From NCBI RefSeq assembly GCF_007558815.1, contig NZ_VLTJ01000004.1:62001-126000 (forward strand): DNA of 64,000 nt, read 5' to 3'. The notes beneath the pieces are model-generated. The model had not been told where the DNA came from. It did no database searches and saw nothing but the letters and a program-made list of their open reading frames with translations. This document shows, piece by piece, positions 1-64,000 of this stretch. The number at the start of each line of letters is the position of its first letter. Within the stretch, counting starts at the first letter, position 1. A program made the translations under genes and the position numbers. The stretch comes from Verticiella sediminum (GTDB lineage: Bacteria > Pseudomonadota > Gammaproteobacteria > Burkholderiales > Burkholderiaceae_B).

Positions 1-1061
<1,061 letters not shown>

Positions 1062-1103
1062 GTCGTGGCTCCTTGCTGGTGTCGGGTCGGATGTCGGGGC
1101 GGT

Positions 1104-1877
1104 TCAGGCGAGGCAGTCGGGCGCTTCGCGCAGCACGCGGCGCGCGAAGTACGCGAACGTGAGGCCGGTGATCTCGGGCTTGAGCAGAAAGTCGTGCGAT
1201 CCCTGGGCACGCTCGCCGGGGACCGGGCGCACCGGCCCGATGGCGCGGGCGCGCAGTTGCGCGGCGGCGGCCTGTTCGAACCAGATCGCGAGCACGGCGG
1301 CCTCCTCAATGGAGCGGCCGGCGGTCAGCAGGCCGTGGTTGGCAAGCAGCAGGGAGTGCTTGCTGCCCAGCGCGTCCGCGATGATCTCGCCTTCGTTGTT
1401 GCCGATCGGCAGCCCGGGCCACTCCGGCAGGAAGGCGCAGTCGTTGTGGAACGGGGTGGCGTCCATGTGCGCGACGACCAGCGGCTCGCCCACCATGGCC
1501 AGGGCGCTGGTGGCCGGCGGATGGGTGTGCACGATGCATTGCACGTCCGGGCGCTGGGCATAGACCCACATATGGAAGCGGTTGGCCGGATTGGGCAGCG
1601 AGCGGCCGTCCAGCGGCTGCAGGTCGTCGTCGATGCGGATGACCGACTCGGCCGTGGCCTCGTCCGCACCGACGCCGAAACGCAGCGTGAAGTAGGTGCC
1701 CGGCTCCTCGGCGCGGGCGGTGATCTGGCCGGCCAGCCCGCCATACCAATGGCCTTGGGCCGCGAGCATGCGGCAGGCGAGGACGAAACGCTCGAGCGGT
1801 GTCCAGGATGGCAGCGAGACGCGGGTGGCGATTTCACGATCCACGCGTTCGCGCAACTGCTGTTCAGTGTCGGACAT
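1104..1877 (-). CDS. Class II aldolase/adducin family protein
   Basis: This 257-residue cytoplasmic protein belongs to the class II aldolase family (L-fuculose-phosphate aldolase/RhaD type). Many members act as aldolases or decarboxylases on small hydroxy or keto acids. The zinc-site histidines are visible as HTHP (H117, H119) and ANHG (H181). The sequence GGLAGQITAR near residue 47 is the family's N-terminal loop. It is transcribed together with the downstream TRAP-type receptor gene and diverges from an XRE-cupin regulator, so the three probably form one small-acid utilisation locus. The exact substrate is unknown. Confidence 0.85.
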   Translation of the reverse strand: MSDTEQQLRERVDREIATRVSLPSWTPLERFVLACRMLAAQGHWYGGLAGQITARAEEPGTYFTLRFGVGADEATAESVIRIDDDLQPLDGRSLPNPANRFHMWVYAQRPDVQCIVHTHPPATSALAMVGEPLVVAHMDATPFHNDCAFLPEWPGLPIGNNEGEIIADALGSKHSLLLANHGLLTAGRSIEEAAVLAIWFEQAAAAQLRARAIGPVRPVPGERAQGSHDFLLKPEITGLTFAYFARRVLREAPDCLA

Positions 1878-1891
1878 GATGTTTTCCTATA

Positions 1892-1905
1892 GGCAACTTG
1901 TTGCC
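1892..1905. promoter_or_regulatory. Perfect inverted repeat, likely operator of the XRE-cupin regulator
   Basis: GGCAAC-TT-GTTGCC is a perfect 6-2-6 palindrome. It lies 14 bases upstream of the aldolase start and in the divergent gap before the XRE-cupin regulator. Its size and position fit an operator for that regulator. This is inferred from position and symmetry only. Confidence 0.5.
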
Positions 1906-1993
1906 CAAAGTACATAGAGTTGTCTGGTGCGTCAATGATGGTTGTCCCCAATCGGTGGCATCATTCGGCTTTGCGATTTTCTGAGGTAAAGCC

Positions 1994-2611
1994 ATGTGCG
2001 CAGCGCGTTTGCAGGAGGCTGGCACGGGTTCGCGCCCTGGCGCCTCGCAGCCCGGGGCGGCCGCGATCCAGGCCCGGATCGGGCTGCGCCTGCGTGCCCT
2101 GCGCCGGGAACGCGGCCTCACCCTGGCCGAGTGCGCACAGCGCGCGGGCCTGGACAAAGGCTTTCTGTCGCGCGTCGAACGGGGCGAGAAATCGGCCTCG
2201 GTCGGCACGCTGCATGCCCTGGCCGGGGCGCTGGGCGTCAACCTGTCGGCGCTCCTGGGCGAGACCGACCCCGGCGAGGAGATCGTGGTCGTGCGCGCCG
2301 GCGAACGGCGCCTTGCCCGGGCCAGCGAGGAGGAGGGCGCCCACCTGTACGCGGCCTTGTCTGCGCACGGCAGCGGCGGGCCGACGGTCATGCTGGTCCA
2401 TGTCGGGACGCACGGCGAACGCGCCGCGGCGCACCATGCCGGACAGGAACTGATCTTCGTACTCGAGGGGCGGGTGCAGGTGCGCTTCGGCGAGCACGTC
2501 GTGGTGCTCGAGCGCGACGACAGTCTGCGCTTTCCGGGGTATCTCGATCACAGTCTACAGGCACTCGGCCGGCGTGCGGCCCGCGCGCTCGTCGTGATCG
2601 ACGCGGCCTGA
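1994..2611 (+). CDS. XRE-family transcriptional regulator with C-terminal cupin domain
   Basis: This 205-residue regulator has a lambda-repressor-type helix-turn-helix at about residues 29-87 (GLTLAECAQRAGLDKGFLSR, then VERGEKSASV). A small cupin sensor domain follows at about 115-203. The family (SutR/PuuR-like) usually represses or activates an adjacent metabolic operon in response to a small ligand bound by the cupin. A GAGGT-type ribosome site precedes the ATG. It diverges from the aldolase/TRAP genes, its probable targets. The first 25 residues are low-complexity, so a later start is possible. Confidence 0.85.
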   Translation: MCAARLQEAGTGSRPGASQPGAAAIQARIGLRLRALRRERGLTLAECAQRAGLDKGFLSRVERGEKSASVGTLHALAGALGVNLSALLGETDPGEEIVVVRAGERRLARASEEEGAHLYAALSAHGSGGPTVMLVHVGTHGERAAAHHAGQELIFVLEGRVQVRFGEHVVVLERDDSLRFPGYLDHSLQALGRRAARALVVIDAA

Positions 2612-2732
2612 GCGCAAGCTTCGCACCTTGCGGCCTGCAGGGCGCCTGGGCGCGTCGCGTGCGATCGATTCCCCCGGGTCTAGTCCTAAGGGAAAACCTT
2701 GGTATGAGACAAATCAAGGGCTTACATTGAAC

Positions 2733-2751
2733 AAAACCGCATAGCGGTTTT
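2733..2751. promoter_or_regulatory. Inverted repeat upstream of IclR gene (operator or terminator)
   Basis: AAAACCGC-ATA-GCGGTTTT is a perfect 8-3-8 palindrome in the 242-base gap between the XRE-cupin gene and the IclR gene. Its centre, CGCATAGCG, is identical to the centre of the palindrome behind the other IclR regulator at 54212-54226. That favours an IclR-type operator. A GC stem followed by Ts could also terminate the upstream gene. Confidence 0.5.
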
Positions 2752-2853
2752 TCGGACGATAGCCGTTGCTGGCCTTCGGGCCGGCTGGCATGCTCCCGCC
2801 AACGACCTCGCCCGCCACCGTGGCGGCGCCAGGAAAAGTGCGCAATCCCGCGC

Positions 2854-3702
2854 ATGGACGCGAGCATGACGACCCCCGAGCCCAGCCCTGCCGAACTGCC
2901 GGAACCCGGCGACCAACGCGACGAGCGGCGCTTCGTGCACGCCCTGGCGCGCGGCCTGAGCATTCTCGAAGCGTTCGACAGCGAGCGCGAACTCGGGGTG
3001 GCCGAGCTTGCCGGGATCACGGCCATGCCGGCCACGACGGTGGGGCGGTTCGCCTACACGCTGGCCGAACTGGGCTACCTGCGCCAGGTGCGCAGCGGGC
3101 GCTACGTGCCGGGCGCCGGTTTTCTGGGCCTGAGCGCGTCGATCAACCGCAACCTCGGCATGCAGCGTGTGGCCCGGCCCTACCTGGACGCCCTGGCGCG
3201 CGACCTGGATTGCACGGCCATCGTCGGCATGCACGATCGCAACGCGATGGTGTTCCTCGAAGTGGCGCGCCCGCGCACCGCGATCGTGGTCAACACCGAC
3301 GCAGGCTCGCGCATTCCGATCCTGACCACGGCCATGGGCCTGGCCTATCTGGTCGCGGCGCCGCTCCCGGAGCGCGCCCATCTGCTCGAAGCCCTGCGCC
3401 CGCGCACGCCGGACTGGCAGCAAGCGCGCGAACGCATCGAGAAGGCCTACACCAGCTACGCGCGGCGCGGCTTCGTGCTGCAGGAACGCTCGGCCTCGCG
3501 CGAGGTGAACGCGGTCGCCTGTCCGCTGGTGTCCGAGCATGCCCACGTGGTCTACACCTTCATGTGCGGCGGACCCAGCAGCACGACGCCGCGCCGCCTG
3601 CTGGCCGAGGAAATCGGCCCGCGCCTGGTCCAGACGGTGAAGGCCGTGGCCAGGGAGCTCGAACGCACGCCGCTGTTGCGATTGCCCAAGGCGCCGCTAT
3701 GA
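2854..3702 (+). CDS. IclR-family transcriptional regulator
   Basis: This 282-residue regulator has an N-terminal winged helix at about residues 25-90 (FVHALARGLSILEAFDSERE, then VAELAGITAMPATTVGRF). The IclR effector domain follows at about 95-270, with NRNLGMQRVARPYLDALARD and VACPLVSEHAHVVYTF. It resembles the PcaR/PobR branch that controls aromatic catabolism. A second in-frame ATG at 2866 could be the true start. It lies in front of, and in the same direction as, the hydrolase/Bug/oxygenase set at 3.7-7.9 kb, which it likely controls. Confidence 0.88.
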   Translation: MDASMTTPEPSPAELPEPGDQRDERRFVHALARGLSILEAFDSERELGVAELAGITAMPATTVGRFAYTLAELGYLRQVRSGRYVPGAGFLGLSASINRNLGMQRVARPYLDALARDLDCTAIVGMHDRNAMVFLEVARPRTAIVVNTDAGSRIPILTTAMGLAYLVAAPLPERAHLLEALRPRTPDWQQARERIEKAYTSYARRGFVLQERSASREVNAVACPLVSEHAHVVYTFMCGGPSSTTPRRLLAEEIGPRLVQTVKAVARELERTPLLRLPKAPL

Positions 3703-3740
3703 CGCCTTGACGGCGCCCCATCCCTACCGGAGGAGACACC

Positions 3741-4544
3741 ATGCAACCTTATCGCTACCCGGACCACCAGGTCTCGGGCGACGCCGACACGACCGTATTC
3801 CTGCTGCACGGGGCCTATGGTTCGAAGGCCTATTTCGAGTACGAGACCGCGACCCTGGTGCGCGCGGGCTATCGCGTCGTGGCCTGGGACGCGCCGGGCT
3901 ACGCGCTGAGTCCGCTGCCCGCGCAAGGGCTGAGCATCGAGCGGCTGGCGGACACCGCCGCCAGCCTGGTCGAACGCGAGGGCACCGCGCGCAACGTCGT
4001 GCTCGGCCACAGCATGGGCGGCATCGTCGCGCCCGGGGTCGCCGTGCGCCTGCCCGAGCGGGTGCACGGGCTGGTGGTGTCGGCCACGGTGGGCTCGTTC
4101 TCCCAGAAATCCGAGGAAGACCGCCGTACCTTCCTGGCGGAGCGCGTCGAGCCCTTGAAGCGCGGCCGGACCTTCGAGGAGACAGCCGGCGCGGTCGTCA
4201 ACGCGATGTTCGCGCCCGGCTCCTCGGGCCCCATGGTCGATCTGGTCAAGCGCGTGGCGCTGAGCACGTCGGCGAGCACTTTCTGCTCGGCCATCGAGGC
4301 CATCGTGGCCTACGAGGGCTTGCCGACCCTGCGCCAGGTGCGCGTGCCGACCCTGCTCATCGCGGGCGCCCACGACACGGTCGGCCGTCCGGAGGGCATG
4401 CGGGCCATGCGCGAATTCGTGCCCCAGGCCGAGCTGGTGGTCATCGAGAACGCTGGCCACTACGCCTTTGCCGAGCAGCACGAGGCCTTCAACCGCCATC
4501 TTCTGGCCTTCCTGGCCCGTATCGGGCAGACGGCGCGCGCCTGA
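3741..4544 (+). CDS. Alpha/beta-fold hydrolase
   Basis: This is a 267-residue cytoplasmic alpha/beta hydrolase. The oxyanion strand is FLLHGAYGSKAYF, the nucleophile elbow is VLGHSMGGIV (Ser near residue 91), the acid lies in IAGAHDTVGR, and the catalytic His is in NAGHYAF. The family includes C-C bond hydrolases of aromatic meta-cleavage pathways, lactonases and esterases, and the sequence alone does not decide between these. A strong GGAGGAGA ribosome site precedes the ATG. It is followed after 26 bases by a Bug receptor and then the carotenoid-oxygenase-like gene, so a shared catabolic pathway is likely. Confidence 0.85.
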   Translation: MQPYRYPDHQVSGDADTTVFLLHGAYGSKAYFEYETATLVRAGYRVVAWDAPGYALSPLPAQGLSIERLADTAASLVEREGTARNVVLGHSMGGIVAPGVAVRLPERVHGLVVSATVGSFSQKSEEDRRTFLAERVEPLKRGRTFEETAGAVVNAMFAPGSSGPMVDLVKRVALSTSASTFCSAIEAIVAYEGLPTLRQVRVPTLLIAGAHDTVGRPEGMRAMREFVPQAELVVIENAGHYAFAEQHEAFNRHLLAFLARIGQTARA

Positions 4545-4570
4545 AGCGCCGCTGACTAGGAGGAGACATC

Positions 4571-5560
4571 ATGAAACTGCATCACCTTGCGATTCCCGCG
4601 CTGGCCGCCGCCTTGCTGGCGGGTACGGCGGCGGCCCAGCCGGCTGCGGCCGAGGACCCTGCAGCCTGGCCGTCCCGGCCGGTCACCATCGTCGTGCCTT
4701 ATCCGCCGGGCGGCCTGACCGACACCGTGACGCGCGTGCTGGCCGAGTCGCTGGCCAGGCAAACGGGGCAGTCGGTGCTGGTGGAGAACAAGCCGGGCGG
4801 CTATGGCCAGATCGGCCTGGACGCGATGCTGCGCGCGCCCAAGGACGGCTACACGCTGGGCTTGGTGGTGCCCGCCACCATGATGACGCTGCCGCTCACC
4901 CAGCCCAACTACCGCATCAAGCCGCTCGAGCAGCTCGCGCCGCTGACCATTGCGGTCGACACCTTTCTCACGCTGGTCGTGAGCCCGGAAATGCAGGTGA
5001 CCGACCTGCAGGAGTTCATGACGTATGCCAAGGCCAATCCCGGCGCCATGAACTACGGCACGCCGGGCGCAGGCACGAGTTTTCACTTCAACAACGTGAT
5101 GATGGCCCAGAAGATGGGCATCGAAGCCGTGCACATTCCCTACGCGGGCGAGGTGCCGATGCTCACCGATCTCTCGGGCGGACGGCTGCAGTACGCACTG
5201 GTGACCAACACCGGCAAGTCCTACATCGAAGGCGGCAAGGTGCGTCCGATCGCGGTGACCGCCAGGCAGCGCGTGCGCTCCCTGCCGGATGTGCCGACCT
5301 TCCAGGAGGCCGGGCTGGACTTCACCTCGGATGGCTGGGTCGGCTATGCCGCGGCCGCGGGCACGCCCGAACCCCTGCTCGAGCGCATCAATGCCGCACT
5401 GGTGCAGGCCCTGAACGCGCCCGACGTGCGCGAGCGCCTGGCCAACATGGGCTACTCGGTGGTGGCCAACCGCCGCGCGGACTTCACGCGGTTGGTGCAG
5501 ACCCGGGGCCAGGAGTACGAGGCGCTGTTCCGCTCGGGCGCCGTATCGCTCAAGGAGTAG
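4571..5560 (+). CDS. Tripartite tricarboxylate transporter receptor, Bug/TctC family
   Basis: This 329-residue periplasmic binding protein begins with a Sec signal peptide (MKLHHLAIPALAAALLAGTAAAQ). Bug-family hallmarks follow: WPSRPVTIVVPYPPGGLTDT, VLVENKPGGYGQ and a VPYAG-like IPYAGEVPML. Bug proteins bind carboxylates or aromatic acids in a closed cleft and normally deliver them to a TctAB channel, but no TctA or TctB is present in this window. It sits between a hydrolase and the carotenoid-oxygenase-like gene, so its ligand is probably the substrate of that set. Confidence 0.93.
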   Translation: MKLHHLAIPALAAALLAGTAAAQPAAAEDPAAWPSRPVTIVVPYPPGGLTDTVTRVLAESLARQTGQSVLVENKPGGYGQIGLDAMLRAPKDGYTLGLVVPATMMTLPLTQPNYRIKPLEQLAPLTIAVDTFLTLVVSPEMQVTDLQEFMTYAKANPGAMNYGTPGAGTSFHFNNVMMAQKMGIEAVHIPYAGEVPMLTDLSGGRLQYALVTNTGKSYIEGGKVRPIAVTARQRVRSLPDVPTFQEAGLDFTSDGWVGYAAAAGTPEPLLERINAALVQALNAPDVRERLANMGYSVVANRRADFTRLVQTRGQEYEALFRSGAVSLKE

Positions 5561-5632
5561 GGCGCGCGAGCGCGGGCCCGGTGGCGCCATCCCTCGTCCC
5601 CCATCCGAACCGACGACACACAGGCAGACATC

Positions 5633-7144
5633 ATGATCGAGATCAAGCGCAGCATCCCCATCCGGCTCGCGCCGGACAACGACCACCCCTTCCTGCAGGG
5701 GCCTTTCCGGCCCAACGGCGACGAGTACGTGGCCGACACCGACGACATGCAGGTGATCGGCGAGATTCCCAAGGATCTCGCCGGGATCTACGTGCGCAAC
5801 ACCCACAACCAGGTGCATGAGTCGATCGGCATCTACCATCCTTTCGACGGCGATGGCATGCTGCATGCCGTGCATTTCGAGAACGGGCGCGCCACCTACC
5901 GCAACCGCTTCGTCGAGACCACCGGGTTCCTCGCCGAGCAGGCCGCGGGCAAGTCGCTCTGGCCGGGGCTGCTCGCGCCGCAGCACTACACGCGGCGCGG
6001 CTGGGGCGCCATCGGCGCGATGAAGGACAATGCCGGCACCGACATCCTGTGCCATGCGGGCAGGCTGATCGCGTCGATGTCGCAGGGCAGCGAACCCTGG
6101 CGGCTGGACCCGGTCACGCTGGAGACGCTGGGCCCGGACGCGGCCTGGGCGCGCGCCGTGCCGGACGGCGTGTCGTCGCACTACAAGGTCGATCCGCTCA
6201 CGGGCGAGATGATGTTCTTCAACTACCCGGAGCGCTGGCCGCACATGCACTATGGCATCATCGACCGCGACAACCGGCTGGTGCACTACGAGCCGATCGA
6301 GCTGCCCGGCCCGCGCTGGCCGCACGACCTGGGCATCACCCAGCACTACAGCATCCTGCACGACCTGCCGTTCTTCTTCGATCCGGAAGGGCTCAAGCAC
6401 GGCCAGCGCAAGCTCGAATTCCACCGCGACGTGCCGGCGCGTTTCGGCATCCTGCCCCGGCACGGCACCAACGCCGACGTGCGCTGGTTCGAGGGCACGC
6501 CCTGCCACATCCTGCACCTGGCCAATTGCTACGAAGACGGCGACGAGGTGGTGATGGACGGCTGCATCATGCCGAATCCGCACAAGCCTGCCGTCGGCCA
6601 GGACGACGGCAGCCGGCAGGCGGCCTACGGACGCATCCGCGCCCACCTGGACAAGCACAACAACCCGACGCTGATGTATCGCTGGCGCTTCAACCTGAAG
6701 ACGGGCCAGACGCGCGAGGAGCAGATCGACGACGAGATCACCGAGTTCCCGGTGGTGAGCAACGACTACGTCGGTCGCCCCTACCGCTACAGCTACAACG
6801 TGCTGTACGAGAAGGGCGAGTGGCTGTTCCGCGGCCTGAAGCGCTACGACCTGCAGACCGGCGCCACCCAGCGCTACGAGTACGGGCCGGGCCGCTACGG
6901 CAGCGAGCCGCAGATGGCGCGCCGCCTGGGCGCCAGGGCCGAGGACGACGGCTACCTGCTCACCTTCGTCACGGACATGCGCGAGGACCGTTCCGAGTGC
7001 CTGGTGCTCGATGCCAGCGACATCGGCCGCGGCCCGCTGGCGCGCATCGTCCTGCCGCACCGCATCTCGGCCGGTACGCACGCGTGCTGGGTCGAGCACG
7101 ACCGCATCGCGGGCGAGGCGCGCGATGCGGCCTATCTTGCGTGA
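5633..7144 (+). CDS. Carotenoid-cleavage/lignostilbene-type dioxygenase (RPE65 family)
   Basis: This 503-residue non-haem Fe(II) oxygenase belongs to the carotenoid cleavage family, whose bacterial members split the double bond of apocarotenoids or of stilbenes such as lignostilbene. The four iron-binding histidines can be placed at H183 (VSSHYKVD), H231 (WPHDLGIT), H295 (HILHLAN) and H483 (SAGTHACW). The N-terminus has the family's GIYVRN and HPFDGDGMLHAV segments. No signal peptide is visible. Co-location with two hydrolases, a Bug receptor and an IclR regulator suggests catabolism of an aromatic olefin rather than pigment metabolism. That substrate is an inference. Confidence 0.88.
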   Translation: MIEIKRSIPIRLAPDNDHPFLQGPFRPNGDEYVADTDDMQVIGEIPKDLAGIYVRNTHNQVHESIGIYHPFDGDGMLHAVHFENGRATYRNRFVETTGFLAEQAAGKSLWPGLLAPQHYTRRGWGAIGAMKDNAGTDILCHAGRLIASMSQGSEPWRLDPVTLETLGPDAAWARAVPDGVSSHYKVDPLTGEMMFFNYPERWPHMHYGIIDRDNRLVHYEPIELPGPRWPHDLGITQHYSILHDLPFFFDPEGLKHGQRKLEFHRDVPARFGILPRHGTNADVRWFEGTPCHILHLANCYEDGDEVVMDGCIMPNPHKPAVGQDDGSRQAAYGRIRAHLDKHNNPTLMYRWRFNLKTGQTREEQIDDEITEFPVVSNDYVGRPYRYSYNVLYEKGEWLFRGLKRYDLQTGATQRYEYGPGRYGSEPQMARRLGARAEDDGYLLTFVTDMREDRSECLVLDASDIGRGPLARIVLPHRISAGTHACWVEHDRIAGEARDAAYLA

Positions 7145-7151
7145 GGCTGCG

Positions 7152-7850
7152 ATGCCCGAGCTCATGCTCATTCCCGGGCTGAACAACACCGGCGACGTGT
7201 TTGCCGGCGTGGTTCAGGCCCTGCCTGTCGGCGTGACGGCGCATTGCCCGAGCTGCCCACCGCTCGAGCGCGTCGAGGCGATCGCCGACGCCTTGCTGGA
7301 AACGGCGCCGGAGCGCTTCTTTCTCGCCGGCTTTTCGTTCGGCGGCTACGTCGCGCTGGCCATGCTGGCGCGGGTGCCGCAGCGCGTCGCCGGCATTGCG
7401 CTGATCTGCAGCGATTCCGGTGCCGATACGCCGGCGCAGCGCGAACGCCGCCGCGCGGCCCGGCAGCGGGCAGCGGACGGCGAATACGAAGCCATGATCG
7501 AGGCCCAGGCCGGCAACGCCTTTCACCCCGCCAGCCTGGCGCGCCCCGACCTGCTGGCGGCGCGCCGGCGCATGGTGAGCGACTACGGGGCAGAGCGGTT
7601 CATCGCGCACACCGAGGCGGTCATGCAGCGGCCGGATCGCACGGGGCTGCTCGACGGCTTGCGCCCGACCCTGTTCGTGGCGGCGTCGGACGATGCGGTG
7701 TTCCCGCCCGCCGGCGTGCAGGCGCGCGCGGCCGCGGTGCCGGGTGCGCAGTACGTGTGCCTGCCGGACGCGGGGCATCTGCTGCCCATGGAGCAGCCAC
7801 GGGCGCTGGCGGACGTGCTCGCGGCATGGGTATCGGCCCGGCGCGGCTGA
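7152..7850 (+). CDS. Alpha/beta-fold hydrolase
   Basis: This is a 232-residue alpha/beta hydrolase. The start MPELMLIPGLNNTGDVF was chosen because it gives the normal first beta strand and lies 7 bases after the oxygenase stop, so the two are probably translated together. The nucleophile elbow is LAGFSFGGYVA. The acid is in AASDDAVFPP and the His in DAGHLLPME. It has no signal peptide. It probably acts on an ester, thioester or lactone downstream of the oxygenase. Confidence 0.83.
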   Translation: MPELMLIPGLNNTGDVFAGVVQALPVGVTAHCPSCPPLERVEAIADALLETAPERFFLAGFSFGGYVALAMLARVPQRVAGIALICSDSGADTPAQRERRRAARQRAADGEYEAMIEAQAGNAFHPASLARPDLLAARRRMVSDYGAERFIAHTEAVMQRPDRTGLLDGLRPTLFVAASDDAVFPPAGVQARAAAVPGAQYVCLPDAGHLLPMEQPRALADVLAAWVSARRG

Positions 7851-7902
7851 CCGCCGGCCGGGCCGCGCAGGCCGGCGTGCTGCTGCTCGACATGCCTCGC
7901 AT

Positions 7903-8640
7903 CTATAGTGTCAGCCGCTTGAACCATGCCTCCGGCACGGCCTTGACCAGCCACATGATGGGCGCCCACCAGCCCGGCACATAGGCCACGTTGCGCTTGC
8001 CGTCGATGGCGCGCAGCACGCCATCGGCGACCCGTTCGGGCGTGCTCCACAGCTTGCCCTTGGGGCGGGTGGCCATCATCGGCGTGTCGACGAAGCCTGT
8101 CTTTATCGTGACGACGTGCGCGCCGCAGTGGTAGAGGCGGTTGCGCAAGCCTTGCAGAAAGACGCCCAGCGCCGCCTGGCCGGCGCCGTGGACGTAGTTC
8201 GACTGGCGTCCGCGGTCGCCGTCGATGCAGGTCAGCACGGCAAGCGTGCCGTAGCGTTGCCGCTCGCACGCGTTGGCCAGGCGGGTGAGCAGGGCAATCA
8301 CGCTGAAGGCGTTGACGCCGAGCGACTCCAGCGCCAGGGCGACGCTGGCTTCGCTCTCGCGCTGATCGGGCAGCACGCCGTAGGCGAGCAGGGCGACATC
8401 GAAGCCGCTCAGGCCATCGATCGCGGTATCGATGGCCTGGGTCTGGGCATCGATGTCGCTCGCCTCGAAGTACGCGGTGTGTACCTCGCTCGCGCCGGCC
8501 TCGCGCAGGCCTTGGGCGACGATCTCGAGCCGGTTGCGGTCGCGCGCGAGCAGGTAGAGGCGGCCGCCTTTGCGGGCATACTTGCGGGCGGTTGCCTGGG
8601 CAATGGCGGACGTTGCGCCGAAGATGACGACTTTTTTCAT
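7903..8640 (-). CDS. Short-chain dehydrogenase/reductase-like protein with replaced catalytic residues
   Basis: This 245-residue protein has an SDR Rossmann fold. The nucleotide loop is KVVIFGATSAIAQATARKYA and an NNAG-like segment (LLAYGVL) is present. The catalytic region reads LAVLTCIDGDRGRQSNYVHGAGQAAL, broken here as LAVLTCIDGD and RGRQSNYVHGAGQAAL. Relatives have Ser-Ser before GDRGRQSN and a YGSAK box after NYV. Here the Ser position is Thr137/Cys138, the Tyr is H151 and the Lys is Q155. I confirmed this reading on the DNA. The protein may bind NAD(P) without classical SDR catalysis. The start MKKVVIFG was chosen for its fold. It is convergent with the hydrolase gene. Confidence 0.8.
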   Translation of the reverse strand: MKKVVIFGATSAIAQATARKYARKGGRLYLLARDRNRLEIVAQGLREAGASEVHTAYFEASDIDAQTQAIDTAIDGLSGFDVALLAYGVLPDQRESEASVALALESLGVNAFSVIALLTRLANACERQRYGTLAVLTCIDGDRGRQSNYVHGAGQAALGVFLQGLRNRLYHCGAHVVTIKTGFVDTPMMATRPKGKLWSTPERVADGVLRAIDGKRNVAYVPGWWAPIMWLVKAVPEAWFKRLTL

Positions 8641-8819
8641 GGTATGGGTTAGGGCCGGCCGGTTTCGTTTGGTTCCTGACGCAGCAAGCCGCATGCAGGG
8701 CCGTGGCGGTTTTTCCGATGCGCCGCCGGGCACTACGTAGTAGCCGCGATGCGTTAGATACGTATTGTCACAAAATGGGCGGCCAAGAAGAATGCAGGTT
8801 CTGCCTCACGGAGACAACG

Positions 8820-9620
8820 ATGAACCGACGTATCGATTGTGCGCTGCTGATGCTGCCCGCGTTCGGCGAGTGGGTGGCGGCGCCCTGGACGGAGCCGCTG
8901 CTGGGCCCGGTGCACCTGCAGGTCCTGCCGTTGTGCGAAGGCGGCGGATGGAACGGGCAGGTGCAGGCGCAGGGCTGCTATGCGCCGCAGGCCGCCATGG
9001 CGCTGTCCCGCCTGTCCCCGGCCTTGCGCCGGTTCGACCTCTGCGTGCTGCCGGTGAGCCCGGCGTCGCTCGGGTGGACGCGGGCAGCGCTGCTGGCGGC
9101 GCGTGGGCAACTGCCCGTACCGCTGCTCCTGCTCACCCGGCAGGTGTCTTCCGGCGCGGTGGGCGACCTGCTGGCGCTGGGCGCGGCGGACTTCATGCCG
9201 CAAAGCGCCCGCCACGAGGAAATCAAGGCGAGGCTGCTGCGCTGGGGTGTGCGTGCCGCACCGACGCCCGGCCTTGCGCCTTTCGGCGGCGCGGACCCGG
9301 CGAGCGCGCCGGGCGACACTTGGCTACTGAAGGCCCGCGCGCAGGGCTTTCGCGCGACGCGCAACCAGGTGCTGGAGCACTTCGAGCGCAGCTATGTCAC
9401 CGGCATGCTGGAGCGCTTTCGCGGCAACGTGACGCATGCCGCGCGCGCCGGCCAGCAGGATCGCCGCGCGTTCTGGCAGTTGATGCGCAAGCACAGCATC
9501 CTGTCGGCGGACTACCGTCGCCTCGCCATCGCCGAGGCGCACCGTGTCGACGGGAACGCGCAGCCGCCGCCCGGATGGAACCGGACTGCCGGGATCCACC
9601 CGGTACGCGCGCCATCCTGA
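8820..9620 (+). CDS. Pseudo-receiver/Fis-type helix-turn-helix regulator
   Basis: This is a 266-residue probable DNA-binding protein. Residues 5-140 look like a response-regulator receiver (RRFDLCVLPVSP, LLLLTRQVSSGAVGDLLALG, AADFMPQ), but the phosphoacceptor Asp position is Pro78 and the conserved Lys is Gln128. Residues about 180-245 match the Fis-type C-terminus of NtrC-like activators (LEHFERSYVTGMLERFRGNV, then THAARAGQQDRRAFWQLMRK). There is no AAA+ sigma-54 domain between the two. The start after GGAGACAACG was preferred to an upstream ATG at 8703. It ends 50 bases before hemE. Its targets are unknown. Confidence 0.7.
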   Translation: MNRRIDCALLMLPAFGEWVAAPWTEPLLGPVHLQVLPLCEGGGWNGQVQAQGCYAPQAAMALSRLSPALRRFDLCVLPVSPASLGWTRAALLAARGQLPVPLLLLTRQVSSGAVGDLLALGAADFMPQSARHEEIKARLLRWGVRAAPTPGLAPFGGADPASAPGDTWLLKARAQGFRATRNQVLEHFERSYVTGMLERFRGNVTHAARAGQQDRRAFWQLMRKHSILSADYRRLAIAEAHRVDGNAQPPPGWNRTAGIHPVRAPS

Positions 9621-9670
9621 ACGGATCGACCCGCTAAAATGCCCCGATTAAGCCCACCGAGGACTCGGCC

Positions 9671-10747
9671 GTGTCCCACTCCGATCTGCGCAACGATGTC
9701 CTGTTGCGCGCCCTGCTGCGCGAACCCGTTCCGTACACACCGATCTGGCTGATGCGTCAGGCCGGCCGCTACCTGCCCGAATACAACGCCACGCGTGCGC
9801 GCGCCGGCTCGTTCCTGGGCCTGGCCAAGAACCCGGCCTATGCCACCGAGGTCACGCTGCAACCGCTCGAGCGCTTTGCGCTGGACGCGGCCATTCTGTT
9901 CTCCGACATCCTCACGATCCCGGACGCCATGGGCCTGGGCCTGTCGTTCGAGACCGGCGAAGGGCCGCGGTTCGCCCATCCCCTGCGCGACGAGGCGGCG
10001 GTGGCCAGGCTGGCCGTACCCGATCTGGGCGAGCTGCAATACGTGTTCGACGCCGTGTCCGAGATCCGGCGGGCGCTGGACGGCCGGGTGCCGCTCATCG
10101 GCTTTGCCGGCAGCCCCTGGACGCTCGCCTGCTACATGGTGGAGGGCGCCGGCTCGAGCGACTATCGCCAGGTCAAGACGCTGCTGTACCAGCGCCCGGA
10201 CCTGATGCACCGCATCCTGGAAATCAACGCCCGCTCCGTCATCGGCTACCTGAACGCCCAGATCGACGCGGGCGCGCAGGCGGTGATGATCTTCGACAGT
10301 TGGGGCGGCGTGCTGGCCGATGGCGACTTCCAGGCGTTTTCGCTGGCCTACACTCGCTGCGTGCTGGCTGGGTTGAAGCGCGAGCACGACGGGCGCCGCG
10401 TGCCCTCCATCGTCTTCACCAAGGGCGGCGGGGTCTGGCTCGAGGCCATCGCCGATGCCGGCAGCGACGCAATCGGGGTGGACTGGACGGTCGATCTCGG
10501 CGCGGCCCGCGAGCGTGTCGGGCAGCGCGTCGCCCTGCAGGGCAATCTCGATCCGATGATGCTGTTTGCCGGCCCGGAGCGCGTCGCAGACCTGGCGCGC
10601 CGGGTGCTCGACAGTTTCGGTCCGGTTCAGCCCGGCTACGGTCACGTTTTCAACCTCGGCCATGGCATCTCGCAGTTCACGCCGCCGGAAGCGGTGGCTG
10701 CGTTGGTGGAGACTGTACATACCCACAGTGCTGCGCTGCATGGCTGA
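9671..10747 (+). CDS. hemE: Uroporphyrinogen decarboxylase
   Basis: This 358-residue cytoplasmic enzyme converts uroporphyrinogen III to coproporphyrinogen III in haem synthesis. The N-terminal signature [15 protein letters not shown] and the second signature [16 protein letters not shown] are present, as are the [17 protein letters not shown] and [13 protein letters not shown] regions. The length matches the usual 350-360 residues. Translation starts at a GTG. The gene order hemE then priA is seen in other betaproteobacteria. Confidence 0.97.
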
Positions 10748-11075
10748 CTCTGGCGGGGCTGTTGTGCGCGTTGGGAGTGCGTATCGGCGCGACGTTCGTT
10801 GAATTGTGCACAGCGAGATGTGGTATAGGGGTTCTCCCTAGGTGCCCGCCAGAGGATCAGCAAGTTCGTCGTAAGTCATTGATAAGTCGAATTATTTTGA
10901 ACTTCATCAGGGTATTCTCAAGCAGTTGGAAAGTGTGCTAAGCGACTTGTCCAAGTCCATCCGGGCATTTTCCCCAAAGTTATCCACAGGCTAAAAAGGA
11001 ATCTAGGGCAAACCAGAGGGCGCCGATTCCAGTTAGGCCAAAAATCCAGAATTCACTTTAAGTTCCCCATCGTTC
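10748..11075. other. Gene-free gap between hemE and priA with a consensus DnaA box
   Basis: This is the only stretch of more than 300 bases without a gene, and it is clearly more A+T-rich than its surroundings. I see no tRNA or coding potential. It contains a perfect DnaA box, TTATCCACA, at 10980-10988. A possible -10 hexamer (TATAGG) lies near 10823, and a further A+T-rich stretch near 10871-10910 could hold the priA promoter. The rest holds nothing I can name. Confidence 0.6.
10980..10988 (+). promoter_or_regulatory. Consensus DnaA box upstream of priA
   Basis: TTATCCACA matches the nine-base DnaA consensus exactly. It lies 88 bases upstream of the priA start codon. A single box is not an origin, but it could place priA-rep under DnaA control. 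The match is seen directly; its function is inferred. Confidence 0.45.
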
Positions 11076-13147
<2,072 letters not shown>

Positions 13148-13148
<1 letters not shown>

Positions 13149-15235
13149 TGTCCGCTACGCCCTTCGTCCCCGGCGCGTCCGTCACCGCCGGGCTCAATGC
13201 CGCCCAGCGCGAGGCGGTGCTCTACCTGGACGGCCCGTGTCTGGTGCTGGCCGGAGCCGGCAGCGGCAAGACGCGCGTCATCACGCAGAAGATCGCCTAC
13301 CTGGTCGGCGAATGCGGCTATTCGCCACGCCACATCGTCGCGCTCACCTTCACCAACAAGGCCGCGAGCGAGATGGCGCACCGGGTGCAATCGGTGCTGC
13401 CGGGCAAGCAGGGGCGCGGGCTGACGATCAGCACCTTCCATTCGCTGGGGGTGCGCCTGTTGCGCGAGGAGGCCGCGCTGGTGGGCCTGAAGCCGCAGTT
13501 CTCCATTCTGGACTCGGACGACGCGCTGGCCATCCTGCAGGATCTGCTCGCCACCACCGACAAGGCGCGCCTGCGCAGCGTGCAGCACACGATCTCGCTG
13601 TGGAAGAACGGCCTCATCGAGCCCGACGAGGCCGAGCGAACCGCGGCCAGCGCCACCGAGCGCGATGCAGCCAAGGTGTACCGCAGCTACCGCGACACGC
13701 TCGTTGCCTACCAGGCGGTGGACTTCGACGACCTGATCCGGCTGCCGGCGCGGCTGCTCGAAGAGCACGCGCAGGCGCGCGAACGCTGGCAGTCGCGCGT
13801 GCGCTACCTGCTGGTCGACGAATACCAGGACACCAACGTCTGCCAGTACCGGCTGGTGCGCCTGCTCACCGGGCCGCGCGCGATGTTCACCGCGGTGGGC
13901 GACGACGACCAGGCGATCTACGCCTGGCGCGGCGCGACCATCGAGAACCTGGCCAAGCTGACCACCGACTATCCCAACCTGAAGGTGGTGAAGCTCGAGC
14001 AGAACTATCGCTCGGTGCAGCGCATCCTCGCCGCCGCCAACAGCGTGATCGAGCGCAACCCCAAGCTGTTCGAGAAGAAGCTGTGGTCGGACCTGGGCGT
14101 GGGCGAGCCCATCGTCGTCCTGCCCCAGGACAACGAGGAGGCCGAGGCCGAGAACCTGGCCATGCGCATCTCCGCCGGGCGCTTCGAGCGGCGCTGCGAG
14201 TGGCGCGATTTCGCCATCCTGTATCGCAGCAACCACCAGGCGCGCGTGCTCGAGCAGGCCCTGCGCAACCTGAAGATCCCGTACACGATCTCGGGCGGGC
14301 AGAGCTTCTTCGACAAGGCCGAGGTGCGCGATCTCCTGAGCTACCTGCGCCTGATCGCCAACGACGAGGACGACCCCGCCTTCATCCGCGCAGCCACCAC
14401 ACCCAAGCGCGGCATCGGGCAGGGCACGCTGCACGGGCTGGGCACCTATGCCGGCAACCGCCAGGTGTCGCTGTTCTGCGCGATTTTCGAGCAGGGGCTG
14501 GAGGCGCACCTGCCCGAGCGCCAGCTCTACGCCCTGCGCGAGTTCGGCAGCTTCGTGCAGCGCATGCAGTGGCGCGCCGGTCGCGGCACCCCGGATGCCC
14601 AGACGCCGGCGAGCAGCGAGCCCGCCGGGCCGATCCTGGACGACCTGGTCGCCGCCATCGGCTACGAGCGCTATCTCTACGACACCTTCGACGAGCGCGC
14701 GGCGCAGTCGCGATGGCAGAACGTCATCGACCTGCTCGGCTGGCTCAAGCGCAAGGCCGAGGACGACGGGCTCTCCCTGATGGAACTGGTCCAGCACGTG
14801 GCCCTCATCACCATGCTGGAGCGCGGCGAGGACGAGGAGCCCGACGCGGTCAAACTCTCCACCCTGCATGCGTCCAAGGGGCTGGAGTATCCGCACGTGT
14901 TCCTCGCGGGCGTGGAAGAGGGCCTGCTGCCGCACCAGGGCAAGGACGATGAGGAGGGCGACCCCGAGCGCGCCGCCGAATCGCTGGACACGCGCATCCA
15001 GGAAGAGCGCCGCTTGATGTACGTCGGCATCACGCGCGCGCAGCGCAGCCTGCACCTGAGCTGGTGCAAGCGCCGGCGGCGGGCGCGCGAGGACATCGTG
15101 CGCGAGCCCTCGCGCTTCATCAAGGAAATGGGGATCGAACTGGCGCCGGTGGCCGATGCCAACGCGGGCATGAGCCCGAAGGAGCGGCTGGGGGCGTTGA
15201 AAGCCTTGCTCAACCGGCCCGGCAAGACGGCCTGA
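13148..15235 (+). CDS. rep: ATP-dependent DNA helicase Rep (UvrD/Rep superfamily I)
   Basis: This 695-residue superfamily I helicase removes proteins ahead of forks. Walker A is AGAGSGKTRVITQKIAYL, Walker B is YLLVDEYQDTN, and VGDDDQAIYAWRGA is motif III. The segment after motif IV (EQNYRSVQRILAAAN, NPKLFEKKLWSDLG) resembles Rep more than UvrD. The C-terminal motif VKLSTLHASKGLEYPHVFL is intact. It overlaps priA by one base, so the two restart helicases are translationally linked. Confidence 0.92.
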
Positions 15236-15303
15236 GGGGCCAGGGGGCGCAGGGCCCGGCTGCGCCTTTCGCGGGCGTGGCCGTGCGCCTGGCGGGCGAG
15301 GAT

Positions 15304-16299
15304 TCAGTCGGGCGCGACCACGCGCTCCGCGGAGTCGGCATCGAGCACGCGCAGCGACCACGCCTGCAACTGGTCCGGGTCGGCGGCTTCCAGCGTTTGC
15401 AGCACGCTTGGCGCCAATTCGCCGAAGCGCCGCTGCATCTGCGCGCGCAGCATGTTGCGCATACCGTCCGCACGGCCGCGTTCAAGGCCTTGTTCCAAGC
15501 CTTTTCGGATGCCGGCCCGTTCCACACTGGTGATGTAGGCCATGGGGTGTTCTCCCTCGATGTCGTTCAGCGCAGCCAGGAAGGCCGGCTCGTGTTCGGG
15601 CGCGAGCGTCAGCACGCCGTCGATGAAGGTGAAAAGTCGGCGCACGTCGCTGGCACCGTAGCCGTGTTCGTATAGTAAGCGCACGAGCGCGACCTTGCTG
15701 GCGAGCCGGGCGGCCGAGGTATGCCGCCGGGCAGCGTCGAGTTCTGCTATGACCACGATGGCAAAGGGATTGGCGCGCGCCAGATCGAGCAGGGCCTGGC
15801 GCTGGCCCGCCCAGCCGCTGAGATGCACGACGGGAAAGCGATAGGTCAGCGAAACGTACTGTCCGTCCAGGGGCGCATACGCGTATTTCAGCACAGCGTG
15901 TCGGGCCCGCGATGCGGAGCGCGTCAGGATGGCGAACTGCATCAGGTCTTCCCGCGGATGGCGCTCGCGCAGGCGGTAGTGGTAGACGAACATGCGGCGC
16001 GCAAAATCCGGTGTAGGCCGTGCCTGTACTTCAAGGTGCAGCAAGAGAAGAAGATCCTTGCCTTCCTTGAGGAAGACCCGCGCGAGTTTGTCGACATGAC
16101 GCCGGCCGTCGCGCAGGGCGCCGCCGATGCGCTGCAGCTCCTTGTCGAGAAAGACGGGCGCCTGGCCGAAATCGATGCGTGCGTGCAGCGCGGGCCAGAA
16201 GAGGGCCAGGCAGGGGCCGAGGTAGTCGTCGAGCGCATCCTTCCAGCGGCCGTCGTCGTCCGGCGGCAAGAAGGTGCCGGCAGCAGGAAGCTCTGGCAT
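15304..16299 (-). CDS. Rpn/PD-(D/E)XK-type transposase-like protein
   Basis: This 331-residue protein resembles the Rpn recombination-promoting nuclease and transposase-like PD-(D/E)XK family. The N-terminus (GRWKDALDDYLGPCLALFWP) is followed by the nuclease-like core, with VFLKEGKDLLLLLHLEVQAR holding the E-x-Q motif and ARRMFVYHYRLRERH after it. The C-terminus has the QGLERGRADGMRNMLRAQMQ coil and a GELAP-x-VLQTLE end common to these proteins. The start MPELPAAG was chosen for its nearby GGAGAA site. It is a lone gene with no flanking insertion-sequence ends that I can see. Its role is not known. Confidence 0.65.
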   Translation of the reverse strand: MPELPAAGTFLPPDDDGRWKDALDDYLGPCLALFWPALHARIDFGQAPVFLDKELQRIGGALRDGRRHVDKLARVFLKEGKDLLLLLHLEVQARPTPDFARRMFVYHYRLRERHPREDLMQFAILTRSASRARHAVLKYAYAPLDGQYVSLTYRFPVVHLSGWAGQRQALLDLARANPFAIVVIAELDAARRHTSAARLASKVALVRLLYEHGYGASDVRRLFTFIDGVLTLAPEHEPAFLAALNDIEGEHPMAYITSVERAGIRKGLEQGLERGRADGMRNMLRAQMQRRFGELAPSVLQTLEAADPDQLQAWSLRVLDADSAERVVAPD

Positions 16300-16451
16300 G
16301 GGGGTTCTCCGCAAGAACGCCCAGCCTAGCCGGGCCAAGCGCGGTTGCGCCGCCTGCCGTGTCGATCCGCACACAGTGCCGCGCCCCGGCAGGGCTACAC
16401 TGGCGGCTTCGGTCCTTCTCCTGCCCGGGCGGCTGCGCCCCGTTCTTCGTC

Positions 16452-17612
16452 ATGCCCCGTCTCGCCTCCCGCATCGATCGCATCGCTCCCTTCTACGTCA
16501 TGGAACTCGTCAAGCGCGCCGCAGCGCTACAGGCCGCGGGGCGCGACATTGTGCACCTGAGCATCGGCGAGCCGGATTTCACGGCGATTCCGGCGGTGGA
16601 CGAGGCGCTGGCGGCGGCTGTGCGGGCGGGACATACGCGCTACACGGCGGCCAACGGCCTGCCCATGCTGCGCGAGGTCATTGCCGCGTTCTACGAGCAG
16701 CGCTTCGGCGCGCGCATCGATCCGGCGCGGGTCATCGTCACGGCCGGGGCCTCTGGCGCCCTGGCGCTGGCGTGTACCGCCTTGCTGGAGCCGGGCGCCG
16801 AGGTGCTGATGGCCGACCCGGCCTATCCCTGCAATCGCCACTTCGTGACGGCCGCGGGCGGCCAGCCGCGGCTGGTGCCGACCGGGCCGGCCGAGCGCTT
16901 CCAACTGACCGCGGCCCACGTGCGCGAGCACTGGACGCCGCGCACGGCGGGCGTGATGGTCGCCAGCCCCAGCAACCCGACCGGCACCAGCATCTCGCGC
17001 GAGGCGCTGGCCGACCTCGTGCGCGAGGTGCGCCTGCGCGACGGCTTTGCCATCGTCGATGAGATCTACCTTGGCCTGTCCTACGACGCGGCGCCGCGTT
17101 CGGCGGCGCTGCTCGGCGACGACCTCATCGTCGTCAACAGCTTCTCCAAGTATTTCCACATGACCGGATGGCGCCTGGGCTGGCTGATCGTGCCGCCCGA
17201 TCTGGTGTCGGCCTTCGAGAAGCTCGCGCAGAACCTGGTGATCTGCGCTTCGGCCCTGGCCCAGTATGCGGCGCTCGCCTGCTTCACGCCTGATGCGCAG
17301 GCCGAGTTCGAGCGGCGCCGCCTGGCCTTCCAGGAGCGGCGCGACTACCTGCTGCCGGCGTTCGAGGCGCTCGGCCTGCACGTGCCGGTCAGGCCGGACG
17401 GCGCGTTCTACATCTATGCCGACGTGAGCGCGCACGCGGCCGACAGCAATGCGCTGGCGCACCGGCTGCTCGACGAGGCCGGCGTGTGCGCCGTGCCGGG
17501 GCTGGATTTCGGTACGGCCGAGCCGGGGCGCTACATGCGCTTCTCTTATGCCAACAGCCTGGAACGGCTGCAGGAAGCGGTGGCGCGCATGGCGGGTTTC
17601 CTCGGCCGCTGA
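16452..17612 (+). CDS. PLP-dependent aminotransferase, class I/II
   Basis: This 386-residue fold-type I aminotransferase carries IVHLSIGEPDFTAIPAVDEA near the N-terminus, the SPSNPTGTSISREALADLV loop, and the PLP-lysine motif VVNSFSKYFHMTGWRLGW. The C-terminal FYIYADVSAHA and arginine-containing GRYMRFSYANSLE segments complete the substrate site. It resembles the aspartate/alanine-type and LL-diaminopimelate-type enzymes, but the amino donor cannot be fixed from sequence. The start was taken at MPRLASRIDRI, the family's usual N-terminus. It diverges from the Rpn-like gene. Confidence 0.88.
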   Translation: MPRLASRIDRIAPFYVMELVKRAAALQAAGRDIVHLSIGEPDFTAIPAVDEALAAAVRAGHTRYTAANGLPMLREVIAAFYEQRFGARIDPARVIVTAGASGALALACTALLEPGAEVLMADPAYPCNRHFVTAAGGQPRLVPTGPAERFQLTAAHVREHWTPRTAGVMVASPSNPTGTSISREALADLVREVRLRDGFAIVDEIYLGLSYDAAPRSAALLGDDLIVVNSFSKYFHMTGWRLGWLIVPPDLVSAFEKLAQNLVICASALAQYAALACFTPDAQAEFERRRLAFQERRDYLLPAFEALGLHVPVRPDGAFYIYADVSAHAADSNALAHRLLDEAGVCAVPGLDFGTAEPGRYMRFSYANSLERLQEAVARMAGFLGR

Positions 17613-17685
17613 GGCGGCGCCGGCGCCCACCCGTGGGCATCCTCCGGCAGGGTGGGGGCGCAGCGCCCGGCGCAAGGCGGGTGGA

Positions 17686-18687
17686 TCATTCCGGCTGGAT
17701 GCCCGCCTTGCGGTAAATGTCCTGATAAAGCTTGAGTTCGTCGCGGATGAAGGCCTGCAACTGCTCGGGCGTGAGGTCTTCATAGTAGGCGCCCATGGCA
17801 TCGCGGTACTTGCGGCCGGTCTCGGAGTGCGAGTAGTCGGCAAGCGCTTTGCGCAATGCATCGACAGCCTCCGGCGGGGTACCCTTGTGCGCGAACATCA
17901 CGCTCCAGCCGCTCATCACGTATCCCGGGAAGCCGGACTCGATCATCGTCGGCACCTCGGGAATGACCGGGACGCGCTGGGGCGAGGTGACGGCCAGGGG
18001 CTTCATCGCGCCGCCCTGGATCTGGCCGACGACGGCCGCGGTATCGACGAACATGAAGTCGACGTGCCCGCCCATCAGGTCGGTGAGCGCCTGCGGGCTG
18101 CTCTTGTAGGGCACGTGGACGGTTTCCAGGCCGGCCTCCTGGTTGAAGCGCTCGGCGCTCGCCCGGTGCGAGGCGCTGCCGGCCGCGTAGGTGACGCTGC
18201 CGGGCGGCTTGCTGCGGATGAAGTCGACGAGCTCCTTGACCGAGCCGATCTTGTGCTTGGGCGAGACGAACAGCGCCAGCGGCGCGACCAGGCTGCGGTG
18301 GATCGGCACGAAGTCGGCCACCGGATCGTAGGGTAGCTGTTTGAACAGCACCGGGTTGGCCGCGTGCGTGGTATTGCCGGTGGAAATGATGGTGTAGCCG
18401 TCGGGCGCGGCGCGCAGGAAGTCCTGCACGCCGATGATGCCGTTGCCGCCGGGCTTGTTGTCCACGATCATCGTCCAGCCGGTCTGCTGGCTGACATAGT
18501 TGGTCATGGTGCGCACGCCGTTGTCGGTGCCGCTGCCGGCGGCGAAGGGCACGACGACGCGGATCGGCTGCTCCGGGTAGGCCGCATGGGCGAGGCCGGA
18601 CAGGCTGGCGACGAGCGCGAGGCCGAGGCCGGCAAGCCGACGGCGCAGGCGGCCGCGCAGGGCGGCGGGAGCAATGCGGTGATGCAT
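17686..18687 (-). CDS. Tripartite tricarboxylate transporter receptor, Bug/TctC family
   Basis: This is a 333-residue periplasmic receptor. The signal peptide includes RRLAGLGLALVASLSGLAHA, followed by YPEQPIRVVVPFAAGSGTDN, IVDNKPGGNGIIGVQDF and VHVPYKSSPQALTDLMGGHV. These are all Bug-family markers. It is the last gene of an operon that runs CoA-transferase, two crotonase-family enzymes, GntR regulator, receptor. The ligand is therefore probably an acid that is then CoA-activated. No TctAB channel genes are nearby. Confidence 0.93.
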   Translation of the reverse strand: MHHRIAPAALRGRLRRRLAGLGLALVASLSGLAHAAYPEQPIRVVVPFAAGSGTDNGVRTMTNYVSQQTGWTMIVDNKPGGNGIIGVQDFLRAAPDGYTIISTGNTTHAANPVLFKQLPYDPVADFVPIHRSLVAPLALFVSPKHKIGSVKELVDFIRSKPPGSVTYAAGSASHRASAERFNQEAGLETVHVPYKSSPQALTDLMGGHVDFMFVDTAAVVGQIQGGAMKPLAVTSPQRVPVIPEVPTMIESGFPGYVMSGWSVMFAHKGTPPEAVDALRKALADYSHSETGRKYRDAMGAYYEDLTPEQLQAFIRDELKLYQDIYRKAGIQPE

Positions 18688-18732
18688 GATGTCTCCTTCG
18701 GCTCTCTTCTGGAGCCTGTGGTTGGGGTGCGA

Positions 18733-19596
18733 TCAGGTCTCGCTGCGCGTGGCCGGAACCACGGCGAGCGGGTAGGCGAACAGCAAGTCGGCCGGCAGCA
18801 CGGTATCGAGCACGAAGCGATCGCCCCGATACCAGAAGTCGCCGGCATAGACGATGCGCCCGTCGACGTCGGTGAGCCGCCGCACGACGTGCGCCACCGG
18901 CGCGGCGAACGGGTAGTCCAGGGCATCGGCCTGGGCCCGTTCGGCCGCGCCGACGGTCATGGTCTGGTGCAGATGGCCGAGCGGCCGGCTGCCGTGCTCG
19001 CGCAGCAGCCCGGCGAGCTTGGCATGCTCGATGGCCCGGGGCGGAAAGCGGTCATGCTCGCGCTGCGCCACGTAGAGGTCGACCAGGCAGAACGGTTGTG
19101 CATCGTGCAGGTGCAGCTTGCGGATGCGCAGGTACTGGGTATCGGCGCTCCCGCCCTCGTGCAGCGTCGCGGGCAGGGCCTGGTCGCGCTGCGTGTCGAG
19201 GATGCGGATGGATAGCGCCGGCGGATGCTGCAGCGGGTCGTTGATGGCCGCGCGCAAGGCAGGGCTGGGGCCCCGGCCCTGCGCCGTGGATGCAACGTGG
19301 GTGCCGCGTCCGCGATGCGTCGTGATGAGACCCTCGGCGGCCAGGCGACCGTAGGCCTGGCGCACCGTGATGCGCGCTACGCCGAGCTCGCTCGCGAGCT
19401 GCTGTACCGTGGGCAGGCGATCGCCCACGCGCCAGTGGCCGTTCGCGATGCGCTGCCTGAGCACGCTGGCGAGCTGCAGATAGCGCGTGACGCCGCTCGG
19501 GCCTGCCGGGAGGCTGGCGGGAAGGGCGCTCACTGGACTACCTTCGCCCTCGCGGGCTGCGGCGCGAGCGCCTCTGGGCGGCCACGCGGCGCTCAT
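18733..19596 (-). CDS. GntR-family transcriptional regulator (HutC-type, UTRA domain)
   Basis: This 287-residue regulator has its winged helix at about residues 35-105 (VLRQRIANGHWRVGDRLPTV, QQLASELGVARITVRQAYGR). A UTRA ligand domain spans about 125-280 (YLRIRKLHLHDAQPFCLVDL). The start MSAAWPP was chosen because of a GAGGAG site; the open frame runs further upstream. It is the fourth gene of its operon and probably controls it through a palindrome in front of the first gene. Confidence 0.87.
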   Translation of the reverse strand: MSAAWPPRGARAAAREGEGSPVSALPASLPAGPSGVTRYLQLASVLRQRIANGHWRVGDRLPTVQQLASELGVARITVRQAYGRLAAEGLITTHRGRGTHVASTAQGRGPSPALRAAINDPLQHPPALSIRILDTQRDQALPATLHEGGSADTQYLRIRKLHLHDAQPFCLVDLYVAQREHDRFPPRAIEHAKLAGLLREHGSRPLGHLHQTMTVGAAERAQADALDYPFAAPVAHVVRRLTDVDGRIVYAGDFWYRGDRFVLDTVLPADLLFAYPLAVVPATRSET

Positions 19597-19630
19597 CGCA
19601 GGCTCCTCGTCGATCCCATTGCGCTGGCGT

Positions 19631-20398
19631 TCAGCGGCCGGTCCAGACCGGCTTGCGCTTCTCGCGGAAGGCGAGCTGGCCTTCCTTGGCATCCTCGGTG
19701 AGGGCGAACAGCGCGATCTGGCTTTCGGTGAAGGCCATGGATTCCTCGAACGACATCTCGTCGATGTTCTTCATCAGGTACAGGCCGCGCCGGATCGCCG
19801 CGGGCGACTTGTCGAGCAGCCTGGCGACGAGCGCGTCGAGCGCCTGGTCCACGTCGTCGGCGACGTAGTTGACCAGGCCGATGTCCAGCGCCTCCTGCGC
19901 GTCGATGGGTTCGCCCGTGATGCACAGTTCCGTCAGCTTGCGGCGCCCGATCAGATGCTGCAGCACAGTGAGCACCTGGGCTGGAAAAAGACCCACCTTC
20001 ACTTCGGGCAGGCCGAAACGGGCGCTGCTGCTGCTGACGGCCATGTCGCACATGGAGAGCAGGCCCATGCCGCCGGCCATGCACGCGCCGTTGACGCGGG
20101 CGATCATCGGTACATTGCTCTGGCGCGCCTTGCGAAAGAGATTGGCGAAGCCCGAGCGCGGTTCGGAATAGTCGAACACGAAGGCCTTGCCCGACTGCAG
20201 GTCGGCGCCGGCGCAGAAGGCGGCCTCGCCGGTGCCGGTGAGCACGATGGCGCGCGTGCCGCGCTCGGCGTTGGCCTGGTCGATGGCGCGCGCGATGCCG
20301 GAGAGCACGTCCGGGCTCACCGCATTGCGGCGCTCCGGCCGGTTGATGGTCAGCCACATCAGGTCGTCGCGCACTTCGACCAGCAGGTCTTGGCTCAT
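19631..20398 (-). CDS. Enoyl-CoA hydratase/isomerase family protein (crotonase fold)
   Basis: This is a 255-residue crotonase-family protein. The CoA-binding strand reads LTINRPERRNAVS, and the oxyanion segments are AAFCAGADLQ and NGACMAGGMGLLSMCD. The second catalytic Glu position is kept (FGLPEVKVGLFP), but the first Glu position of hydratases (as in GGCELA) is not. It may be an isomerase, hydrolase or atypical hydratase. The start MSQDLLVEV is preferred to an upstream ATG at 20413. It lies between a second crotonase gene and the GntR regulator. Confidence 0.86.
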   Translation of the reverse strand: MSQDLLVEVRDDLMWLTINRPERRNAVSPDVLSGIARAIDQANAERGTRAIVLTGTGEAAFCAGADLQSGKAFVFDYSEPRSGFANLFRKARQSNVPMIARVNGACMAGGMGLLSMCDMAVSSSSARFGLPEVKVGLFPAQVLTVLQHLIGRRKLTELCITGEPIDAQEALDIGLVNYVADDVDQALDALVARLLDKSPAAIRRGLYLMKNIDEMSFEESMAFTESQIALFALTEDAKEGQLAFREKRKPVWTGR

Positions 20399-20444
20399 TC
20401 GGGGTATCTCCATCGATGGGGAATGCGGCGGCGGCGGCGGACGC

Positions 20445-21242
20445 TCAGCGGGCCGCCGGCCATTGGAAAAGGGCGGGTTCGCGGGCCAGGAAGCGGCGTA
20501 CCGCCTCGCGATGGCCGGCGCTGGTATAGGCGGTGCCCTGAGCGGTGGCCTCGTATTCGAGCAGGCCGGGCAGGGTGCTGCCCAGCGACTGCGCCAGGCC
20601 GCAGCGCGTGAGCGCGATGGCGGCCGGCGAGGCGCTGGCCAGGGCCGCGCCCATGGCCTGGACGCGCGCTGCGATCTCAGGCGCCGGCACCACCTCGGTC
20701 ACCAGCCCCCAGTCGAGCGCGGTGGCGGCGTCGAGTTCGCGGGTGGTGAGCATCAACTGGCGCGCGCGCGCCAGCCCCACGAGGCGCGGCAGCGTGTACA
20801 GCGCCCCGCAGTCGGGCACCAGGCCCACGCGCAGGAAGGACATGCAAAAGCGCGCCGCCGGCGTTGCGATGATGAGATCGGCGAGCAGGGCAATGCTGAA
20901 GCCTGCGCCGTAGGCCGAACCGTCGACCGCGGCGATGATCGGCTTTTCGCTGCGCTCGAGCCGCTCGACGAGCGGGGCGGCCGCGCGCATGCGGCTGCGG
21001 CCCGCGGCCGCGTCCGGAACGGCGTCGGGGGTCATGCTGCTGATGTCGCCGCCCGCGCAGAAATGCCCGCCGCGGCCGGTGAGCACCAATGCGCGCACGG
21101 CGTCGTCGTCCATGGCGGCGTCGATGGCCTGCAGCAGCTCCTTGCGCATGACGCCATCCAGGGCGTTGCGCTTGTGCGGGCGGTTCAGGGCGATGGTGGC
21201 GACGCCCTGGGCGACGGCGTATTCGATGGTCTGGAAGGTCAT
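20445..21242 (-). CDS. Enoyl-CoA hydratase/isomerase family protein, isomerase-like
   Basis: This 265-residue crotonase-fold protein has VATIALNRPHKRNALDG and FCAGGDISSM. Both glutamates of true enoyl-CoA hydratases are absent; the segments read GAGFSIALLAD and FCMSFLRVGLVPDCG. The GLVPDCGALYTLPRLVG segment is typical of the PaaG/enoyl-CoA isomerase branch, where an Asp serves as catalyst. It is the second gene of the operon, 37 bases after the CoA-transferase stop. A second, different crotonase follows it, so the substrate probably needs both an isomerisation and a hydration or similar step. Confidence 0.86.
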   Translation of the reverse strand: MTFQTIEYAVAQGVATIALNRPHKRNALDGVMRKELLQAIDAAMDDDAVRALVLTGRGGHFCAGGDISSMTPDAVPDAAAGRSRMRAAAPLVERLERSEKPIIAAVDGSAYGAGFSIALLADLIIATPAARFCMSFLRVGLVPDCGALYTLPRLVGLARARQLMLTTRELDAATALDWGLVTEVVPAPEIAARVQAMGAALASASPAAIALTRCGLAQSLGSTLPGLLEYEATAQGTAYTSAGHREAVRRFLAREPALFQWPAAR

Positions 21243-21279
21243 GGCGCGCTGGCGGGAGAGTCAGGGTCGATTGACAGGC

Positions 21280-22482
21280 CTAGTCGGGCGAGCGGCTGGC
21301 GCCGCAGGAGAACAGCTCGGCAATCGCCTCGTCGTCGTAGCCGGCCTCGGCGAGCAGCTCGCGGCTGTGTTCGCCCAGGCGGGGCGCAGGCTTCATGTCG
21401 GGCGGTGGCGTGCCGTGCCATTCGCTCGGTACCGCCATGGTGCGGATGCGGCCCACGCTCGGGTGTTCCGCCTCGCCGAAGAAACCGATGTCGGCCAGGT
21501 GCGGATCGTCGAGCAGGCTGTCGAAGGTGTGCATGGGGAACACCGGAATGTCGGCCTCCTTCAGCAGTTCGCGCCATTCGGCCGTGGTGCGCTCGCGCAG
21601 CGCCTCGGCGGCCATGCCGTAGAGCTCGGTGATGTGCGCGGTGCGCGTGGTGATGTTGGCAAAGCGGGGGTCGGTATCGAACAGCTCGGCCTTGCCGATC
21701 ACGCGCAGGAAGGTCTTCCAGTGGGCATCGGTGTAGATCAGGCAGCAAACGTAGCCGTCCTGCGTCTGGTAGGGCCGGCGTTCGGGCGAGAGCAGGCGCG
21801 GATAGCCGTAGCCCGCGCGCGGCGGAACGAACGTATGTCCGTACAGATGGTCGCCCATGATGTAGGGCACCATGGTCTCGAACATCGGCACGTCCACGCG
21901 CTGGCCCCGCCCGGTGCGTTCCCGCGCATACAGGGCGGCGCAGATCACGCCGAAGGCGTACAGGCCGACCGAACGGTCGGCGATGGTGATCGGCAGGTAG
22001 CGCGGAATGTCGCCGCTGCCCTCGGCCACCGCCTGCGGCAGCGCGCAGGCCGCCTGGATGAGGTCGTCGAACGCCGCCTCCGGGGCGTAGCGGCCGCGCT
22101 GCGAGAAGCCGAACATGCCGGCGTAGACGATGCCCGGGTTGACGGCGGCGACGTCCTCGTAGGCCAGACCGAGCCGCTGCATGGCGGCCGGGCGCACGTT
22201 GTAGGTGAGCACGTCGGCGGTTTCGGCGAGCCTGAGCAGGGCGGCGCGGCCCGCGGGCTGCTTGAGGTCGAGCACGATGCTGCGCTTGTTGCGGTTCAGG
22301 CCCAGAAAGAGCGGCCCCATCCGCTGGTCCCCGTTGGGGCCGATGCCGCGCACCACGTCGCCCTCGGGCGATTCGACCTTGATGACGTCCGCGCCCAGGT
22401 CGCCCAGCATCTGCGTGGCCGACGGCCCCATGAAGACATTGGTGATGTCGAGCACGCGCACGCCTTCGAGCGCTCCTGCCAT
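21280..22482 (-). CDS. CaiB/BaiF-family (class III) CoA-transferase
   Basis: This 400-residue class III CoA-transferase moves CoA between an acyl-CoA donor and a free acid, usually the activation step of a catabolic pathway. The N-terminal signature GVRVLDITNVFMGPSATQML, then GADVIKVESPEGD, is clear. The catalytic Asp can be placed in TIADRSVGLYAFG. The start MAGALEGVRVL was chosen over an upstream in-frame ATG at 22539, because the palindrome at 22509-22534 lies between them. It is the first gene of a five-gene operon that ends in a Bug receptor. Confidence 0.92.
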   Translation of the reverse strand: MAGALEGVRVLDITNVFMGPSATQMLGDLGADVIKVESPEGDVVRGIGPNGDQRMGPLFLGLNRNKRSIVLDLKQPAGRAALLRLAETADVLTYNVRPAAMQRLGLAYEDVAAVNPGIVYAGMFGFSQRGRYAPEAAFDDLIQAACALPQAVAEGSGDIPRYLPITIADRSVGLYAFGVICAALYARERTGRGQRVDVPMFETMVPYIMGDHLYGHTFVPPRAGYGYPRLLSPERRPYQTQDGYVCCLIYTDAHWKTFLRVIGKAELFDTDPRFANITTRTAHITELYGMAAEALRERTTAEWRELLKEADIPVFPMHTFDSLLDDPHLADIGFFGEAEHPSVGRIRTMAVPSEWHGTPPPDMKPAPRLGEHSRELLAEAGYDDEAIAELFSCGASRSPD

Positions 22483-22508
22483 GATGCGTCCTTTGGTCTG
22501 GCTGTATT

Positions 22509-22534
22509 GATTGAACCCATTATTGGGTTTAATC
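22509..22534. promoter_or_regulatory. Near-perfect inverted repeat upstream of the CoA-transferase operon
   Basis: GATTGAACCCA-TTAT-TGGGTTTAATC has 11-base arms with one mismatch and a 4-base spacer. It lies 27 bases upstream of the CoA-transferase start and in the divergent gap before the RAYT-like gene. It is A+T-rich within a high-G+C setting, as expected for a promoter or operator. The operon's own GntR protein is the likely ligand. Confidence 0.55.
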
Positions 22535-22667
22535 GGCACGGCAGCTATCCGTGTTTACCCGGCCGCCCGCGCCGCCACGAGGCCGGGCTGCAGCATTGGC
22601 CGTGCAAGACCGGCCGGCGGCCGTTCGGCACGCTGTGCTATACATCCGGGTTCGCATTGAGATTGCC

Positions 22668-23342
22668 ATGGCCCGCCTGCCCCGTCTTTACGGTCCCGAC
22701 ACCCCGCATCTGCTGCAGGCCCGCCTGCTCCCGCCCGAACCCTCCCAACCGCTGCGCGTGCTCGACGACTGGCAGTCCTGGGTCGCGCTCGAGGCGGAAC
22801 GCCACGGCGCCGCCGTCCATGGCTGGGCGCTGACGCCCGAGGAAATCCTGCTGCTCGCGACGCCTTCGGACGCGGATTGCCTGCGCGCGCTGATGCAGGG
22901 CCTGGGCCGGCGCATCGCGGCCCAGCGCGGCGGCGGCAAGGTCTTTGCCGCCCGCTATCATTCGGCCCTGGTCGAACCGGGAGCATGGGTGCTGCCCAGC
23001 CTGGTCTGGCTGGAAAACCTGCCCGTGCGCCATCACCATGCGCCCGATGCCGAGCATTGGCGCTGGTCGTCGGCCCATGCCCACACGGGGGCGGGCTCGC
23101 CCGGCTGGCTCACCGTGCACGCGGACTACTGGGCCTGCGGCAATACCCCGTTCGAGCGCCAGGCGCACTATCGCCGCTTGCTGCACGAGGGCCTGGGCAG
23201 CCCGGCCCAGCTACGCATCGCGCAGGCGGTGCGCGGCCAATGGGCGCTGGGTGGCCCGGCCTTCGTCGCGCGCATGGAGGAGGCCGCGAGCCGCCGCGTG
23301 CGCCCGCGCCCGCGCGGGCGTCCCCGCAAGTCGGCGGCCTGA
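22668..23342 (+). CDS. RAYT-like (REP-associated tyrosine transposase) relative lacking catalytic residues
   Basis: This 224-residue protein keeps the frame of REP-associated IS200-like transposases. It has the MARLPRLYGPDTPHLLQ start, a helical LRALMQGLGRR segment, ARYHSALVEPGAWVLPSLVW, WRWSSAHAH and a C-terminal basic RGRPRK tail. The HUH metal site (usually NHVHLL) reads TPEEILLL, with E59-I60-L61 in place of H-V-H. The catalytic Tyr of GRRYV is I83 (GRRIA). It therefore should not cut DNA, yet the frame is open and complete. A domesticated DNA-binding role is possible. The family assignment rests on recalled motif order, not on a search. Confidence 0.72.
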   Translation: MARLPRLYGPDTPHLLQARLLPPEPSQPLRVLDDWQSWVALEAERHGAAVHGWALTPEEILLLATPSDADCLRALMQGLGRRIAAQRGGGKVFAARYHSALVEPGAWVLPSLVWLENLPVRHHHAPDAEHWRWSSAHAHTGAGSPGWLTVHADYWACGNTPFERQAHYRRLLHEGLGSPAQLRIAQAVRGQWALGGPAFVARMEEAASRRVRPRPRGRPRKSAA

Positions 23343-23438
23343 ACGCCCGGCCGCTCAGGCCAGGCCCGCGTTGCGCCGGCGCAGCGCGGCATCACCCAGC
23401 GCGCACCCCATCGGCGGGCACCGGGGCGCGTCGCCGCC

Positions 23439-24596
23439 TCAATCGAAGCCGCGCGCCACGATCTCTTTCATGATTTCGTTCGAGCCGCCGTAGATCTTGC
23501 TCACCCGGGCGTTCGCATACATGCGCGCAATCGGATATTCCAGCATGTAGCCGTAGCCGCCGTGCAGTTGCAGGCATTCATCGATGACTTCGCAGTTGGC
23601 CTGCGTGGTCCACCACTTGGCCATGGCGGCCTGCTCGGACGAAAGCTCGCCCTTCAACTGCAGCACCATGCACTCGTCCACGAAGCTGCGCGCGATCGTC
23701 GCCTTGGTGGCGCATTCGGCCATCTTGAAGCGCGTGTTCTGCATCTGCCAGAGCGGCTGGCCGAAGACGTCGCGCTTTTGCGTGTATTCCACGGTGAGCT
23801 GGACCGCGCGCGCCATGCTGGCCGCCGCGCCGAGGGCAATGATGAGCCGCTCCTGGGGCAACTGCTGCATGAGCTGGTACATGCCCTGGCCCGCCACGCC
23901 GCCGAGCAGATTCTCGGCCGGCACGCGGACTTCGTCGAAGAAGAGTTCGGCCGTGTCCTGGCCCTTCTGGCCGATCTTCTCGAGCAGGCGGCCGCGGCGA
24001 AAGCCCTCGGCCTGGGCGGTCTCGAGCACGAGGATCGAAATGCCCTTGGCGCCCGCGTCGGGATCGGTCTTGGCGACCACGAAGACCAGGTCGGCGAGCA
24101 GCCCGTTGGTGATGAAGGTCTTGGCGCCGTCCAGTACGTAGTGTTCGCCCATGCGGCGCGCCCGGGTGCGGATGCCGCGCAGGTTGGAGCCCGCGCCCGG
24201 CTCGGACATGGCGATGGCGGCGACCAGCTCGCCCGTGGCCATGCGCGGCAGCCAGCGCTGCTTCTGTTCCTCGGTGCCGTAGCGCAGCAGATAGTGCGCG
24301 ACGATGCCGCTGTGCACCCCGTTGCCGAAGCCGCTGACCAGGGCATCGGCCAGTTCGAGCGTGATGACCGCCTCGTGCGCGAAGTTGCCACCGCCGCCGC
24401 CATAGGCCTCGGGAATGCTGGCGCAAAGCAGGCCGATCTCGCCCGCCTTGCGCCACATCTCGCGGTCGATGTGGCCCTGCTCGGCCCAGCGGGCCTCGTT
24501 GGGCACGAATTCCCGGTCGATGAAGCGGCGGATGGCGTCGCGAAAGGCGACGAGTTCGTCGTCCATCCAGGGCGCGCGCTGTGCCGGCTGTTCCAT
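23439..24596 (-). CDS. Acyl-CoA dehydrogenase
   Basis: This 385-residue FAD-dependent acyl-CoA dehydrogenase has MSEPGAGSNLRGIRTRARR (FAD/substrate loop) and DGAKTFITNGLLADL. The C-terminus reads LQLHGGYGYMLEYPIARMYA, then SKIYGGSNEIMKEIVARGFD, as in long-chain and isovaleryl-type enzymes. It is the last gene of a sulfatase, Bug receptor, dehydrogenase array on the minus strand and is convergent with the RAYT-like gene. The chain-length preference is not clear from the sequence. Confidence 0.92.
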   Translation of the reverse strand: MEQPAQRAPWMDDELVAFRDAIRRFIDREFVPNEARWAEQGHIDREMWRKAGEIGLLCASIPEAYGGGGGNFAHEAVITLELADALVSGFGNGVHSGIVAHYLLRYGTEEQKQRWLPRMATGELVAAIAMSEPGAGSNLRGIRTRARRMGEHYVLDGAKTFITNGLLADLVFVVAKTDPDAGAKGISILVLETAQAEGFRRGRLLEKIGQKGQDTAELFFDEVRVPAENLLGGVAGQGMYQLMQQLPQERLIIALGAAASMARAVQLTVEYTQKRDVFGQPLWQMQNTRFKMAECATKATIARSFVDECMVLQLKGELSSEQAAMAKWWTTQANCEVIDECLQLHGGYGYMLEYPIARMYANARVSKIYGGSNEIMKEIVARGFD

Positions 24597-24762
24597 GTGC
24601 TCCTCCGCTGTCGGCGGCAGCCCGCCGGGCGCCGCTCTGGTGTGATCGTGCGCACGAGCCTAAGGCACGGCGGGCGCGCGGACAATGGCCAGGGCGCTCG
24701 CGCCCATGGCCGAAACGGTCAGGTGCATCAAGGATGAGGTCTGTGGGGCAGGGGTAAGCCTT

Positions 24763-25761
24763 TCAGTCCTCGGGCGCGAATCCGGTCGCCTTGACCAGAC
24801 CGGCCCAGCGCTGGCGGCTGTCGGCGACCGCCTGGGCGAACGGCTCTCCGGTCTGGCCGGACACGTCGTAGCCGGTGTCTTCCAGGCGCTTGATGACCAC
24901 GGGGTCACGGTGCACGGCCACCAGGGCCTGTTCCAGGCGTTCGCGGGTGTCGGCCGGAATCCGCGCCGGCGCCATCACGCCGAACCAGACTGTGGTCTGC
25001 AGCTCGGGCATACCGAGTTCGTCCAGTGTGGGCGTATCCGGCAGGAAGCGCGAGCGCTGTGCGCTGGTGGTGGCGATCGCGTTCAGCTTGCCGTCCTGGA
25101 TCAGCGGCAGGCTGGTCTGTATCTGCGTGAAGCCGACCAGCGCGTGGCCGCCGACCATGTCCGCCACCTGCGGTGCCGAACCGCGGTAGGGCACGTGCAC
25201 CATGTCGAGCTGGTTGCTCTCGCTCAGTTGGTAGCCGAGGAACTGGGAGGGCGTGCCCGGGCTGAACGAGGCATAGCCGGTGCCCGGATGCGCGCGCGCC
25301 CAGCCGATCAGCTCCTGCAGGGATCGCGCGGGTACGCTGGGATGGGTGGCGAGCACGAGCGGCGCCTCGACACCCTTGATGATGGGCACGAAGTCCTCGG
25401 CCTTCCAGGGCATCTGCTTGAAGGCCACCGGGTTGATTTCGACCATGGCCTGGGTACCGATCCACAGCGTGTTGCCGTCGGCCGGCTGCTGGATCACGTA
25501 TTGCGCGGCGATGTTGCCGTTGGCGCCCGACTTGTTCTCGACCAGCACGGTCTGGCCGATCTCGCGCGAGAGCGCTTCGGCAACGACGCGGGCATAGGTG
25601 TCCACGGCGCCGCCGGCGGCGGTGCCGACCACCAGCCTGACCGGCTGGCTGGCGAACTCGGCGGCGTGCGCGGCCGGTGCGAGGGCCAGGGCACAGAGCG
25701 CGCCGAGTACGATGCGGCGCATGCCCGGGCGGCAGGCGGTCTGGCGAAAAGCTTGGGACAT
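24763..25761 (-). CDS. Tripartite tricarboxylate transporter receptor, Bug/TctC family
   Basis: This is a 332-residue periplasmic receptor. The signal peptide is RRIVLGALCALALAPAAHA, followed by FASQPVRLVVGTAAGGAVDT, VLVENKSGANGNIAAQYV and VHVPYRGSAPQVADMVGGHA. The start MSQAFRQ is preferred to an ATG four codons upstream. It lies between a sulfatase and an acyl-CoA dehydrogenase gene, so a sulfated or carboxylated organic acid is a plausible ligand. No membrane partners are encoded nearby. Confidence 0.93.
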   Translation of the reverse strand: MSQAFRQTACRPGMRRIVLGALCALALAPAAHAAEFASQPVRLVVGTAAGGAVDTYARVVAEALSREIGQTVLVENKSGANGNIAAQYVIQQPADGNTLWIGTQAMVEINPVAFKQMPWKAEDFVPIIKGVEAPLVLATHPSVPARSLQELIGWARAHPGTGYASFSPGTPSQFLGYQLSESNQLDMVHVPYRGSAPQVADMVGGHALVGFTQIQTSLPLIQDGKLNAIATTSAQRSRFLPDTPTLDELGMPELQTTVWFGVMAPARIPADTRERLEQALVAVHRDPVVIKRLEDTGYDVSGQTGEPFAQAVADSRQRWAGLVKATGFAPED

Positions 25762-25831
25762 GGTCTCCTCCATGGCGTGAGCGCAACCGGTCTGGATGCC
25801 GGCTGGCGCGAGTGGATGCCGTCAACAGGCG

Positions 25832-27403
25832 CTAGGCGAGCGCGCTGGCATAGGGGCTGGTTTCGGTGAGGGCAAGCTGTTCGCGCGCCAGCCGCAGGGC
25901 CAGCTCGGCGCGCATCGGGACGCAGGCCGGATCGTCCCAGCGGTTGACGCATTCGTGCGGGTCGGCGCGCAGGTCGTACAGCTCGCCCCAGTCGACACCG
26001 TCGTAGAGGCTCAGACGCCAGTCGGCGGTGCGCAGGGTGCGCATGCGCACGCGGCCGGGCAAGCCGAACATGACGCGCTGGCCTTCCTCTTCGATGAGCA
26101 CGGCATCGCGCCGGGGCGCGTCGCCGTCCCGCCGCACGTGAGGAAGCAGCGAGCGGCCCTGGATGCCGAAGAACGGTTCGACACTGGCGCGCTGCAAGAT
26201 GGTGGGCGCGAGATCGAGCGCCGAGCACAGGGTGTCGGAGCGGCCGGCCGGCGCGGCGGGGTCGGCCCATAGGAAGGGCACCCGCACCACGCTGTCGTAG
26301 TGCAGCGGGCCTTTCCAGAGCAGTTGGTGTTCGCCGAAGTAGTCGCCGTGATCGCTGGTGAACACGACGACGGTGTTCTCGGCCAGGCCGAGCGCCTGCA
26401 GGCTGGCGAGGATGCGGCCGATGGCGTCGTCGATATGGCTGATCGAGCCGTAGTTCAGCGCGATCGCCTCGCGCGCCTCGCGCTCTGTACAGGCGAACAC
26501 CGCGGGCGTGTGCTTGACCGCCTTGCCGGCGTCGCGCTGGGCATGCAGCCAGGCGACGTGGGGCGGCCGCTCTCCGCGATAGTGGAACGACGCCGGCAGC
26601 GCCACCGAGGCGGGGTCGTACATGTCCCAGAATCGCCCCGGCGGCGTGAAGGGGTGGTGCGGATCGGGAAACGAGCACTGGATGAAGAAGGGCTGCGCGC
26701 TGCCCGCGGCCGTGCGCAGCCGCGCCATCGTGCGCTCGGCGATCCAGCTCGTCGTGGAGAGTGCTTCCGGCACGCGCGTGCGCCAGGCCTGGCGCGCCTG
26801 GACCAGCGCGTAGTCGCTCGCCAGCGCAGGGTCCGGCCCGGTGACGGCGGCCACGTCGGGGTGCTCGCGCTCCAGCCAGCGCCGGTAGTGGCCGCCCGCG
26901 GTGTCGCCATGGTCGATGACCAGGTCCACCGCCTCGAAGCCGTAGAAGGGCAGGCGCACCTCGGCAGCCGGGTCGTCGCGCCAGCGCGGTGCCCACTCGT
27001 CGTCGTAGGTGCCGGGCTCGGGCGGCCACGCCTGGCGCGCGGGCCGTTCGTGCGGCGCGGGCCACAAGGCCGGCTTGCCCGTCATGTTCTGCAGGTGCGA
27101 CTTGCCGACCAGGGCGGTGCGATAGCCTGCCTCGCGCAGCACGTCGACGAAGGTGGTGGCCCGGCGAGACAGCGGGATGCCGTTGGAGCGCACGCCATGC
27201 ACCGACGGCATCCGGCCGGTCAGCAGGCTGGCGCGGTTCGGCATGCAGATGGGCGTGGCGACGAAATACCGGTCCGCCACCCAGGCCCGCGCGGCGAGGC
27301 CGTCCAGGTGCGGCGTGCGCACCTCGCGGTTGCCGTAGGCGCCGAGGTGGTCGGCGCGCTGCTGGTCGGTGATGATGAAGAGGAAGTTCGGGCGCTGTGT
27401 CAT
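25832..27403 (-). CDS. Type I sulfatase (formylglycine-dependent)
   Basis: This 523-residue alkaline-phosphatase-superfamily sulfatase hydrolyses sulfate esters. The N-terminus RPNFLFIITDQQRADHLGAY holds metal-binding Asp residues. The formylglycine motif is C53-M-P-N-R57 (PICMPNRASLLTGR), which must be modified by a maturase (FGE or anSME) not encoded here. VVFTSDHGDYFGEHQ gives the second metal Asp-His pair, and VGKSHL carries the active-site Lys and His. No signal peptide is evident, which suggests a cytoplasmic enzyme. In-frame ATGs at 27439 and 27514 are alternatives. It diverges from a LysR gene. Confidence 0.9.
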   Translation of the reverse strand: MTQRPNFLFIITDQQRADHLGAYGNREVRTPHLDGLAARAWVADRYFVATPICMPNRASLLTGRMPSVHGVRSNGIPLSRRATTFVDVLREAGYRTALVGKSHLQNMTGKPALWPAPHERPARQAWPPEPGTYDDEWAPRWRDDPAAEVRLPFYGFEAVDLVIDHGDTAGGHYRRWLEREHPDVAAVTGPDPALASDYALVQARQAWRTRVPEALSTTSWIAERTMARLRTAAGSAQPFFIQCSFPDPHHPFTPPGRFWDMYDPASVALPASFHYRGERPPHVAWLHAQRDAGKAVKHTPAVFACTEREAREAIALNYGSISHIDDAIGRILASLQALGLAENTVVVFTSDHGDYFGEHQLLWKGPLHYDSVVRVPFLWADPAAPAGRSDTLCSALDLAPTILQRASVEPFFGIQGRSLLPHVRRDGDAPRRDAVLIEEEGQRVMFGLPGRVRMRTLRTADWRLSLYDGVDWGELYDLRADPHECVNRWDDPACVPMRAELALRLAREQLALTETSPYASALA

Positions 27404-27520
27404 GGGCGTTCGGCGTTTGGGCGCATCGTCGTCGTCCATCCTCTCGCTTGCCGAAGGGCGGATGTCGATGTGTCCGTGCTGGCTCGGTGCAGTATGCCGC
27501 CGTCGCCCTGTCATTTCTAA

Positions 27521-27541
27521 TGAATAATCACCCTTTATTCA
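27521..27541. promoter_or_regulatory. Inverted repeat in the sulfatase/LysR divergent promoter
   Basis: TGAATAA-TCACCCT-TTATTCA is a perfect 7-7-7 inverted repeat ending 17 bases before the LysR start codon. The layout (T-N11-A type symmetry, A+T-rich arms, divergent promoter) is that of a LysR-family binding site. The operator role is inferred. Confidence 0.55.
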
Positions 27542-27558
27542 TACCCAAGAGGACATGA

Positions 27559-28491
27559 ATGGCCGATCTGCCCGCCTGGCTGCGCCGCCTCTCGCTGCGG
27601 CACCTCGAAATCCTGCTCGCGATCCGGCGCACCGGCAGCCTGAGCCGCGCCGCCGCGGTCATGGCCAGCACTCAACCCGGCCTTTCCAAGTGGCTGCGGG
27701 AGCTGGAGGACGACCTCGGTGCGCCCTTGTTCGAGCGCACCACGCGGCGTCTTGCGCCCACGGCGACGGGCGAGGCGGTGCTGCGCCACGCCGAGCGCGT
27801 GATGGGCGAGGCCGAGCGCACGCGCGCGGAGATCCACGCCCTGCAGCAGGGCGGCCTGGGCTGGGTGCAGTTGGGCGTGCTGCCGGGGCTGGCTCCGGTG
27901 CTGGTGCCGCCGGCCCTGCGCTGGCTGCGCGAGCGCAATCTCGGCATTCACGTGCGCCTGCGCGAGAGCACGCTCGACGTTCTGCTGCCGCAGTTGCGCG
28001 AGCACCGCATGGACCTGCTCGTCGCGCGCCTGGACCGCGTCGCGCGCAATGCGGGCCTGCCGACCCATACGCTGTTCGCCGAGGACGTGGCCGTGCTCGC
28101 CAGCGCGAGCCATCGGCTGCAGGGCCGTGCCCGGCTGCGCTGGTCCGACGTGGCCGCCGAGCCCTGGGTGTTGCCGGTGGCGGGTTCGCCGATGCGCGAC
28201 ACGCTGGACAATGCCTTTGCCCAAGCCGGGCTGGCCACGCCGCCGCCCCTGCTCGAATCGGCTTCGCCGCTCACCAATCGGGTGATGGCGCTCGAAGCAG
28301 GCTGCCTGTTCCTGACGTCGCGCCACATCGCGGGCACGCTGGAGGCCGACGGCGCACTGCGCCGGCTGCCGCTGCGCTTTGCCGGCGTGCCCACCGATGT
28401 CGGCGTGATGTGGGCTTCAACGACGCTGTCGCCGCAGCAGCGCCACGTCGTTGCCGCGCTGGAGGCGGCCGCTGTCTCGCTGCGCGGCTGA
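27559..28491 (+). CDS. LysR-family transcriptional regulator
   Basis: This is a 310-residue LysR regulator. The helix-turn-helix lies at about residues 10-70 (LRHLEILLAIRRTGSLSRAA, STQPGLSKWLRELEDDLGAP, LFERTTRRLAPTATGE). An effector-binding domain follows, containing VQLGVLPGLAPVLVPPALRW. It lies back to back with the sulfatase operon, its probable target. An inverted repeat sits just upstream of its start. Confidence 0.92.
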   Translation: MADLPAWLRRLSLRHLEILLAIRRTGSLSRAAAVMASTQPGLSKWLRELEDDLGAPLFERTTRRLAPTATGEAVLRHAERVMGEAERTRAEIHALQQGGLGWVQLGVLPGLAPVLVPPALRWLRERNLGIHVRLRESTLDVLLPQLREHRMDLLVARLDRVARNAGLPTHTLFAEDVAVLASASHRLQGRARLRWSDVAAEPWVLPVAGSPMRDTLDNAFAQAGLATPPPLLESASPLTNRVMALEAGCLFLTSRHIAGTLEADGALRRLPLRFAGVPTDVGVMWASTTLSPQQRHVVAALEAAAVSLRG

Positions 28492-28517
28492 GCGCCCGGC
28501 CTTGCGTACCCCGGGAA

Positions 28518-29885
28518 TCAGCGCGCGGAACGCTGTGCCGCCTGCCCCGAACGCGCCAGGTAGTCCATCGCCAGCGTGGCGAGCGCGCGGGCGCCCACCG
28601 GGAACTGCTGCTCGTCCACGTCGAACTCGGCCGAGTGGTTGGGCGGCGCCTTGGTGTAGTCCTTGCCCGCCGGCGGGGCGCCGAGCAGGAAGAAGAAGCC
28701 CGGCACCTGTTTCTGGAACTCGGAGAAATCCTCGGAGCCGCTCACCTTGGGCACGACGGTGACCTTGCCGTCGGCGGCGAGTTCGAGCGCGGGCAGCGAG
28801 GCGTCCGTGAGCTTGGGGTCGTTGGTCGTGACGGGATAGGCGACCGGGCCGAAGCGCACCCGGGCCTGCGCCCCGCTCGCCTGGGCGATGTGTTCGGCGG
28901 TGCGCACGATGTGCTGGTGCGCCTGCTCGCGCATGCCTTCGTCGAAGGTGCGCAGCGTGCCCTGCATCTCGACGTCGTCGGGGATGATGTTGCTGCGCGT
29001 GCCGCCGTGGATCGAGCCGATGGTGAGCACGGCCGGTTCCTGGCTGATGTTGAGCTGGCGGCTGACGATGCCTTGCAGCCCGACCACGATCTGGCTGGCG
29101 GCCAGTATCGGGTCGACGGCGTTCCAGGGCGAAGAGCCGTGGCCGCCGCGGCCATGGACGTGGATGGTCAGGCTGTCGGAGCCGGCCATCATGGGCCCGC
29201 TGCGATAGCCCAGGGTGCCGCTGGGCAGGTTGGCCGTGATGTGCAGGCCGTAGATGGCGTCCACACCCTGCAGTGCGCCGTCGTCGATCATGGCGCGCGC
29301 GCCGAAGGCGGGCGTCCTGCCCTCGGCGTCCGGCTGCACCGGCGCGCCTTCCTCGGCGGGCTGGAACACGAAGCGCACCGTGCCGGCGAGTTCGTCGCGC
29401 AGGCCGGCGAGCGCGCTGGCCGCGCCCATCAGCATGGCGACGTGGGCGTCGTGCCCGCAGGCGTGCATCACGGGCACTTCGTTGCCCAGATACTCGGCCT
29501 TGGCGGTGGAGGCAAAGGGCAGGCCGGTGCGCTCGGCCACGGGCAGGGCGTCCATGTCGGCGCGCAGCGCGACCGTGGGCCCGGGCCTGGCGCCGCGCAG
29601 GGTGCCGACCACGCCGTGGCCACCCACGCCGGTCTGCACCTCCATGCCGAGGCTGCGCAGGTGCTCGGCGACGAGCTTGGCAGTGCGTTCTTCCTGGCCG
29701 GACAGCTCAGGGTGGGCGTGGATGTCGCGCCGCCATTCCACCATCTGCGGCGCGACGCGGTCCACGGCCTCGCGCAGGCCGTCATAGGACGCAGAGGAAA
29801 GGTTCTGCGCGTGCAGGGCCAGGGGCAGTGCGCCGGCGGCCAGGGCGAGCGCGCAGCGGCGCAGGGAGCGGGGAAGGGGATGCAT
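28518..29885 (-). CDS. Exported M20-family amidohydrolase (hippurate/IAA-amino acid hydrolase type)
   Basis: This 455-residue M20D metallo-amidohydrolase hydrolyses N-acyl amino acids or related amides. A signal peptide (RSLRRCALALAAGALPLALH-AQ) indicates export to the periplasm. Metal-site segments are WRRDIHAHPELSGQEERT, MHACGHDAHVAMLMGAA, FVFQPAEEG and a late SGSEDFSEFQ. GGHGSSPWNAVDP marks the dimerisation domain. The start MHPLPRS gives the better signal; an ATG 33 bases upstream is possible. It diverges from an AraC/GlxA-type regulator that probably controls it. Confidence 0.9.
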   Translation of the reverse strand: MHPLPRSLRRCALALAAGALPLALHAQNLSSASYDGLREAVDRVAPQMVEWRRDIHAHPELSGQEERTAKLVAEHLRSLGMEVQTGVGGHGVVGTLRGARPGPTVALRADMDALPVAERTGLPFASTAKAEYLGNEVPVMHACGHDAHVAMLMGAASALAGLRDELAGTVRFVFQPAEEGAPVQPDAEGRTPAFGARAMIDDGALQGVDAIYGLHITANLPSGTLGYRSGPMMAGSDSLTIHVHGRGGHGSSPWNAVDPILAASQIVVGLQGIVSRQLNISQEPAVLTIGSIHGGTRSNIIPDDVEMQGTLRTFDEGMREQAHQHIVRTAEHIAQASGAQARVRFGPVAYPVTTNDPKLTDASLPALELAADGKVTVVPKVSGSEDFSEFQKQVPGFFFLLGAPPAGKDYTKAPPNHSAEFDVDEQQFPVGARALATLAMDYLARSGQAAQRSAR

Positions 29886-29906
29886 GCCGGTCTCGGTCGC
29901 GGTGGT

Positions 29907-29919
29907 TGTGATCGTCACA
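29907..29919. promoter_or_regulatory. Short palindrome in the M20 hydrolase/AraC divergent gap
   Basis: TGTGA-TCG-TCACA is a perfect 5-3-5 palindrome centred about 28 bases upstream of the M20 hydrolase start. The half-sites look like those of CRP, but the spacer is 3 rather than 6, so it is not a standard CRP site. Confidence 0.35.
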
Positions 29920-29982
29920 TGCTAAAAGGACGAGGCTTTGTGTGAACGAGGCAATACCGCCATTCAAGGGGGCAGAATCGCC

Positions 29983-31059
29983 ATGCCGGCCGTGTATGTG
30001 GTCGAGATCCCGTGCTTTCCGGAAGCGGCCGTCGGGCATGCTGCGCATTTCGTCGAGCTGCTGCGCGGCGCCAATCTCATGGCGAGCCTGCGCCAGGGCC
30101 GGCGCGCGGCGCGATTCGCCTGGCGCTGGGTGGACGCCGCGGGCACGCCGTTGATGCACCTGCCCTATGCGGACGAAGGCGGGGCCGGCGGGGCGGCGCC
30201 GGATGCGATGTTCGTCACCTCGCTGCATTGCCCGGACATTCCCAGCGTGCGCACGGCCGCCGAGCGGCTGGCGCCGCTGAGCGTACGGCTGGGCGCGCTG
30301 GCCGAGCGTGGCGGCAAGGTCTGCCTGCTCGGCAGTGGCGCCTGGCTGGCGGCGCGTTCCGGGCGCTGTGCGGGGCGGCGGCTGGCCTTGCCCTGGTTCT
30401 ACGTGGCCGCCTTCGGCGCCGAGTTCCCCGAGGTAGCGCTGGACGCCGAGCAAGACGTGGTCGAGGACGGCCCCTGGCTGAGCGCTGCGCTGGCCGCGAA
30501 TGTCGGCGGCCTGGCCATGGCGCTCGCGCGCGAGGTGCTCGATCCGGCCTCCCGGCAGGCGCTGGCGAGCCTGCTGCGGCCCGACCCGGAGCGGGCCCGC
30601 GCCGCGATCGTGGCCATGCAGGGGCAGCACGTGCCAACCACACGCGCCGGCACGCTGGCCAGGGCGATCTGCTGGCTGGAACAGCGCCTGGACCAGCCTT
30701 ATTGCCTCGACGAACTGGCGGCCGCGGCGGCGGTGAGTCCGCGCACGTTGCTGCGCCACTTCCAGCAGGAGTTCGGCCATACGCCGCTGGACCATCTGCA
30801 CCGGCTGCGCTGCGCACGCGCCAAGGTCCTGCTCGAGATCACGCTGGAGAGCGTCGCCACCATCGCGCTCGCCTGCGGCTATGTCGATCCGGCCGCCTTC
30901 CGGCGCGTGTTCGTGCGGCATACCGGGACGACCCCGGCCGCGTATCGCGCGCAGCACAGCCTGCGCGCGCCGCGGCGGCGCTGGCGGGTGGATCCCCGGC
31001 CGGTGGAAGCGGCCGCGCTGGCCGCTCTGGCCGCGGTCAACCGCCCCGCGGCTTCGTGA
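29983..31059 (+). CDS. GlxA-type AraC-family transcriptional regulator (DJ-1/PfpI-like plus HTH)
   Basis: This 358-residue regulator has an N-terminal class I amidotransferase-like (DJ-1/PfpI) domain at about residues 5-200 (RGGKVCLLGSGAWLAARSGR, RRLALPWFY). An AraC double helix-turn-helix follows at about 225-325 (LDELAAAAAVSPRTLLRHFQ, ACGYVDPAAFRRVFVRHTGT). In GlxA proteins the first domain is a ligand sensor. The start MPAVYVVEIP follows a GGGGGCAG site. It diverges from the exported M20 hydrolase, its likely target. Confidence 0.88.
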   Translation: MPAVYVVEIPCFPEAAVGHAAHFVELLRGANLMASLRQGRRAARFAWRWVDAAGTPLMHLPYADEGGAGGAAPDAMFVTSLHCPDIPSVRTAAERLAPLSVRLGALAERGGKVCLLGSGAWLAARSGRCAGRRLALPWFYVAAFGAEFPEVALDAEQDVVEDGPWLSAALAANVGGLAMALAREVLDPASRQALASLLRPDPERARAAIVAMQGQHVPTTRAGTLARAICWLEQRLDQPYCLDELAAAAAVSPRTLLRHFQQEFGHTPLDHLHRLRCARAKVLLEITLESVATIALACGYVDPAAFRRVFVRHTGTTPAAYRAQHSLRAPRRRWRVDPRPVEAAALAALAAVNRPAAS

Positions 31060-31061
31060 TG

Positions 31062-31243
31062 CACTCAGCCTCCGTCCGGCCGCCCGAAGGAGGCTGACCC
31101 CCCCTTGGGGGGCAGCGAACGCAGTGAGTGTGGGGGCGTTCCCCTCAGCCTCCGCCCACGACGCAGGCAAGCACGCCACACCATCCAGGGCACAGCGGAT
31201 CCGGCTCCGCCCCCTGGGGAGCGCGCGTCAGCGCGTAGGGGGG
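31062..31243. repeat. Intergenic repeat with hairpins, copy A
   Basis: This 180-base gap is non-coding and strongly structured. CAGCCTCC (31066-31073) pairs with GGAGGCTG (31089-31096), and CCCCCCTTGGGGGG forms a second hairpin. Positions 31181-31206 are an exact 26-base match, in opposite orientation, to 63341-63366. Flanks on both sides are also related (for example a CGCGC-rich C-tract element). The pair forms a dispersed intergenic repeat family that is probably present many times in the genome. Confidence 0.7.
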
Positions 31244-32155
31244 CTACTCCTGGCGGGCGCGCACCGCTTCGGCGTCCGGCAGGCTGCGCTCCCAGGCCAC
31301 GATGGCGTCGACCACGGCCTGCGGCGCCTGCGGGATCAGGGCGTGGCCGGTGTCCGGGATGACCGCGAGCGTGACGCGCTCGCCGAATTCGTCGCGCACT
31401 TCGTTGCGGCTGGCGGCCGGCTTGAACGGGTCGTTGCCGGCCTGCAGGTCGAACAGCGGGGCGCTGCCGCCCGACCACCAGGTTTCCTGCGACGTGGCGA
31501 GGCCGGCCTTGCGCTGCGCCCGGCTCACCTCGGGATACCAGCCATGCAGCCACACCGAGGCATCGAAGTCCGGCGTGAAGAAGGCGTACTGGATGGATTT
31601 CAGGCGTTCGTCGTCCGGCAGCGACAGGTCCGCGCTGCGCGCGACGTGCTCGGCCATGCCGTCCGGGTAGTTCTTGGCCGCGGCCGCGACGATCACCACG
31701 CCGCGCACGAGATCGGGATGATCCACGCCGGTGGTGCGCGCCACCCAGTTGCCGAAGGCATGGCCGACGATCACGGCGGGCGCCGCATCGAAGTGGCGCA
31801 GCACCGCGGCGACGTCCTCGGCGTAGTCGTGCAGGGTGATGCCGTCCATCGGGCCGCGGCTGCGGCCGATGCCGCGCGGCTCGGGACGCAGCACGCGGTA
31901 GCCCGCCTCCACGAAGCCCGGCACGAGCACGTCGAAGTCCTCGGCGCCGCGCCCGCGCGAAGGCAGCAGGAGCAGGGTGGGGCCGGCCCCGTCGGCATGG
32001 ACCTCGATCTGTACGTCGCCACGCTGCACCAGCGTGGTCTGCGCGAGGGTGGCGTTGGCCTGGGCGGACGCGGTTTCGCTGGCGAAGCCGGCATGGGCGG
32101 CCAGCAGCAGGCAGGGTGTGGCGAGCAGGGCGGCGAGTCGTCGGCGCATGCGCAT
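31244..32155 (-). CDS. Exported alpha/beta-fold hydrolase-like protein with Ala at the nucleophile position
   Basis: This 303-residue secreted alpha/beta-fold protein begins with a signal peptide (MRMRRRLAALLATPCLLLAAHAG, in two parts MRMRRRLAALLATP and CLLLAAHAGFASE). The fold is clear: PTLLLLPSRGRGAEDFD, RVLRPEPRGIGRSRGPMDG and a late PDTGHALIPQAP with the usual His. The nucleophile elbow reads VIVGHAFGNWVAR, so A133 replaces the usual Ser of G-x-S-x-G. It may be non-hydrolytic, as in some cofactor-independent members. It is the last gene of a five-gene operon. An ATG two codons downstream is an alternative start. Confidence 0.83.
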   Translation of the reverse strand: MRMRRRLAALLATPCLLLAAHAGFASETASAQANATLAQTTLVQRGDVQIEVHADGAGPTLLLLPSRGRGAEDFDVLVPGFVEAGYRVLRPEPRGIGRSRGPMDGITLHDYAEDVAAVLRHFDAAPAVIVGHAFGNWVARTTGVDHPDLVRGVVIVAAAAKNYPDGMAEHVARSADLSLPDDERLKSIQYAFFTPDFDASVWLHGWYPEVSRAQRKAGLATSQETWWSGGSAPLFDLQAGNDPFKPAASRNEVRDEFGERVTLAVIPDTGHALIPQAPQAVVDAIVAWERSLPDAEAVRARQE

Positions 32156-32241
32156 GGATGTCTCCTGTAGGGTGTTATGGACGAACGGAAGCGGTCGGGA
32201 CGCTGTGGGCGTCCCGGCGGGAAAGCGCGGCGCGGGCGGTG

Positions 32242-32811
32242 TCAGCCCGCGTCGCGGAACATGATGCGACGGGTGTTGCGAAAATTCGGGCGTACCCGGT
32301 CGCTCCACGCCGTGGCGCGCACGGCGAGCCAGGGCGGGCTGCCGAAGGTCTCGCGCGTCTGGAGGTCGTAGCTCGCGTGATAGCGCGGTACGCCGTGCGC
32401 GGCGAGGTGCCGCTCGGCGTGCACGGTGCCGGGCACGCCGGCCAGCCCGGGCAGGTGTTCCTGGTCGTACCAGGCATTGAAGTCGGCCTCGGCGTCGGCG
32501 GACACGTCGGTCTCGACCACGTAGTGCCAGGGCGCGGGCCGGCCGGCGCTGGCGCCCGGGCGGGTCAGTGTCCGGCGCAGCAGGGCGAGTTCGGCGCCCG
32601 GGTTGCGGTCCTGGGCGGCGGCCAGCCAGGCGGCCACGCGCTCGGGGGCGGGTGCTTCGGCAAGTGCGACGCGCACGTAGGTGAGCGGGGCATCGACAGC
32701 GTGCAATACCCGGGCTGACGGCGCGCCCACCTGGGCCGCCACCCAGGCGTGGGCCTGCGCGGTGTCCAGGTGTTCGCCGGGCCAGCGGATCAGGAGCTGG
32801 AGCATGGACAT
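32242..32811 (-). CDS. Conserved hypothetical protein, probable dimeric alpha/beta-barrel (EthD-like)
   Basis: This 189-residue protein has no signal or membrane segments. The C-terminal half carries VVETDVSADAEADFNAWYDQ and EHLPGLAGVPGTVHAERHLA, the W-Y-x-x-E-H-L-P pattern seen in dimeric alpha-beta-barrel (EthD/ABM-like) proteins of catabolic clusters. The N-terminal half may be a second, diverged barrel. It lies between a decarboxylase-like gene and an exported hydrolase in a LigI-like operon. No specific reaction can be assigned. Confidence 0.7.
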   Translation of the reverse strand: MSMLQLLIRWPGEHLDTAQAHAWVAAQVGAPSARVLHAVDAPLTYVRVALAEAPAPERVAAWLAAAQDRNPGAELALLRRTLTRPGASAGRPAPWHYVVETDVSADAEADFNAWYDQEHLPGLAGVPGTVHAERHLAAHGVPRYHASYDLQTRETFGSPPWLAVRATAWSDRVRPNFRNTRRIMFRDAG

Positions 32812-32820
32812 GGCTATTCC

Positions 32821-33348
32821 TCAGTGGCCGATGCGCAGCGCCACGAGCAGGCGCGACACCATGTTGTAGGCCGCCACCGTGGCCGTGATCTCGAGCAGGG
32901 TCTGCTCCGGATGGCGCGCGGCCAACGGCGCGTACACCGCATCCGGCACCTCGATGTCGCGCGTCATGGCGTCGGTGTAGGCCAGCACCTCGGCGTACGC
33001 CGACGTCAGCTCGGCCGGCGGCGGCCCCTCGGGCGTGCGCAGCCAGGCGACCACGGCGGCGGGCAGCCCCGCCGCCTCGGCGTGCGGCACGTGCGCCTCG
33101 AACTCGTAGGGCGCGCGGTTCAGCACCGCGATGCGCAGGATGATGAGTTCGCGCAGGTCGGCCGGCACCGTGGTCTTCTGCCGGATCGCGGTGAGCAGCG
33201 CTTCCCAGCCCTCGACCACGGGCGGGCTGTGCAGCAGCACCTGATAGAGCAGTGAGACGCGGCCGCGGCTGGCGAGGATGCGCGCCTCCTGGGAGGCGAG
33301 CGCTGCGCGCGTACCCGGCGCGATGGGGGCAAGACGAGGTCGGGACAT
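32821..33348 (-). CDS. Carboxymuconolactone decarboxylase (CMD)-family protein
   Basis: This is a 175-residue all-helical CMD/AhpD-fold protein. The core ELIILRIAVLNRAPYEFEAH, then VPHAEAAGLPAAVVAWLRT, aligns with the CMD motif. The redox CxxC of AhpD is absent, so a peroxidase role is unlikely. The start MSRPRLAPIAPG was chosen because the family begins this way. It lies 20 bases downstream of a Bug receptor and is followed by the EthD-like gene after 9 bases. With the LigI-like enzyme upstream, a role in ring-cleavage product metabolism is plausible. Confidence 0.85.
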   Translation of the reverse strand: MSRPRLAPIAPGTRAALASQEARILASRGRVSLLYQVLLHSPPVVEGWEALLTAIRQKTTVPADLRELIILRIAVLNRAPYEFEAHVPHAEAAGLPAAVVAWLRTPEGPPPAELTSAYAEVLAYTDAMTRDIEVPDAVYAPLAARHPEQTLLEITATVAAYNMVSRLLVALRIGH

Positions 33349-33368
33349 CGGCGATCGCCTCCGGGCGC

Positions 33369-34325
33369 TCAGGGCTGGATCTGCTTGCGTTCGATCAGGT
33401 CCGTCCACTTGCGGCGGTCGGACTCGATCAACTCGGCCAGCTCCTGCGGGCTGGACGGCGCGACCTCGGCGCCGAACTCTTCCAGTCGCCCCTGGACGTC
33501 GGGCTGGGCGAGCGCGTCGCGCACGGCCTGGTTCAGGCGCTCGATGGTGGCCTCGGGCGTGCCGGCGGGCGCAAGCAGCCCGTACCAGTTGTTGGATTCG
33601 ACGTCCGGGATGCCCAGTTCGGCCAGCGTCTTCACGTTGGGCAGCGCGGGCTGTTCCCGGGCGCTGGCCAGGCCCAGCGGCTTGAGGGCGCCTGCGCGGA
33701 TCTGGCCGATGAGGCCCGGCACGTCGCCGAAGAAGCCGTCGGCGTGGCCGCCGATGACGTCGCCGATGACCTGGGAGGCGCCCTTGTAGGGCACGTGCAT
33801 CACCGGGGCGCCGGAGGCGTCGCGGAACATCTCGAGCGTGAGATGGGGAATGCTGCCGACGCCGGACGAGCCGATCGCAGGCGGCTGCTTGGCGGCCTTG
33901 GCGCGCTCGACGTAGTCCTTGGCATCGGTGGCCGGGTTGCTGGCGGCGACCACGAAGACCGTGGCGTTGTTCACGACGCGGCTGACCGGCGCGAAATCCG
34001 TTTGCGGGTCGTAGGGCAGGTTGGCGTACAGCGCGGGGCTGATCGAGACGGCGCCCACGCTGGTGAGGAACAGCGTGGAGCCGTCCTTGGCCGCCTTGGC
34101 GACGTAGCTGGCGGCGATGTTGCCGTTGGCGCCCGGGCGGTTTTCGACGATGACCGTGCGTTCCAGGATCTTGCCGAGCGGGTCGGCCAGGGTGCGGGCC
34201 ACGATGTCCACGGGGCCGCCGGGCGTGAAGGCGACGACCAGGCGGATCGGCTCCTGGGCCTGGACGGCGGGAGCGGCGGCGACGAGCGCGGTGGACAGGG
34301 CGAGCGGAAGTAATTGTCGGTACAT
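33369..34325 (-). CDS. Tripartite tricarboxylate transporter receptor, Bug/TctC family
   Basis: This is a 318-residue periplasmic receptor with a short signal peptide (MYRQLLPLALSTALVAAAPA) and the Bug segments PIRLVVAFTPGGPVDIVART, VIVENRPGANGNIAASYVA and MHVPYKGASQVIGDVIGGHA. It lies between the LigI-like amidohydrolase and the CMD-family gene. That placement suggests it binds the acid on which this operon acts. No TctA or TctB genes are near. Confidence 0.93.
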   Translation of the reverse strand: MYRQLLPLALSTALVAAAPAVQAQEPIRLVVAFTPGGPVDIVARTLADPLGKILERTVIVENRPGANGNIAASYVAKAAKDGSTLFLTSVGAVSISPALYANLPYDPQTDFAPVSRVVNNATVFVVAASNPATDAKDYVERAKAAKQPPAIGSSGVGSIPHLTLEMFRDASGAPVMHVPYKGASQVIGDVIGGHADGFFGDVPGLIGQIRAGALKPLGLASAREQPALPNVKTLAELGIPDVESNNWYGLLAPAGTPEATIERLNQAVRDALAQPDVQGRLEEFGAEVAPSSPQELAELIESDRRKWTDLIERKQIQP

Positions 34326-34358
34326 GAATGTCTCCTGATGGGTGTTCTTGGGCGCGTA

Positions 34359-35201
34359 TCAGTCGCGGTAGAGCGCGAGCGGGTTCTGGGTGAGCACGCG
34401 TTGGCGCAGGGCGGCGTCGGGGCAGGCCTCGAAGAAGAGATCGACGAGGCGGCCGTCGTCGGGCATGTCGCCCTGGATGTTCGGGTGGGGCCAGTCGCTG
34501 CCCCACAGGCTGCGCTCGGGCATGTGCTCGAGCACGGCGCGCACGTAGGGCAGGCCGGCGGTGAAGGGGGCCTGGCCGCCGGCGACCCGGTCGATCGCCG
34601 ACACCTTCACCCAGGCGTTGGCGCACTGCGCGAGTGAGAGCAGGGCGCGCATGGCCGGCTGCGCCAGCCCGTCGGCCGCGGCGACGCGGGCCAGGTGATC
34701 GACCACGAAGGGAATCGGCAGCCGGCGCAGTTCGGGCAGCCATTCGACCAGGGCCGCCCCGTCGATGTGGACGCACAGGTGCCAGCCGAAAGGCGCGATC
34801 AGCGCCACTACGCGGCGCAGGCGCTCGGGCGAAGGGGGCTTGCCCAGGTGCGCGACGAAGTTCAGCCGCGCGCCGCGCACCCCGCCTTCATGAAGCTGGC
34901 GCACGGTATCCGCGGTGGCGTCTTCAGGCAGCAGGGCGACGCCACGATAGCGGCCGCCGCTGCCGGCGATGGCGTCGAGCAGTGCGCTGTGGTCGGTGCC
35001 GTGGCAGGCGGCCTGTACCAGCACGGCGTGCGTCGCGCCCAGGTGCGCATGCAGCGCGTACAGCGCGCTTGCCGGCACGTCGGGCGGCGTATAGCGGCGC
35101 GCTGCCGCGAACGGAAAGCGCGCGTGCGGGCCGAACACATGGCAGTGGCAGTCCCAACTGCCCGCGGGCAGCGCTTGCGCCGGGCGGCTCGGCTGCGCCA
35201 T
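34359..35201 (-). CDS. Amidohydrolase, 2-pyrone-4,6-dicarboxylate lactonase (LigI)-like
   Basis: This 280-residue metal-dependent (or metal-independent LigI-type) amidohydrolase has DCHCHVFGPHARFPFAAARR at the N-terminus. GVALLPEDATADTVRQLHEG, GVRGARLNF, FVVDHLARV and the signature SLWGSDWPHPN follow, then PDDGRLVDLFFEA. The layout resembles LigI, which opens the pyrone lactone in protocatechuate 4,5-cleavage, and 4-sulfomuconolactone hydrolase. The exact substrate is not fixed. An ATG at 35246 would add 15 residues. It is the first gene of an operon that diverges from a LysR regulator. Confidence 0.85.
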   Translation of the reverse strand: MAQPSRPAQALPAGSWDCHCHVFGPHARFPFAAARRYTPPDVPASALYALHAHLGATHAVLVQAACHGTDHSALLDAIAGSGGRYRGVALLPEDATADTVRQLHEGGVRGARLNFVAHLGKPPSPERLRRVVALIAPFGWHLCVHIDGAALVEWLPELRRLPIPFVVDHLARVAAADGLAQPAMRALLSLAQCANAWVKVSAIDRVAGGQAPFTAGLPYVRAVLEHMPERSLWGSDWPHPNIQGDMPDDGRLVDLFFEACPDAALRQRVLTQNPLALYRD

Positions 35202-35302
35202 GGGGGCGCGGCAGTCGGGTACGAGAGACGGGGCGGATGCAATCATGTCCGCATGGTGACGAGGTGCTTTACGTCGGGCAATGGCATATCATGGATTTCT
35301 GT

Positions 35303-35319
35303 TATAGGAACTTGCTATA
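35303..35319. promoter_or_regulatory. Inverted repeat in the LigI-like/LysR divergent promoter
   Basis: TATAG-GAACTTG-CTATA is a 5-7-5 inverted repeat with the T-N11-A symmetry of LysR-type sites. It sits 8 bases before the LysR start codon in the gap shared with the amidohydrolase operon. The operator role is an inference. Confidence 0.5.
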
Positions 35320-35326
35320 TCTCACC

Positions 35327-36217
35327 ATGGAACTACGCCAGATCCTCTATTTCGTGCGTGTTGCCGAGCAGCGCAGCTTCTCGCGCGCCGCCGAGCTGCT
35401 CGGGGTGTCCCAGCCCTCGCTGTCGCGGCAGGTGCAGTTGCTCGAGGCCGAACTCGGCCGCCATCTGCTGCTGCGCAACGGCCGCGGGGTGGAGCCCACC
35501 GAGGCCGGCCTGCGCCTGCTCGGGCACGGCCGCGCCTTGCTGGGCATGGCCGAGCGCGCCGTGGCGGACGTGCGCGACATGGACGGCGCGGCGGTGGGCA
35601 AGGTGGTGCTGGGGCTGCCGCCGCGGGTGGCGCAGGTCATCACGCCCACCTTGGTCAGCACATTTCGCAGCCGCTTTCCCGGCGCGGCGATCACGGTGGC
35701 GGAGGGCCTGAGCGCGCAGATGCGCGAGGCGCTGCTGGCCGGCCGGCTGGAGCTGGCGCTGCTGTACGATCCGGCGCCCTCGCCGCAATTGGCCGTGGAG
35801 TCGCTGTTTCGCGAGCCATTGGTGCTGGCGGCCTCGCCCGCGCTCGCACCGCGCCTGCCTCGCCAGGTGCCCGTGGCCAGGCTCGGCCGCTACCCGCTGG
35901 TGGTGCCCAGCCTGCCCAATGCGATCCGCACGCTGCTCGAGCGCACCTGCCGGCGGCACGGCGTGCAGTTGAATGTCGTGGCCGAAGTCGATGCCGTCGG
36001 CACCATCCAGGAACTGGCCGAGCGCGCGCAGGCGTATGCGGTGCTGCCGAGATCCGCGGTGGCGGGTACGCCGGAGCTGCGCATGGCGCGCATCGTGCAG
36101 CCGGAAATCCTTAACGATCTCGTGCTGGCGAGCCCGGCCAAGCGGCCCGGCACGCGGCTGGCGGAAGAGACCGCGCAATTGCTGCGCGAGCTGGATTTAT
36201 CGGCCGCGTTCGGCTGA
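35327..36217 (+). CDS. LysR-family transcriptional regulator (CbbR/CatM-like branch)
   Basis: This is a 296-residue LysR regulator. The helix-turn-helix is at residues 1-60 (MELRQILYFVRVAEQRSFSR, LLGVSQPSLSRQVQLLEAEL), followed by the effector domain with VVLGLPPRVAQVITPTLVST. The start was chosen at MELRQILYF, the canonical LysR N-terminus, although the frame stays open far upstream. It diverges from the LigI-like operon and presumably regulates it. Confidence 0.92.
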   Translation: MELRQILYFVRVAEQRSFSRAAELLGVSQPSLSRQVQLLEAELGRHLLLRNGRGVEPTEAGLRLLGHGRALLGMAERAVADVRDMDGAAVGKVVLGLPPRVAQVITPTLVSTFRSRFPGAAITVAEGLSAQMREALLAGRLELALLYDPAPSPQLAVESLFREPLVLAASPALAPRLPRQVPVARLGRYPLVVPSLPNAIRTLLERTCRRHGVQLNVVAEVDAVGTIQELAERAQAYAVLPRSAVAGTPELRMARIVQPEILNDLVLASPAKRPGTRLAEETAQLLRELDLSAAFG

Positions 36218-36334
36218 TGCGCTCGCCAAGACTGCGTTGCGCCGCTGGCCTTGGCGACGGCACGAGGCGGCACAAGGCGCGCGGCATGCCTTGCCGCGAA
36301 GCGCCAGGGTCGAACGCGCCAGAGGCGGCGCGCG

Positions 36335-36757
<423 letters not shown>

Positions 36758-36789
36758 TCAGGGGCGCGCGCCGTGCAGCGCCGGTGCGC

Positions 36790-37293
36790 TCACTCGCCCT
36801 TGAGCGGGCCGCCCATCTGCTGGACCTTGTTCTGCAGCCAGCGTTCGACCGAGGGAAAGACGAACTTGCCGACGTCGCCGCCCATGAGCGCGATCTCGCG
36901 CACGATGGTGCCCGAGATGAACTGGTACTGGTCGGACGGCGTGAGGAACAGCGTTTCGACGTCGGGCAGCAGATAGCGGTTCATGCCGGCCATCTGGAAC
37001 TCGTATTCGAAGTCGGAGACGGCGCGCAGGCCGCGCAGGATGACGCGGGCGTTCTGCGAGCGCACGAAATCCTTCAGGAGGCCGCCGAAACTCTCCACCG
37101 AGACGTTCGGATAGTGCCCGAGCACTTCCTGCGCGATGTCCAGGCGCTCGGCGACGGTGAAGAACGGCTTCTTGGCATGGCTGTGCGCCACGCCGACGAC
37201 GACCTTGTCGAACAGCGTCGCAGCGCGGCGGACCAGATCTTCATGGCCACGCGTGAGGGGGTCGAAAGTGCCGGGGTACACGGCAACGATCAT
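36790..37293 (-). CDS. coaD: Phosphopantetheine adenylyltransferase
   Basis: This 167-residue enzyme joins 4'-phosphopantetheine and ATP to give dephospho-CoA, the penultimate step in CoA synthesis. The nucleotidyltransferase motif [20 protein letters not shown] (T/HxGH type), [20 protein letters not shown] and [16 protein letters not shown] are all in place. The length equals the usual size. It begins MIVAVYPGT after a good AAGGAGA site and lies downstream of rsmD. Confidence 0.97.
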
Positions 37294-37461
37294 CGGCTTC
37301 TCCTTTGTTGAGCCGCAGCGCGTTCGGTCGCACGCCAGGCTTGGGGGTTCGTCGCGGCGGACGGGCGCCGTGTCCGCCGCCGAGTCTCCGTTGACGCGAT
37401 TATTTCTCGAAATCGTGCATTGCAGCAATCATGCTGCGCTCTCGAGCGGGCCGCCAGGGGG

Positions 37462-38049
37462 TCATAGTGTGGCGCTGTCGGCCGTCCTTTGCAACAAACG
37501 GTAGTGCACTGCGCCGGCCCTGCCCTCGCGCAGCAGCACATGGCCGGGGGGCGGCGCTATCGCGGCTTCGCTCTCCACATAGAGCAGACCGCCCGGGGCG
37601 ACGACGCGTTCCACGGCCGGCCAGAGGCGACCGAGCCAGTCTTCGCCGAAGGGTGGGTCGAGCAGAACGAGGTCGAATGCCGCGCCGCTGTGGCGCGCCA
37701 GAAACCCCATGGCGTCGCCGACGACGACGTCCACCTGGTGGGCGTGCAGCTTGTCGCGGGTCGCGCGCAGGGCCGCCGCGAGCTGGCCGCCGGCTTCGAC
37801 CAGGGTGACGGCGGCAGCGCCGCGAGAAGCGGCTTCGAAGCCGAGGGCGCCCGTGCCGGCGAACAGATCCAGCACGCGGCGCCCGGTGAATTCGCCATCC
37901 CACAGATGGGACAGCCAGTTGTACAGCGTTTCGCGCACGCGGTCGGGCGTGGGCCGCAGCCCGGGGGCGTCGAGCACCGGCAGCGGGGTGCGGCGGTACT
38001 GGCCGCCGATGATGCGGACCTGTCGGGGTGGAGGTTTGCGAGCGGGCAT
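37462..38049 (-). CDS. rsmD: 16S rRNA (guanine(966)-N(2))-methyltransferase
   Basis: This 195-residue SAM-dependent methyltransferase modifies G966 of 16S rRNA. The N-terminal VRIIGGQYRRTPLPV, then LRPTPDRVRETLYNWL, is characteristic. The SAM loop is VLDLFAGTGALGFEAASRGA and the catalytic motif is VLLDPPFGEDW. The start MPARKPPPRQ was chosen over an upstream ATG because of the family's length. It is followed on the same strand by coaD and the ferredoxin, and diverges from ftsY. Confidence 0.95.
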   Translation of the reverse strand: MPARKPPPRQVRIIGGQYRRTPLPVLDAPGLRPTPDRVRETLYNWLSHLWDGEFTGRRVLDLFAGTGALGFEAASRGAAAVTLVEAGGQLAAALRATRDKLHAHQVDVVVGDAMGFLARHSGAAFDLVLLDPPFGEDWLGRLWPAVERVVAPGGLLYVESEAAIAPPPGHVLLREGRAGAVHYRLLQRTADSATL

Positions 38050-38171
38050 GGCGAGGGAGCAAGGGCCGGGCAGGCGATCGTAACCCGCGCGCCGCGCCGC
38101 AGGCCGGGTTCGGTACGCAGAAAAGACTATCATCGGGGCCATCTTCCCCATGAATCCGCCATTCAGGCCAC

Positions 38172-39797
<1,626 letters not shown>

Positions 39798-39921
39798 TCC
39801 GCCGAGTCTGCGCCCGCCGACCTCCCCGGGCTGGCCGCCGGGCGGCATCCCCGGCTCGGCGGCTTGGCGCGCACACCCCTCCGGCGTTAGTCTTTCCGGA
39901 AGTATCCGCCGGGGAGGCGTC

Positions 39922-40329
39922 ATGGAAGACCTGCAGGAATTCGCCCACCACGTGTTCGCTTCGCAGCCGTTCAGCCGGCACATGGGCGCTGAACTCGTCG
40001 AGGCCGAGCCCGGGCTGGCGGTGATCCGCCTCGCCGTGCGCGACGAGATCAAGCAGCAGCATGGCTTCGTGCACGGCGGCGCTGTCAGCTACCTGGCCGA
40101 CAACGCGATCACCTTCGCCGGCGGTCTGTCGCTGGGCGGCAACGCGCTCACGTCCGAATTCAAGATCAACTACCTGCGCCCGGCCGTGGGCAGCCACCTG
40201 ATAGCGCGCGCCCATACCAAGAGCATGGGGAAACGGCAGGCGGTGTGCCAGTGCGACATCTTCGTCGTGAATGGCGAGTCGGAGAAGCTCTGCGCCATCG
40301 CGCTCGGCACGGTGGTGGCCGCGTCCTGA
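39922..40329 (+). CDS. PaaI-family hotdog thioesterase
   Basis: This 135-residue hotdog-fold thioesterase hydrolyses acyl-CoA or aryl-CoA thioesters. The active-site segment QQHGFVHGGAVSYLADNAIT holds the HGG motif and acidic residue of the PaaI/YbgC-type family, and SEFKINYLRPAVG follows. A GGGGAGG site stands just before the ATG. It lies alone between ftsY and an ABC exporter operon. The substrate is unknown. Confidence 0.88.
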   Translation: MEDLQEFAHHVFASQPFSRHMGAELVEAEPGLAVIRLAVRDEIKQQHGFVHGGAVSYLADNAITFAGGLSLGGNALTSEFKINYLRPAVGSHLIARAHTKSMGKRQAVCQCDIFVVNGESEKLCAIALGTVVAAS

Positions 40330-40387
40330 AGCCGTCCGGGGCGCGCCTGGCTGCCGAGCCCCGCATGGCAGGCCGGTGCGCCCCGCC

Positions 40388-41557
40388 TCAGGCCATCCGG
40401 CTCAAGGTCTTGCGGAACCGTGCGAGCGAGACGGCGAAGAACACCGCGCCGATCACCGCCATGGCCACGAACTGCACCCAGACCACGTCGAAGCCCGCGC
40501 CGCGGAACAGGATCGCCTGGCCCAGTTCGACGAAGTGCGTGGTCGGCGCGAGCAGCATGATGTTCTGCACCACGTCGGGCATGCTCTCGCGCGGGGTGCT
40601 GCCGCCCGAGAGCATCTGCAGGGGCAGCAGCACCAGGACCAGCAGCATGCCGAACTGCGGCATGCTGCGCGCGATGGTGGCGAGGAAGATGCCCAGCGCG
40701 GTGGTGGCGAAGAGGTTTAGCGCCGCGCCGGCCACGAACAGCGGGATCGACCCCGCGATGGGCACGCCCAGTGCGCCGCGCACCACCACGATCAGCGAGA
40801 ACGTGGCGGCCACCAGCACCACCAGGCCCATCGACCAGACCTTGGCGAGCATGATCTCGGTGGGTGTCACCGGCATGACGAGCAGGTGCTCGATGGTGCC
40901 GTGCTCGCGCTCGCGGATCAGCGCCGCGCCGGTGAGGATGATCGAGAGCATGGTCACGTTGTTGATGATCTGCATCAGCGCGCCGAACCAGCTCTGGTTC
41001 AGGGTGGGGTTGAAGCGCGCGCGCAACTGCAGCTCGACCGCCGGCGCCGCGCTCTGCCGGTAGCGCGCAACGAACTCGTTCACCTCCGCCGTGATGATCT
41101 GCTGGATGTAGCCGTTGCCCGTGAAGGCCTGGCTCATGCGCGTGGCGTCCACATTGACCTGGATCTCGGCGGCCCGGCCGGCCAGCACGTCGCGCTGCAG
41201 GTTGGGCGGGATCACCACCGCGAAGGTGTAGCGCCCGGCATCCAGCCCGGCGTCGATCTCGTTCAGCGTGGCCGTCTCGGGCGGTGTGAAATAGGGCGGG
41301 TAGAAGGCCGAGGCGATGCGTCCGGACAGCGGCGACTGGTCCTCGTCGACGATGGCGATGGGCGCGAGGTGCAGGGTCTCGGGCATGGCCGTGGCGGCGG
41401 TGTAGACCGACAGCGTGAACACGTACACGATGAGGATCAGCATCATCGGGTCGCGCCACAGGCTCCAGAGTTCCTTGACGCCGAGGCGGTAGGTATTGGC
41501 CCAGAGGTGGCTGCGCTTGCCCGCCCTGGCCGGGCGCTCGGTGGTGATCGTCGCCAT
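40388..41557 (-). CDS. ABC-2 type transporter permease (YhhJ-like)
   Basis: This is a 389-residue inner-membrane permease. It has one transmembrane helix near residues 38-58 (SLWRDPMMLILIVYVFTLSV), a large periplasmic domain and about five helices in the C-terminal half. AALIREREHGTIEHLLVMPV is the ABC-2 signature for coupling to the ATPase. It is the last gene of an HlyD-like, fused ATPase/permease, permease operon laid out like E. coli yhiI-rbbA-yhhJ. It probably exports drugs, lipids or other hydrophobic compounds. Confidence 0.9.
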   Translation of the reverse strand: MATITTERPARAGKRSHLWANTYRLGVKELWSLWRDPMMLILIVYVFTLSVYTAATAMPETLHLAPIAIVDEDQSPLSGRIASAFYPPYFTPPETATLNEIDAGLDAGRYTFAVVIPPNLQRDVLAGRAAEIQVNVDATRMSQAFTGNGYIQQIITAEVNEFVARYRQSAAPAVELQLRARFNPTLNQSWFGALMQIINNVTMLSIILTGAALIREREHGTIEHLLVMPVTPTEIMLAKVWSMGLVVLVAATFSLIVVVRGALGVPIAGSIPLFVAGAALNLFATTALGIFLATIARSMPQFGMLLVLVLLPLQMLSGGSTPRESMPDVVQNIMLLAPTTHFVELGQAILFRGAGFDVVWVQFVAMAVIGAVFFAVSLARFRKTLSRMA

Positions 41558-41567
41558 GCGTGTCCTC

Positions 41568-44294
41568 CTACGTATCCTGCTTCTTGAGCAGCAGCAGGGT
41601 CAGGCCCATGATGACCGGGATCGCGATGGCCAGCGGCCAGAACGCCTGGTGCAGATCGCCCAGCCCCAACGCCTTGCTGAACACGCCGCGGCTGATGGTG
41701 AGCATGTAGGTGGCGGGGTAGATCTCGCCGATGACGCGGCCCGCGCCCTCCAGCGAGGACACCGGATTGAGCAGGCCGGCGAACTGGACCGCCGGGATCA
41801 GCGTGCCGATCAGGGTGAAGAAGAGCGCGGCGATCTGGCTGCGCGTGAGGGTCGAGGCGAGCAGCCCCATGCCGGTCGCGCCGACCACGAACAGTACCGT
41901 CGCGCCCAGGAGCGTCGGGAAGCTGCCGGTGATCGGCACGCCGAATACGGTCACCGCGAGCAGCGCCATGGCCAGGAAGTTCACCATGCCGAGCACGATG
42001 TACGGGATCTGCTTGCCGACTAGGAACTCCAGGCGGGTCACGGGCGTGACGTAGAGGTTGATGATCGAGCCCAGTTCCTTTTCGCGCACCACGGCGAGCG
42101 CCGTGAGCATCGCCGGCAGCATCAGGAGCAGCAGCGGGATCACGGCCGGCACCATCGCCGGCAGGCTGCGCACGTCCGGGTTGTAGCGGTAGCGGGTCTC
42201 GATCGACACCGCCGGCGAGACGCGCATGCCCAGGCGCTCGGACGCCTGTTGCAGCAGCCATTGCTGGTGGATGCCCTGCACGTAGCCCTGCACGGTCTCG
42301 GCGCGCTGCGGCATGGCGCCGTTGATCCAGGCGCCGATCTCGGCCTGCCCGCCGCGCGCCACCGTGCGGGCGAAGCCGGGCGGGATCTCGATGGCCAGCG
42401 ACAGTTCGCCGCTGCGCATGCGCTGGTCGAGCTCGGCGTAGTCGCGTATCGGCGCATGCTCGACGAAGTAGCGCGAGCCCGACAGATTGAGCGCGTAGTT
42501 CTGGCTCAGCCCGGTCTGGTCGCGATCGAGCACGGCATAGGTGAGGTCTTCGACGTCCAGGCTGATGCCGAAGCCCATCACGAACATCAGGATCAGCGAG
42601 CCGACCAGGGCGAGGGTGGCGCGCACCGGGTCGCGCCGCAGCTCCAGCGCTTCGCGCCAGGTGTAGCTGTAGAGCCGTTGCAGGCTGAAGGCGCGGCGTT
42701 TGTCGCCAGCCTCGCCGGCGTGCGCGGCCGGCGCGGTACCCGCGGGCGGCGCGGGCTCGGCCCCGCTCGCCTCCTGCAGATAGGCGATGAACGCTTCCTC
42801 CAGGTCGCGTGCGCTGCGCTGCTCGACGATGGCCGCGGGGGTATCGCTCACCAGCACCTTGCCCGCGTGCATCAGCGAGATGCGGTCGCAGCGCTCGGCC
42901 TCGTTCATGAAATGGGTCGAGATGAAGATGGTGACGTGATCGCGCCGTGAAAGCTCGACCAGCAGACGCCAGAAGCCGTCGCGAGCGACCGGGTCCACCC
43001 CCGAGGTGGGCTCGTCCAGGATCAGCATTTCGGGGCGATGCACCATTGCCACGGCCAGCGACAGGCGCTGGCGGATGCCGAGCGGCAGGTTGTCGGGCAG
43101 CGTGTCGCGCACCGCGCCGAGATCGAAGCGCTCGAGCATCTCCTGCACGCGCGCATCGATTTCGCCGGCCGGGACGTGGAACAGGCGCGCGTGCAGCACG
43201 AGGTTCTGCTCGACCGTGAGTTCGCCGTACAGCGAGAAGGCCTGCGACATGTAGCCCACCCGGCGCCGCGTAGCGATGTCGCGCGGGTCCACCGCCTGGC
43301 CGAACAGCCAGGCCTCGCCCTCGCTGGCCGGCAAGAGGCCGGTCAGCATCTTCATGGTGGTCGACTTGCCGCAGCCGTTGGAGCCCAGGAAACCGAAGAT
43401 CTCGCCGCGCCGGATGCGAAAGCTCACGTGGTCCACCGCGACGAAGTCGCCGAAGCGCATGGTGAGGTCCCTGGCCTCGATCGCCACGTCGGCGCTCGCG
43501 CCGGCGTCCAGCGGCGGGATGCGCACCGGCGCGTGGCCGCGCTTCTTCTCCTCGGGCAGCAGGGCGATGAAGGCCGCCTCCAGCCCATCGCTGCCGGTGC
43601 GCTCGAGCAGTTCGGTGGGCGTGCCGGTGGCGAGCACCTTGCCGTCGTCCAGCGCGACCAGCCAGTCGAAGCGCTGCGCTTCGTCCATGTAGGCGGTGGC
43701 CACGATCACGCTCATGCCGGGCCGCTGGGCGCGGATGCGGTTGATGAGATCCCAGAACTGCGCGCGGGCGAGCGGATCGACCCCGGTGGTGGGCTCGTCC
43801 AGGATGAGCAGGTCGGGGTCGTGGATGAGGGCGCAGCACAGGCCCAGCTTCTGCTTCATGCCGCCCGAGAGCTTGCCTGCGGGGCGCTCCAGGAAGGCGT
43901 GCATGCCGGTGCTGCGCGTGAGTTCGTCGATGCGGCGGCGGCGCTCGGCCGCGTCATGGCCGAACAGCCGGCCGAAGAACTGCAGGTTCTCCTCGACCGA
44001 GAGGGTGGGGTAGAGGTTCTTGCCCAACCCCTGCGGCATGTAGGCAATGCGTGGGCACACAGCGTTGCGGTGCGCCTTGCTCGCCATGTCCCCACCCAGC
44101 ACCTCGACCCGGCCAGTCTGGACCGCGCGGGCGCCGGCCACCAGCGACAGCACGCTCGACTTGCCCACGCCGTCGGGCCCGATCATGCCCACCATGCACC
44201 CGGCGGGTACGTCCAGTTCGATGTGCTCCAGCGCCAGGGTCTTGCCGTAGCGCAGGCTCACGCCGGCCAGGCGCACGACGACGTCCTCGGCCAT
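41568..44294 (-). CDS. rbbA: Fused ABC ATPase (two domains) and permease, RbbA-like
   Basis: This 908-residue protein fuses two ATPase domains and an ABC-2 membrane domain. ATPase 1 (about 5-235) has Walker [16 protein letters not shown] and signature LSGGMKQKL with [12 protein letters not shown]. ATPase 2 (about 270-500) has [15 protein letters not shown] and a degenerate signature [11 protein letters not shown] with [12 protein letters not shown]. Residues 550-905 hold the permease part, with [20 protein letters not shown] as coupling region. E. coli RbbA is also reported as a ribosome-associated ATPase. It lies 3 bases from the HlyD-like gene. Confidence 0.92.
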
Positions 44295-44297
44295 GGC

Positions 44298-45368
44298 TTA
44301 CTCCGGCAGCCGGGTGCGCAGTTCCTCGGGCCAGTCCGCCTGGCCGGCGAGCTTCACCCAGGCCACGCCCGGCAGGCCGGTCTTGACCTGGGTGAGGTAC
44401 TTCTGCAGCAGCTCGCGGTCGATCTGCGCGCGCACGCGGAACATGAGCTTCTGCCGTTCGCTGGCGGTCTCGACCGTCTTGGGCGTGAACTGGGCGGTCG
44501 CGGCGACGAAGGAGATGGTGGCCGGGATCACGTACTGCGGCGCGGCGTCGAGGATGATGCGCGCCTCGGAGCCCAGGGCCACGCGGCCGGCCACGGTCTC
44601 GGGCAGGAAGAAGGTCATGTAGACGTCCGAGAGATCGACCAGGTTGAGCACCTTGCCGCCCGCGCCCAGCACTTCGCCGGGCTGGGCGATCTTGTACTGC
44701 ACGCGGCCGTCGCGCGGGGCGACGAGCTGGCTGTCGCGGATGTCCGCCTCGATGCGGGTGATGGTGGCCTCGGTTGCCTTCACCGAGGACTGGGCGCCCA
44801 CGACCTGGGCCTCGGCCGCCATGATGGTTGCATCGGCAGCGGCGATCTGGGCCTTGGCGGCGGTGATGGCCGCCTGGGCGCCGCGCATGGCGGCGCGGTC
44901 GTCGTCGCGCTGCTGAGTGGAGGTCGCTCCCGAGCGCACCAGGCTCTCGGAGCGCTGCAGGCGCTGCTGCGCATTGGCCAGTTCGGTTTCGCGCTGCATG
45001 AGCTGCGCTTCGCTGGCCGCCTTCTCGCTTTGCCTGACGGCCACCTGGGCCTGCGCGCTGGCCGCCGCGTTGATCGCCTGCTGGCGGTTGGCCTGCGCCT
45101 CGGCGAGCTGCGCCTGCAGGGTGTCGGTCTGCATGTGGCCGAGCACGTCGCCGGCCTTCACGAACGCGCCTTCGTCCACCAGGATGTCGACCACCCGGCC
45201 GCCGAGCTTGGTGGCCACGTCGATCTCGGTGGCCTCGATGCGGCCGTTGCCGCTCGCGTATCCCTCACCGGGGCCGTTCTCGTGCGACTGCTGCCAGACG
45301 TAGTAGCCGGCGGCGGCGATGAGCACCACGAGGGCGCCGAGGATCAGGGACTTGCGCGATACGGACAT
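44298..45368 (-). CDS. HlyD-family membrane fusion protein (YhiI-like)
   Basis: This 356-residue periplasmic adaptor is anchored by an N-terminal helix ([19 protein letters not shown]). A lipoyl-like half ([20 protein letters not shown]) is followed by a long coiled coil at about residues 85-205, rich in Ala and Gln. The second lipoyl half is [20 protein letters not shown]. It links the RbbA/YhhJ-type exporter to an outer-membrane channel not encoded here. The start MSVSRKSL was chosen for its membrane anchor. It is the first gene of a three-gene operon. Confidence 0.9.
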
Positions 45369-45582
45369 GAGTTGGCATCCGATGAAACCGGGACGGTGCC
45401 GGGCTCGCGCGGCGATGCCGCCGTGCGGGCCGGCCTGACAGTGTGGCCTCGGGCGTTCGGGCGCGACGCCCGCGGGCTGGACACTCGGCGAGCTTAACCC
45501 GGTTGCCCGGGGCCAACCTATGATCCGGCGCAAGCCCCGGCCAAGCGATGCCGCGCTGCAGCGTGCGCACAACGCCGTGGAT

Positions 45583-46737
45583 TCAGGCGCTGCGACGGTG
45601 CAGGGCGGCGTGCACGGCGAGGCCGCCGGCCAGCCCCCAGAAAGCAGCGCCGATGCCGAGCGGGCTGATGCCGCTGGCGGTGATGAGCAGCGTGAAGAGC
45701 GCGGCCGGCCGATCGGCTTGCTCGCGCAGGCCGTTATAGAGCGCGCTGCCGAAGGGCGCGAGCAGGGCGAGGCCCGCGGCGGCCTGGATCAGCACCGGCG
45801 AGGCCGCGGCGATGAGCGATGCGCACAGCGCCGCGGTGAAGGCGAGCAGGATGTAGCCCACGCCGGACCAGGCGGCCGCGACGTAGCGCCGCTCCGGCTG
45901 CGGGTCGGCGTCGGGGCTGGCGATCAGGGCCGCCGTGATGGCCGCCAGCGACATCGTGATCGCCCCGAACGGCGCGCCCACCGCGGAGGCGAGCCCGGTG
46001 GCGCGGAACAGCGGCCCGGCGGCCGGCCGGTAGCCGTAGACCGACAGCACGGCCATGCCCGGGATGTTCTGCGAGGCCATGGTGACGATGAACAGGGGCA
46101 GGGCGAGGCCGACCAGCCCGTCCCAGGTGAAGACCGGCGTGATCCAGCCGAGCGTGGGCAGGGCCGGCTCGATGCCGGCGCGGGTGGCCGGATCGAGCGC
46201 GAGCATCACGATCGCCGCCAGCACGGCGGCGGGCACCGCGAATAGCCTGGCCAGACGCAGCATGGCCACGTACACCGCGAGCAGGATCAGCGCCGACCAG
46301 GGCGCGCTCTCCACGGCCACGAAGGGCGCCAGGCAGAGCTTGAGCAGGATGCCCGCCAGCATGGCGTTGGCGACCGGCGGCGGGATGCGCGTGATCCACG
46401 CTGACAGCGGGGCGAAGAGGCCGGCCAGCACGATCAGCAGGCCAGCGACCAGCATGGCGCCCAGGGCGACCGGATAGCCGCCCGGGAGCTGGCCGGTGCC
46501 GATCAGCAGCGCCGCCACAGGCGTCGACCAGGCGATGCCCACCGGCACGCGCAGGCGCAGCGCCACGAAGATCGCCAGGGCGCCCACGATGAGGCAGAGC
46601 GCGAACATGCCGGAGGCGGTCTGGCCGGTGTCCGCGCCCACCGCCGCCAGCCCCTGCATGACCAGGGCGAACGTGCTGCCGTAGCCCACCAGGGCGGCCA
46701 GCAGGCCCGCCATGGCGGGCCGCGCGAGGTGCTTCAT
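45583..46737 (-). CDS. BenE-family carrier (benzoate/H+ symporter-like)
   Basis: This 384-residue integral membrane protein has about 11-12 hydrophobic segments. [40 protein letters not shown] and [20 protein letters not shown] are conserved BenE segments. Members carry benzoate or related acids, and BenE belongs to the wider family that also holds sulfate carriers. Its ATG overlaps the cysW stop (ATGA), so it is translationally coupled to the sulfate ABC genes and occupies the place where cysA is usually found. The substrate is therefore open. Confidence 0.88.
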
Positions 46738-47591
46738 CGGCCGGGCTGCACCACCACCTGTTCAGCGTGCGCAACCATGTCGCCCTTGCGCGCCTGCTGC
46801 CACTCCGCGAGGGTCTTGAGCAGCAGCGTGAGGATGGCTATGCAGGCGAGCAGGGCCGCGGCCGTGAATGCCGCCACGGTCTTGTAGTCGTCGTTGAGCT
46901 GCTCGACGAGCAGCGGCAGGGTCACGGTCTGCCCGCGGATCGCTCCCGAGACCACGGCGACGGCGCCGAACTCGCCCACCGCCCGCGCGTTGGTGATGAT
47001 CACGCCGTACAGGAGCGCCCAGCGGATGTTCGGCAGCGTCACCTTGCGGAAGATCTGCCAGCCGTTGGCGCCCAGCGTGAGCGCGGCGTGCTCCTCCTCG
47101 CGGCCCTGCGCCTGCATCAGCGGGATCAGCACCCGCGCGACGTAGGGCGAGGTGACGAACACCGTCACCATCACGATGCCGGGCCAGGCGAACATGAGCT
47201 GCACGTTGTACCCCGACAGCCAGCCGCCGATCGTGCTCTCCAGCCCGTAGGTGGTGAGATAGCACAGGCCCGCGACCACCGGCGAGGTGGCGTAGGGGAT
47301 GTCGATCAGCGTCATCAGGAGCTTGCGGCCGCGGAATTCGTAGCGCGTCACGCACCAGGCCAGGCAGATGCCGAACACCAGGTTGACCGGCACCGTGATC
47401 AGCGTGGCGAGCAGCGTGAGCTTGATCGCATGCTGCATGTCGCCGTCGGCGAGATTGCTCACCAGCATGTCCCAGCCGCCGGACAGCGCGCGGCTGAAGA
47501 TCAGCGCAAGCGGCAGGATGAGCAGGAAGGTGGCGCAGACCAGGCCCAGCCCGATCAGGGCCCATTGCTGCCAGTTCTGGGGTTTTTTCAT
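46734..47591 (-). CDS. cysW: Sulfate/thiosulfate ABC transporter permease CysW
   Basis: This 285-residue inner-membrane subunit of the sulfate/thiosulfate importer has about six membrane segments. The ATPase-coupling EAA loop reads EEEHAALTLGANGWQIFRKV. The N-terminal MKKPQNWQQWALIGLG and RAVGEFGAVAVVSGAIRGQT agree with CysW. It follows cysT after 11 bases, and its TGA overlaps the BenE start. No ATPase gene (cysA) follows. Confidence 0.95.
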   Translation of the reverse strand: MKKPQNWQQWALIGLGLVCATFLLILPLALIFSRALSGGWDMLVSNLADGDMQHAIKLTLLATLITVPVNLVFGICLAWCVTRYEFRGRKLLMTLIDIPYATSPVVAGLCYLTTYGLESTIGGWLSGYNVQLMFAWPGIVMVTVFVTSPYVARVLIPLMQAQGREEEHAALTLGANGWQIFRKVTLPNIRWALLYGVIITNARAVGEFGAVAVVSGAIRGQTVTLPLLVEQLNDDYKTVAAFTAAALLACIAILTLLLKTLAEWQQARKGDMVAHAEQVVVQPGR

Positions 47592-47602
47592 CGAATTCTT
47601 CC

Positions 47603-48457
47603 TCAGCCTCGGCCTTGCCACACGGCAAAGCGCGCCTGCACCAGTTGCAGGATGAACAACAGCAGCAGCGACACCGCCAGCACCACCGAGGCGATCGCCG
47701 CGGCGGCCGGATAGTCGTACTCCGACAGGCGCATGAAGATCATGAGCGAGGTGACTTCGGTCTGAAAGGGGATGTTGCCGGCGATCATGATGACCGCGCC
47801 GAACTCGCCCAGGCTGCGGATGAAGGACTGCGACGAGCCGGCGATCAGGGCCGGCACCAGCGTCGGCAGGATCACCCGCAGGAAGGTCTGGAAGCGGGTG
47901 GCGCCCAGGGTGCTTGCGGCTTCTTCGTACTCCGGGCCGAGGTCGTTCAGCACCGGCTGCACCGCGCGCACCACGAAGGGCAGGCTGGTGAAGGTCATGG
48001 CGATCACGATGCCCGGAAAGGCATAGGAGATCCGGATGCCCACGGCGTCGAACCACTGGCCCACCCAGCCGCCCGGCGCGAGCAGCACCGACAGCGTGAG
48101 CCCGGCGACCGCGGTGGGCAGCGCGAAGGGCAGGTCCATGATCGCATCGAGCAGACGGCGGCCCGGGAAGTCGTAGCGCGTCAGGATCCAGGCGAACAAG
48201 AGGCCGATGGCGGTGGCCGCGATCGTCGAGTAGATCGCGCCCTCGATGGTGGTCCAGTAGCTCGAGAGCACGCGCGGATCGGACACGGCGCGCCAGTACT
48301 GCGCCCACGTCATGTCGCTGGTGTAGAGGAACAGCGCCGAGAGGGGCAGCAGCATCACCAGGCTGAGGTACAGCACGGAGAAGCCGAAGGTGGGCGCGAA
48401 CCCCGGCAGTGTGGGGCGTTGGGTGAAGAAGAAGGATCGTGTGGCCAAGCCGGACAT
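47603..48457 (-). CDS. cysT: Sulfate/thiosulfate ABC transporter permease CysT (CysU)
   Basis: This 284-residue permease is the partner of CysW. FAPTFGFSVLYLSLVMLLPL forms the first membrane segment, EYEEAASTLGATRFQTFLRV is the EAA coupling loop, and SLGEFGAVIMIAGNIPFQTE is typical of CysT. The start MSGLATRSFFF is preferred to an ATG 33 bases upstream. It lies 261 bases downstream of the binding protein gene on the same strand. Confidence 0.94.
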   Translation of the reverse strand: MSGLATRSFFFTQRPTLPGFAPTFGFSVLYLSLVMLLPLSALFLYTSDMTWAQYWRAVSDPRVLSSYWTTIEGAIYSTIAATAIGLLFAWILTRYDFPGRRLLDAIMDLPFALPTAVAGLTLSVLLAPGGWVGQWFDAVGIRISYAFPGIVIAMTFTSLPFVVRAVQPVLNDLGPEYEEAASTLGATRFQTFLRVILPTLVPALIAGSSQSFIRSLGEFGAVIMIAGNIPFQTEVTSLMIFMRLSEYDYPAAAAIASVVLAVSLLLLFILQLVQARFAVWQGRG

Positions 48458-48718
48458 CCCAGGATCAGTGTGCCGCCGGGCAAACGGCAAGGCGCGGGGC
48501 GCGGCGTCCAGGCCGCGCGAGCGCGCCGCTCATTGCATCATCGGCAGGCGCTCGTGCGGCCGGCCCGCGGCTCGCGCCATGCGTCGGGCTGCCTGGGCAC
48601 AAGCGCCAGCGGCGGGTGCCGCCAACGCGACACCCGCCGAACTATAGAACATCCCCGCGGACGCTGTCCGCCCGGCAGCCCTGGCGCCGGGCGCTGCGCC
48701 TGCCCGTGGACGCCGCGA
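48458..48718. other. 261-base gap between sulfate-binding protein gene and cysT
   Basis: This gap is G+C-rich and non-coding, with several GC-rich inverted elements (for example CGCGGGGCGCGGCG and GGCGCCGGGCGC) that could slow or partly end transcription after the binding-protein gene. Such attenuation is common when a binding protein is needed in excess over its permeases. I see no clear Rho-independent terminator with a T-run. Confidence 0.35.
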
Positions 48719-49732
48719 TCAGCGGCCCTGGGCCATGAGCTGGTCGAGCACGCCGCCCGAGCCGAAGTGATCCTTCTGCACCGCATCCCAGGCGCCGATG
48801 CCGTCCTCGACCTTCAGCAGGCGAACCTCGGGAAAGCGCTCGGCGTTGGCCTTGACCACGTCGGCGTCATGCACGCGGTAGTAGAAGCTCGCGAGCAGTT
48901 CCTGCGCTTCGCTGGTGTAGAGATAGTCCAGGTAGCCCTTGGCGAGTTCTTCGGTGCCCTTCTCCTTGGCGACGCGGTCCACCACGGCGACCGGGAATTC
49001 GGCCAGCACGCTGACCGGCGGCACCACGGCCTCGAACTTGTGCGACTTGAATTCATCGCCGTTGACGATGTTCTGCACTTCCGATTCGAAGGTCAGCAGC
49101 ACGTCGCCCTGGTTGTTCTGGGCGAAGGCCACCGTGGCGCCACGGCCGCCGGTGGGGAAGTTCTCGACGTTGCCCAGCAGCTTGCCGACGAATTCCTTGA
49201 TCTTGGCCTCGTCGCCGTTGAAGGCTTCGTTGGCGTACAGCCAGGCGCCCAGATAGGTGTAGCGCGCGTTGCCCGACGTCTTGGGGTTGGGGAAGATCAG
49301 CTTGACGTCGTCGCGGACCAGATCGTCCCAGTTCTTGATGTTCTTCGGGTTGCCCTCGCGCACCATGAACGCGATGGTGCTGTAGTAGGGCGACGCGTTG
49401 TTCGGCAACTGCTGCTGCCAGTCCTTGGCGACGAAGTTGCGCTGGGCGAGGAAGTCGACGTCGGTGACCTGGTTGAAGGTGACCACGTCGGCCTTCAGGC
49501 CCTGCAGGATGGCCTGCGCCTGGCGCGAGGAGCCGCCGTGCGACTGCGTGATCGTGACGTCCTCGCCCTTCTCCTTCTTCCAGTACTCCTGGAACTTGGG
49601 ATTGACCGCGCCGAACAGCTCGCGCGCGATGTCATACGACGAGTTCAGCAGCTCCTTACTCTGCGCGTGCGCACCCGGGGCTGCGAAAAGCACGGCGGTC
49701 GCGGCGGCCGAGGCCAGCAGTTTCTTCCACAT
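48719..49732 (-). CDS. sbp: Sulfate-binding periplasmic protein
   Basis: This 337-residue periplasmic receptor for sulfate has a signal peptide (MWKKLLASAAATAVLFAAPG). The family segments are KELLNSSYDIARELFGAVNP, VTITQSHGGSSRQAQAILQG (sulfate-contacting loop) and NPKTSGNARYTYLGAWLYA. It delivers sulfate to CysT/CysW. It lies 50 bases downstream of an RBBP9-like hydrolase gene. CysP is the thiosulfate-preferring paralogue, and the two cannot be told apart with confidence here. Confidence 0.94.
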   Translation of the reverse strand: MWKKLLASAAATAVLFAAPGAHAQSKELLNSSYDIARELFGAVNPKFQEYWKKEKGEDVTITQSHGGSSRQAQAILQGLKADVVTFNQVTDVDFLAQRNFVAKDWQQQLPNNASPYYSTIAFMVREGNPKNIKNWDDLVRDDVKLIFPNPKTSGNARYTYLGAWLYANEAFNGDEAKIKEFVGKLLGNVENFPTGGRGATVAFAQNNQGDVLLTFESEVQNIVNGDEFKSHKFEAVVPPVSVLAEFPVAVVDRVAKEKGTEELAKGYLDYLYTSEAQELLASFYYRVHDADVVKANAERFPEVRLLKVEDGIGAWDAVQKDHFGSGGVLDQLMAQGR

Positions 49733-49782
49733 GAGATGAACGTCCTTTGGTTGTAGCGTATTAGGTTGGGAGGGTCGTGCGA

Positions 49783-50373
49783 TCAATGTATGGCGGGCAT
49801 CGCGGCCACGCGGTGCACCGGCACCGGCACCCGCCAACTGCAACGCCGGCGCAGCGTGGCGAGCAGCCGCTTGCCGTAGGCCCAATCGCCCAGGCCGGAA
49901 GCCGTGTTGATGTGGCCGGCGTTGGCGAGGGTGACGAAATCCGCGCCCCAGTCGCGCGCCATCGCTTCGGCGCGGGCCAGGGGGCAATACGGATCGTCGG
50001 TGCTCGCCACCACGATGGTCGGAAAAGGAAACGCGGTGCGCGGGATCGGTGCGAAATCGGCCAGCGCGGGCGGCGCGTTCTCGCGCTCGACGTCGGCCGG
50101 CGCCACCAGCAAGGCGCCCGCGACCTTCTGCCGCACCGGCAGGGGCAGGTGGGCGACCGTGATGCAGCCCAGACTGTGCGCCACCAGCAGCGGCGGGCGG
50201 GTGGCCTCGTCGATGGCGACGGTCAGCGCGTGGACCCACTCGGCACGTGCAGGCTGTGCCCAGTCGCGCTGCTCGACCCGCGTGGCGCGGGCGAGCTGCT
50301 CCGCCCACCGGCTTTGCCAGTGTTCGGGGCCGGAACCGTTCCAGCCGGGGACGATGATGGGTTGCAGTCGCAT
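49783..50373 (-). CDS. RBBP9/YdeN-family serine hydrolase
   Basis: This is a 196-residue small alpha/beta hydrolase. It begins IIVPGWNGSGPEHWQSRWAE, which is diagnostic of the RBBP9/YdeN family. The nucleophile is in LVAHSLGCITV, the acid in ASTDDPYCP and the His in NAGHINTASG. It lies directly upstream of the sulfate-binding protein and probably shares its promoter, so it may respond to sulfur supply. The start MRLQPIIVPG is preferred to an ATG three codons upstream. Its physiological substrate is unknown. Confidence 0.88.
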   Translation of the reverse strand: MRLQPIIVPGWNGSGPEHWQSRWAEQLARATRVEQRDWAQPARAEWVHALTVAIDEATRPPLLVAHSLGCITVAHLPLPVRQKVAGALLVAPADVERENAPPALADFAPIPRTAFPFPTIVVASTDDPYCPLARAEAMARDWGADFVTLANAGHINTASGLGDWAYGKRLLATLRRRCSWRVPVPVHRVAAMPAIH

Positions 50374-50400
50374 GGTCCACATGATGACGGCACGGGCTTC

Positions 50401-50450
50401 TTACTCAAAACAATTATTTAGGCATAGCTTATATAAATAAGTAATTTGAT
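50401..50450 (-). promoter_or_regulatory. A+T-rich promoter region of the sulfate-uptake operon
   Basis: This 50-base stretch is strikingly A+T-rich in a high-G+C segment and lies just upstream of the RBBP9-like hydrolase/sbp genes. On the minus strand it reads TTATTTATATAAGC followed by CTAAATAATTG, which could supply -10 elements and the A+T-rich half-sites favoured by CysB. The CysB role is inferred from the genes controlled. Confidence 0.5.
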
Positions 50451-50584
50451 GTGGGTCGGCAATGCTCGGGTCGGCGGCTAACCGGGCCTGCTCGCGACGG
50501 CCCGCAGCCCCTTGCCACCCACTCGGACGGTGAGTCCGCAGGCCCGGCCAACCTGGCGAGCTACCTGGTTTCCGTGCGTTGCCT

Positions 50585-52258
50585 TCAGTGTGCCGCCCCC
50601 GGCGCGGGCGCGGTGCCCGGTTGGGCCGGCGGCGCGTCGCCCGCCTTGGCCAGGAGCGCGCCGAAGGCCTCGTCCAGCCGGCGATCGGCCTCGGCCAGCG
50701 CTGCACGCCGCTCCCGCAGCCACTGCCGGTCGCGGGCCAGTGTCTCGCGCGCGGCCTCGAGCATGCGCTCGACCTCCTGCGGCTGCGGCCCGCCCGTGCC
50801 GACCCGCGTGCGCACCATGTCGGTGGGCGACAGCGTGGCGCGGAACGCCGCTTCGTCCAGGGGCAGGGAGGCGTCCGGCCATTGGTACTTGGCGGCGGCT
50901 TCGCCGTAGAGGCGCTGGGCTTCGGCGTAGGGGAAGTCCCTGGGCGCGATGTGGTGTTCGCGCGCATAGGACACGATCATCGACGCGAAGCTGTGGCCGA
51001 TGCGAAAGGGCACCTGGTGCACGCGCTGCAGTGTGTCGGCGAGCTCCATCGAGGTGGTCCACTCGGCCTCCAGCTCGGCCAGGGCGCGCTCCTTGTTGAC
51101 GACCAGGGCTTCCAGCACCCGATCCATGCGCTTGAACATGTCCACCGCCGACTCGTTCAGCCCCAGCGATTCGCCGGCCGACTTGTAGTCGGTCATGCCG
51201 GTGGTGACGTTGTGCGCGCGGATCGTGACCGTGTGGGCGAGCCCGACCACGTCCGACGCCGCCTCGCGCGCGCGCATCACCAGGCCCGGGTTGCGCTTTT
51301 GCGGCATGGCGCTGCTGCTGTAGGTCGCGCCTTCGGCGAGCAGCAGCCAGGGTTCGGTCTGATGGTATTGCGTGTGGATGTCGCCCAGCAGCGCGCCCAG
51401 GCGGATCGCGCCCGAGGACATGATGCCGGCGGCCTCGATCGGCACGTCGAAGGTGATGACCTGGCCGGCGTCCAGCGAATTCTCGACCAGGCCGTCGAAA
51501 CCCAGCAGCTCGGCCAGGCGTTCGCGGTTCAGCGGCCAGCTCGAGTTGGCGAGCACCGCCGTGCCCATCGCGCTCAGGTTCATGCGGGCATACAGCTCGC
51601 GGATGCGCTGCGCGTCGCGCGAGAAAGAGGCCGCGTAGGCGAGCAGATAGTGCGCGTAGCTGATCGGCATCGCCTGCACGCCGTTGGTGTAGGCGGGCAC
51701 CAGCGTGTCGACGTTCTCGCCGGCCAGGCGCAGCAGTTGCTCGCGGGTGTCGTCCATGGCGTCGGCGTAGGCCAGCACCGCTGCGCGCAGCACCGCCATG
51801 CGGTAGGTCGCGTACATGTCCTGGCGGCTGCGGCCGGCGTGGATCAGCGAGGCTTCCGGGCCGATCGCGTCGATCATGATGCGTTCGACCTGCAGCACGT
51901 CGGAGGGGCGTTTGCCGTCGGGCTTGTCGGCCTGCTCGATGGCGTGGCGCACACCCTGGGCGATCTTGGCCGCCTGCTCGGCCGGCAGGACGCCTTGCTC
52001 GGCGAGCATCACGATCGATGCCTTGTTGATGCGGTTCATCCACGAGAACTGCCCGGTGTCGCGGCTGGCGTCGGCCGCGTCTGCTTTGGCCGGCGCGGCG
52101 TCGCGGGGCGAGGCAGCGCTCACGCCGAGTTTCTCGGCCTGCGCGGCGCACTCGGCCGTGCTCTTGCAGGGCTGGTCGCCGGTGCTGGCGGCGTGGGCCG
52201 GGCCCAGGGCGGCGGCCCAGGCGAGGATGATGCTCGCGGCCAGGCGATTCGTTTGCAT
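50585..52258 (-). CDS. Predicted exported argininosuccinate-lyase-like protein
   Basis: This 557-residue protein of the fumarase/argininosuccinate lyase superfamily starts with a Sec signal peptide (RLAASIILAWAAALGPAHA), unlike the cytosolic family norm. Two Cys (C31, C37) follow, which could form a disulfide. Family segments are HAGRSRQDMYATYRMAVLRA (like HTGRSRNDQ) and the lyase signature SSSAMPQKRNPG at 314-325, with its catalytic Ser. The usual catalytic His of YTHLQ is replaced (YTNGVQ, N192). It lies 86 bases downstream of the tphC-like receptor on the same strand, which suggests periplasmic action on, or binding of, a dicarboxylate-type ligand. Confidence 0.82.
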   Translation of the reverse strand: MQTNRLAASIILAWAAALGPAHAASTGDQPCKSTAECAAQAEKLGVSAASPRDAAPAKADAADASRDTGQFSWMNRINKASIVMLAEQGVLPAEQAAKIAQGVRHAIEQADKPDGKRPSDVLQVERIMIDAIGPEASLIHAGRSRQDMYATYRMAVLRAAVLAYADAMDDTREQLLRLAGENVDTLVPAYTNGVQAMPISYAHYLLAYAASFSRDAQRIRELYARMNLSAMGTAVLANSSWPLNRERLAELLGFDGLVENSLDAGQVITFDVPIEAAGIMSSGAIRLGALLGDIHTQYHQTEPWLLLAEGATYSSSAMPQKRNPGLVMRAREAASDVVGLAHTVTIRAHNVTTGMTDYKSAGESLGLNESAVDMFKRMDRVLEALVVNKERALAELEAEWTTSMELADTLQRVHQVPFRIGHSFASMIVSYAREHHIAPRDFPYAEAQRLYGEAAAKYQWPDASLPLDEAAFRATLSPTDMVRTRVGTGGPQPQEVERMLEAARETLARDRQWLRERRAALAEADRRLDEAFGALLAKAGDAPPAQPGTAPAPGAAH

Positions 52259-52344
52259 GTCGGTCTCCCCCTCGGTTGTGAGGGGTCACGCTAACAGGCG
52301 CGCGCGCCCGGCTCCATCCGGATTGTCCCCCGGGGGGCGGGGGA

Positions 52345-53313
52345 TCAGTTGACCGCGACGTCGGTGGCGTCGATCACTGCCTTCCAGCGCTCCCGTTCGC
52401 GCTGCATGAAGGCGGCGGCCTCGGCGCGTGGTTCGCCCACCGGCGCGACGCCCTGCTCGCGGAAGCGCTCGGCGATCTCGGGCATGGCGAGCACGCGCGC
52501 GATGTCCGCGTTCAACTGGTCGGCGATCGCGTCGGGCGTGCCGGGCGGCGCGACCAGGCCGAACCAGGTCACCGATTCGAAATCCTTGAGCCCGCTCTCG
52601 GCGAGCGTGGGCACCTCGGGCAGCAGCGGGCTGCGTTCCGGGCCGGCGACGGCCAGGATGCGCGTGGTGCCGCTCTTGTGCTGTGGGTACATGGAGCCGA
52701 TGTTGTCGAAGAACACGTCGACCTGCCCGCCCATGAGGTCGGCCAGCGCCGGCGAGGTGCCGCGGTACGGCACGAACATGAATCGCGTGTCGATGGCTAC
52801 GCCGAACATCGCGCCCGTCAGGTGCGAGGTGGTGCCGTTACCCTGGGTCGCGACGGACACGGCGCCGGGGTTGGCCTGCGCATAGGCGATGAATTCGGCC
52901 GGCGTCTTGGCCGGAAAGTCCTTGCGCACGGCCAGCACGTTGGGCGCGGCCGCAAGCGTGGTGATCGGCGTGAGGGCTTCGGCGTCGTAGGGCAGGTTGG
53001 CGTACAGGTACTGGTTGATGACCAGGGGCGCCGGCGGCGTGGCGAGCAGGGTGTAGCCGTCGGGCGCGGCCTTGGCGGCGGCATCCGCGCCGATGTTGCC
53101 GCCCGCGCCGGCGCGGTTGTCGATGATCACGGGCTGGCCCCAGAGGTCGCCCAGCTTCTGCCCGATCAGCCGCGGCAGCACGTCGGCGGTGCCGCCGGCG
53201 GGGTACGGCACGATGATGCGTACCGGCTTGTCCGGAAAGCCCGCCGCGAGTGTCGCGACGGGCAGGGCACAGCTCGCGGCCAGCAGGGCGGCCGCAGCGA
53301 AACGCGATGGCAT
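52345..53313 (-). CDS. Bug/TctC-family receptor, TphC-like by context
   Basis: This 322-residue periplasmic receptor has a signal peptide (RFAAAALLAASCALPVATLA) and the Bug hallmarks FPDKPVRIIVPYPAGGTADV, VIIDNRAGAGGNIGADAAAK and FVPYRGTSPALADLMGGQV. It diverges from an IclR regulator followed by terephthalate-type dioxygenase genes, the place where terephthalate-binding TphC is found in Comamonas. The name TphC is inferred from position and family, not from ligand residues. The start was chosen at MPSRFAAAA. It probably shares transcription with the exported lyase gene. Confidence 0.88.
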   Translation of the reverse strand: MPSRFAAAALLAASCALPVATLAAGFPDKPVRIIVPYPAGGTADVLPRLIGQKLGDLWGQPVIIDNRAGAGGNIGADAAAKAAPDGYTLLATPPAPLVINQYLYANLPYDAEALTPITTLAAAPNVLAVRKDFPAKTPAEFIAYAQANPGAVSVATQGNGTTSHLTGAMFGVAIDTRFMFVPYRGTSPALADLMGGQVDVFFDNIGSMYPQHKSGTTRILAVAGPERSPLLPEVPTLAESGLKDFESVTWFGLVAPPGTPDAIADQLNADIARVLAMPEIAERFREQGVAPVGEPRAEAAAFMQRERERWKAVIDATDVAVN

Positions 53314-53414
53314 GTCTGTCTCCTCGGGCAGTGCTGGCCTGCCCTTCAACGTTGTGTGGTGTCGGGCGAACCTTAATTTGGTGTCGAACGAGTGGCAAAC
53401 AATTCGAATAAAAT

Positions 53415-53429
53415 GTTCGCAAACCGAAC
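53415..53429. promoter_or_regulatory. Palindromic operator candidate between receptor and IclR genes
   Basis: GTTCG-CAAAC-CGAAC is a perfect 5-5-5 inverted repeat 9 bases before the IclR start codon. CGAAC half-sites also occur upstream near 53365-53390, together with the palindrome ATTCGAAT at 53402-53409. Its arms match those of the repeat at 54212-54226 behind the same regulator gene. An autoregulatory IclR site is the simplest reading. Confidence 0.6.
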
Positions 53430-53438
53430 GGGGCCACG

Positions 53439-54209
53439 ATGGACGACACGCGCAGCAAGGAAGACAAGGAATACGTGGCGGGCCTGGAGAAGGGCCTGGC
53501 CGTCATCGAGGCCTTCGGCTTGAGCGGCGGCGCGCTCACCCTGAGCGAGGCGGCCGAGATCACTGGGCACTCGCGGGCCTCGGCGCGGCGTTCGCTGCTC
53601 ACGCTGCAGCGGCTGGGCTACGTCCATGCCGAGGGCAAGTATTTCCGGCTCGCCCCGCGCACCCTGCGCCTGGGGCATGCGTACGTGGTATCCAATCCCC
53701 TCGGACGGCTGGTGCAGCCCATCCTGGAAGCCACCACCGAGCGTACCCACGAGTCGAGTTCGGTGGCCGTGCTGGACGGCATGGAAGCGGTATTCGTGGC
53801 GCGTGCCACGGCGCGTCGCAGTCTTTCCAACGGGCTGGGCATGGGTTCGCGCCTGCCCGCGCATAGCGCCGCCACCGGCCGCGTCCTGCTGTCCGAGCTG
53901 CCGGACGACGAGATCGAACGGCGTTTGCGCATGGTGCCCCTGCGCAAGCTCACGCCGCGCACGCTGACCGACCCGGAGGAACTCTCGCGCACCATCCGGC
54001 AGGTGCGCGTGGACGGCTATGCCGTGTGCAACGAGGAGCTCGAACTCGGCGTGCGCTCGATCGCTGTGCCGCTGCAGGATCACCACGGGCGCGTGATCGC
54101 CGCCCTGAGCCTGGTCTCGGCCATGCCGCGCATGAGCACCGAGATGATCGTCGAGACCTTGCTGCCGCACCTGGAGAGCGCCCGCCGCATGCTGGCGACC
54201 GTACTTTGA
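53439..54209 (+). CDS. IclR-family regulator, TphR-like by context
   Basis: This is a 256-residue regulator. The winged helix is at about residues 10-75 (YVAGLEKGLAVIEAFGLSGG, LSEAAEITGHSRASARRSLL). The effector domain contains SSVAVLDGMEAVFVARATAR, LPAHSAATGRVLLSEL and ELGVRSIAVPLQDHHGRVIA, as in PcaR/PobR/TphR proteins that sense aromatic acids. It stands immediately in front of the dioxygenase genes and diverges from the Bug receptor. Palindromes lie on both sides of the gene. In Comamonas E6 the IclR protein TphR activates the equivalent operon. Confidence 0.9.
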   Translation: MDDTRSKEDKEYVAGLEKGLAVIEAFGLSGGALTLSEAAEITGHSRASARRSLLTLQRLGYVHAEGKYFRLAPRTLRLGHAYVVSNPLGRLVQPILEATTERTHESSSVAVLDGMEAVFVARATARRSLSNGLGMGSRLPAHSAATGRVLLSELPDDEIERRLRMVPLRKLTPRTLTDPEELSRTIRQVRVDGYAVCNEELELGVRSIAVPLQDHHGRVIAALSLVSAMPRMSTEMIVETLLPHLESARRMLATVL

Positions 54210-54211
54210 TT

Positions 54212-54226
54212 GTTCGCATAGCGAAT
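54212..54226. promoter_or_regulatory. Palindromic operator candidate in front of the dioxygenase operon
   Basis: GTTCGCATAGCGAAT contains TTCGC-ATA-GCGAA, a perfect 5-3-5 palindrome. It begins two bases after the regulator's stop codon and lies 105 bases before the dioxygenase start. It resembles the repeat at 53415-53429 and shares CGCATAGCG with 2733-2751. It is a likely IclR binding site controlling the catabolic genes. Confidence 0.62.
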
Positions 54227-54330
54227 GAAAGTCCGATTATGATTGACGGGGTTTCCCCCCCTCCCTAAGGTGTCCGTCCATGGCGGTCCGGCACGGTACA
54301 TGGCACCCGCCCGGCAAGGAGACGACACCT

Positions 54331-55566
54331 GTGAAGCACGAACATCCCATCGAATTCCATCCCGCGACGCTGACGCGGGTGCCCTACGCGGTCTACGACG
54401 ACGCCGGCATCTATGCCCAGGAGCAGCGCCGCGTGTTCCAGGGCCCGGCCTGGAACTACCTCTGTCTGGACGCGGAGCTGCCCGAGCCGGGCAGCTACCG
54501 CACCACGTTCGTCGGCACGACGCCGGTGGTGGTCGTGCGTGACGACGACGGCGAGGTGTACGGTTTCGAGAACCGATGTGCGCACCGCGGCGCGCTGATC
54601 GCGCTGGAGAAGTCCGGCAAGGCCGAGAGTTTCCAGTGCGTCTATCACGCCTGGAGCTACAACCGGCAGGGCGAGCTCACCGGCGTGGCCTTCGAGCACG
54701 GCGTCAAGGGCAAGGGCGGCATGCCGCCGAGCTTCTGCAAGGAGGCGCACGGGCCCCGCCCGCTGCGCATCGCCGCCTATTGCGGCCTGGTTTTCGGCAG
54801 CTTCGACGACGATGTCCCGCCGATCGAGGAATACCTGGGCGACGAGATCTGTACGCGCATCGAGCGGGTGCTGCACAAGCCGGTCGAAGTGATCGGCCGC
54901 TTCACGCAGAAACTGCCCAACAATTGGAAGCTGTACGTCGAGAACGTCAAGGACAGCTACCACGCCAGCCTGCTGCACCTTTTTTTCACGACCTTCGAGA
55001 TCAATCGCCTGTCGCAGCGCGGCGGCGTCATCGTGGACGAGAGCGGTGGGCATCACGTCAGTTTCTCGATGATCGACCGCGAGGCCGAGAAGGATGCTTC
55101 CTATCGCGAACAAGGCCTGCGCTCGGACACCGACCGCTATCGCCTGAAGGATCCGAGCCTGCTCGCCGGCTTCGAGGAGTACGACGACGGCATCACGCTG
55201 CAGATCCTGTCGGTGTTTCCCGGCTTCGTGCTGCAGCAGATCCAGAACTGCCTCGCGGTGCGCCAGGTGCTGCCCAAGGGCACCGAGCGCACCGAGCTGA
55301 ACTGGACCTATCTCGGCTACGTCGACGACAGCCCCGAGCAGCGCCAGGTGCGGCTCAAGCAATCCAACCTGATCGGTCCGGCCGGTTTCATCTCGATGGA
55401 GGATGGCGCCGTGGGCGGCTTCGTGCAGCGCGGCATCGCTGGCGCGCGCCAAGAGCAGGCCGTGGTCGAGATGGGCGGCGCAGAGGCCGAATCCAGCGAA
55501 GGCCGGGCGACCGAAGCCTCGGTGCGAGGCTTCTGGAAGGCCTATCGCCAGATGATGACCGCCTGA
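54331..55566 (+). CDS. tphA2: Terephthalate 1,2-dioxygenase large subunit-like (Rieske oxygenase alpha)
   Basis: This 411-residue ring-hydroxylating dioxygenase alpha subunit adds O2 to an aromatic acid to give a cis-dihydrodiol. The Rieske ligands are C83, H85, C103 and H106. The catalytic Fe ligands can be placed at H211 and H216 ([10 protein letters not shown]) and D358, with bridging D208. The core ([57 protein letters not shown]) agrees closely with Comamonas TphA2 as I recall it. The GTG at 54331 is preferred over an ATG at 54280 because of the AAGGAGA site. Anthranilate or salicylate-type substrates are less likely alternatives. Confidence 0.85.
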
Positions 55567-55582
55567 GCCGGGGGGAGCAGCC

Positions 55583-56047
55583 ATGATCGACTTCATCGAC
55601 CTCTGCGCATTCAACGCGGCCTACGCGGACGCGATCGACCGCGATGACCTGGAAAGCTGGCCGGCCTTCTTCACCGAGGCCTGCCACTATCGCATCACCC
55701 ACGTGGAGAACGAACGCGAAGGCCTGCCCGCGGGCATCGTCTACGCCGACTCGCGGGCCATGCTGGAAGACCGCATCGCCGCCCTGCGCGTAGCCAACAT
55801 CTACGAGCGCCAGCGCTATCGCCATCTGCTCGGCATGCCGCTCGTCACTGCGTCCGACGAAGGGCGCACTGCGGCGCGCGTGCCCTTCATGGTGGCGCGC
55901 ATCATGGCCACCGGCGAGACGGAACTCTTCGCCACCGGGGCGTTCCATGACCGCTACGTGCGCGAGCAGGGCCGCGTTCTCCTCGCCGAGCGCGTGGCGG
56001 TGTGCGACAGCACGGCCACCGACACCTTGCTGGCGTTGCCCTTGTGA
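55583..56047 (+). CDS. tphA3: Terephthalate 1,2-dioxygenase small subunit-like (beta)
   Basis: This 154-residue NTF2/SnoaL-fold beta subunit of a Rieske dioxygenase stabilises the alpha-beta hexamer. It carries [20 protein letters not shown], then [20 protein letters not shown], and [20 protein letters not shown], a typical beta-subunit pattern. The length equals that of Comamonas TphA3 as recalled. It follows the large subunit after 16 bases with a GGGGGAG site and directly precedes the dehydrogenase gene. Confidence 0.85.
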
Positions 56048-56058
56048 GGCCGCCGGAC

Positions 56059-57054
56059 ATGCAGACGACGGCGCAGCGTGCCGGCCGTGCGCCCGTGCGC
56101 CTGGCCCTGGCCGTCGGCGATCCGAACGGCATCGGGCCGGAGATCGCCCTGAAGGCGCTGCAGGCCTGCGACGCACGCAGCGACCTCGCGCTGACGTTGT
56201 ACGGCCCCAGCGGCCCGCTGCTCGGCACGGCGCGAGCCCTCGGCCTGGAGGACATCCTCGCGCGCGCCGCCTGGGTACCCACCGGCGACTTGCCCGCGGG
56301 CGCCTGGGCGCCCGGGCAGGTGAACGCCGAGGCCGGCGCAGCCACCGTGGCCGCTGCCAGCGCGGCCATCCGCGCCTGCAGGGCCGGGGTGCACGACGCG
56401 GTCATCGCCTGCCCGCACCACGAGACGGCCATCCACCGGGCCGGCATCGCGTTCAGCGGCTATCCCTCGCTGCTGGCCCAGGTCGGCGGCCAGCCGGAGG
56501 CCGAGGTGTTTCTCATGCTGGTGGGCGGCGGGCTGCGCATCGTGCACGTCACCCTGCACCAGAGCCTGCGTTCGGCGCTGGACGACATCAGCATCGAGCG
56601 CATCGTGGCGGCCGCCCGCGCCGGTGTGCGCGCCTGTGCCGGGCTCGGCCTGGTGCGTCCGCGCATCGGGCTGTTCGGCATCAATCCGCACGCCTCCGAG
56701 GGCGGATTGTTCGGCGGCGAGGACGAGGCGCTCGCCGTGCCGGCCGCCGAGCGCCTGCGCGCGCTGGGCATCGCCGTGGACGGCCCGCTGGGCGCCGACA
56801 CCCTGCTCGCCGATCGCGCCCACGATCTCTACGTGGCGATGTGGCACGACCAGGGCCACATCCCCGTCAAGCTGCTGGCGCCGCGCGCGGCCAGCGCCCT
56901 GTCGATCGGCGCGGGCGTGCTGCTGTCCAGCGTGGGCCACGGCAGCGCCATGGACATCGCCGGCAAGGGCTTGGCCGAGCCGACGGCGCTGCTGCGCACC
57001 ATCGATCTGTTCGCCGGCATGCCGGCCGCCGCACCGCCGGGAGACCGCGCATGA
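56059..57054 (+). CDS. tphB: PdxA-family dihydrodiol dehydrogenase, TphB-like
   Basis: This 331-residue metal- and NAD-dependent oxidative decarboxylase is of the PdxA fold. In tph operons TphB converts the terephthalate cis-dihydrodiol to protocatechuate. [19 protein letters not shown] opens the fold. The metal histidines appear as H167 (VTLHQSL), H211 (INPHASEGG) and H263 (WHDQGH). A GTG at 56044, overlapping the tphA3 stop, would add five residues and is possible. Its TGA overlaps the next ATG. Vitamin B6 PdxA is a formal alternative, but the neighbours argue for TphB. Confidence 0.84.
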
Positions 57055-58070
57055 CCCATCAAATCCGCATCGCCGGCACCGACGTGGCGTTCCCGTGCGC
57101 GCCGGGCCAGACCGTGCTGGCGGCCGGCATGGCCGCCGGCATCGAACTGCCGTATTCCTGTCGCAAGGGCGTGTGCGCGAGCTGCGCCGGGCGCGTCGAG
57201 AAAGGTAGCGTGGCCGCCGTGCAGGGCACAGCGCAGAACAACGAAGCCTGTCTGCCGGGCGAGGTGTTGTTCTGCGTCTGCACCCCGGTATCGGACGTGA
57301 CCATCGAGCCGACATCCTGGCGCCGCGTCGACCCGGATGCGCGCAAGCGCTACGCCGCCAAAGTGTTCCGCCGCCAACAGGCCGCGCCGGACGTCTCGGT
57401 ATTGCAACTGCGCCTGCCGGCCGGGCAGCGGGCGCGTTTCCGGGCGGGCCAGTACCTGCAGGTGTCGCTGCCGGACGGGCAGGTGCGCGCGTATTCCATG
57501 GCCAATCCGCCGCACGAGAGCGACATGCTCACCCTGCACGTGCGGCATGTCCCCGGTGGGCAGTTCACCGAGCGCCTGCGGACGCTGGAACGGGGCGATG
57601 TGCTCGAGGTGGAACTGCCCTTCGGCAGTGTGGCGCTGGACGCCGAGGGCGAGCGTGCCCTGGTCTGCGTGGCGGGCGGCACGGGTTTCGCACCGGTCAA
57701 GTCGCTGCTGGATCATCTGGCGCGCGCGCGCACTGCGCGCCCGGTCACGCTGGTCTGGGGCGCGCGGGACGCCGCCGGCATCTACCTGCCCGACGCGCTG
57801 GCGCGCTGGCGCAAGGCCCTGCCCGGCTTTCGGGCGGTGATCGCGCTCGAGACCGGCCCCGCGGCCGAGCATCCGCAGGCCTATGCCGGCCGCGTCGATG
57901 CCGCGCTCGCCGAACGCGTGGGCGCGCTGGCCGGCGCCCAGGTGTACTGCTGCGGCGCCCCGGCCATGGTGGACGCCGTGCGCCGGCGTGCGATCGAAGG
58001 CCTCGGCCTGGCGCCGCACGATTTCCACGCCGACGCCTTCGTGCCCGCCACGGCGCCCGCGCCGGCCTGA
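57051..58070 (+). CDS. tphA1: Dioxygenase reductase component, TphA1-like (2Fe-2S, FAD, NAD domains)
   Basis: This 339-residue reductase passes electrons from NAD(P)H to the Rieske oxygenase. The N-terminal plant-type 2Fe-2S domain has ligands C37, C42, C45 and C75 (CRKGVCASC). The FAD domain shows [10 protein letters not shown] and the NAD domain starts [18 protein letters not shown]. Domain order and length match TphA1. Its ATG overlaps the tphB stop by four bases, so it is translationally coupled. It ends the operon and is convergent with a crotonase gene. Confidence 0.88.
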
Positions 58071-58106
58071 CGCTGCGAAGCTGCCGCAGGCCCTACCGCC
58101 CGTCCC

Positions 58107-58931
58107 TCATCGCCCCGTGAACCGAGCCGCCCGCTTCTCGACGAAGTGCGCCACGCCTTCGCGAAAATCCTCGCTCGCCAGAGCGCGTTGGGTCTCGGCA
58201 TTGGCGATGGTGGTCGCTTCGGCCAGCGACTGGCCCAGCGTAGCGTCGACCAACTGGCGCTTGATGACGGCCAGCGAGCGTGGCGATACGGCCTGGGCCA
58301 GGTCGCGGGCGCGCGCCTGCAACTGGGCGTGAAAATCCTGGTCCGGCAGGATGCCGGCGACGAGCCCGATGCGCTCGGCTTCTGCCGCGTCCATCAAGCG
58401 GGCGGACATCAGCCACTCGGTGGCGCGCGGCAGGCCGACGAGGCGGGGCAGCAGCCAGGCGATGCCGTGCTCGGCGATCAGGCCGCGCCTGGCGAACACG
58501 GCGCCCAGGCGAGCGCTGGCCGCTGCATAGCGGATGTCGCAATACAGCGAAATCACCAGGCCCACGCCGGCCGCGGCGCCGTTCAGACCGCACACGACGG
58601 GCTTGGGCACGCCCAGCAGGTAGCTGTAGCGCTGGCCCAGGTCGTCGTCGGACACCGGCAGCGCCGCGGGCACGCGGCTGCCGGCGCCGGCAGCCTTGAG
58701 CGCGGCCATGTCCACGCCGGCGCAGAAGGCGCGTCCGGTGGCGCTCAGCACGATCACGCGCACATCCGGGTCGGCGCCCAGCGCCAGCATGTGCTCGCGC
58801 ACCGCCTGCTCCATCTCGGGGCTCCAGGCGTTCATGCGCTCGGGGCGGTTCAGGGTGAGGGTCGCGACGCCGTCCCTGCGGGCGAGCAGGACCGGAGGGC
58901 CGTCGTCGGGCGGCCGTGCGGGATCGCTCAT
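58107..58931 (-). CDS. Enoyl-CoA hydratase/isomerase family protein
   Basis: This is a 274-residue crotonase-fold protein. ATLTLNRPERMNAWS and FCAGVDMAALK give the CoA and oxyanion sites. LGAVFARRGLIAEHGIAWLL holds the acidic residue of this subgroup. The start MSDPARPPDD overlaps the preceding gene's stop by four bases. It is the last of a four-gene operon (Bug receptor, CoA-transferase, two crotonases). The exact reaction is not clear. Confidence 0.86.
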   Translation of the reverse strand: MSDPARPPDDGPPVLLARRDGVATLTLNRPERMNAWSPEMEQAVREHMLALGADPDVRVIVLSATGRAFCAGVDMAALKAAGAGSRVPAALPVSDDDLGQRYSYLLGVPKPVVCGLNGAAAGVGLVISLYCDIRYAAASARLGAVFARRGLIAEHGIAWLLPRLVGLPRATEWLMSARLMDAAEAERIGLVAGILPDQDFHAQLQARARDLAQAVSPRSLAVIKRQLVDATLGQSLAEATTIANAETQRALASEDFREGVAHFVEKRAARFTGR

Positions 58932-59716
58932 GCCTTCCTCCCGCTCACCTTGGCACGCATGCCGGCGACGGCGCCGCGGTGCTCGTCGGTCTGGTGGGCA
59001 AGCGCCTGATAGGCGGCCGACATCTCCAGCAGCGAATCCAGGCGTGCGTGCTGGCCCTCGCGGATCAGGCGCTTGGTCAGGCGCAGGGCATGCAGCGGGT
59101 TGGCCGCCATGAGGTCGGCCAGCCGCAGGGCGCGGGCGAGCAACTGGTCGGGTTCCACCACTTCGCTTACCAGACCCCAGCGCAGCGCCTGCTCGGCGTC
59201 GATGGTCTCGCCGGTGAGGGCCATCTGGTAGGCGTGCGAGAGCGCAATGGCGCGCGGCAGGAACCAGGCGCCGCCGTCGCCCGGGATGATGCCCAGGCGG
59301 ATGAAGCTCTCGGCAAAGCGCGCCTGGGTGGAAGCGATGCGGATGTCGCACATGCAGGCGAGGTCGCAGCCCGCACCCACGGCGGGGCCGTTGACCGCGG
59401 CGATCACCGGTACGTCCAGCCGCTCGAAGGCCAGTGGGATGCGCTGGATGCCGCCGCGATAGCGGCTGCGCACCTTCATGCCGGGCGTCTCCGACAGTGC
59501 CTGCAGCGAAGCGAGGTCGCCGCCCGCGCAAAAGGCACTGCCGGCGCCGGTGAGCACGATGGCCCGCGTGGTTTCATCATGGCCGAGCGTGTGCAGCGTA
59601 TCGACGATCTCGTTGATCGCATCTTCGCCCGACAGCGCGTTGCGCGTCTCGGGCCGGTTCAGGGTGAGGACGACGACGCTGTTGTCGCGGCGTTCGATGG
59701 CAAGAAACGAAGACAT
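58928..59716 (-). CDS. Enoyl-CoA hydratase/isomerase family protein
   Basis: This is a 262-residue crotonase-fold protein. VVVLTLNRPETRNALSG, AFCAGGDLASLQ, NGPAVGAGCDLACMCDIRIA and RFAESFIRLGIIPGDGGAWF are normal for enoyl-CoA hydratases/isomerases of the PaaG-like branch. It lies 27 bases after the CoA-transferase stop and overlaps the next crotonase start. The two differ in their catalytic segments, so they probably do different steps on one acyl-CoA. Confidence 0.88.
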   Translation of the reverse strand: MSSFLAIERRDNSVVVLTLNRPETRNALSGEDAINEIVDTLHTLGHDETTRAIVLTGAGSAFCAGGDLASLQALSETPGMKVRSRYRGGIQRIPLAFERLDVPVIAAVNGPAVGAGCDLACMCDIRIASTQARFAESFIRLGIIPGDGGAWFLPRAIALSHAYQMALTGETIDAEQALRWGLVSEVVEPDQLLARALRLADLMAANPLHALRLTKRLIREGQHARLDSLLEMSAAYQALAHQTDEHRGAVAGMRAKVSGRKA

Positions 59717-59743
59717 GCAGACTCCTTGGAGAAGCGGCCGTGC

Positions 59744-60955
59744 TCACCAGGCGCCAGCCTGGGCGAGCGCGTCGATGGCGGCATCGTCCAGGCCCAGGCG
59801 CTCGCGCAGGATCTGGCGGTTGTGCTGGCCCAGTTCGGGATTCGGGCGCAGCGGTGCGGGTTGTACGTCGGCAAAGCGCAAGGGGCTGTGCGGCAGGACC
59901 ACGCGGCCGAGCTCGGGGTGCTCGACATACTGCAGCATGCCGCGTTCGTGCATGTGGCGGTCGTGCACCACCTCGTCGAGCGTGCGTACCGGGGCGCACG
60001 GGAAGTGGAACTCGCGCGAGGCCTGCATCACGGCTTCGCGCGTGCGCTCGCGCGTCCAGTCGTTCACCACGGCGTCGACCTCCTGCATGATCTGGCAGCG
60101 CGTCGCATGGCTCGCATAGCGCGGATCGTCGAGCAGCGCCGGGCGGCCCATGGCCTGCACCAGGCCGCGCCAGTGCCCTTCGGTCACGCAGATCACCGCG
60201 ACGTAACCGTCGCTCGCCTCGTAGGTGTTGTAGGGGGCCATGGCCAGCGCGCCGTGCCGGTTGCCGGTGCGTACGGTGTCCTTGCCTTCGTAGTACAGCG
60301 TCAGGTTCGAGGCGAGCGCCGGATACATGGTGTCCTGCATGGCCACTTCGGCGATGCAGCCCTTGCCGGTGCGCTCGCGATCGAACAGGGCGGTGAGGAT
60401 GGCGCCGTACAGGTGCGTGCCGCTCAGGAAGTCCGAGAGCGCGGGGCCGGCCTTCACGGGCGGGCGGTCCGGATAGCCCGTTACGTGCATGGTGCCGCTC
60501 ATGGCCTGGATAGTGAGGTCCATGGCCAGGAGGTCGCGGTTCGGCCCGCTGCTGCCGTAGCCCGAGGCCGAGGCATAGACCAGCCGCGGGTTGCGTTCGA
60601 GCAGCGTCTGCGCGCCCAGGCCCAGGCGTTCCATCACGCCGGGCATGAAGTTCTCCATCACCACGTCGGCCTGCTCGACCAGCCGCAGGAACACCTCGCG
60701 CCCCTTCGGGTTCTTCAAGTCCAGCGTCATGCCGGACTTGTTCGAGTTGAGCATGGCCAGCGGCAGGGACGCCGCGCGGCGCGAGCGCACCGGCTCGCCG
60801 TGCGGCGGCTCGATCTTGATGACGTCGGCGCCGGCCAGCGCGAGCAGCAGCCCGCAGTAGGGCGCCTGGTAGATCTGGCCGAGGTCGAGGACGGTGATGC
60901 CGGCCAGCGGCTGGCGCCGCGGCGGCGTCGGGTCTTGGTTCATGGGCTGCCTCAT
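59744..60955 (-). CDS. CaiB/BaiF-family (class III) CoA-transferase
   Basis: This is a 403-residue class III CoA-transferase. ITVLDLGQIYQAPYCGLLLA, then GADVIKIEPPHGEP, is the N-terminal signature. The catalytic Asp can be placed in GPALSDFLSGTHLYGA. Its ATG overlaps the stop of the upstream Bug receptor (ATGA). That direct coupling of uptake receptor and CoA activation suggests that the imported acid is its acceptor. Confidence 0.92.
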   Translation of the reverse strand: MRQPMNQDPTPPRRQPLAGITVLDLGQIYQAPYCGLLLALAGADVIKIEPPHGEPVRSRRAASLPLAMLNSNKSGMTLDLKNPKGREVFLRLVEQADVVMENFMPGVMERLGLGAQTLLERNPRLVYASASGYGSSGPNRDLLAMDLTIQAMSGTMHVTGYPDRPPVKAGPALSDFLSGTHLYGAILTALFDRERTGKGCIAEVAMQDTMYPALASNLTLYYEGKDTVRTGNRHGALAMAPYNTYEASDGYVAVICVTEGHWRGLVQAMGRPALLDDPRYASHATRCQIMQEVDAVVNDWTRERTREAVMQASREFHFPCAPVRTLDEVVHDRHMHERGMLQYVEHPELGRVVLPHSPLRFADVQPAPLRPNPELGQHNRQILRERLGLDDAAIDALAQAGAW

Positions 60956-61911
60956 TGCTTGGGAATGCCTGCGGTTTCGCGCGCGCTGTCCCAGCGCTGG
61001 ATTTCCTCGCGCTGGAACCGGGCGAACTGCTTGCGGTCGGCTGGAAAGCCCATGCTGCTCAGGCGATCCTGCATTTCCTTGGCCTGCGGCGTGGCCTCGA
61101 TGGCGAGCAGTTCCTGCTCCAGCCGCGTCACCACGGGCTCGGGCGTGCCGGCGGGGGCGAACACGCCGGTCCAGTTGACCATGTAGTAGTCGTCGAAGGT
61201 CTCGGCGAGGGTGGGCGTGTCGGGATAGGCCTTGAGCCGCTGGTCTCCGGTTTGTGCCAGCATGCGCAGCGCGCCGGACTGCAGGTGCGGAATGACGGCG
61301 CCCAGGTCGGCGAACACGAAGTCGAGCTGCTTGCCGGCCAGATCGACCAGGGCGGGCGCCGCGCCCTTGTAGGGGATATGCGTGGCCTTGGCGCCCGCGC
61401 GGTGCAGGAACAGCTCGGTGGCGATCTGGTAGGACGCGCTGCCGCTGCCGTAGTTGAACTTGCCGGGGTTCCGGCGCAGGGTCTCGACGAACTCCGCGAA
61501 GCTCTGGTAGGGCGCGTCGCCCGGCACGGCAACGGCCATCACGCCCATGCTCAGGCGCGCCACCGGGGTCAGTTCCTTGACCGGGTCGTAGGGCAGTTCA
61601 TTGAATGTCGCGACATTCGTCGTCACCGGCGAATTGCTGGAGAAGAACAGGGTGTAGCCGTCGGCGGGCGCGCGCGTCACGGTCTGCGCGGCGATGAAGC
61701 TGTTGCCGCCGGGCTTGTTCTCGACCACCACGGTCTGCCCCACGCGCGATTCCAGCTCGCGGGCATAGAAGCGTGCGCTGGTATCCGCACCGCTGCCGGG
61801 GGGGAACGAAACGATGAAGCGTATGGGCTTGTCGGGATAGCTCGCGGCCGAAGCCGGCGCCGCGGCGATGCAGCCCATGGCGATAGCGAGCAAAGCACCG
61901 AACCTTTTCAT
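60952..61911 (-). CDS. Tripartite tricarboxylate transporter receptor, Bug/TctC family
   Basis: This is a 319-residue periplasmic receptor with signal peptide MKRFGALLAIAMGCIAAAPA and the Bug segments YPDKPIRFIVSFPPGSGADT, VVVENKPGGNSFIAAQTVTR and THIPYKGAAPALVDLAGKQL. It is the first gene of a four-gene acyl-CoA operon and overlaps the CoA-transferase start. It diverges from an acyl-CoA dehydrogenase gene across a 221-base gap holding a strong inverted repeat. Confidence 0.93.
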   Translation of the reverse strand: MKRFGALLAIAMGCIAAAPASAASYPDKPIRFIVSFPPGSGADTSARFYARELESRVGQTVVVENKPGGNSFIAAQTVTRAPADGYTLFFSSNSPVTTNVATFNELPYDPVKELTPVARLSMGVMAVAVPGDAPYQSFAEFVETLRRNPGKFNYGSGSASYQIATELFLHRAGAKATHIPYKGAAPALVDLAGKQLDFVFADLGAVIPHLQSGALRMLAQTGDQRLKAYPDTPTLAETFDDYYMVNWTGVFAPAGTPEPVVTRLEQELLAIEATPQAKEMQDRLSSMGFPADRKQFARFQREEIQRWDSARETAGIPKQ

Positions 61912-62022
61912 GCGGGTCTCCTGGAGTGGGTTGTGTTTTTCTTGTCAGCCGAAGGCGCGGCGTGGGCCTTCCTCTTTTTTCCAGCCTATCCGCACGGTGG
62001 CGCAGGGGCCATGCCGTGGTCC

Positions 62023-62059
62023 GCATATCCGTCATGTGTCCCGCGCATGACCGATATGC
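62023..62059. promoter_or_regulatory. Long inverted repeat in the divergent acyl-CoA promoter region
   Basis: GCATATCCGTCATG (62023-62036) and CATGACCGATATGC (62046-62059) are 14-base arms with one mismatch, separated by 9 bases. The repeat lies between the Bug/CoA-transferase operon and the acyl-CoA dehydrogenase genes. It is probably the operator for a regulator not encoded in the visible part of the locus. Confidence 0.6.
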
Positions 62060-62132
62060 CGCCCGCGGCATGGCCGCATGCCGCGTCGCCCCCTAGCATG
62101 AATGGACAAGAAGCACAGACGAGGAGTACACG

Positions 62133-63281
62133 ATGAGCACGGCTCAAGCAGTGGTCATACAGCCCGCGCCGCCCGACGTCGATTGCGACGACCTGCGCTT
62201 GCAGGTGCGCGCGTTTCTGCGCGAAGCGCTTGCCGGCATGCCGGCCGAATTGCGCGCGAAATCCTGGGGCGGTTCGGACCCGGCGTTCAGCCTGGCGCTG
62301 GGCGAGCGCGGCTGGCTGGGCATGACCTGGTCCAAGCGGCTGGGCGGCGGCGAGCGCAGCGCGCTCGAGCGCTACGTGGTGCTCGAAGAGCTGCTGGCGG
62401 CCGGCGCGCCGGTGGGCGCGCACTGGGTGGCCGAGCGCCAGAGCGGGCCGCTCCTGATGCGCTACGCGCGGCCCGAGGTCGCCGAGGCCATCGTGCCGCG
62501 CATCGCGCGCGGCGAGCTGCGCTTTTGCATCGGCATGAGCGAGCCCGATGCCGGCTCGGACCTCGCTTCGGTGCGCACGCGCGCGGTGCCGGAGCCCGGC
62601 GGCTGGCGCGTCAACGGCACCAAGCTCTGGACTTCCGGCGCGCATCAGGCGCACTACATGATCGCCCTGGTGCGCACCGACCACGAGGCGGACAAGCACG
62701 CGGGCCTGTCGCAGTTGCTGATCGACATGACGAGCCCGGGCGTCGAGGCGAGGCCGATCCGCAACCTGGAAGGCGGCGCGCATTTCAACGAAGTCGTGCT
62801 GCGCGATGTCTTCGTGCCCGATGCCATGCTCATCGGCGCGCCGGGCGACGGCTGGCGCCAGGTGACCGCCGAGCTTGCGCTGGAGCGCAGCGGCCCCGAG
62901 CGCTACCTGAGCAGCTACCGCCTGCTGGTCGCCATGCTGGATGCGGCCGACGTGGCCGACCCGCGCCACGCGACCGAACTCGGCTACGCGGTGGCGGAAA
63001 TGTCGGTACTGCGCCAGATGTCGCGCGGCGTCGCATGGATGCTGCAGCAGGGGCAGAGCCCGCAGTACGCCGCGGCGAGCGTCAAGGACATGGGCACCAG
63101 TTTCGAGCAGAGCCTGCCGGATCGCGCGCATCGCCTGTTCGCGCCCGTGCCCGGCATGGACGACACGGCGCTGGGTCGGGTGCACACCTACATGACCCAG
63201 GTCGCGCCTTCCTTCTCGCTGCGCGGGGGAACGCGGGAAATTCTGCGCGGCATGATCGCCAAGGGCATGGGGTTGAGGTGA
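62133..63281 (+). CDS. Acyl-CoA dehydrogenase
   Basis: This is a 382-residue FAD-dependent acyl-CoA dehydrogenase. LGMTWSKRLGGGERSALERY, GMSEPDAGSDLASVRTRAVP (FAD loop), NGTKLWTSGAHQAHYMIALV and VAPSFSLRGGTREILRGMIA (C-terminal FAD contact) are family segments. A GAGGAG site precedes the ATG. It is followed by a second, shorter-motif acyl-CoA dehydrogenase gene. Such pairs often form heteromeric enzymes for aromatic, steroid or branched acyl-CoAs. Confidence 0.9.
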   Translation: MSTAQAVVIQPAPPDVDCDDLRLQVRAFLREALAGMPAELRAKSWGGSDPAFSLALGERGWLGMTWSKRLGGGERSALERYVVLEELLAAGAPVGAHWVAERQSGPLLMRYARPEVAEAIVPRIARGELRFCIGMSEPDAGSDLASVRTRAVPEPGGWRVNGTKLWTSGAHQAHYMIALVRTDHEADKHAGLSQLLIDMTSPGVEARPIRNLEGGAHFNEVVLRDVFVPDAMLIGAPGDGWRQVTAELALERSGPERYLSSYRLLVAMLDAADVADPRHATELGYAVAEMSVLRQMSRGVAWMLQQGQSPQYAAASVKDMGTSFEQSLPDRAHRLFAPVPGMDDTALGRVHTYMTQVAPSFSLRGGTREILRGMIAKGMGLR

Positions 63282-63284
63282 AGG

Positions 63285-63410
63285 CTCCCCCCGACGCGCT
63301 CGCGCGTGCCCCCGGCGGAGCGGCACTGGCGGACTGGCGAAGCCGGATCCGCTGTGCCCTGGATGGGGCGGCGTACTTTCATGCGCCGTGGGTGGCGCCA
63401 ACGCTATGAG
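63285..63410. repeat. Intergenic repeat, copy B (inverted relative to 31 kb copy)
   Basis: This is non-coding sequence between two acyl-CoA dehydrogenase genes. Positions 63341-63366 match 31181-31206 exactly in reverse complement over 26 bases. Outside this core, a CCCCCCGACGCGCTCGCGCG element and a GCGTACTTTCATGCGCCGTG element match related sequences flanking copy A. It is a member of a dispersed intergenic repeat family. Confidence 0.68.
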
Positions 63411-63419
63411 AAAACTGAG

Positions 63420-64000
63420 ATGAACGACATGGCTGAAATGCTGGCGGACAGCGCAGAGCGCCTGTTCGGCGCTGAGGTGTCCCGCAACCTGCAGGAGGCG
63501 GCGGAAGCCGGCGGCTGGCAGGCCGGACTGTGGCAGGCCGTGAGCGACAGTGGGCTGCAGAACCTGCTCGTGCCCGAGGAGGCGGGGGGAGCCGGGCTGG
63601 CCTGGGCAGAGGCGATGCCGGTGCTGTTGGCCGCCCAGCGCCACCTGCCGCCGGTGCCCTTCCTGGAAGGCGTGGCCTGCGCCTGGATGCTGCACCGCGT
63701 GCCCGACAGCCGAAGCGCGTTCGGCGCCGTGCCGGCCGACGCGGTATGGACGCTGGGCGACGCCGGCGGGCTCGCCGTGCTGGGCGATGGCTGCAGCGGC
63801 AATGTGTCGCTGCCGTGGGGGCGGCACGCCGCGCGCGCGCTCTTGTGGAGCGAGGATGCCGGCTGGCTGCTGGTCGATCTCGCGGGCGCGAGCGTGGACG
63901 TCCGCGCCAACATCGCCGGCGAGCCACGCGATGTGCTGGGTCTGCGCGAGGCCCGGATTCTCGCCCGCGTGCCGGGTTTGCCCGGCGAGAGTGCGCAGGT
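63420..64000 (+). CDS. Acyl-CoA dehydrogenase-like protein (3' part outside window)
   Basis: This is a partial gene; the first 193 codons are visible and the frame is open to the window end. It starts MNDMAEMLADSAERLFGAEV and continues SGLQNLLVPEEAGGAGLAWA, which is the N-terminal helical domain of acyl-CoA dehydrogenases. The middle part is divergent and Gly/Ala-rich, as in the non-catalytic partner of heteromeric enzymes. It follows the full-length dehydrogenase gene in the same direction, with a repeat between them. Confidence 0.78.
   Translation, partial: MNDMAEMLADSAERLFGAEVSRNLQEAAEAGGWQAGLWQAVSDSGLQNLLVPEEAGGAGLAWAEAMPVLLAAQRHLPPVPFLEGVACAWMLHRVPDSRSAFGAVPADAVWTLGDAGGLAVLGDGCSGNVSLPWGRHAARALLWSEDAGWLLVDLAGASVDVRANIAGEPRDVLGLREARILARVPGLPGESAQ

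Follow-up and report, generated by a model that had tools for sequence, protein, structure and literature searches.

X, a gene in the 64,000-nucleotide stretch of Verticiella sediminum DNA analysed here (the window), derives from a REP-associated tyrosine transposase (RAYT) and has lost all catalytic residues of that group. Our preferred reading, to which we give roughly two chances in three, is that X is a domesticated, catalytically dead HUH transposase that would now act as a DNA-binding regulator of gltBD, both binding and regulation being deduced from sequence. The comparison covers homology, fold, catalytic loss, purifying selection, synteny and a fixed geometry between a motif and the gltB promoter that mostly accompanies X. 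Exaptation, which an earlier note on this DNA had proposed, is well supported by full frames, purifying selection, synteny and an IS200/RAYT fold. The features of the locus are collected in Table 1.

Table 1. Features of X and of its neighbour, in window positions
Feature	Position	Strand	Basis or remark
X, catalytically dead RAYT-derived gene	22668..23342	+	224 aa; homology, fold and alignment
Codons E59-I60-L61 in place of HUH	22842..22850	+	alignment
Codon I83, conserved 'RRY' aromatic position	22914..22916	+	alignment; separate from nucleophile
Codon W114 in place of catalytic Tyr (Y115 of TnpA-REP)	23007..23009	+	alignment
Codon L118 in place of metal-ligand Asn (N119 of TnpA-REP)	23019..23021	+	alignment
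GNTPFERQ signature, residues 158-165	23139..23162	+	found in gltB-linked members, whether dead or intact
Basic C-terminal tail RRVRPRPRGRPRK, residues 209-221	23292..23330	+	intact relatives have similar tail
Presumed CoA-transferase-like neighbour gene	21280..22539	-	context only

Fold and catalytic centre

The earlier note described an intact frame on a RAYT scaffold, and both descriptions hold. The 224-aa frame has no internal stop, and a profile of 41 homologues of X matches, end to end, 10 relatives that carry HUH, Tyr, and Asn (profile-profile comparison, probability 100, E 9.9e-61). The AlphaFold2 model of X, made from an alignment 57 rows deep, has a pLDDT of 92.8 and a pTM of 0.89. 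Its best solved match by far is E. coli TnpA-REP bound to a REP hairpin (4er8; Foldseek E 7.2e-7), with a VIA Z of 14.8 over 158 residues, and the comparison with TnpA-REP that the note had suggested thus places X in the IS200/TnpA-REP fold. Thg1-like proteins and ribosomal S6 were considered as relatives and rejected, their VIA Z of only 5 to 8 being taken to reflect a common arrangement. Searched as a single sequence, X has no Y1_Tnp (PF01797) match above the cut-off in Pfam, no match in NCBIfam and nothing convincing among PDB sequences (best E 0.77). The C-terminal part, where transposases of the related TIRYT subclass have a helix-turn-helix (Bac_DnaA_C, HTH_23 or HTH_28), is modeled with helices at residues 161-174, 178-190 and 197-206 and has no Pfam HTH match at E 1. 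An AT-hook reading of the basic tail was rejected (Pfam AT_hook E 0.15, 12.4 bits against a cut-off of 17.4).

The alignments agree with the earlier note that E59-I60-L61 stands in place of HUH. The same note took I83 for the former catalytic Tyr, and this assignment is ruled out by the alignment of 4er8 together with the published spacing of N119. The catalytic mutant of TnpA-REP is Y115F according to PMC8266576, and PMC6006769 describes N119 as a ligand of the metal, some four residues beyond the catalytic Tyr. Y115 and N119 lie in DYIYINP in the alignment of 4er8, a stretch whose counterpart is YIELNPV in relatives and W114-L-E-N-L118 in X; I83 is a separate aromatic position. With W114 in the column of the catalytic Tyr and L118 in that of the Asn, the claim that all catalytic residues have been replaced stands despite the wrong residue.

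This loss is shared by the family. The 118 distinct sequences of loci L001-L181 (three of which carry titles outside Alcaligenaceae) were counted, with the five diverged sequences L091-L095 kept apart, L097, L100 and L101 set aside as other RAYTs and the short pieces L096 and L102 dropped. No sequence has a His at either HUH place, the first His position being mostly Arg and gapped in one row, and none has the Asn. At the catalytic Tyr position 117 have Trp and a single one still has Tyr. Such a fixed Trp is not what drift would give. It could mean a new pocket, and the Glu at residue 59 of X could in principle hold a metal, as would suit an X that is still an enzyme with a changed active site or a dead subunit partnering an intact Y1 transposase. 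Either arrangement is very unlikely: all three known metal ligands are missing from the 118 sequences, an acidic residue at the first His position is rare (4/118), and the window genome has no Y1_Tnp match as a possible partner.

L091-L095 likewise have no His, and their Tyr position is Phe in three, Trp in one and Tyr in one. Four of them (L091, L092, L094 and L095) belong to genus g23, where a very diverged dead copy is 30-36% identical to the X of the window and has Phe at the catalytic position in three cases and Tyr in one. Three RAYTs from elsewhere in family genomes whose catalytic part was read (L097, L100 and L101) are intact there; at L100, in genome G006 of genus g2 (probably Achromobacter), two neighboring intact-looking Y1 transposase copies (HVH, YN) lie away from gltB (G006:C48:5948-8092).

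Conservation and linkage to gltBD

Homologues of X were found in 217 of the 268 genomes of the window's family and in 37 of its 43 genera, mostly as one copy. The family profile, which also picks up other RAYTs, matches 237 of 250 genomes of family f49 (218/224 good assemblies). Over the order, 200 of 399 genomes have a match. In a 112-row tree computed with the catalytic columns excluded and the long row L243 left out, the window's family forms one clade of 58 rows (support 99), 57 of them all-dead and one partial. The tree requires at least 8 changes of the intact state by a quick method in which gain and loss are indistinguishable. Outside the family, the 40 gltB-adjacent members divide into 24 intact, 10 partly degraded and 6 wholly degraded. 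Three Burkholderia-like members of family f31 (L194, L200 and L207) have lost most catalytic residues separately, and their gltB leaders do not have the proximal motif described below.

Close pairs of X are under strong purifying selection: dN/dS is 0.014-0.283 in 21 disjoint close pairs of family relatives whose dS is below 0.7. For the two Verticiella copies, which have both been relocated, dN is 0.275 and dS 1.02, a ratio of 0.27. A set of 45 disjoint dead pairs has a median of 0.161, but it includes distant and poorly matched pairs, and reliance is placed on the 21; the median of 0.435 for 16 intact pairs comes mostly from distant ones and offers no fair comparison with the dead pairs. In sorting rows into these classes the I83 position was taken as the Tyr, which cost the dead class some of its rows. 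Neutral decay, which the earlier note had named as the outcome that would speak against its reading, is therefore not what the orthologues display. Across 41 diverse rows 25 columns are invariant. Among the family matches listed, none has an internal stop; at the match in G113 a TAG falls inside the matched stretch, and the translated frame ends after the RGRPRK tail. Some f49 matches have one in-frame stop (e.g. G873, G705 and G720). That X might be a neutral relic on its way to loss is suggested by the 51 of 268 family genomes with no match, as for a dispensable gene, although many of these genomes are small or incomplete. The dN/dS values, the full-length frames, the invariant columns and the presence in 217 genomes refute such a pseudogene, which we regard as scarcely credible.

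The commonest neighbor of X is gltB, whose cluster occurs at 111 of 162 loci, in 109 of these downstream and co-oriented, with gltD next. A gltB start lies less than 4 kb downstream of X and co-oriented at 87 of 121 family loci and at 22 of the 41 other loci of the order that were viewed (several genomes counted twice), and the location of X is thus conserved across genera, the synteny that the earlier note had proposed to look for. In some loci of other families, aroK, aroB and dgt lie upstream. The one g23 locus viewed (G142, L264) reads, by what we take the genes to be, aroK-aroB-dgt-X-gltB-gltD, so even the very diverged g23 copy sits at the same spot. The two genes also tend to occur together. 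gltB is present in 35 of 36 X-positive family genomes tested, chosen from the 217, and in 14 of 40 X-negative ones from the 51 (10/26 of the good assemblies among them), two of the 14 being only 43-46% identical. In f49, two good assemblies without X are also without gltB, and a congener of each has both. In Achromobacter loci (e.g. L108, about 7850-8850), X has, as read by eye, what seems to be a strong promoter of its own upstream (TTGACC-17-TATTTA) and a GC hairpin with a T run after its stop. Because these promoter-like and terminator-like elements make X read as its own unit, we rejected co-transcription with gltBD as the reason for the synteny.

Verticiella departs from this arrangement. 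In the window genome gltB is on another contig than X, with no X beside it, and no remnant of X was found upstream of it. The long frames flanking X in the window run on the opposite strand, so X seems to stand alone; a consensus scan of the window found no promoter and no terminator. A presumably CoA-transferase-like gene adjoins X both in the window and in the other Verticiella genome, and the relocation therefore probably predates the split of the two. On either side of X in the window lie genes for two proteins that we assume to be of the extracytoplasmic solute-binding type (17686-18687 and 24763-25773), in the same cluster as 23 others near loci.

A candidate site in the gltB promoter

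Leaders of gltB carry a repeated motif, GGG[AT]C[AG]NA. Within 400 bp upstream of gltB it is present in 94 of 95 family leaders with X adjacent (210 sites against 15.45 in dinucleotide shuffles), in 38 of 40 leaders of other families (67 against 3.65) and in 16 of 18 leaders with X elsewhere than gltB (31 against 1.75), compared with 3 of 30 order controls without gltB-linked X (3 against 4.55). Two copies 36-58 bp apart, nearly always 45-49, occur in 65/95, 25/40, 13/18 and 0/30 leaders of the four classes, respectively. The copies are also placed precisely with respect to a predicted gltB promoter, TTG-20-TAnnnT. A proximal copy begins 19-24 bp before it in 81/95, 28/40 and 13/18 leaders and in none of the 30 controls, 21 of which have such a promoter and 9 of which do not; a distal copy lies 66-70 bp before it in 70/95, 25/40, 13/18 and 1/30.

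Several properties of these counts bear on their weight. Only leaders identical over their final 120 bases were merged into one, and since gltB leaders are related by descent the counts lack independence. Two leaders whose gltB is distant (L278 and L279) were excluded from the motif counts, the class of 18 takes in L212 (from another family) and L179 (X adjacent behind an N run), and in eight of the 30 controls (L312-L319) gltB is only 33-38% identical to the query. The motif was narrower at first and was relaxed after the leaders it had missed were looked at, which makes motif and test only partly independent; at that point the leaders of genus g4 had already been viewed, the 30 controls were unexamined, and the X-negative f49 leaders were obtained later.

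The site has further structure. In 77 of 80 family leaders CC comes after a proximal copy on the + strand, which gives the site the look of a dyad in the family; in other families this holds for 2 of 5 leaders. An anchored consensus shows little conservation in the stretch that separates the two copies, a pattern that resembles what a footprint would leave. The two copies are inverted and able to pair in many leaders, which raises the possibility that the repeats work as RNA, a hairpin in the gltB leader transcript being bound by X. This is highly improbable. Other lineages have direct repeats at the same promoter distance, and both copies lie upstream of the predicted gltB -35 and -10 elements and hence outside the transcript from that promoter.

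The motif occurs also with catalytically intact members and so did not arise with the loss of catalysis. It fits the end consensus GGGG[AT][CG]A[CG] given for TIR-associated Y1 transposases (TIRYTs) in the accessible parts of PMC6006769 and PMC3733652. A copy on the + strand 25-100 bp upstream of X itself is found in 18 of 40 other-family members versus 1 of 94 in the dead family (Fisher p 2e-10, uncorrected for kinship). A scan of 400 bp to each side of the window's X gave no GGG[AT]C[AG]NA site, and by this motif X is without the terminal inverted repeats with a GGGGWSAS-like core that flank a TIRYT gene. Dispersed REPIN-like copies were considered and rejected; in 9 genomes, the narrow pattern WAGGGACGYAYY and its reversed control occur with much the same frequency.

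Some leaders come from genomes in which X is missing or has moved. The six leaders of genus g4, which is without X, contain 1 site against 1.05 in shuffles and no pair; as none of the six matches TTG-20-TAnnnT, their zero for geometry is partly built in, and only the site count is informative. The X-negative leaders of G129, G149 and G150 have no site. Among those of f49, G785 and G694 have none, G867 and G836 have one each, and no pair occurs in these four. None of the informative X-negative leaders (the six of g4, G129, two incomplete g23 assemblies, G785, G867, G836 and G694) thus has a pair. Three exceptions have X undetected and the sites retained: G215, with the pair in place; G227 (89% complete), with sites including the proximal one; and G776 (87% complete), with the pair in a leader contig that ends 221 bp upstream. 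Where X is present elsewhere than gltB, G833 (f49) has kept the pair, and Verticiella, with X relocated, has retained the proximal copy in 3 of 3 leaders and a distal copy at 66-70 bp in 0 of 3; a second copy, where seen, is 131-134 bp upstream of the first. A conserved candidate site at a fixed distance from the promoter thus mostly goes with X.

These leaders also bear on the proposal that X is an exapted nucleic-acid-binding protein acting elsewhere, for example on hairpins at replication forks, and that the gltB repeats are read by another conserved regulator or are remnants of an old element. G215, with its pair and no detected X, would fit such a protein, as would the absence of a site from some degraded members (L194, L200 and L207); nine other leaders among the 40 of other families are without a proximal site. 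The first arrival beside gltB could also be a historical accident. We nevertheless consider an X acting elsewhere unlikely: the pair is missing from X-negative leaders of several separate lineages and from the 30 order controls, the motif looks like the ends published for transposases of this kind, and where X has moved away the proximal site has stayed. The suggestion of the earlier note that X is a DNA-binding protein has accordingly gained a candidate site in the gltB promoter, where binding is predicted from position and ancestry.

From transposase to candidate regulator

We propose that X goes back to a Y1 (HUH) transposase of the RAYT/TIRYT type, present in single copy and bounded by terminal repeats, which would have settled directly upstream of gltBD (glutamate synthase) in an ancestor of many Burkholderiales. 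Its gltB-side repeat could then have ended up immediately before the gltB -35 box and served there as an operator for the protein. The transposase would in this way have supplied both the protein and the end sequence that it recognizes, and selection would have kept both for regulation. In the window's family the nuclease centre (both His, the Tyr and the Asn) would then have been lost and the repeat upstream of X would have gone, while selection continued to maintain the scaffold and C-terminal region of the protein and the site nearest the promoter. Nuclease decay and loss of the far end might be expected in lineages where only regulation mattered, and X could even relocate, as in Verticiella, with the promoter site retained. 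Today X would most likely bind both sites, which lie near -59 and -104 relative to the expected transcription start, perhaps dimerizing on the dyad-like proximal one, and modulate gltBD transcription. Given the position of the sites upstream of the -35 box, an activator fits better than a repressor. From position and ancestry we infer that X binds the gltB site and activates; X as the binding factor, the sign of the regulation and an effector signal belong to this inferred part. We lean slightly towards the broader proposition that an HUH transposase here gave rise to a class of bacterial transcription factor, in which a terminal repeat would have been fixed as a nitrogen-assimilation operator while the nuclease residues remained, regulation would have been selected, and the nuclease centre would then have decayed several times over, throughout the window's family and in other lineages as well.

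Three known systems come closest to X. With TnpA-REP and the RAYTs (PF01797) it shares the fold, a single-copy gene and the landmarks of the N-terminal and YIELNPV regions; unlike them, it is without HUH, Tyr, and Asn, has no Pfam Y1_Tnp match on its own, and has a long C-terminal part (224 aa compared with 165 aa in 4er8). The TIRYTs, or TnpA-Y1 subclass 2.1, resemble X and its relatives in their long C-terminal extension and in the GGGGWSAS-type repeats near gltB-linked members (accessible text of PMC3733652 and PMC6006769), but those described in PMC3733652 retain HUH and Tyr. The domesticated RAYTs of REPIN systems are, as far as the text of PMC8049555 goes, single-copy, vertically inherited and of unknown exact function. 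X is like them in the first two respects, but they actively replicate REPINs, whereas X is without catalytic residues and the narrow motif is roughly as common as its reversed control in the 9 genomes. That RAYTs are single-copy, vertically inherited domesticated transposases is thus already known.

What appears to be new is a conserved RAYT family that has none of the catalytic residues and whose likely target is a fixed host promoter. Among titles and abstract beginnings, with few subscription papers covered, we found nothing linking a RAYT-like gene to gltB and no description of a conserved dead RAYT family. Of 924 sequences, a 2018 survey kept the 722 whose core motifs were complete, and it took motif absence as a sign of non-functional proteins (PMC6006769). 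The sequences without HUH and Tyr analysed here, in contrast, are strongly conserved, and one repeat is fixed relative to a host promoter. The host role of domesticated RAYT-type transposases is presented as an open question in the text of PMC8049555. At one locus, nature has provided members in every state, intact, partly degraded and fully dead, with a promoter element that mostly accompanies the gene, making the question directly testable on one promoter. If a transposase did become a transcription factor here, this would explain in concrete terms the persistence of RAYT-type genes in single copy and by vertical inheritance.

A further pair of repeats was seen away from gltB in Verticiella sp. 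GG226 (G226), which falls in one genus group with the window. At L323, about positions 803-846 (G226 contig C51), a near-perfect inverted pair, TGGTGCGTCCCTT...TAAGGGACGCACCA, lies in an apparently intergenic region. This second pair region has no match in the three pieces of the window genome with which it was compared. The pair could possibly be a second target of X.
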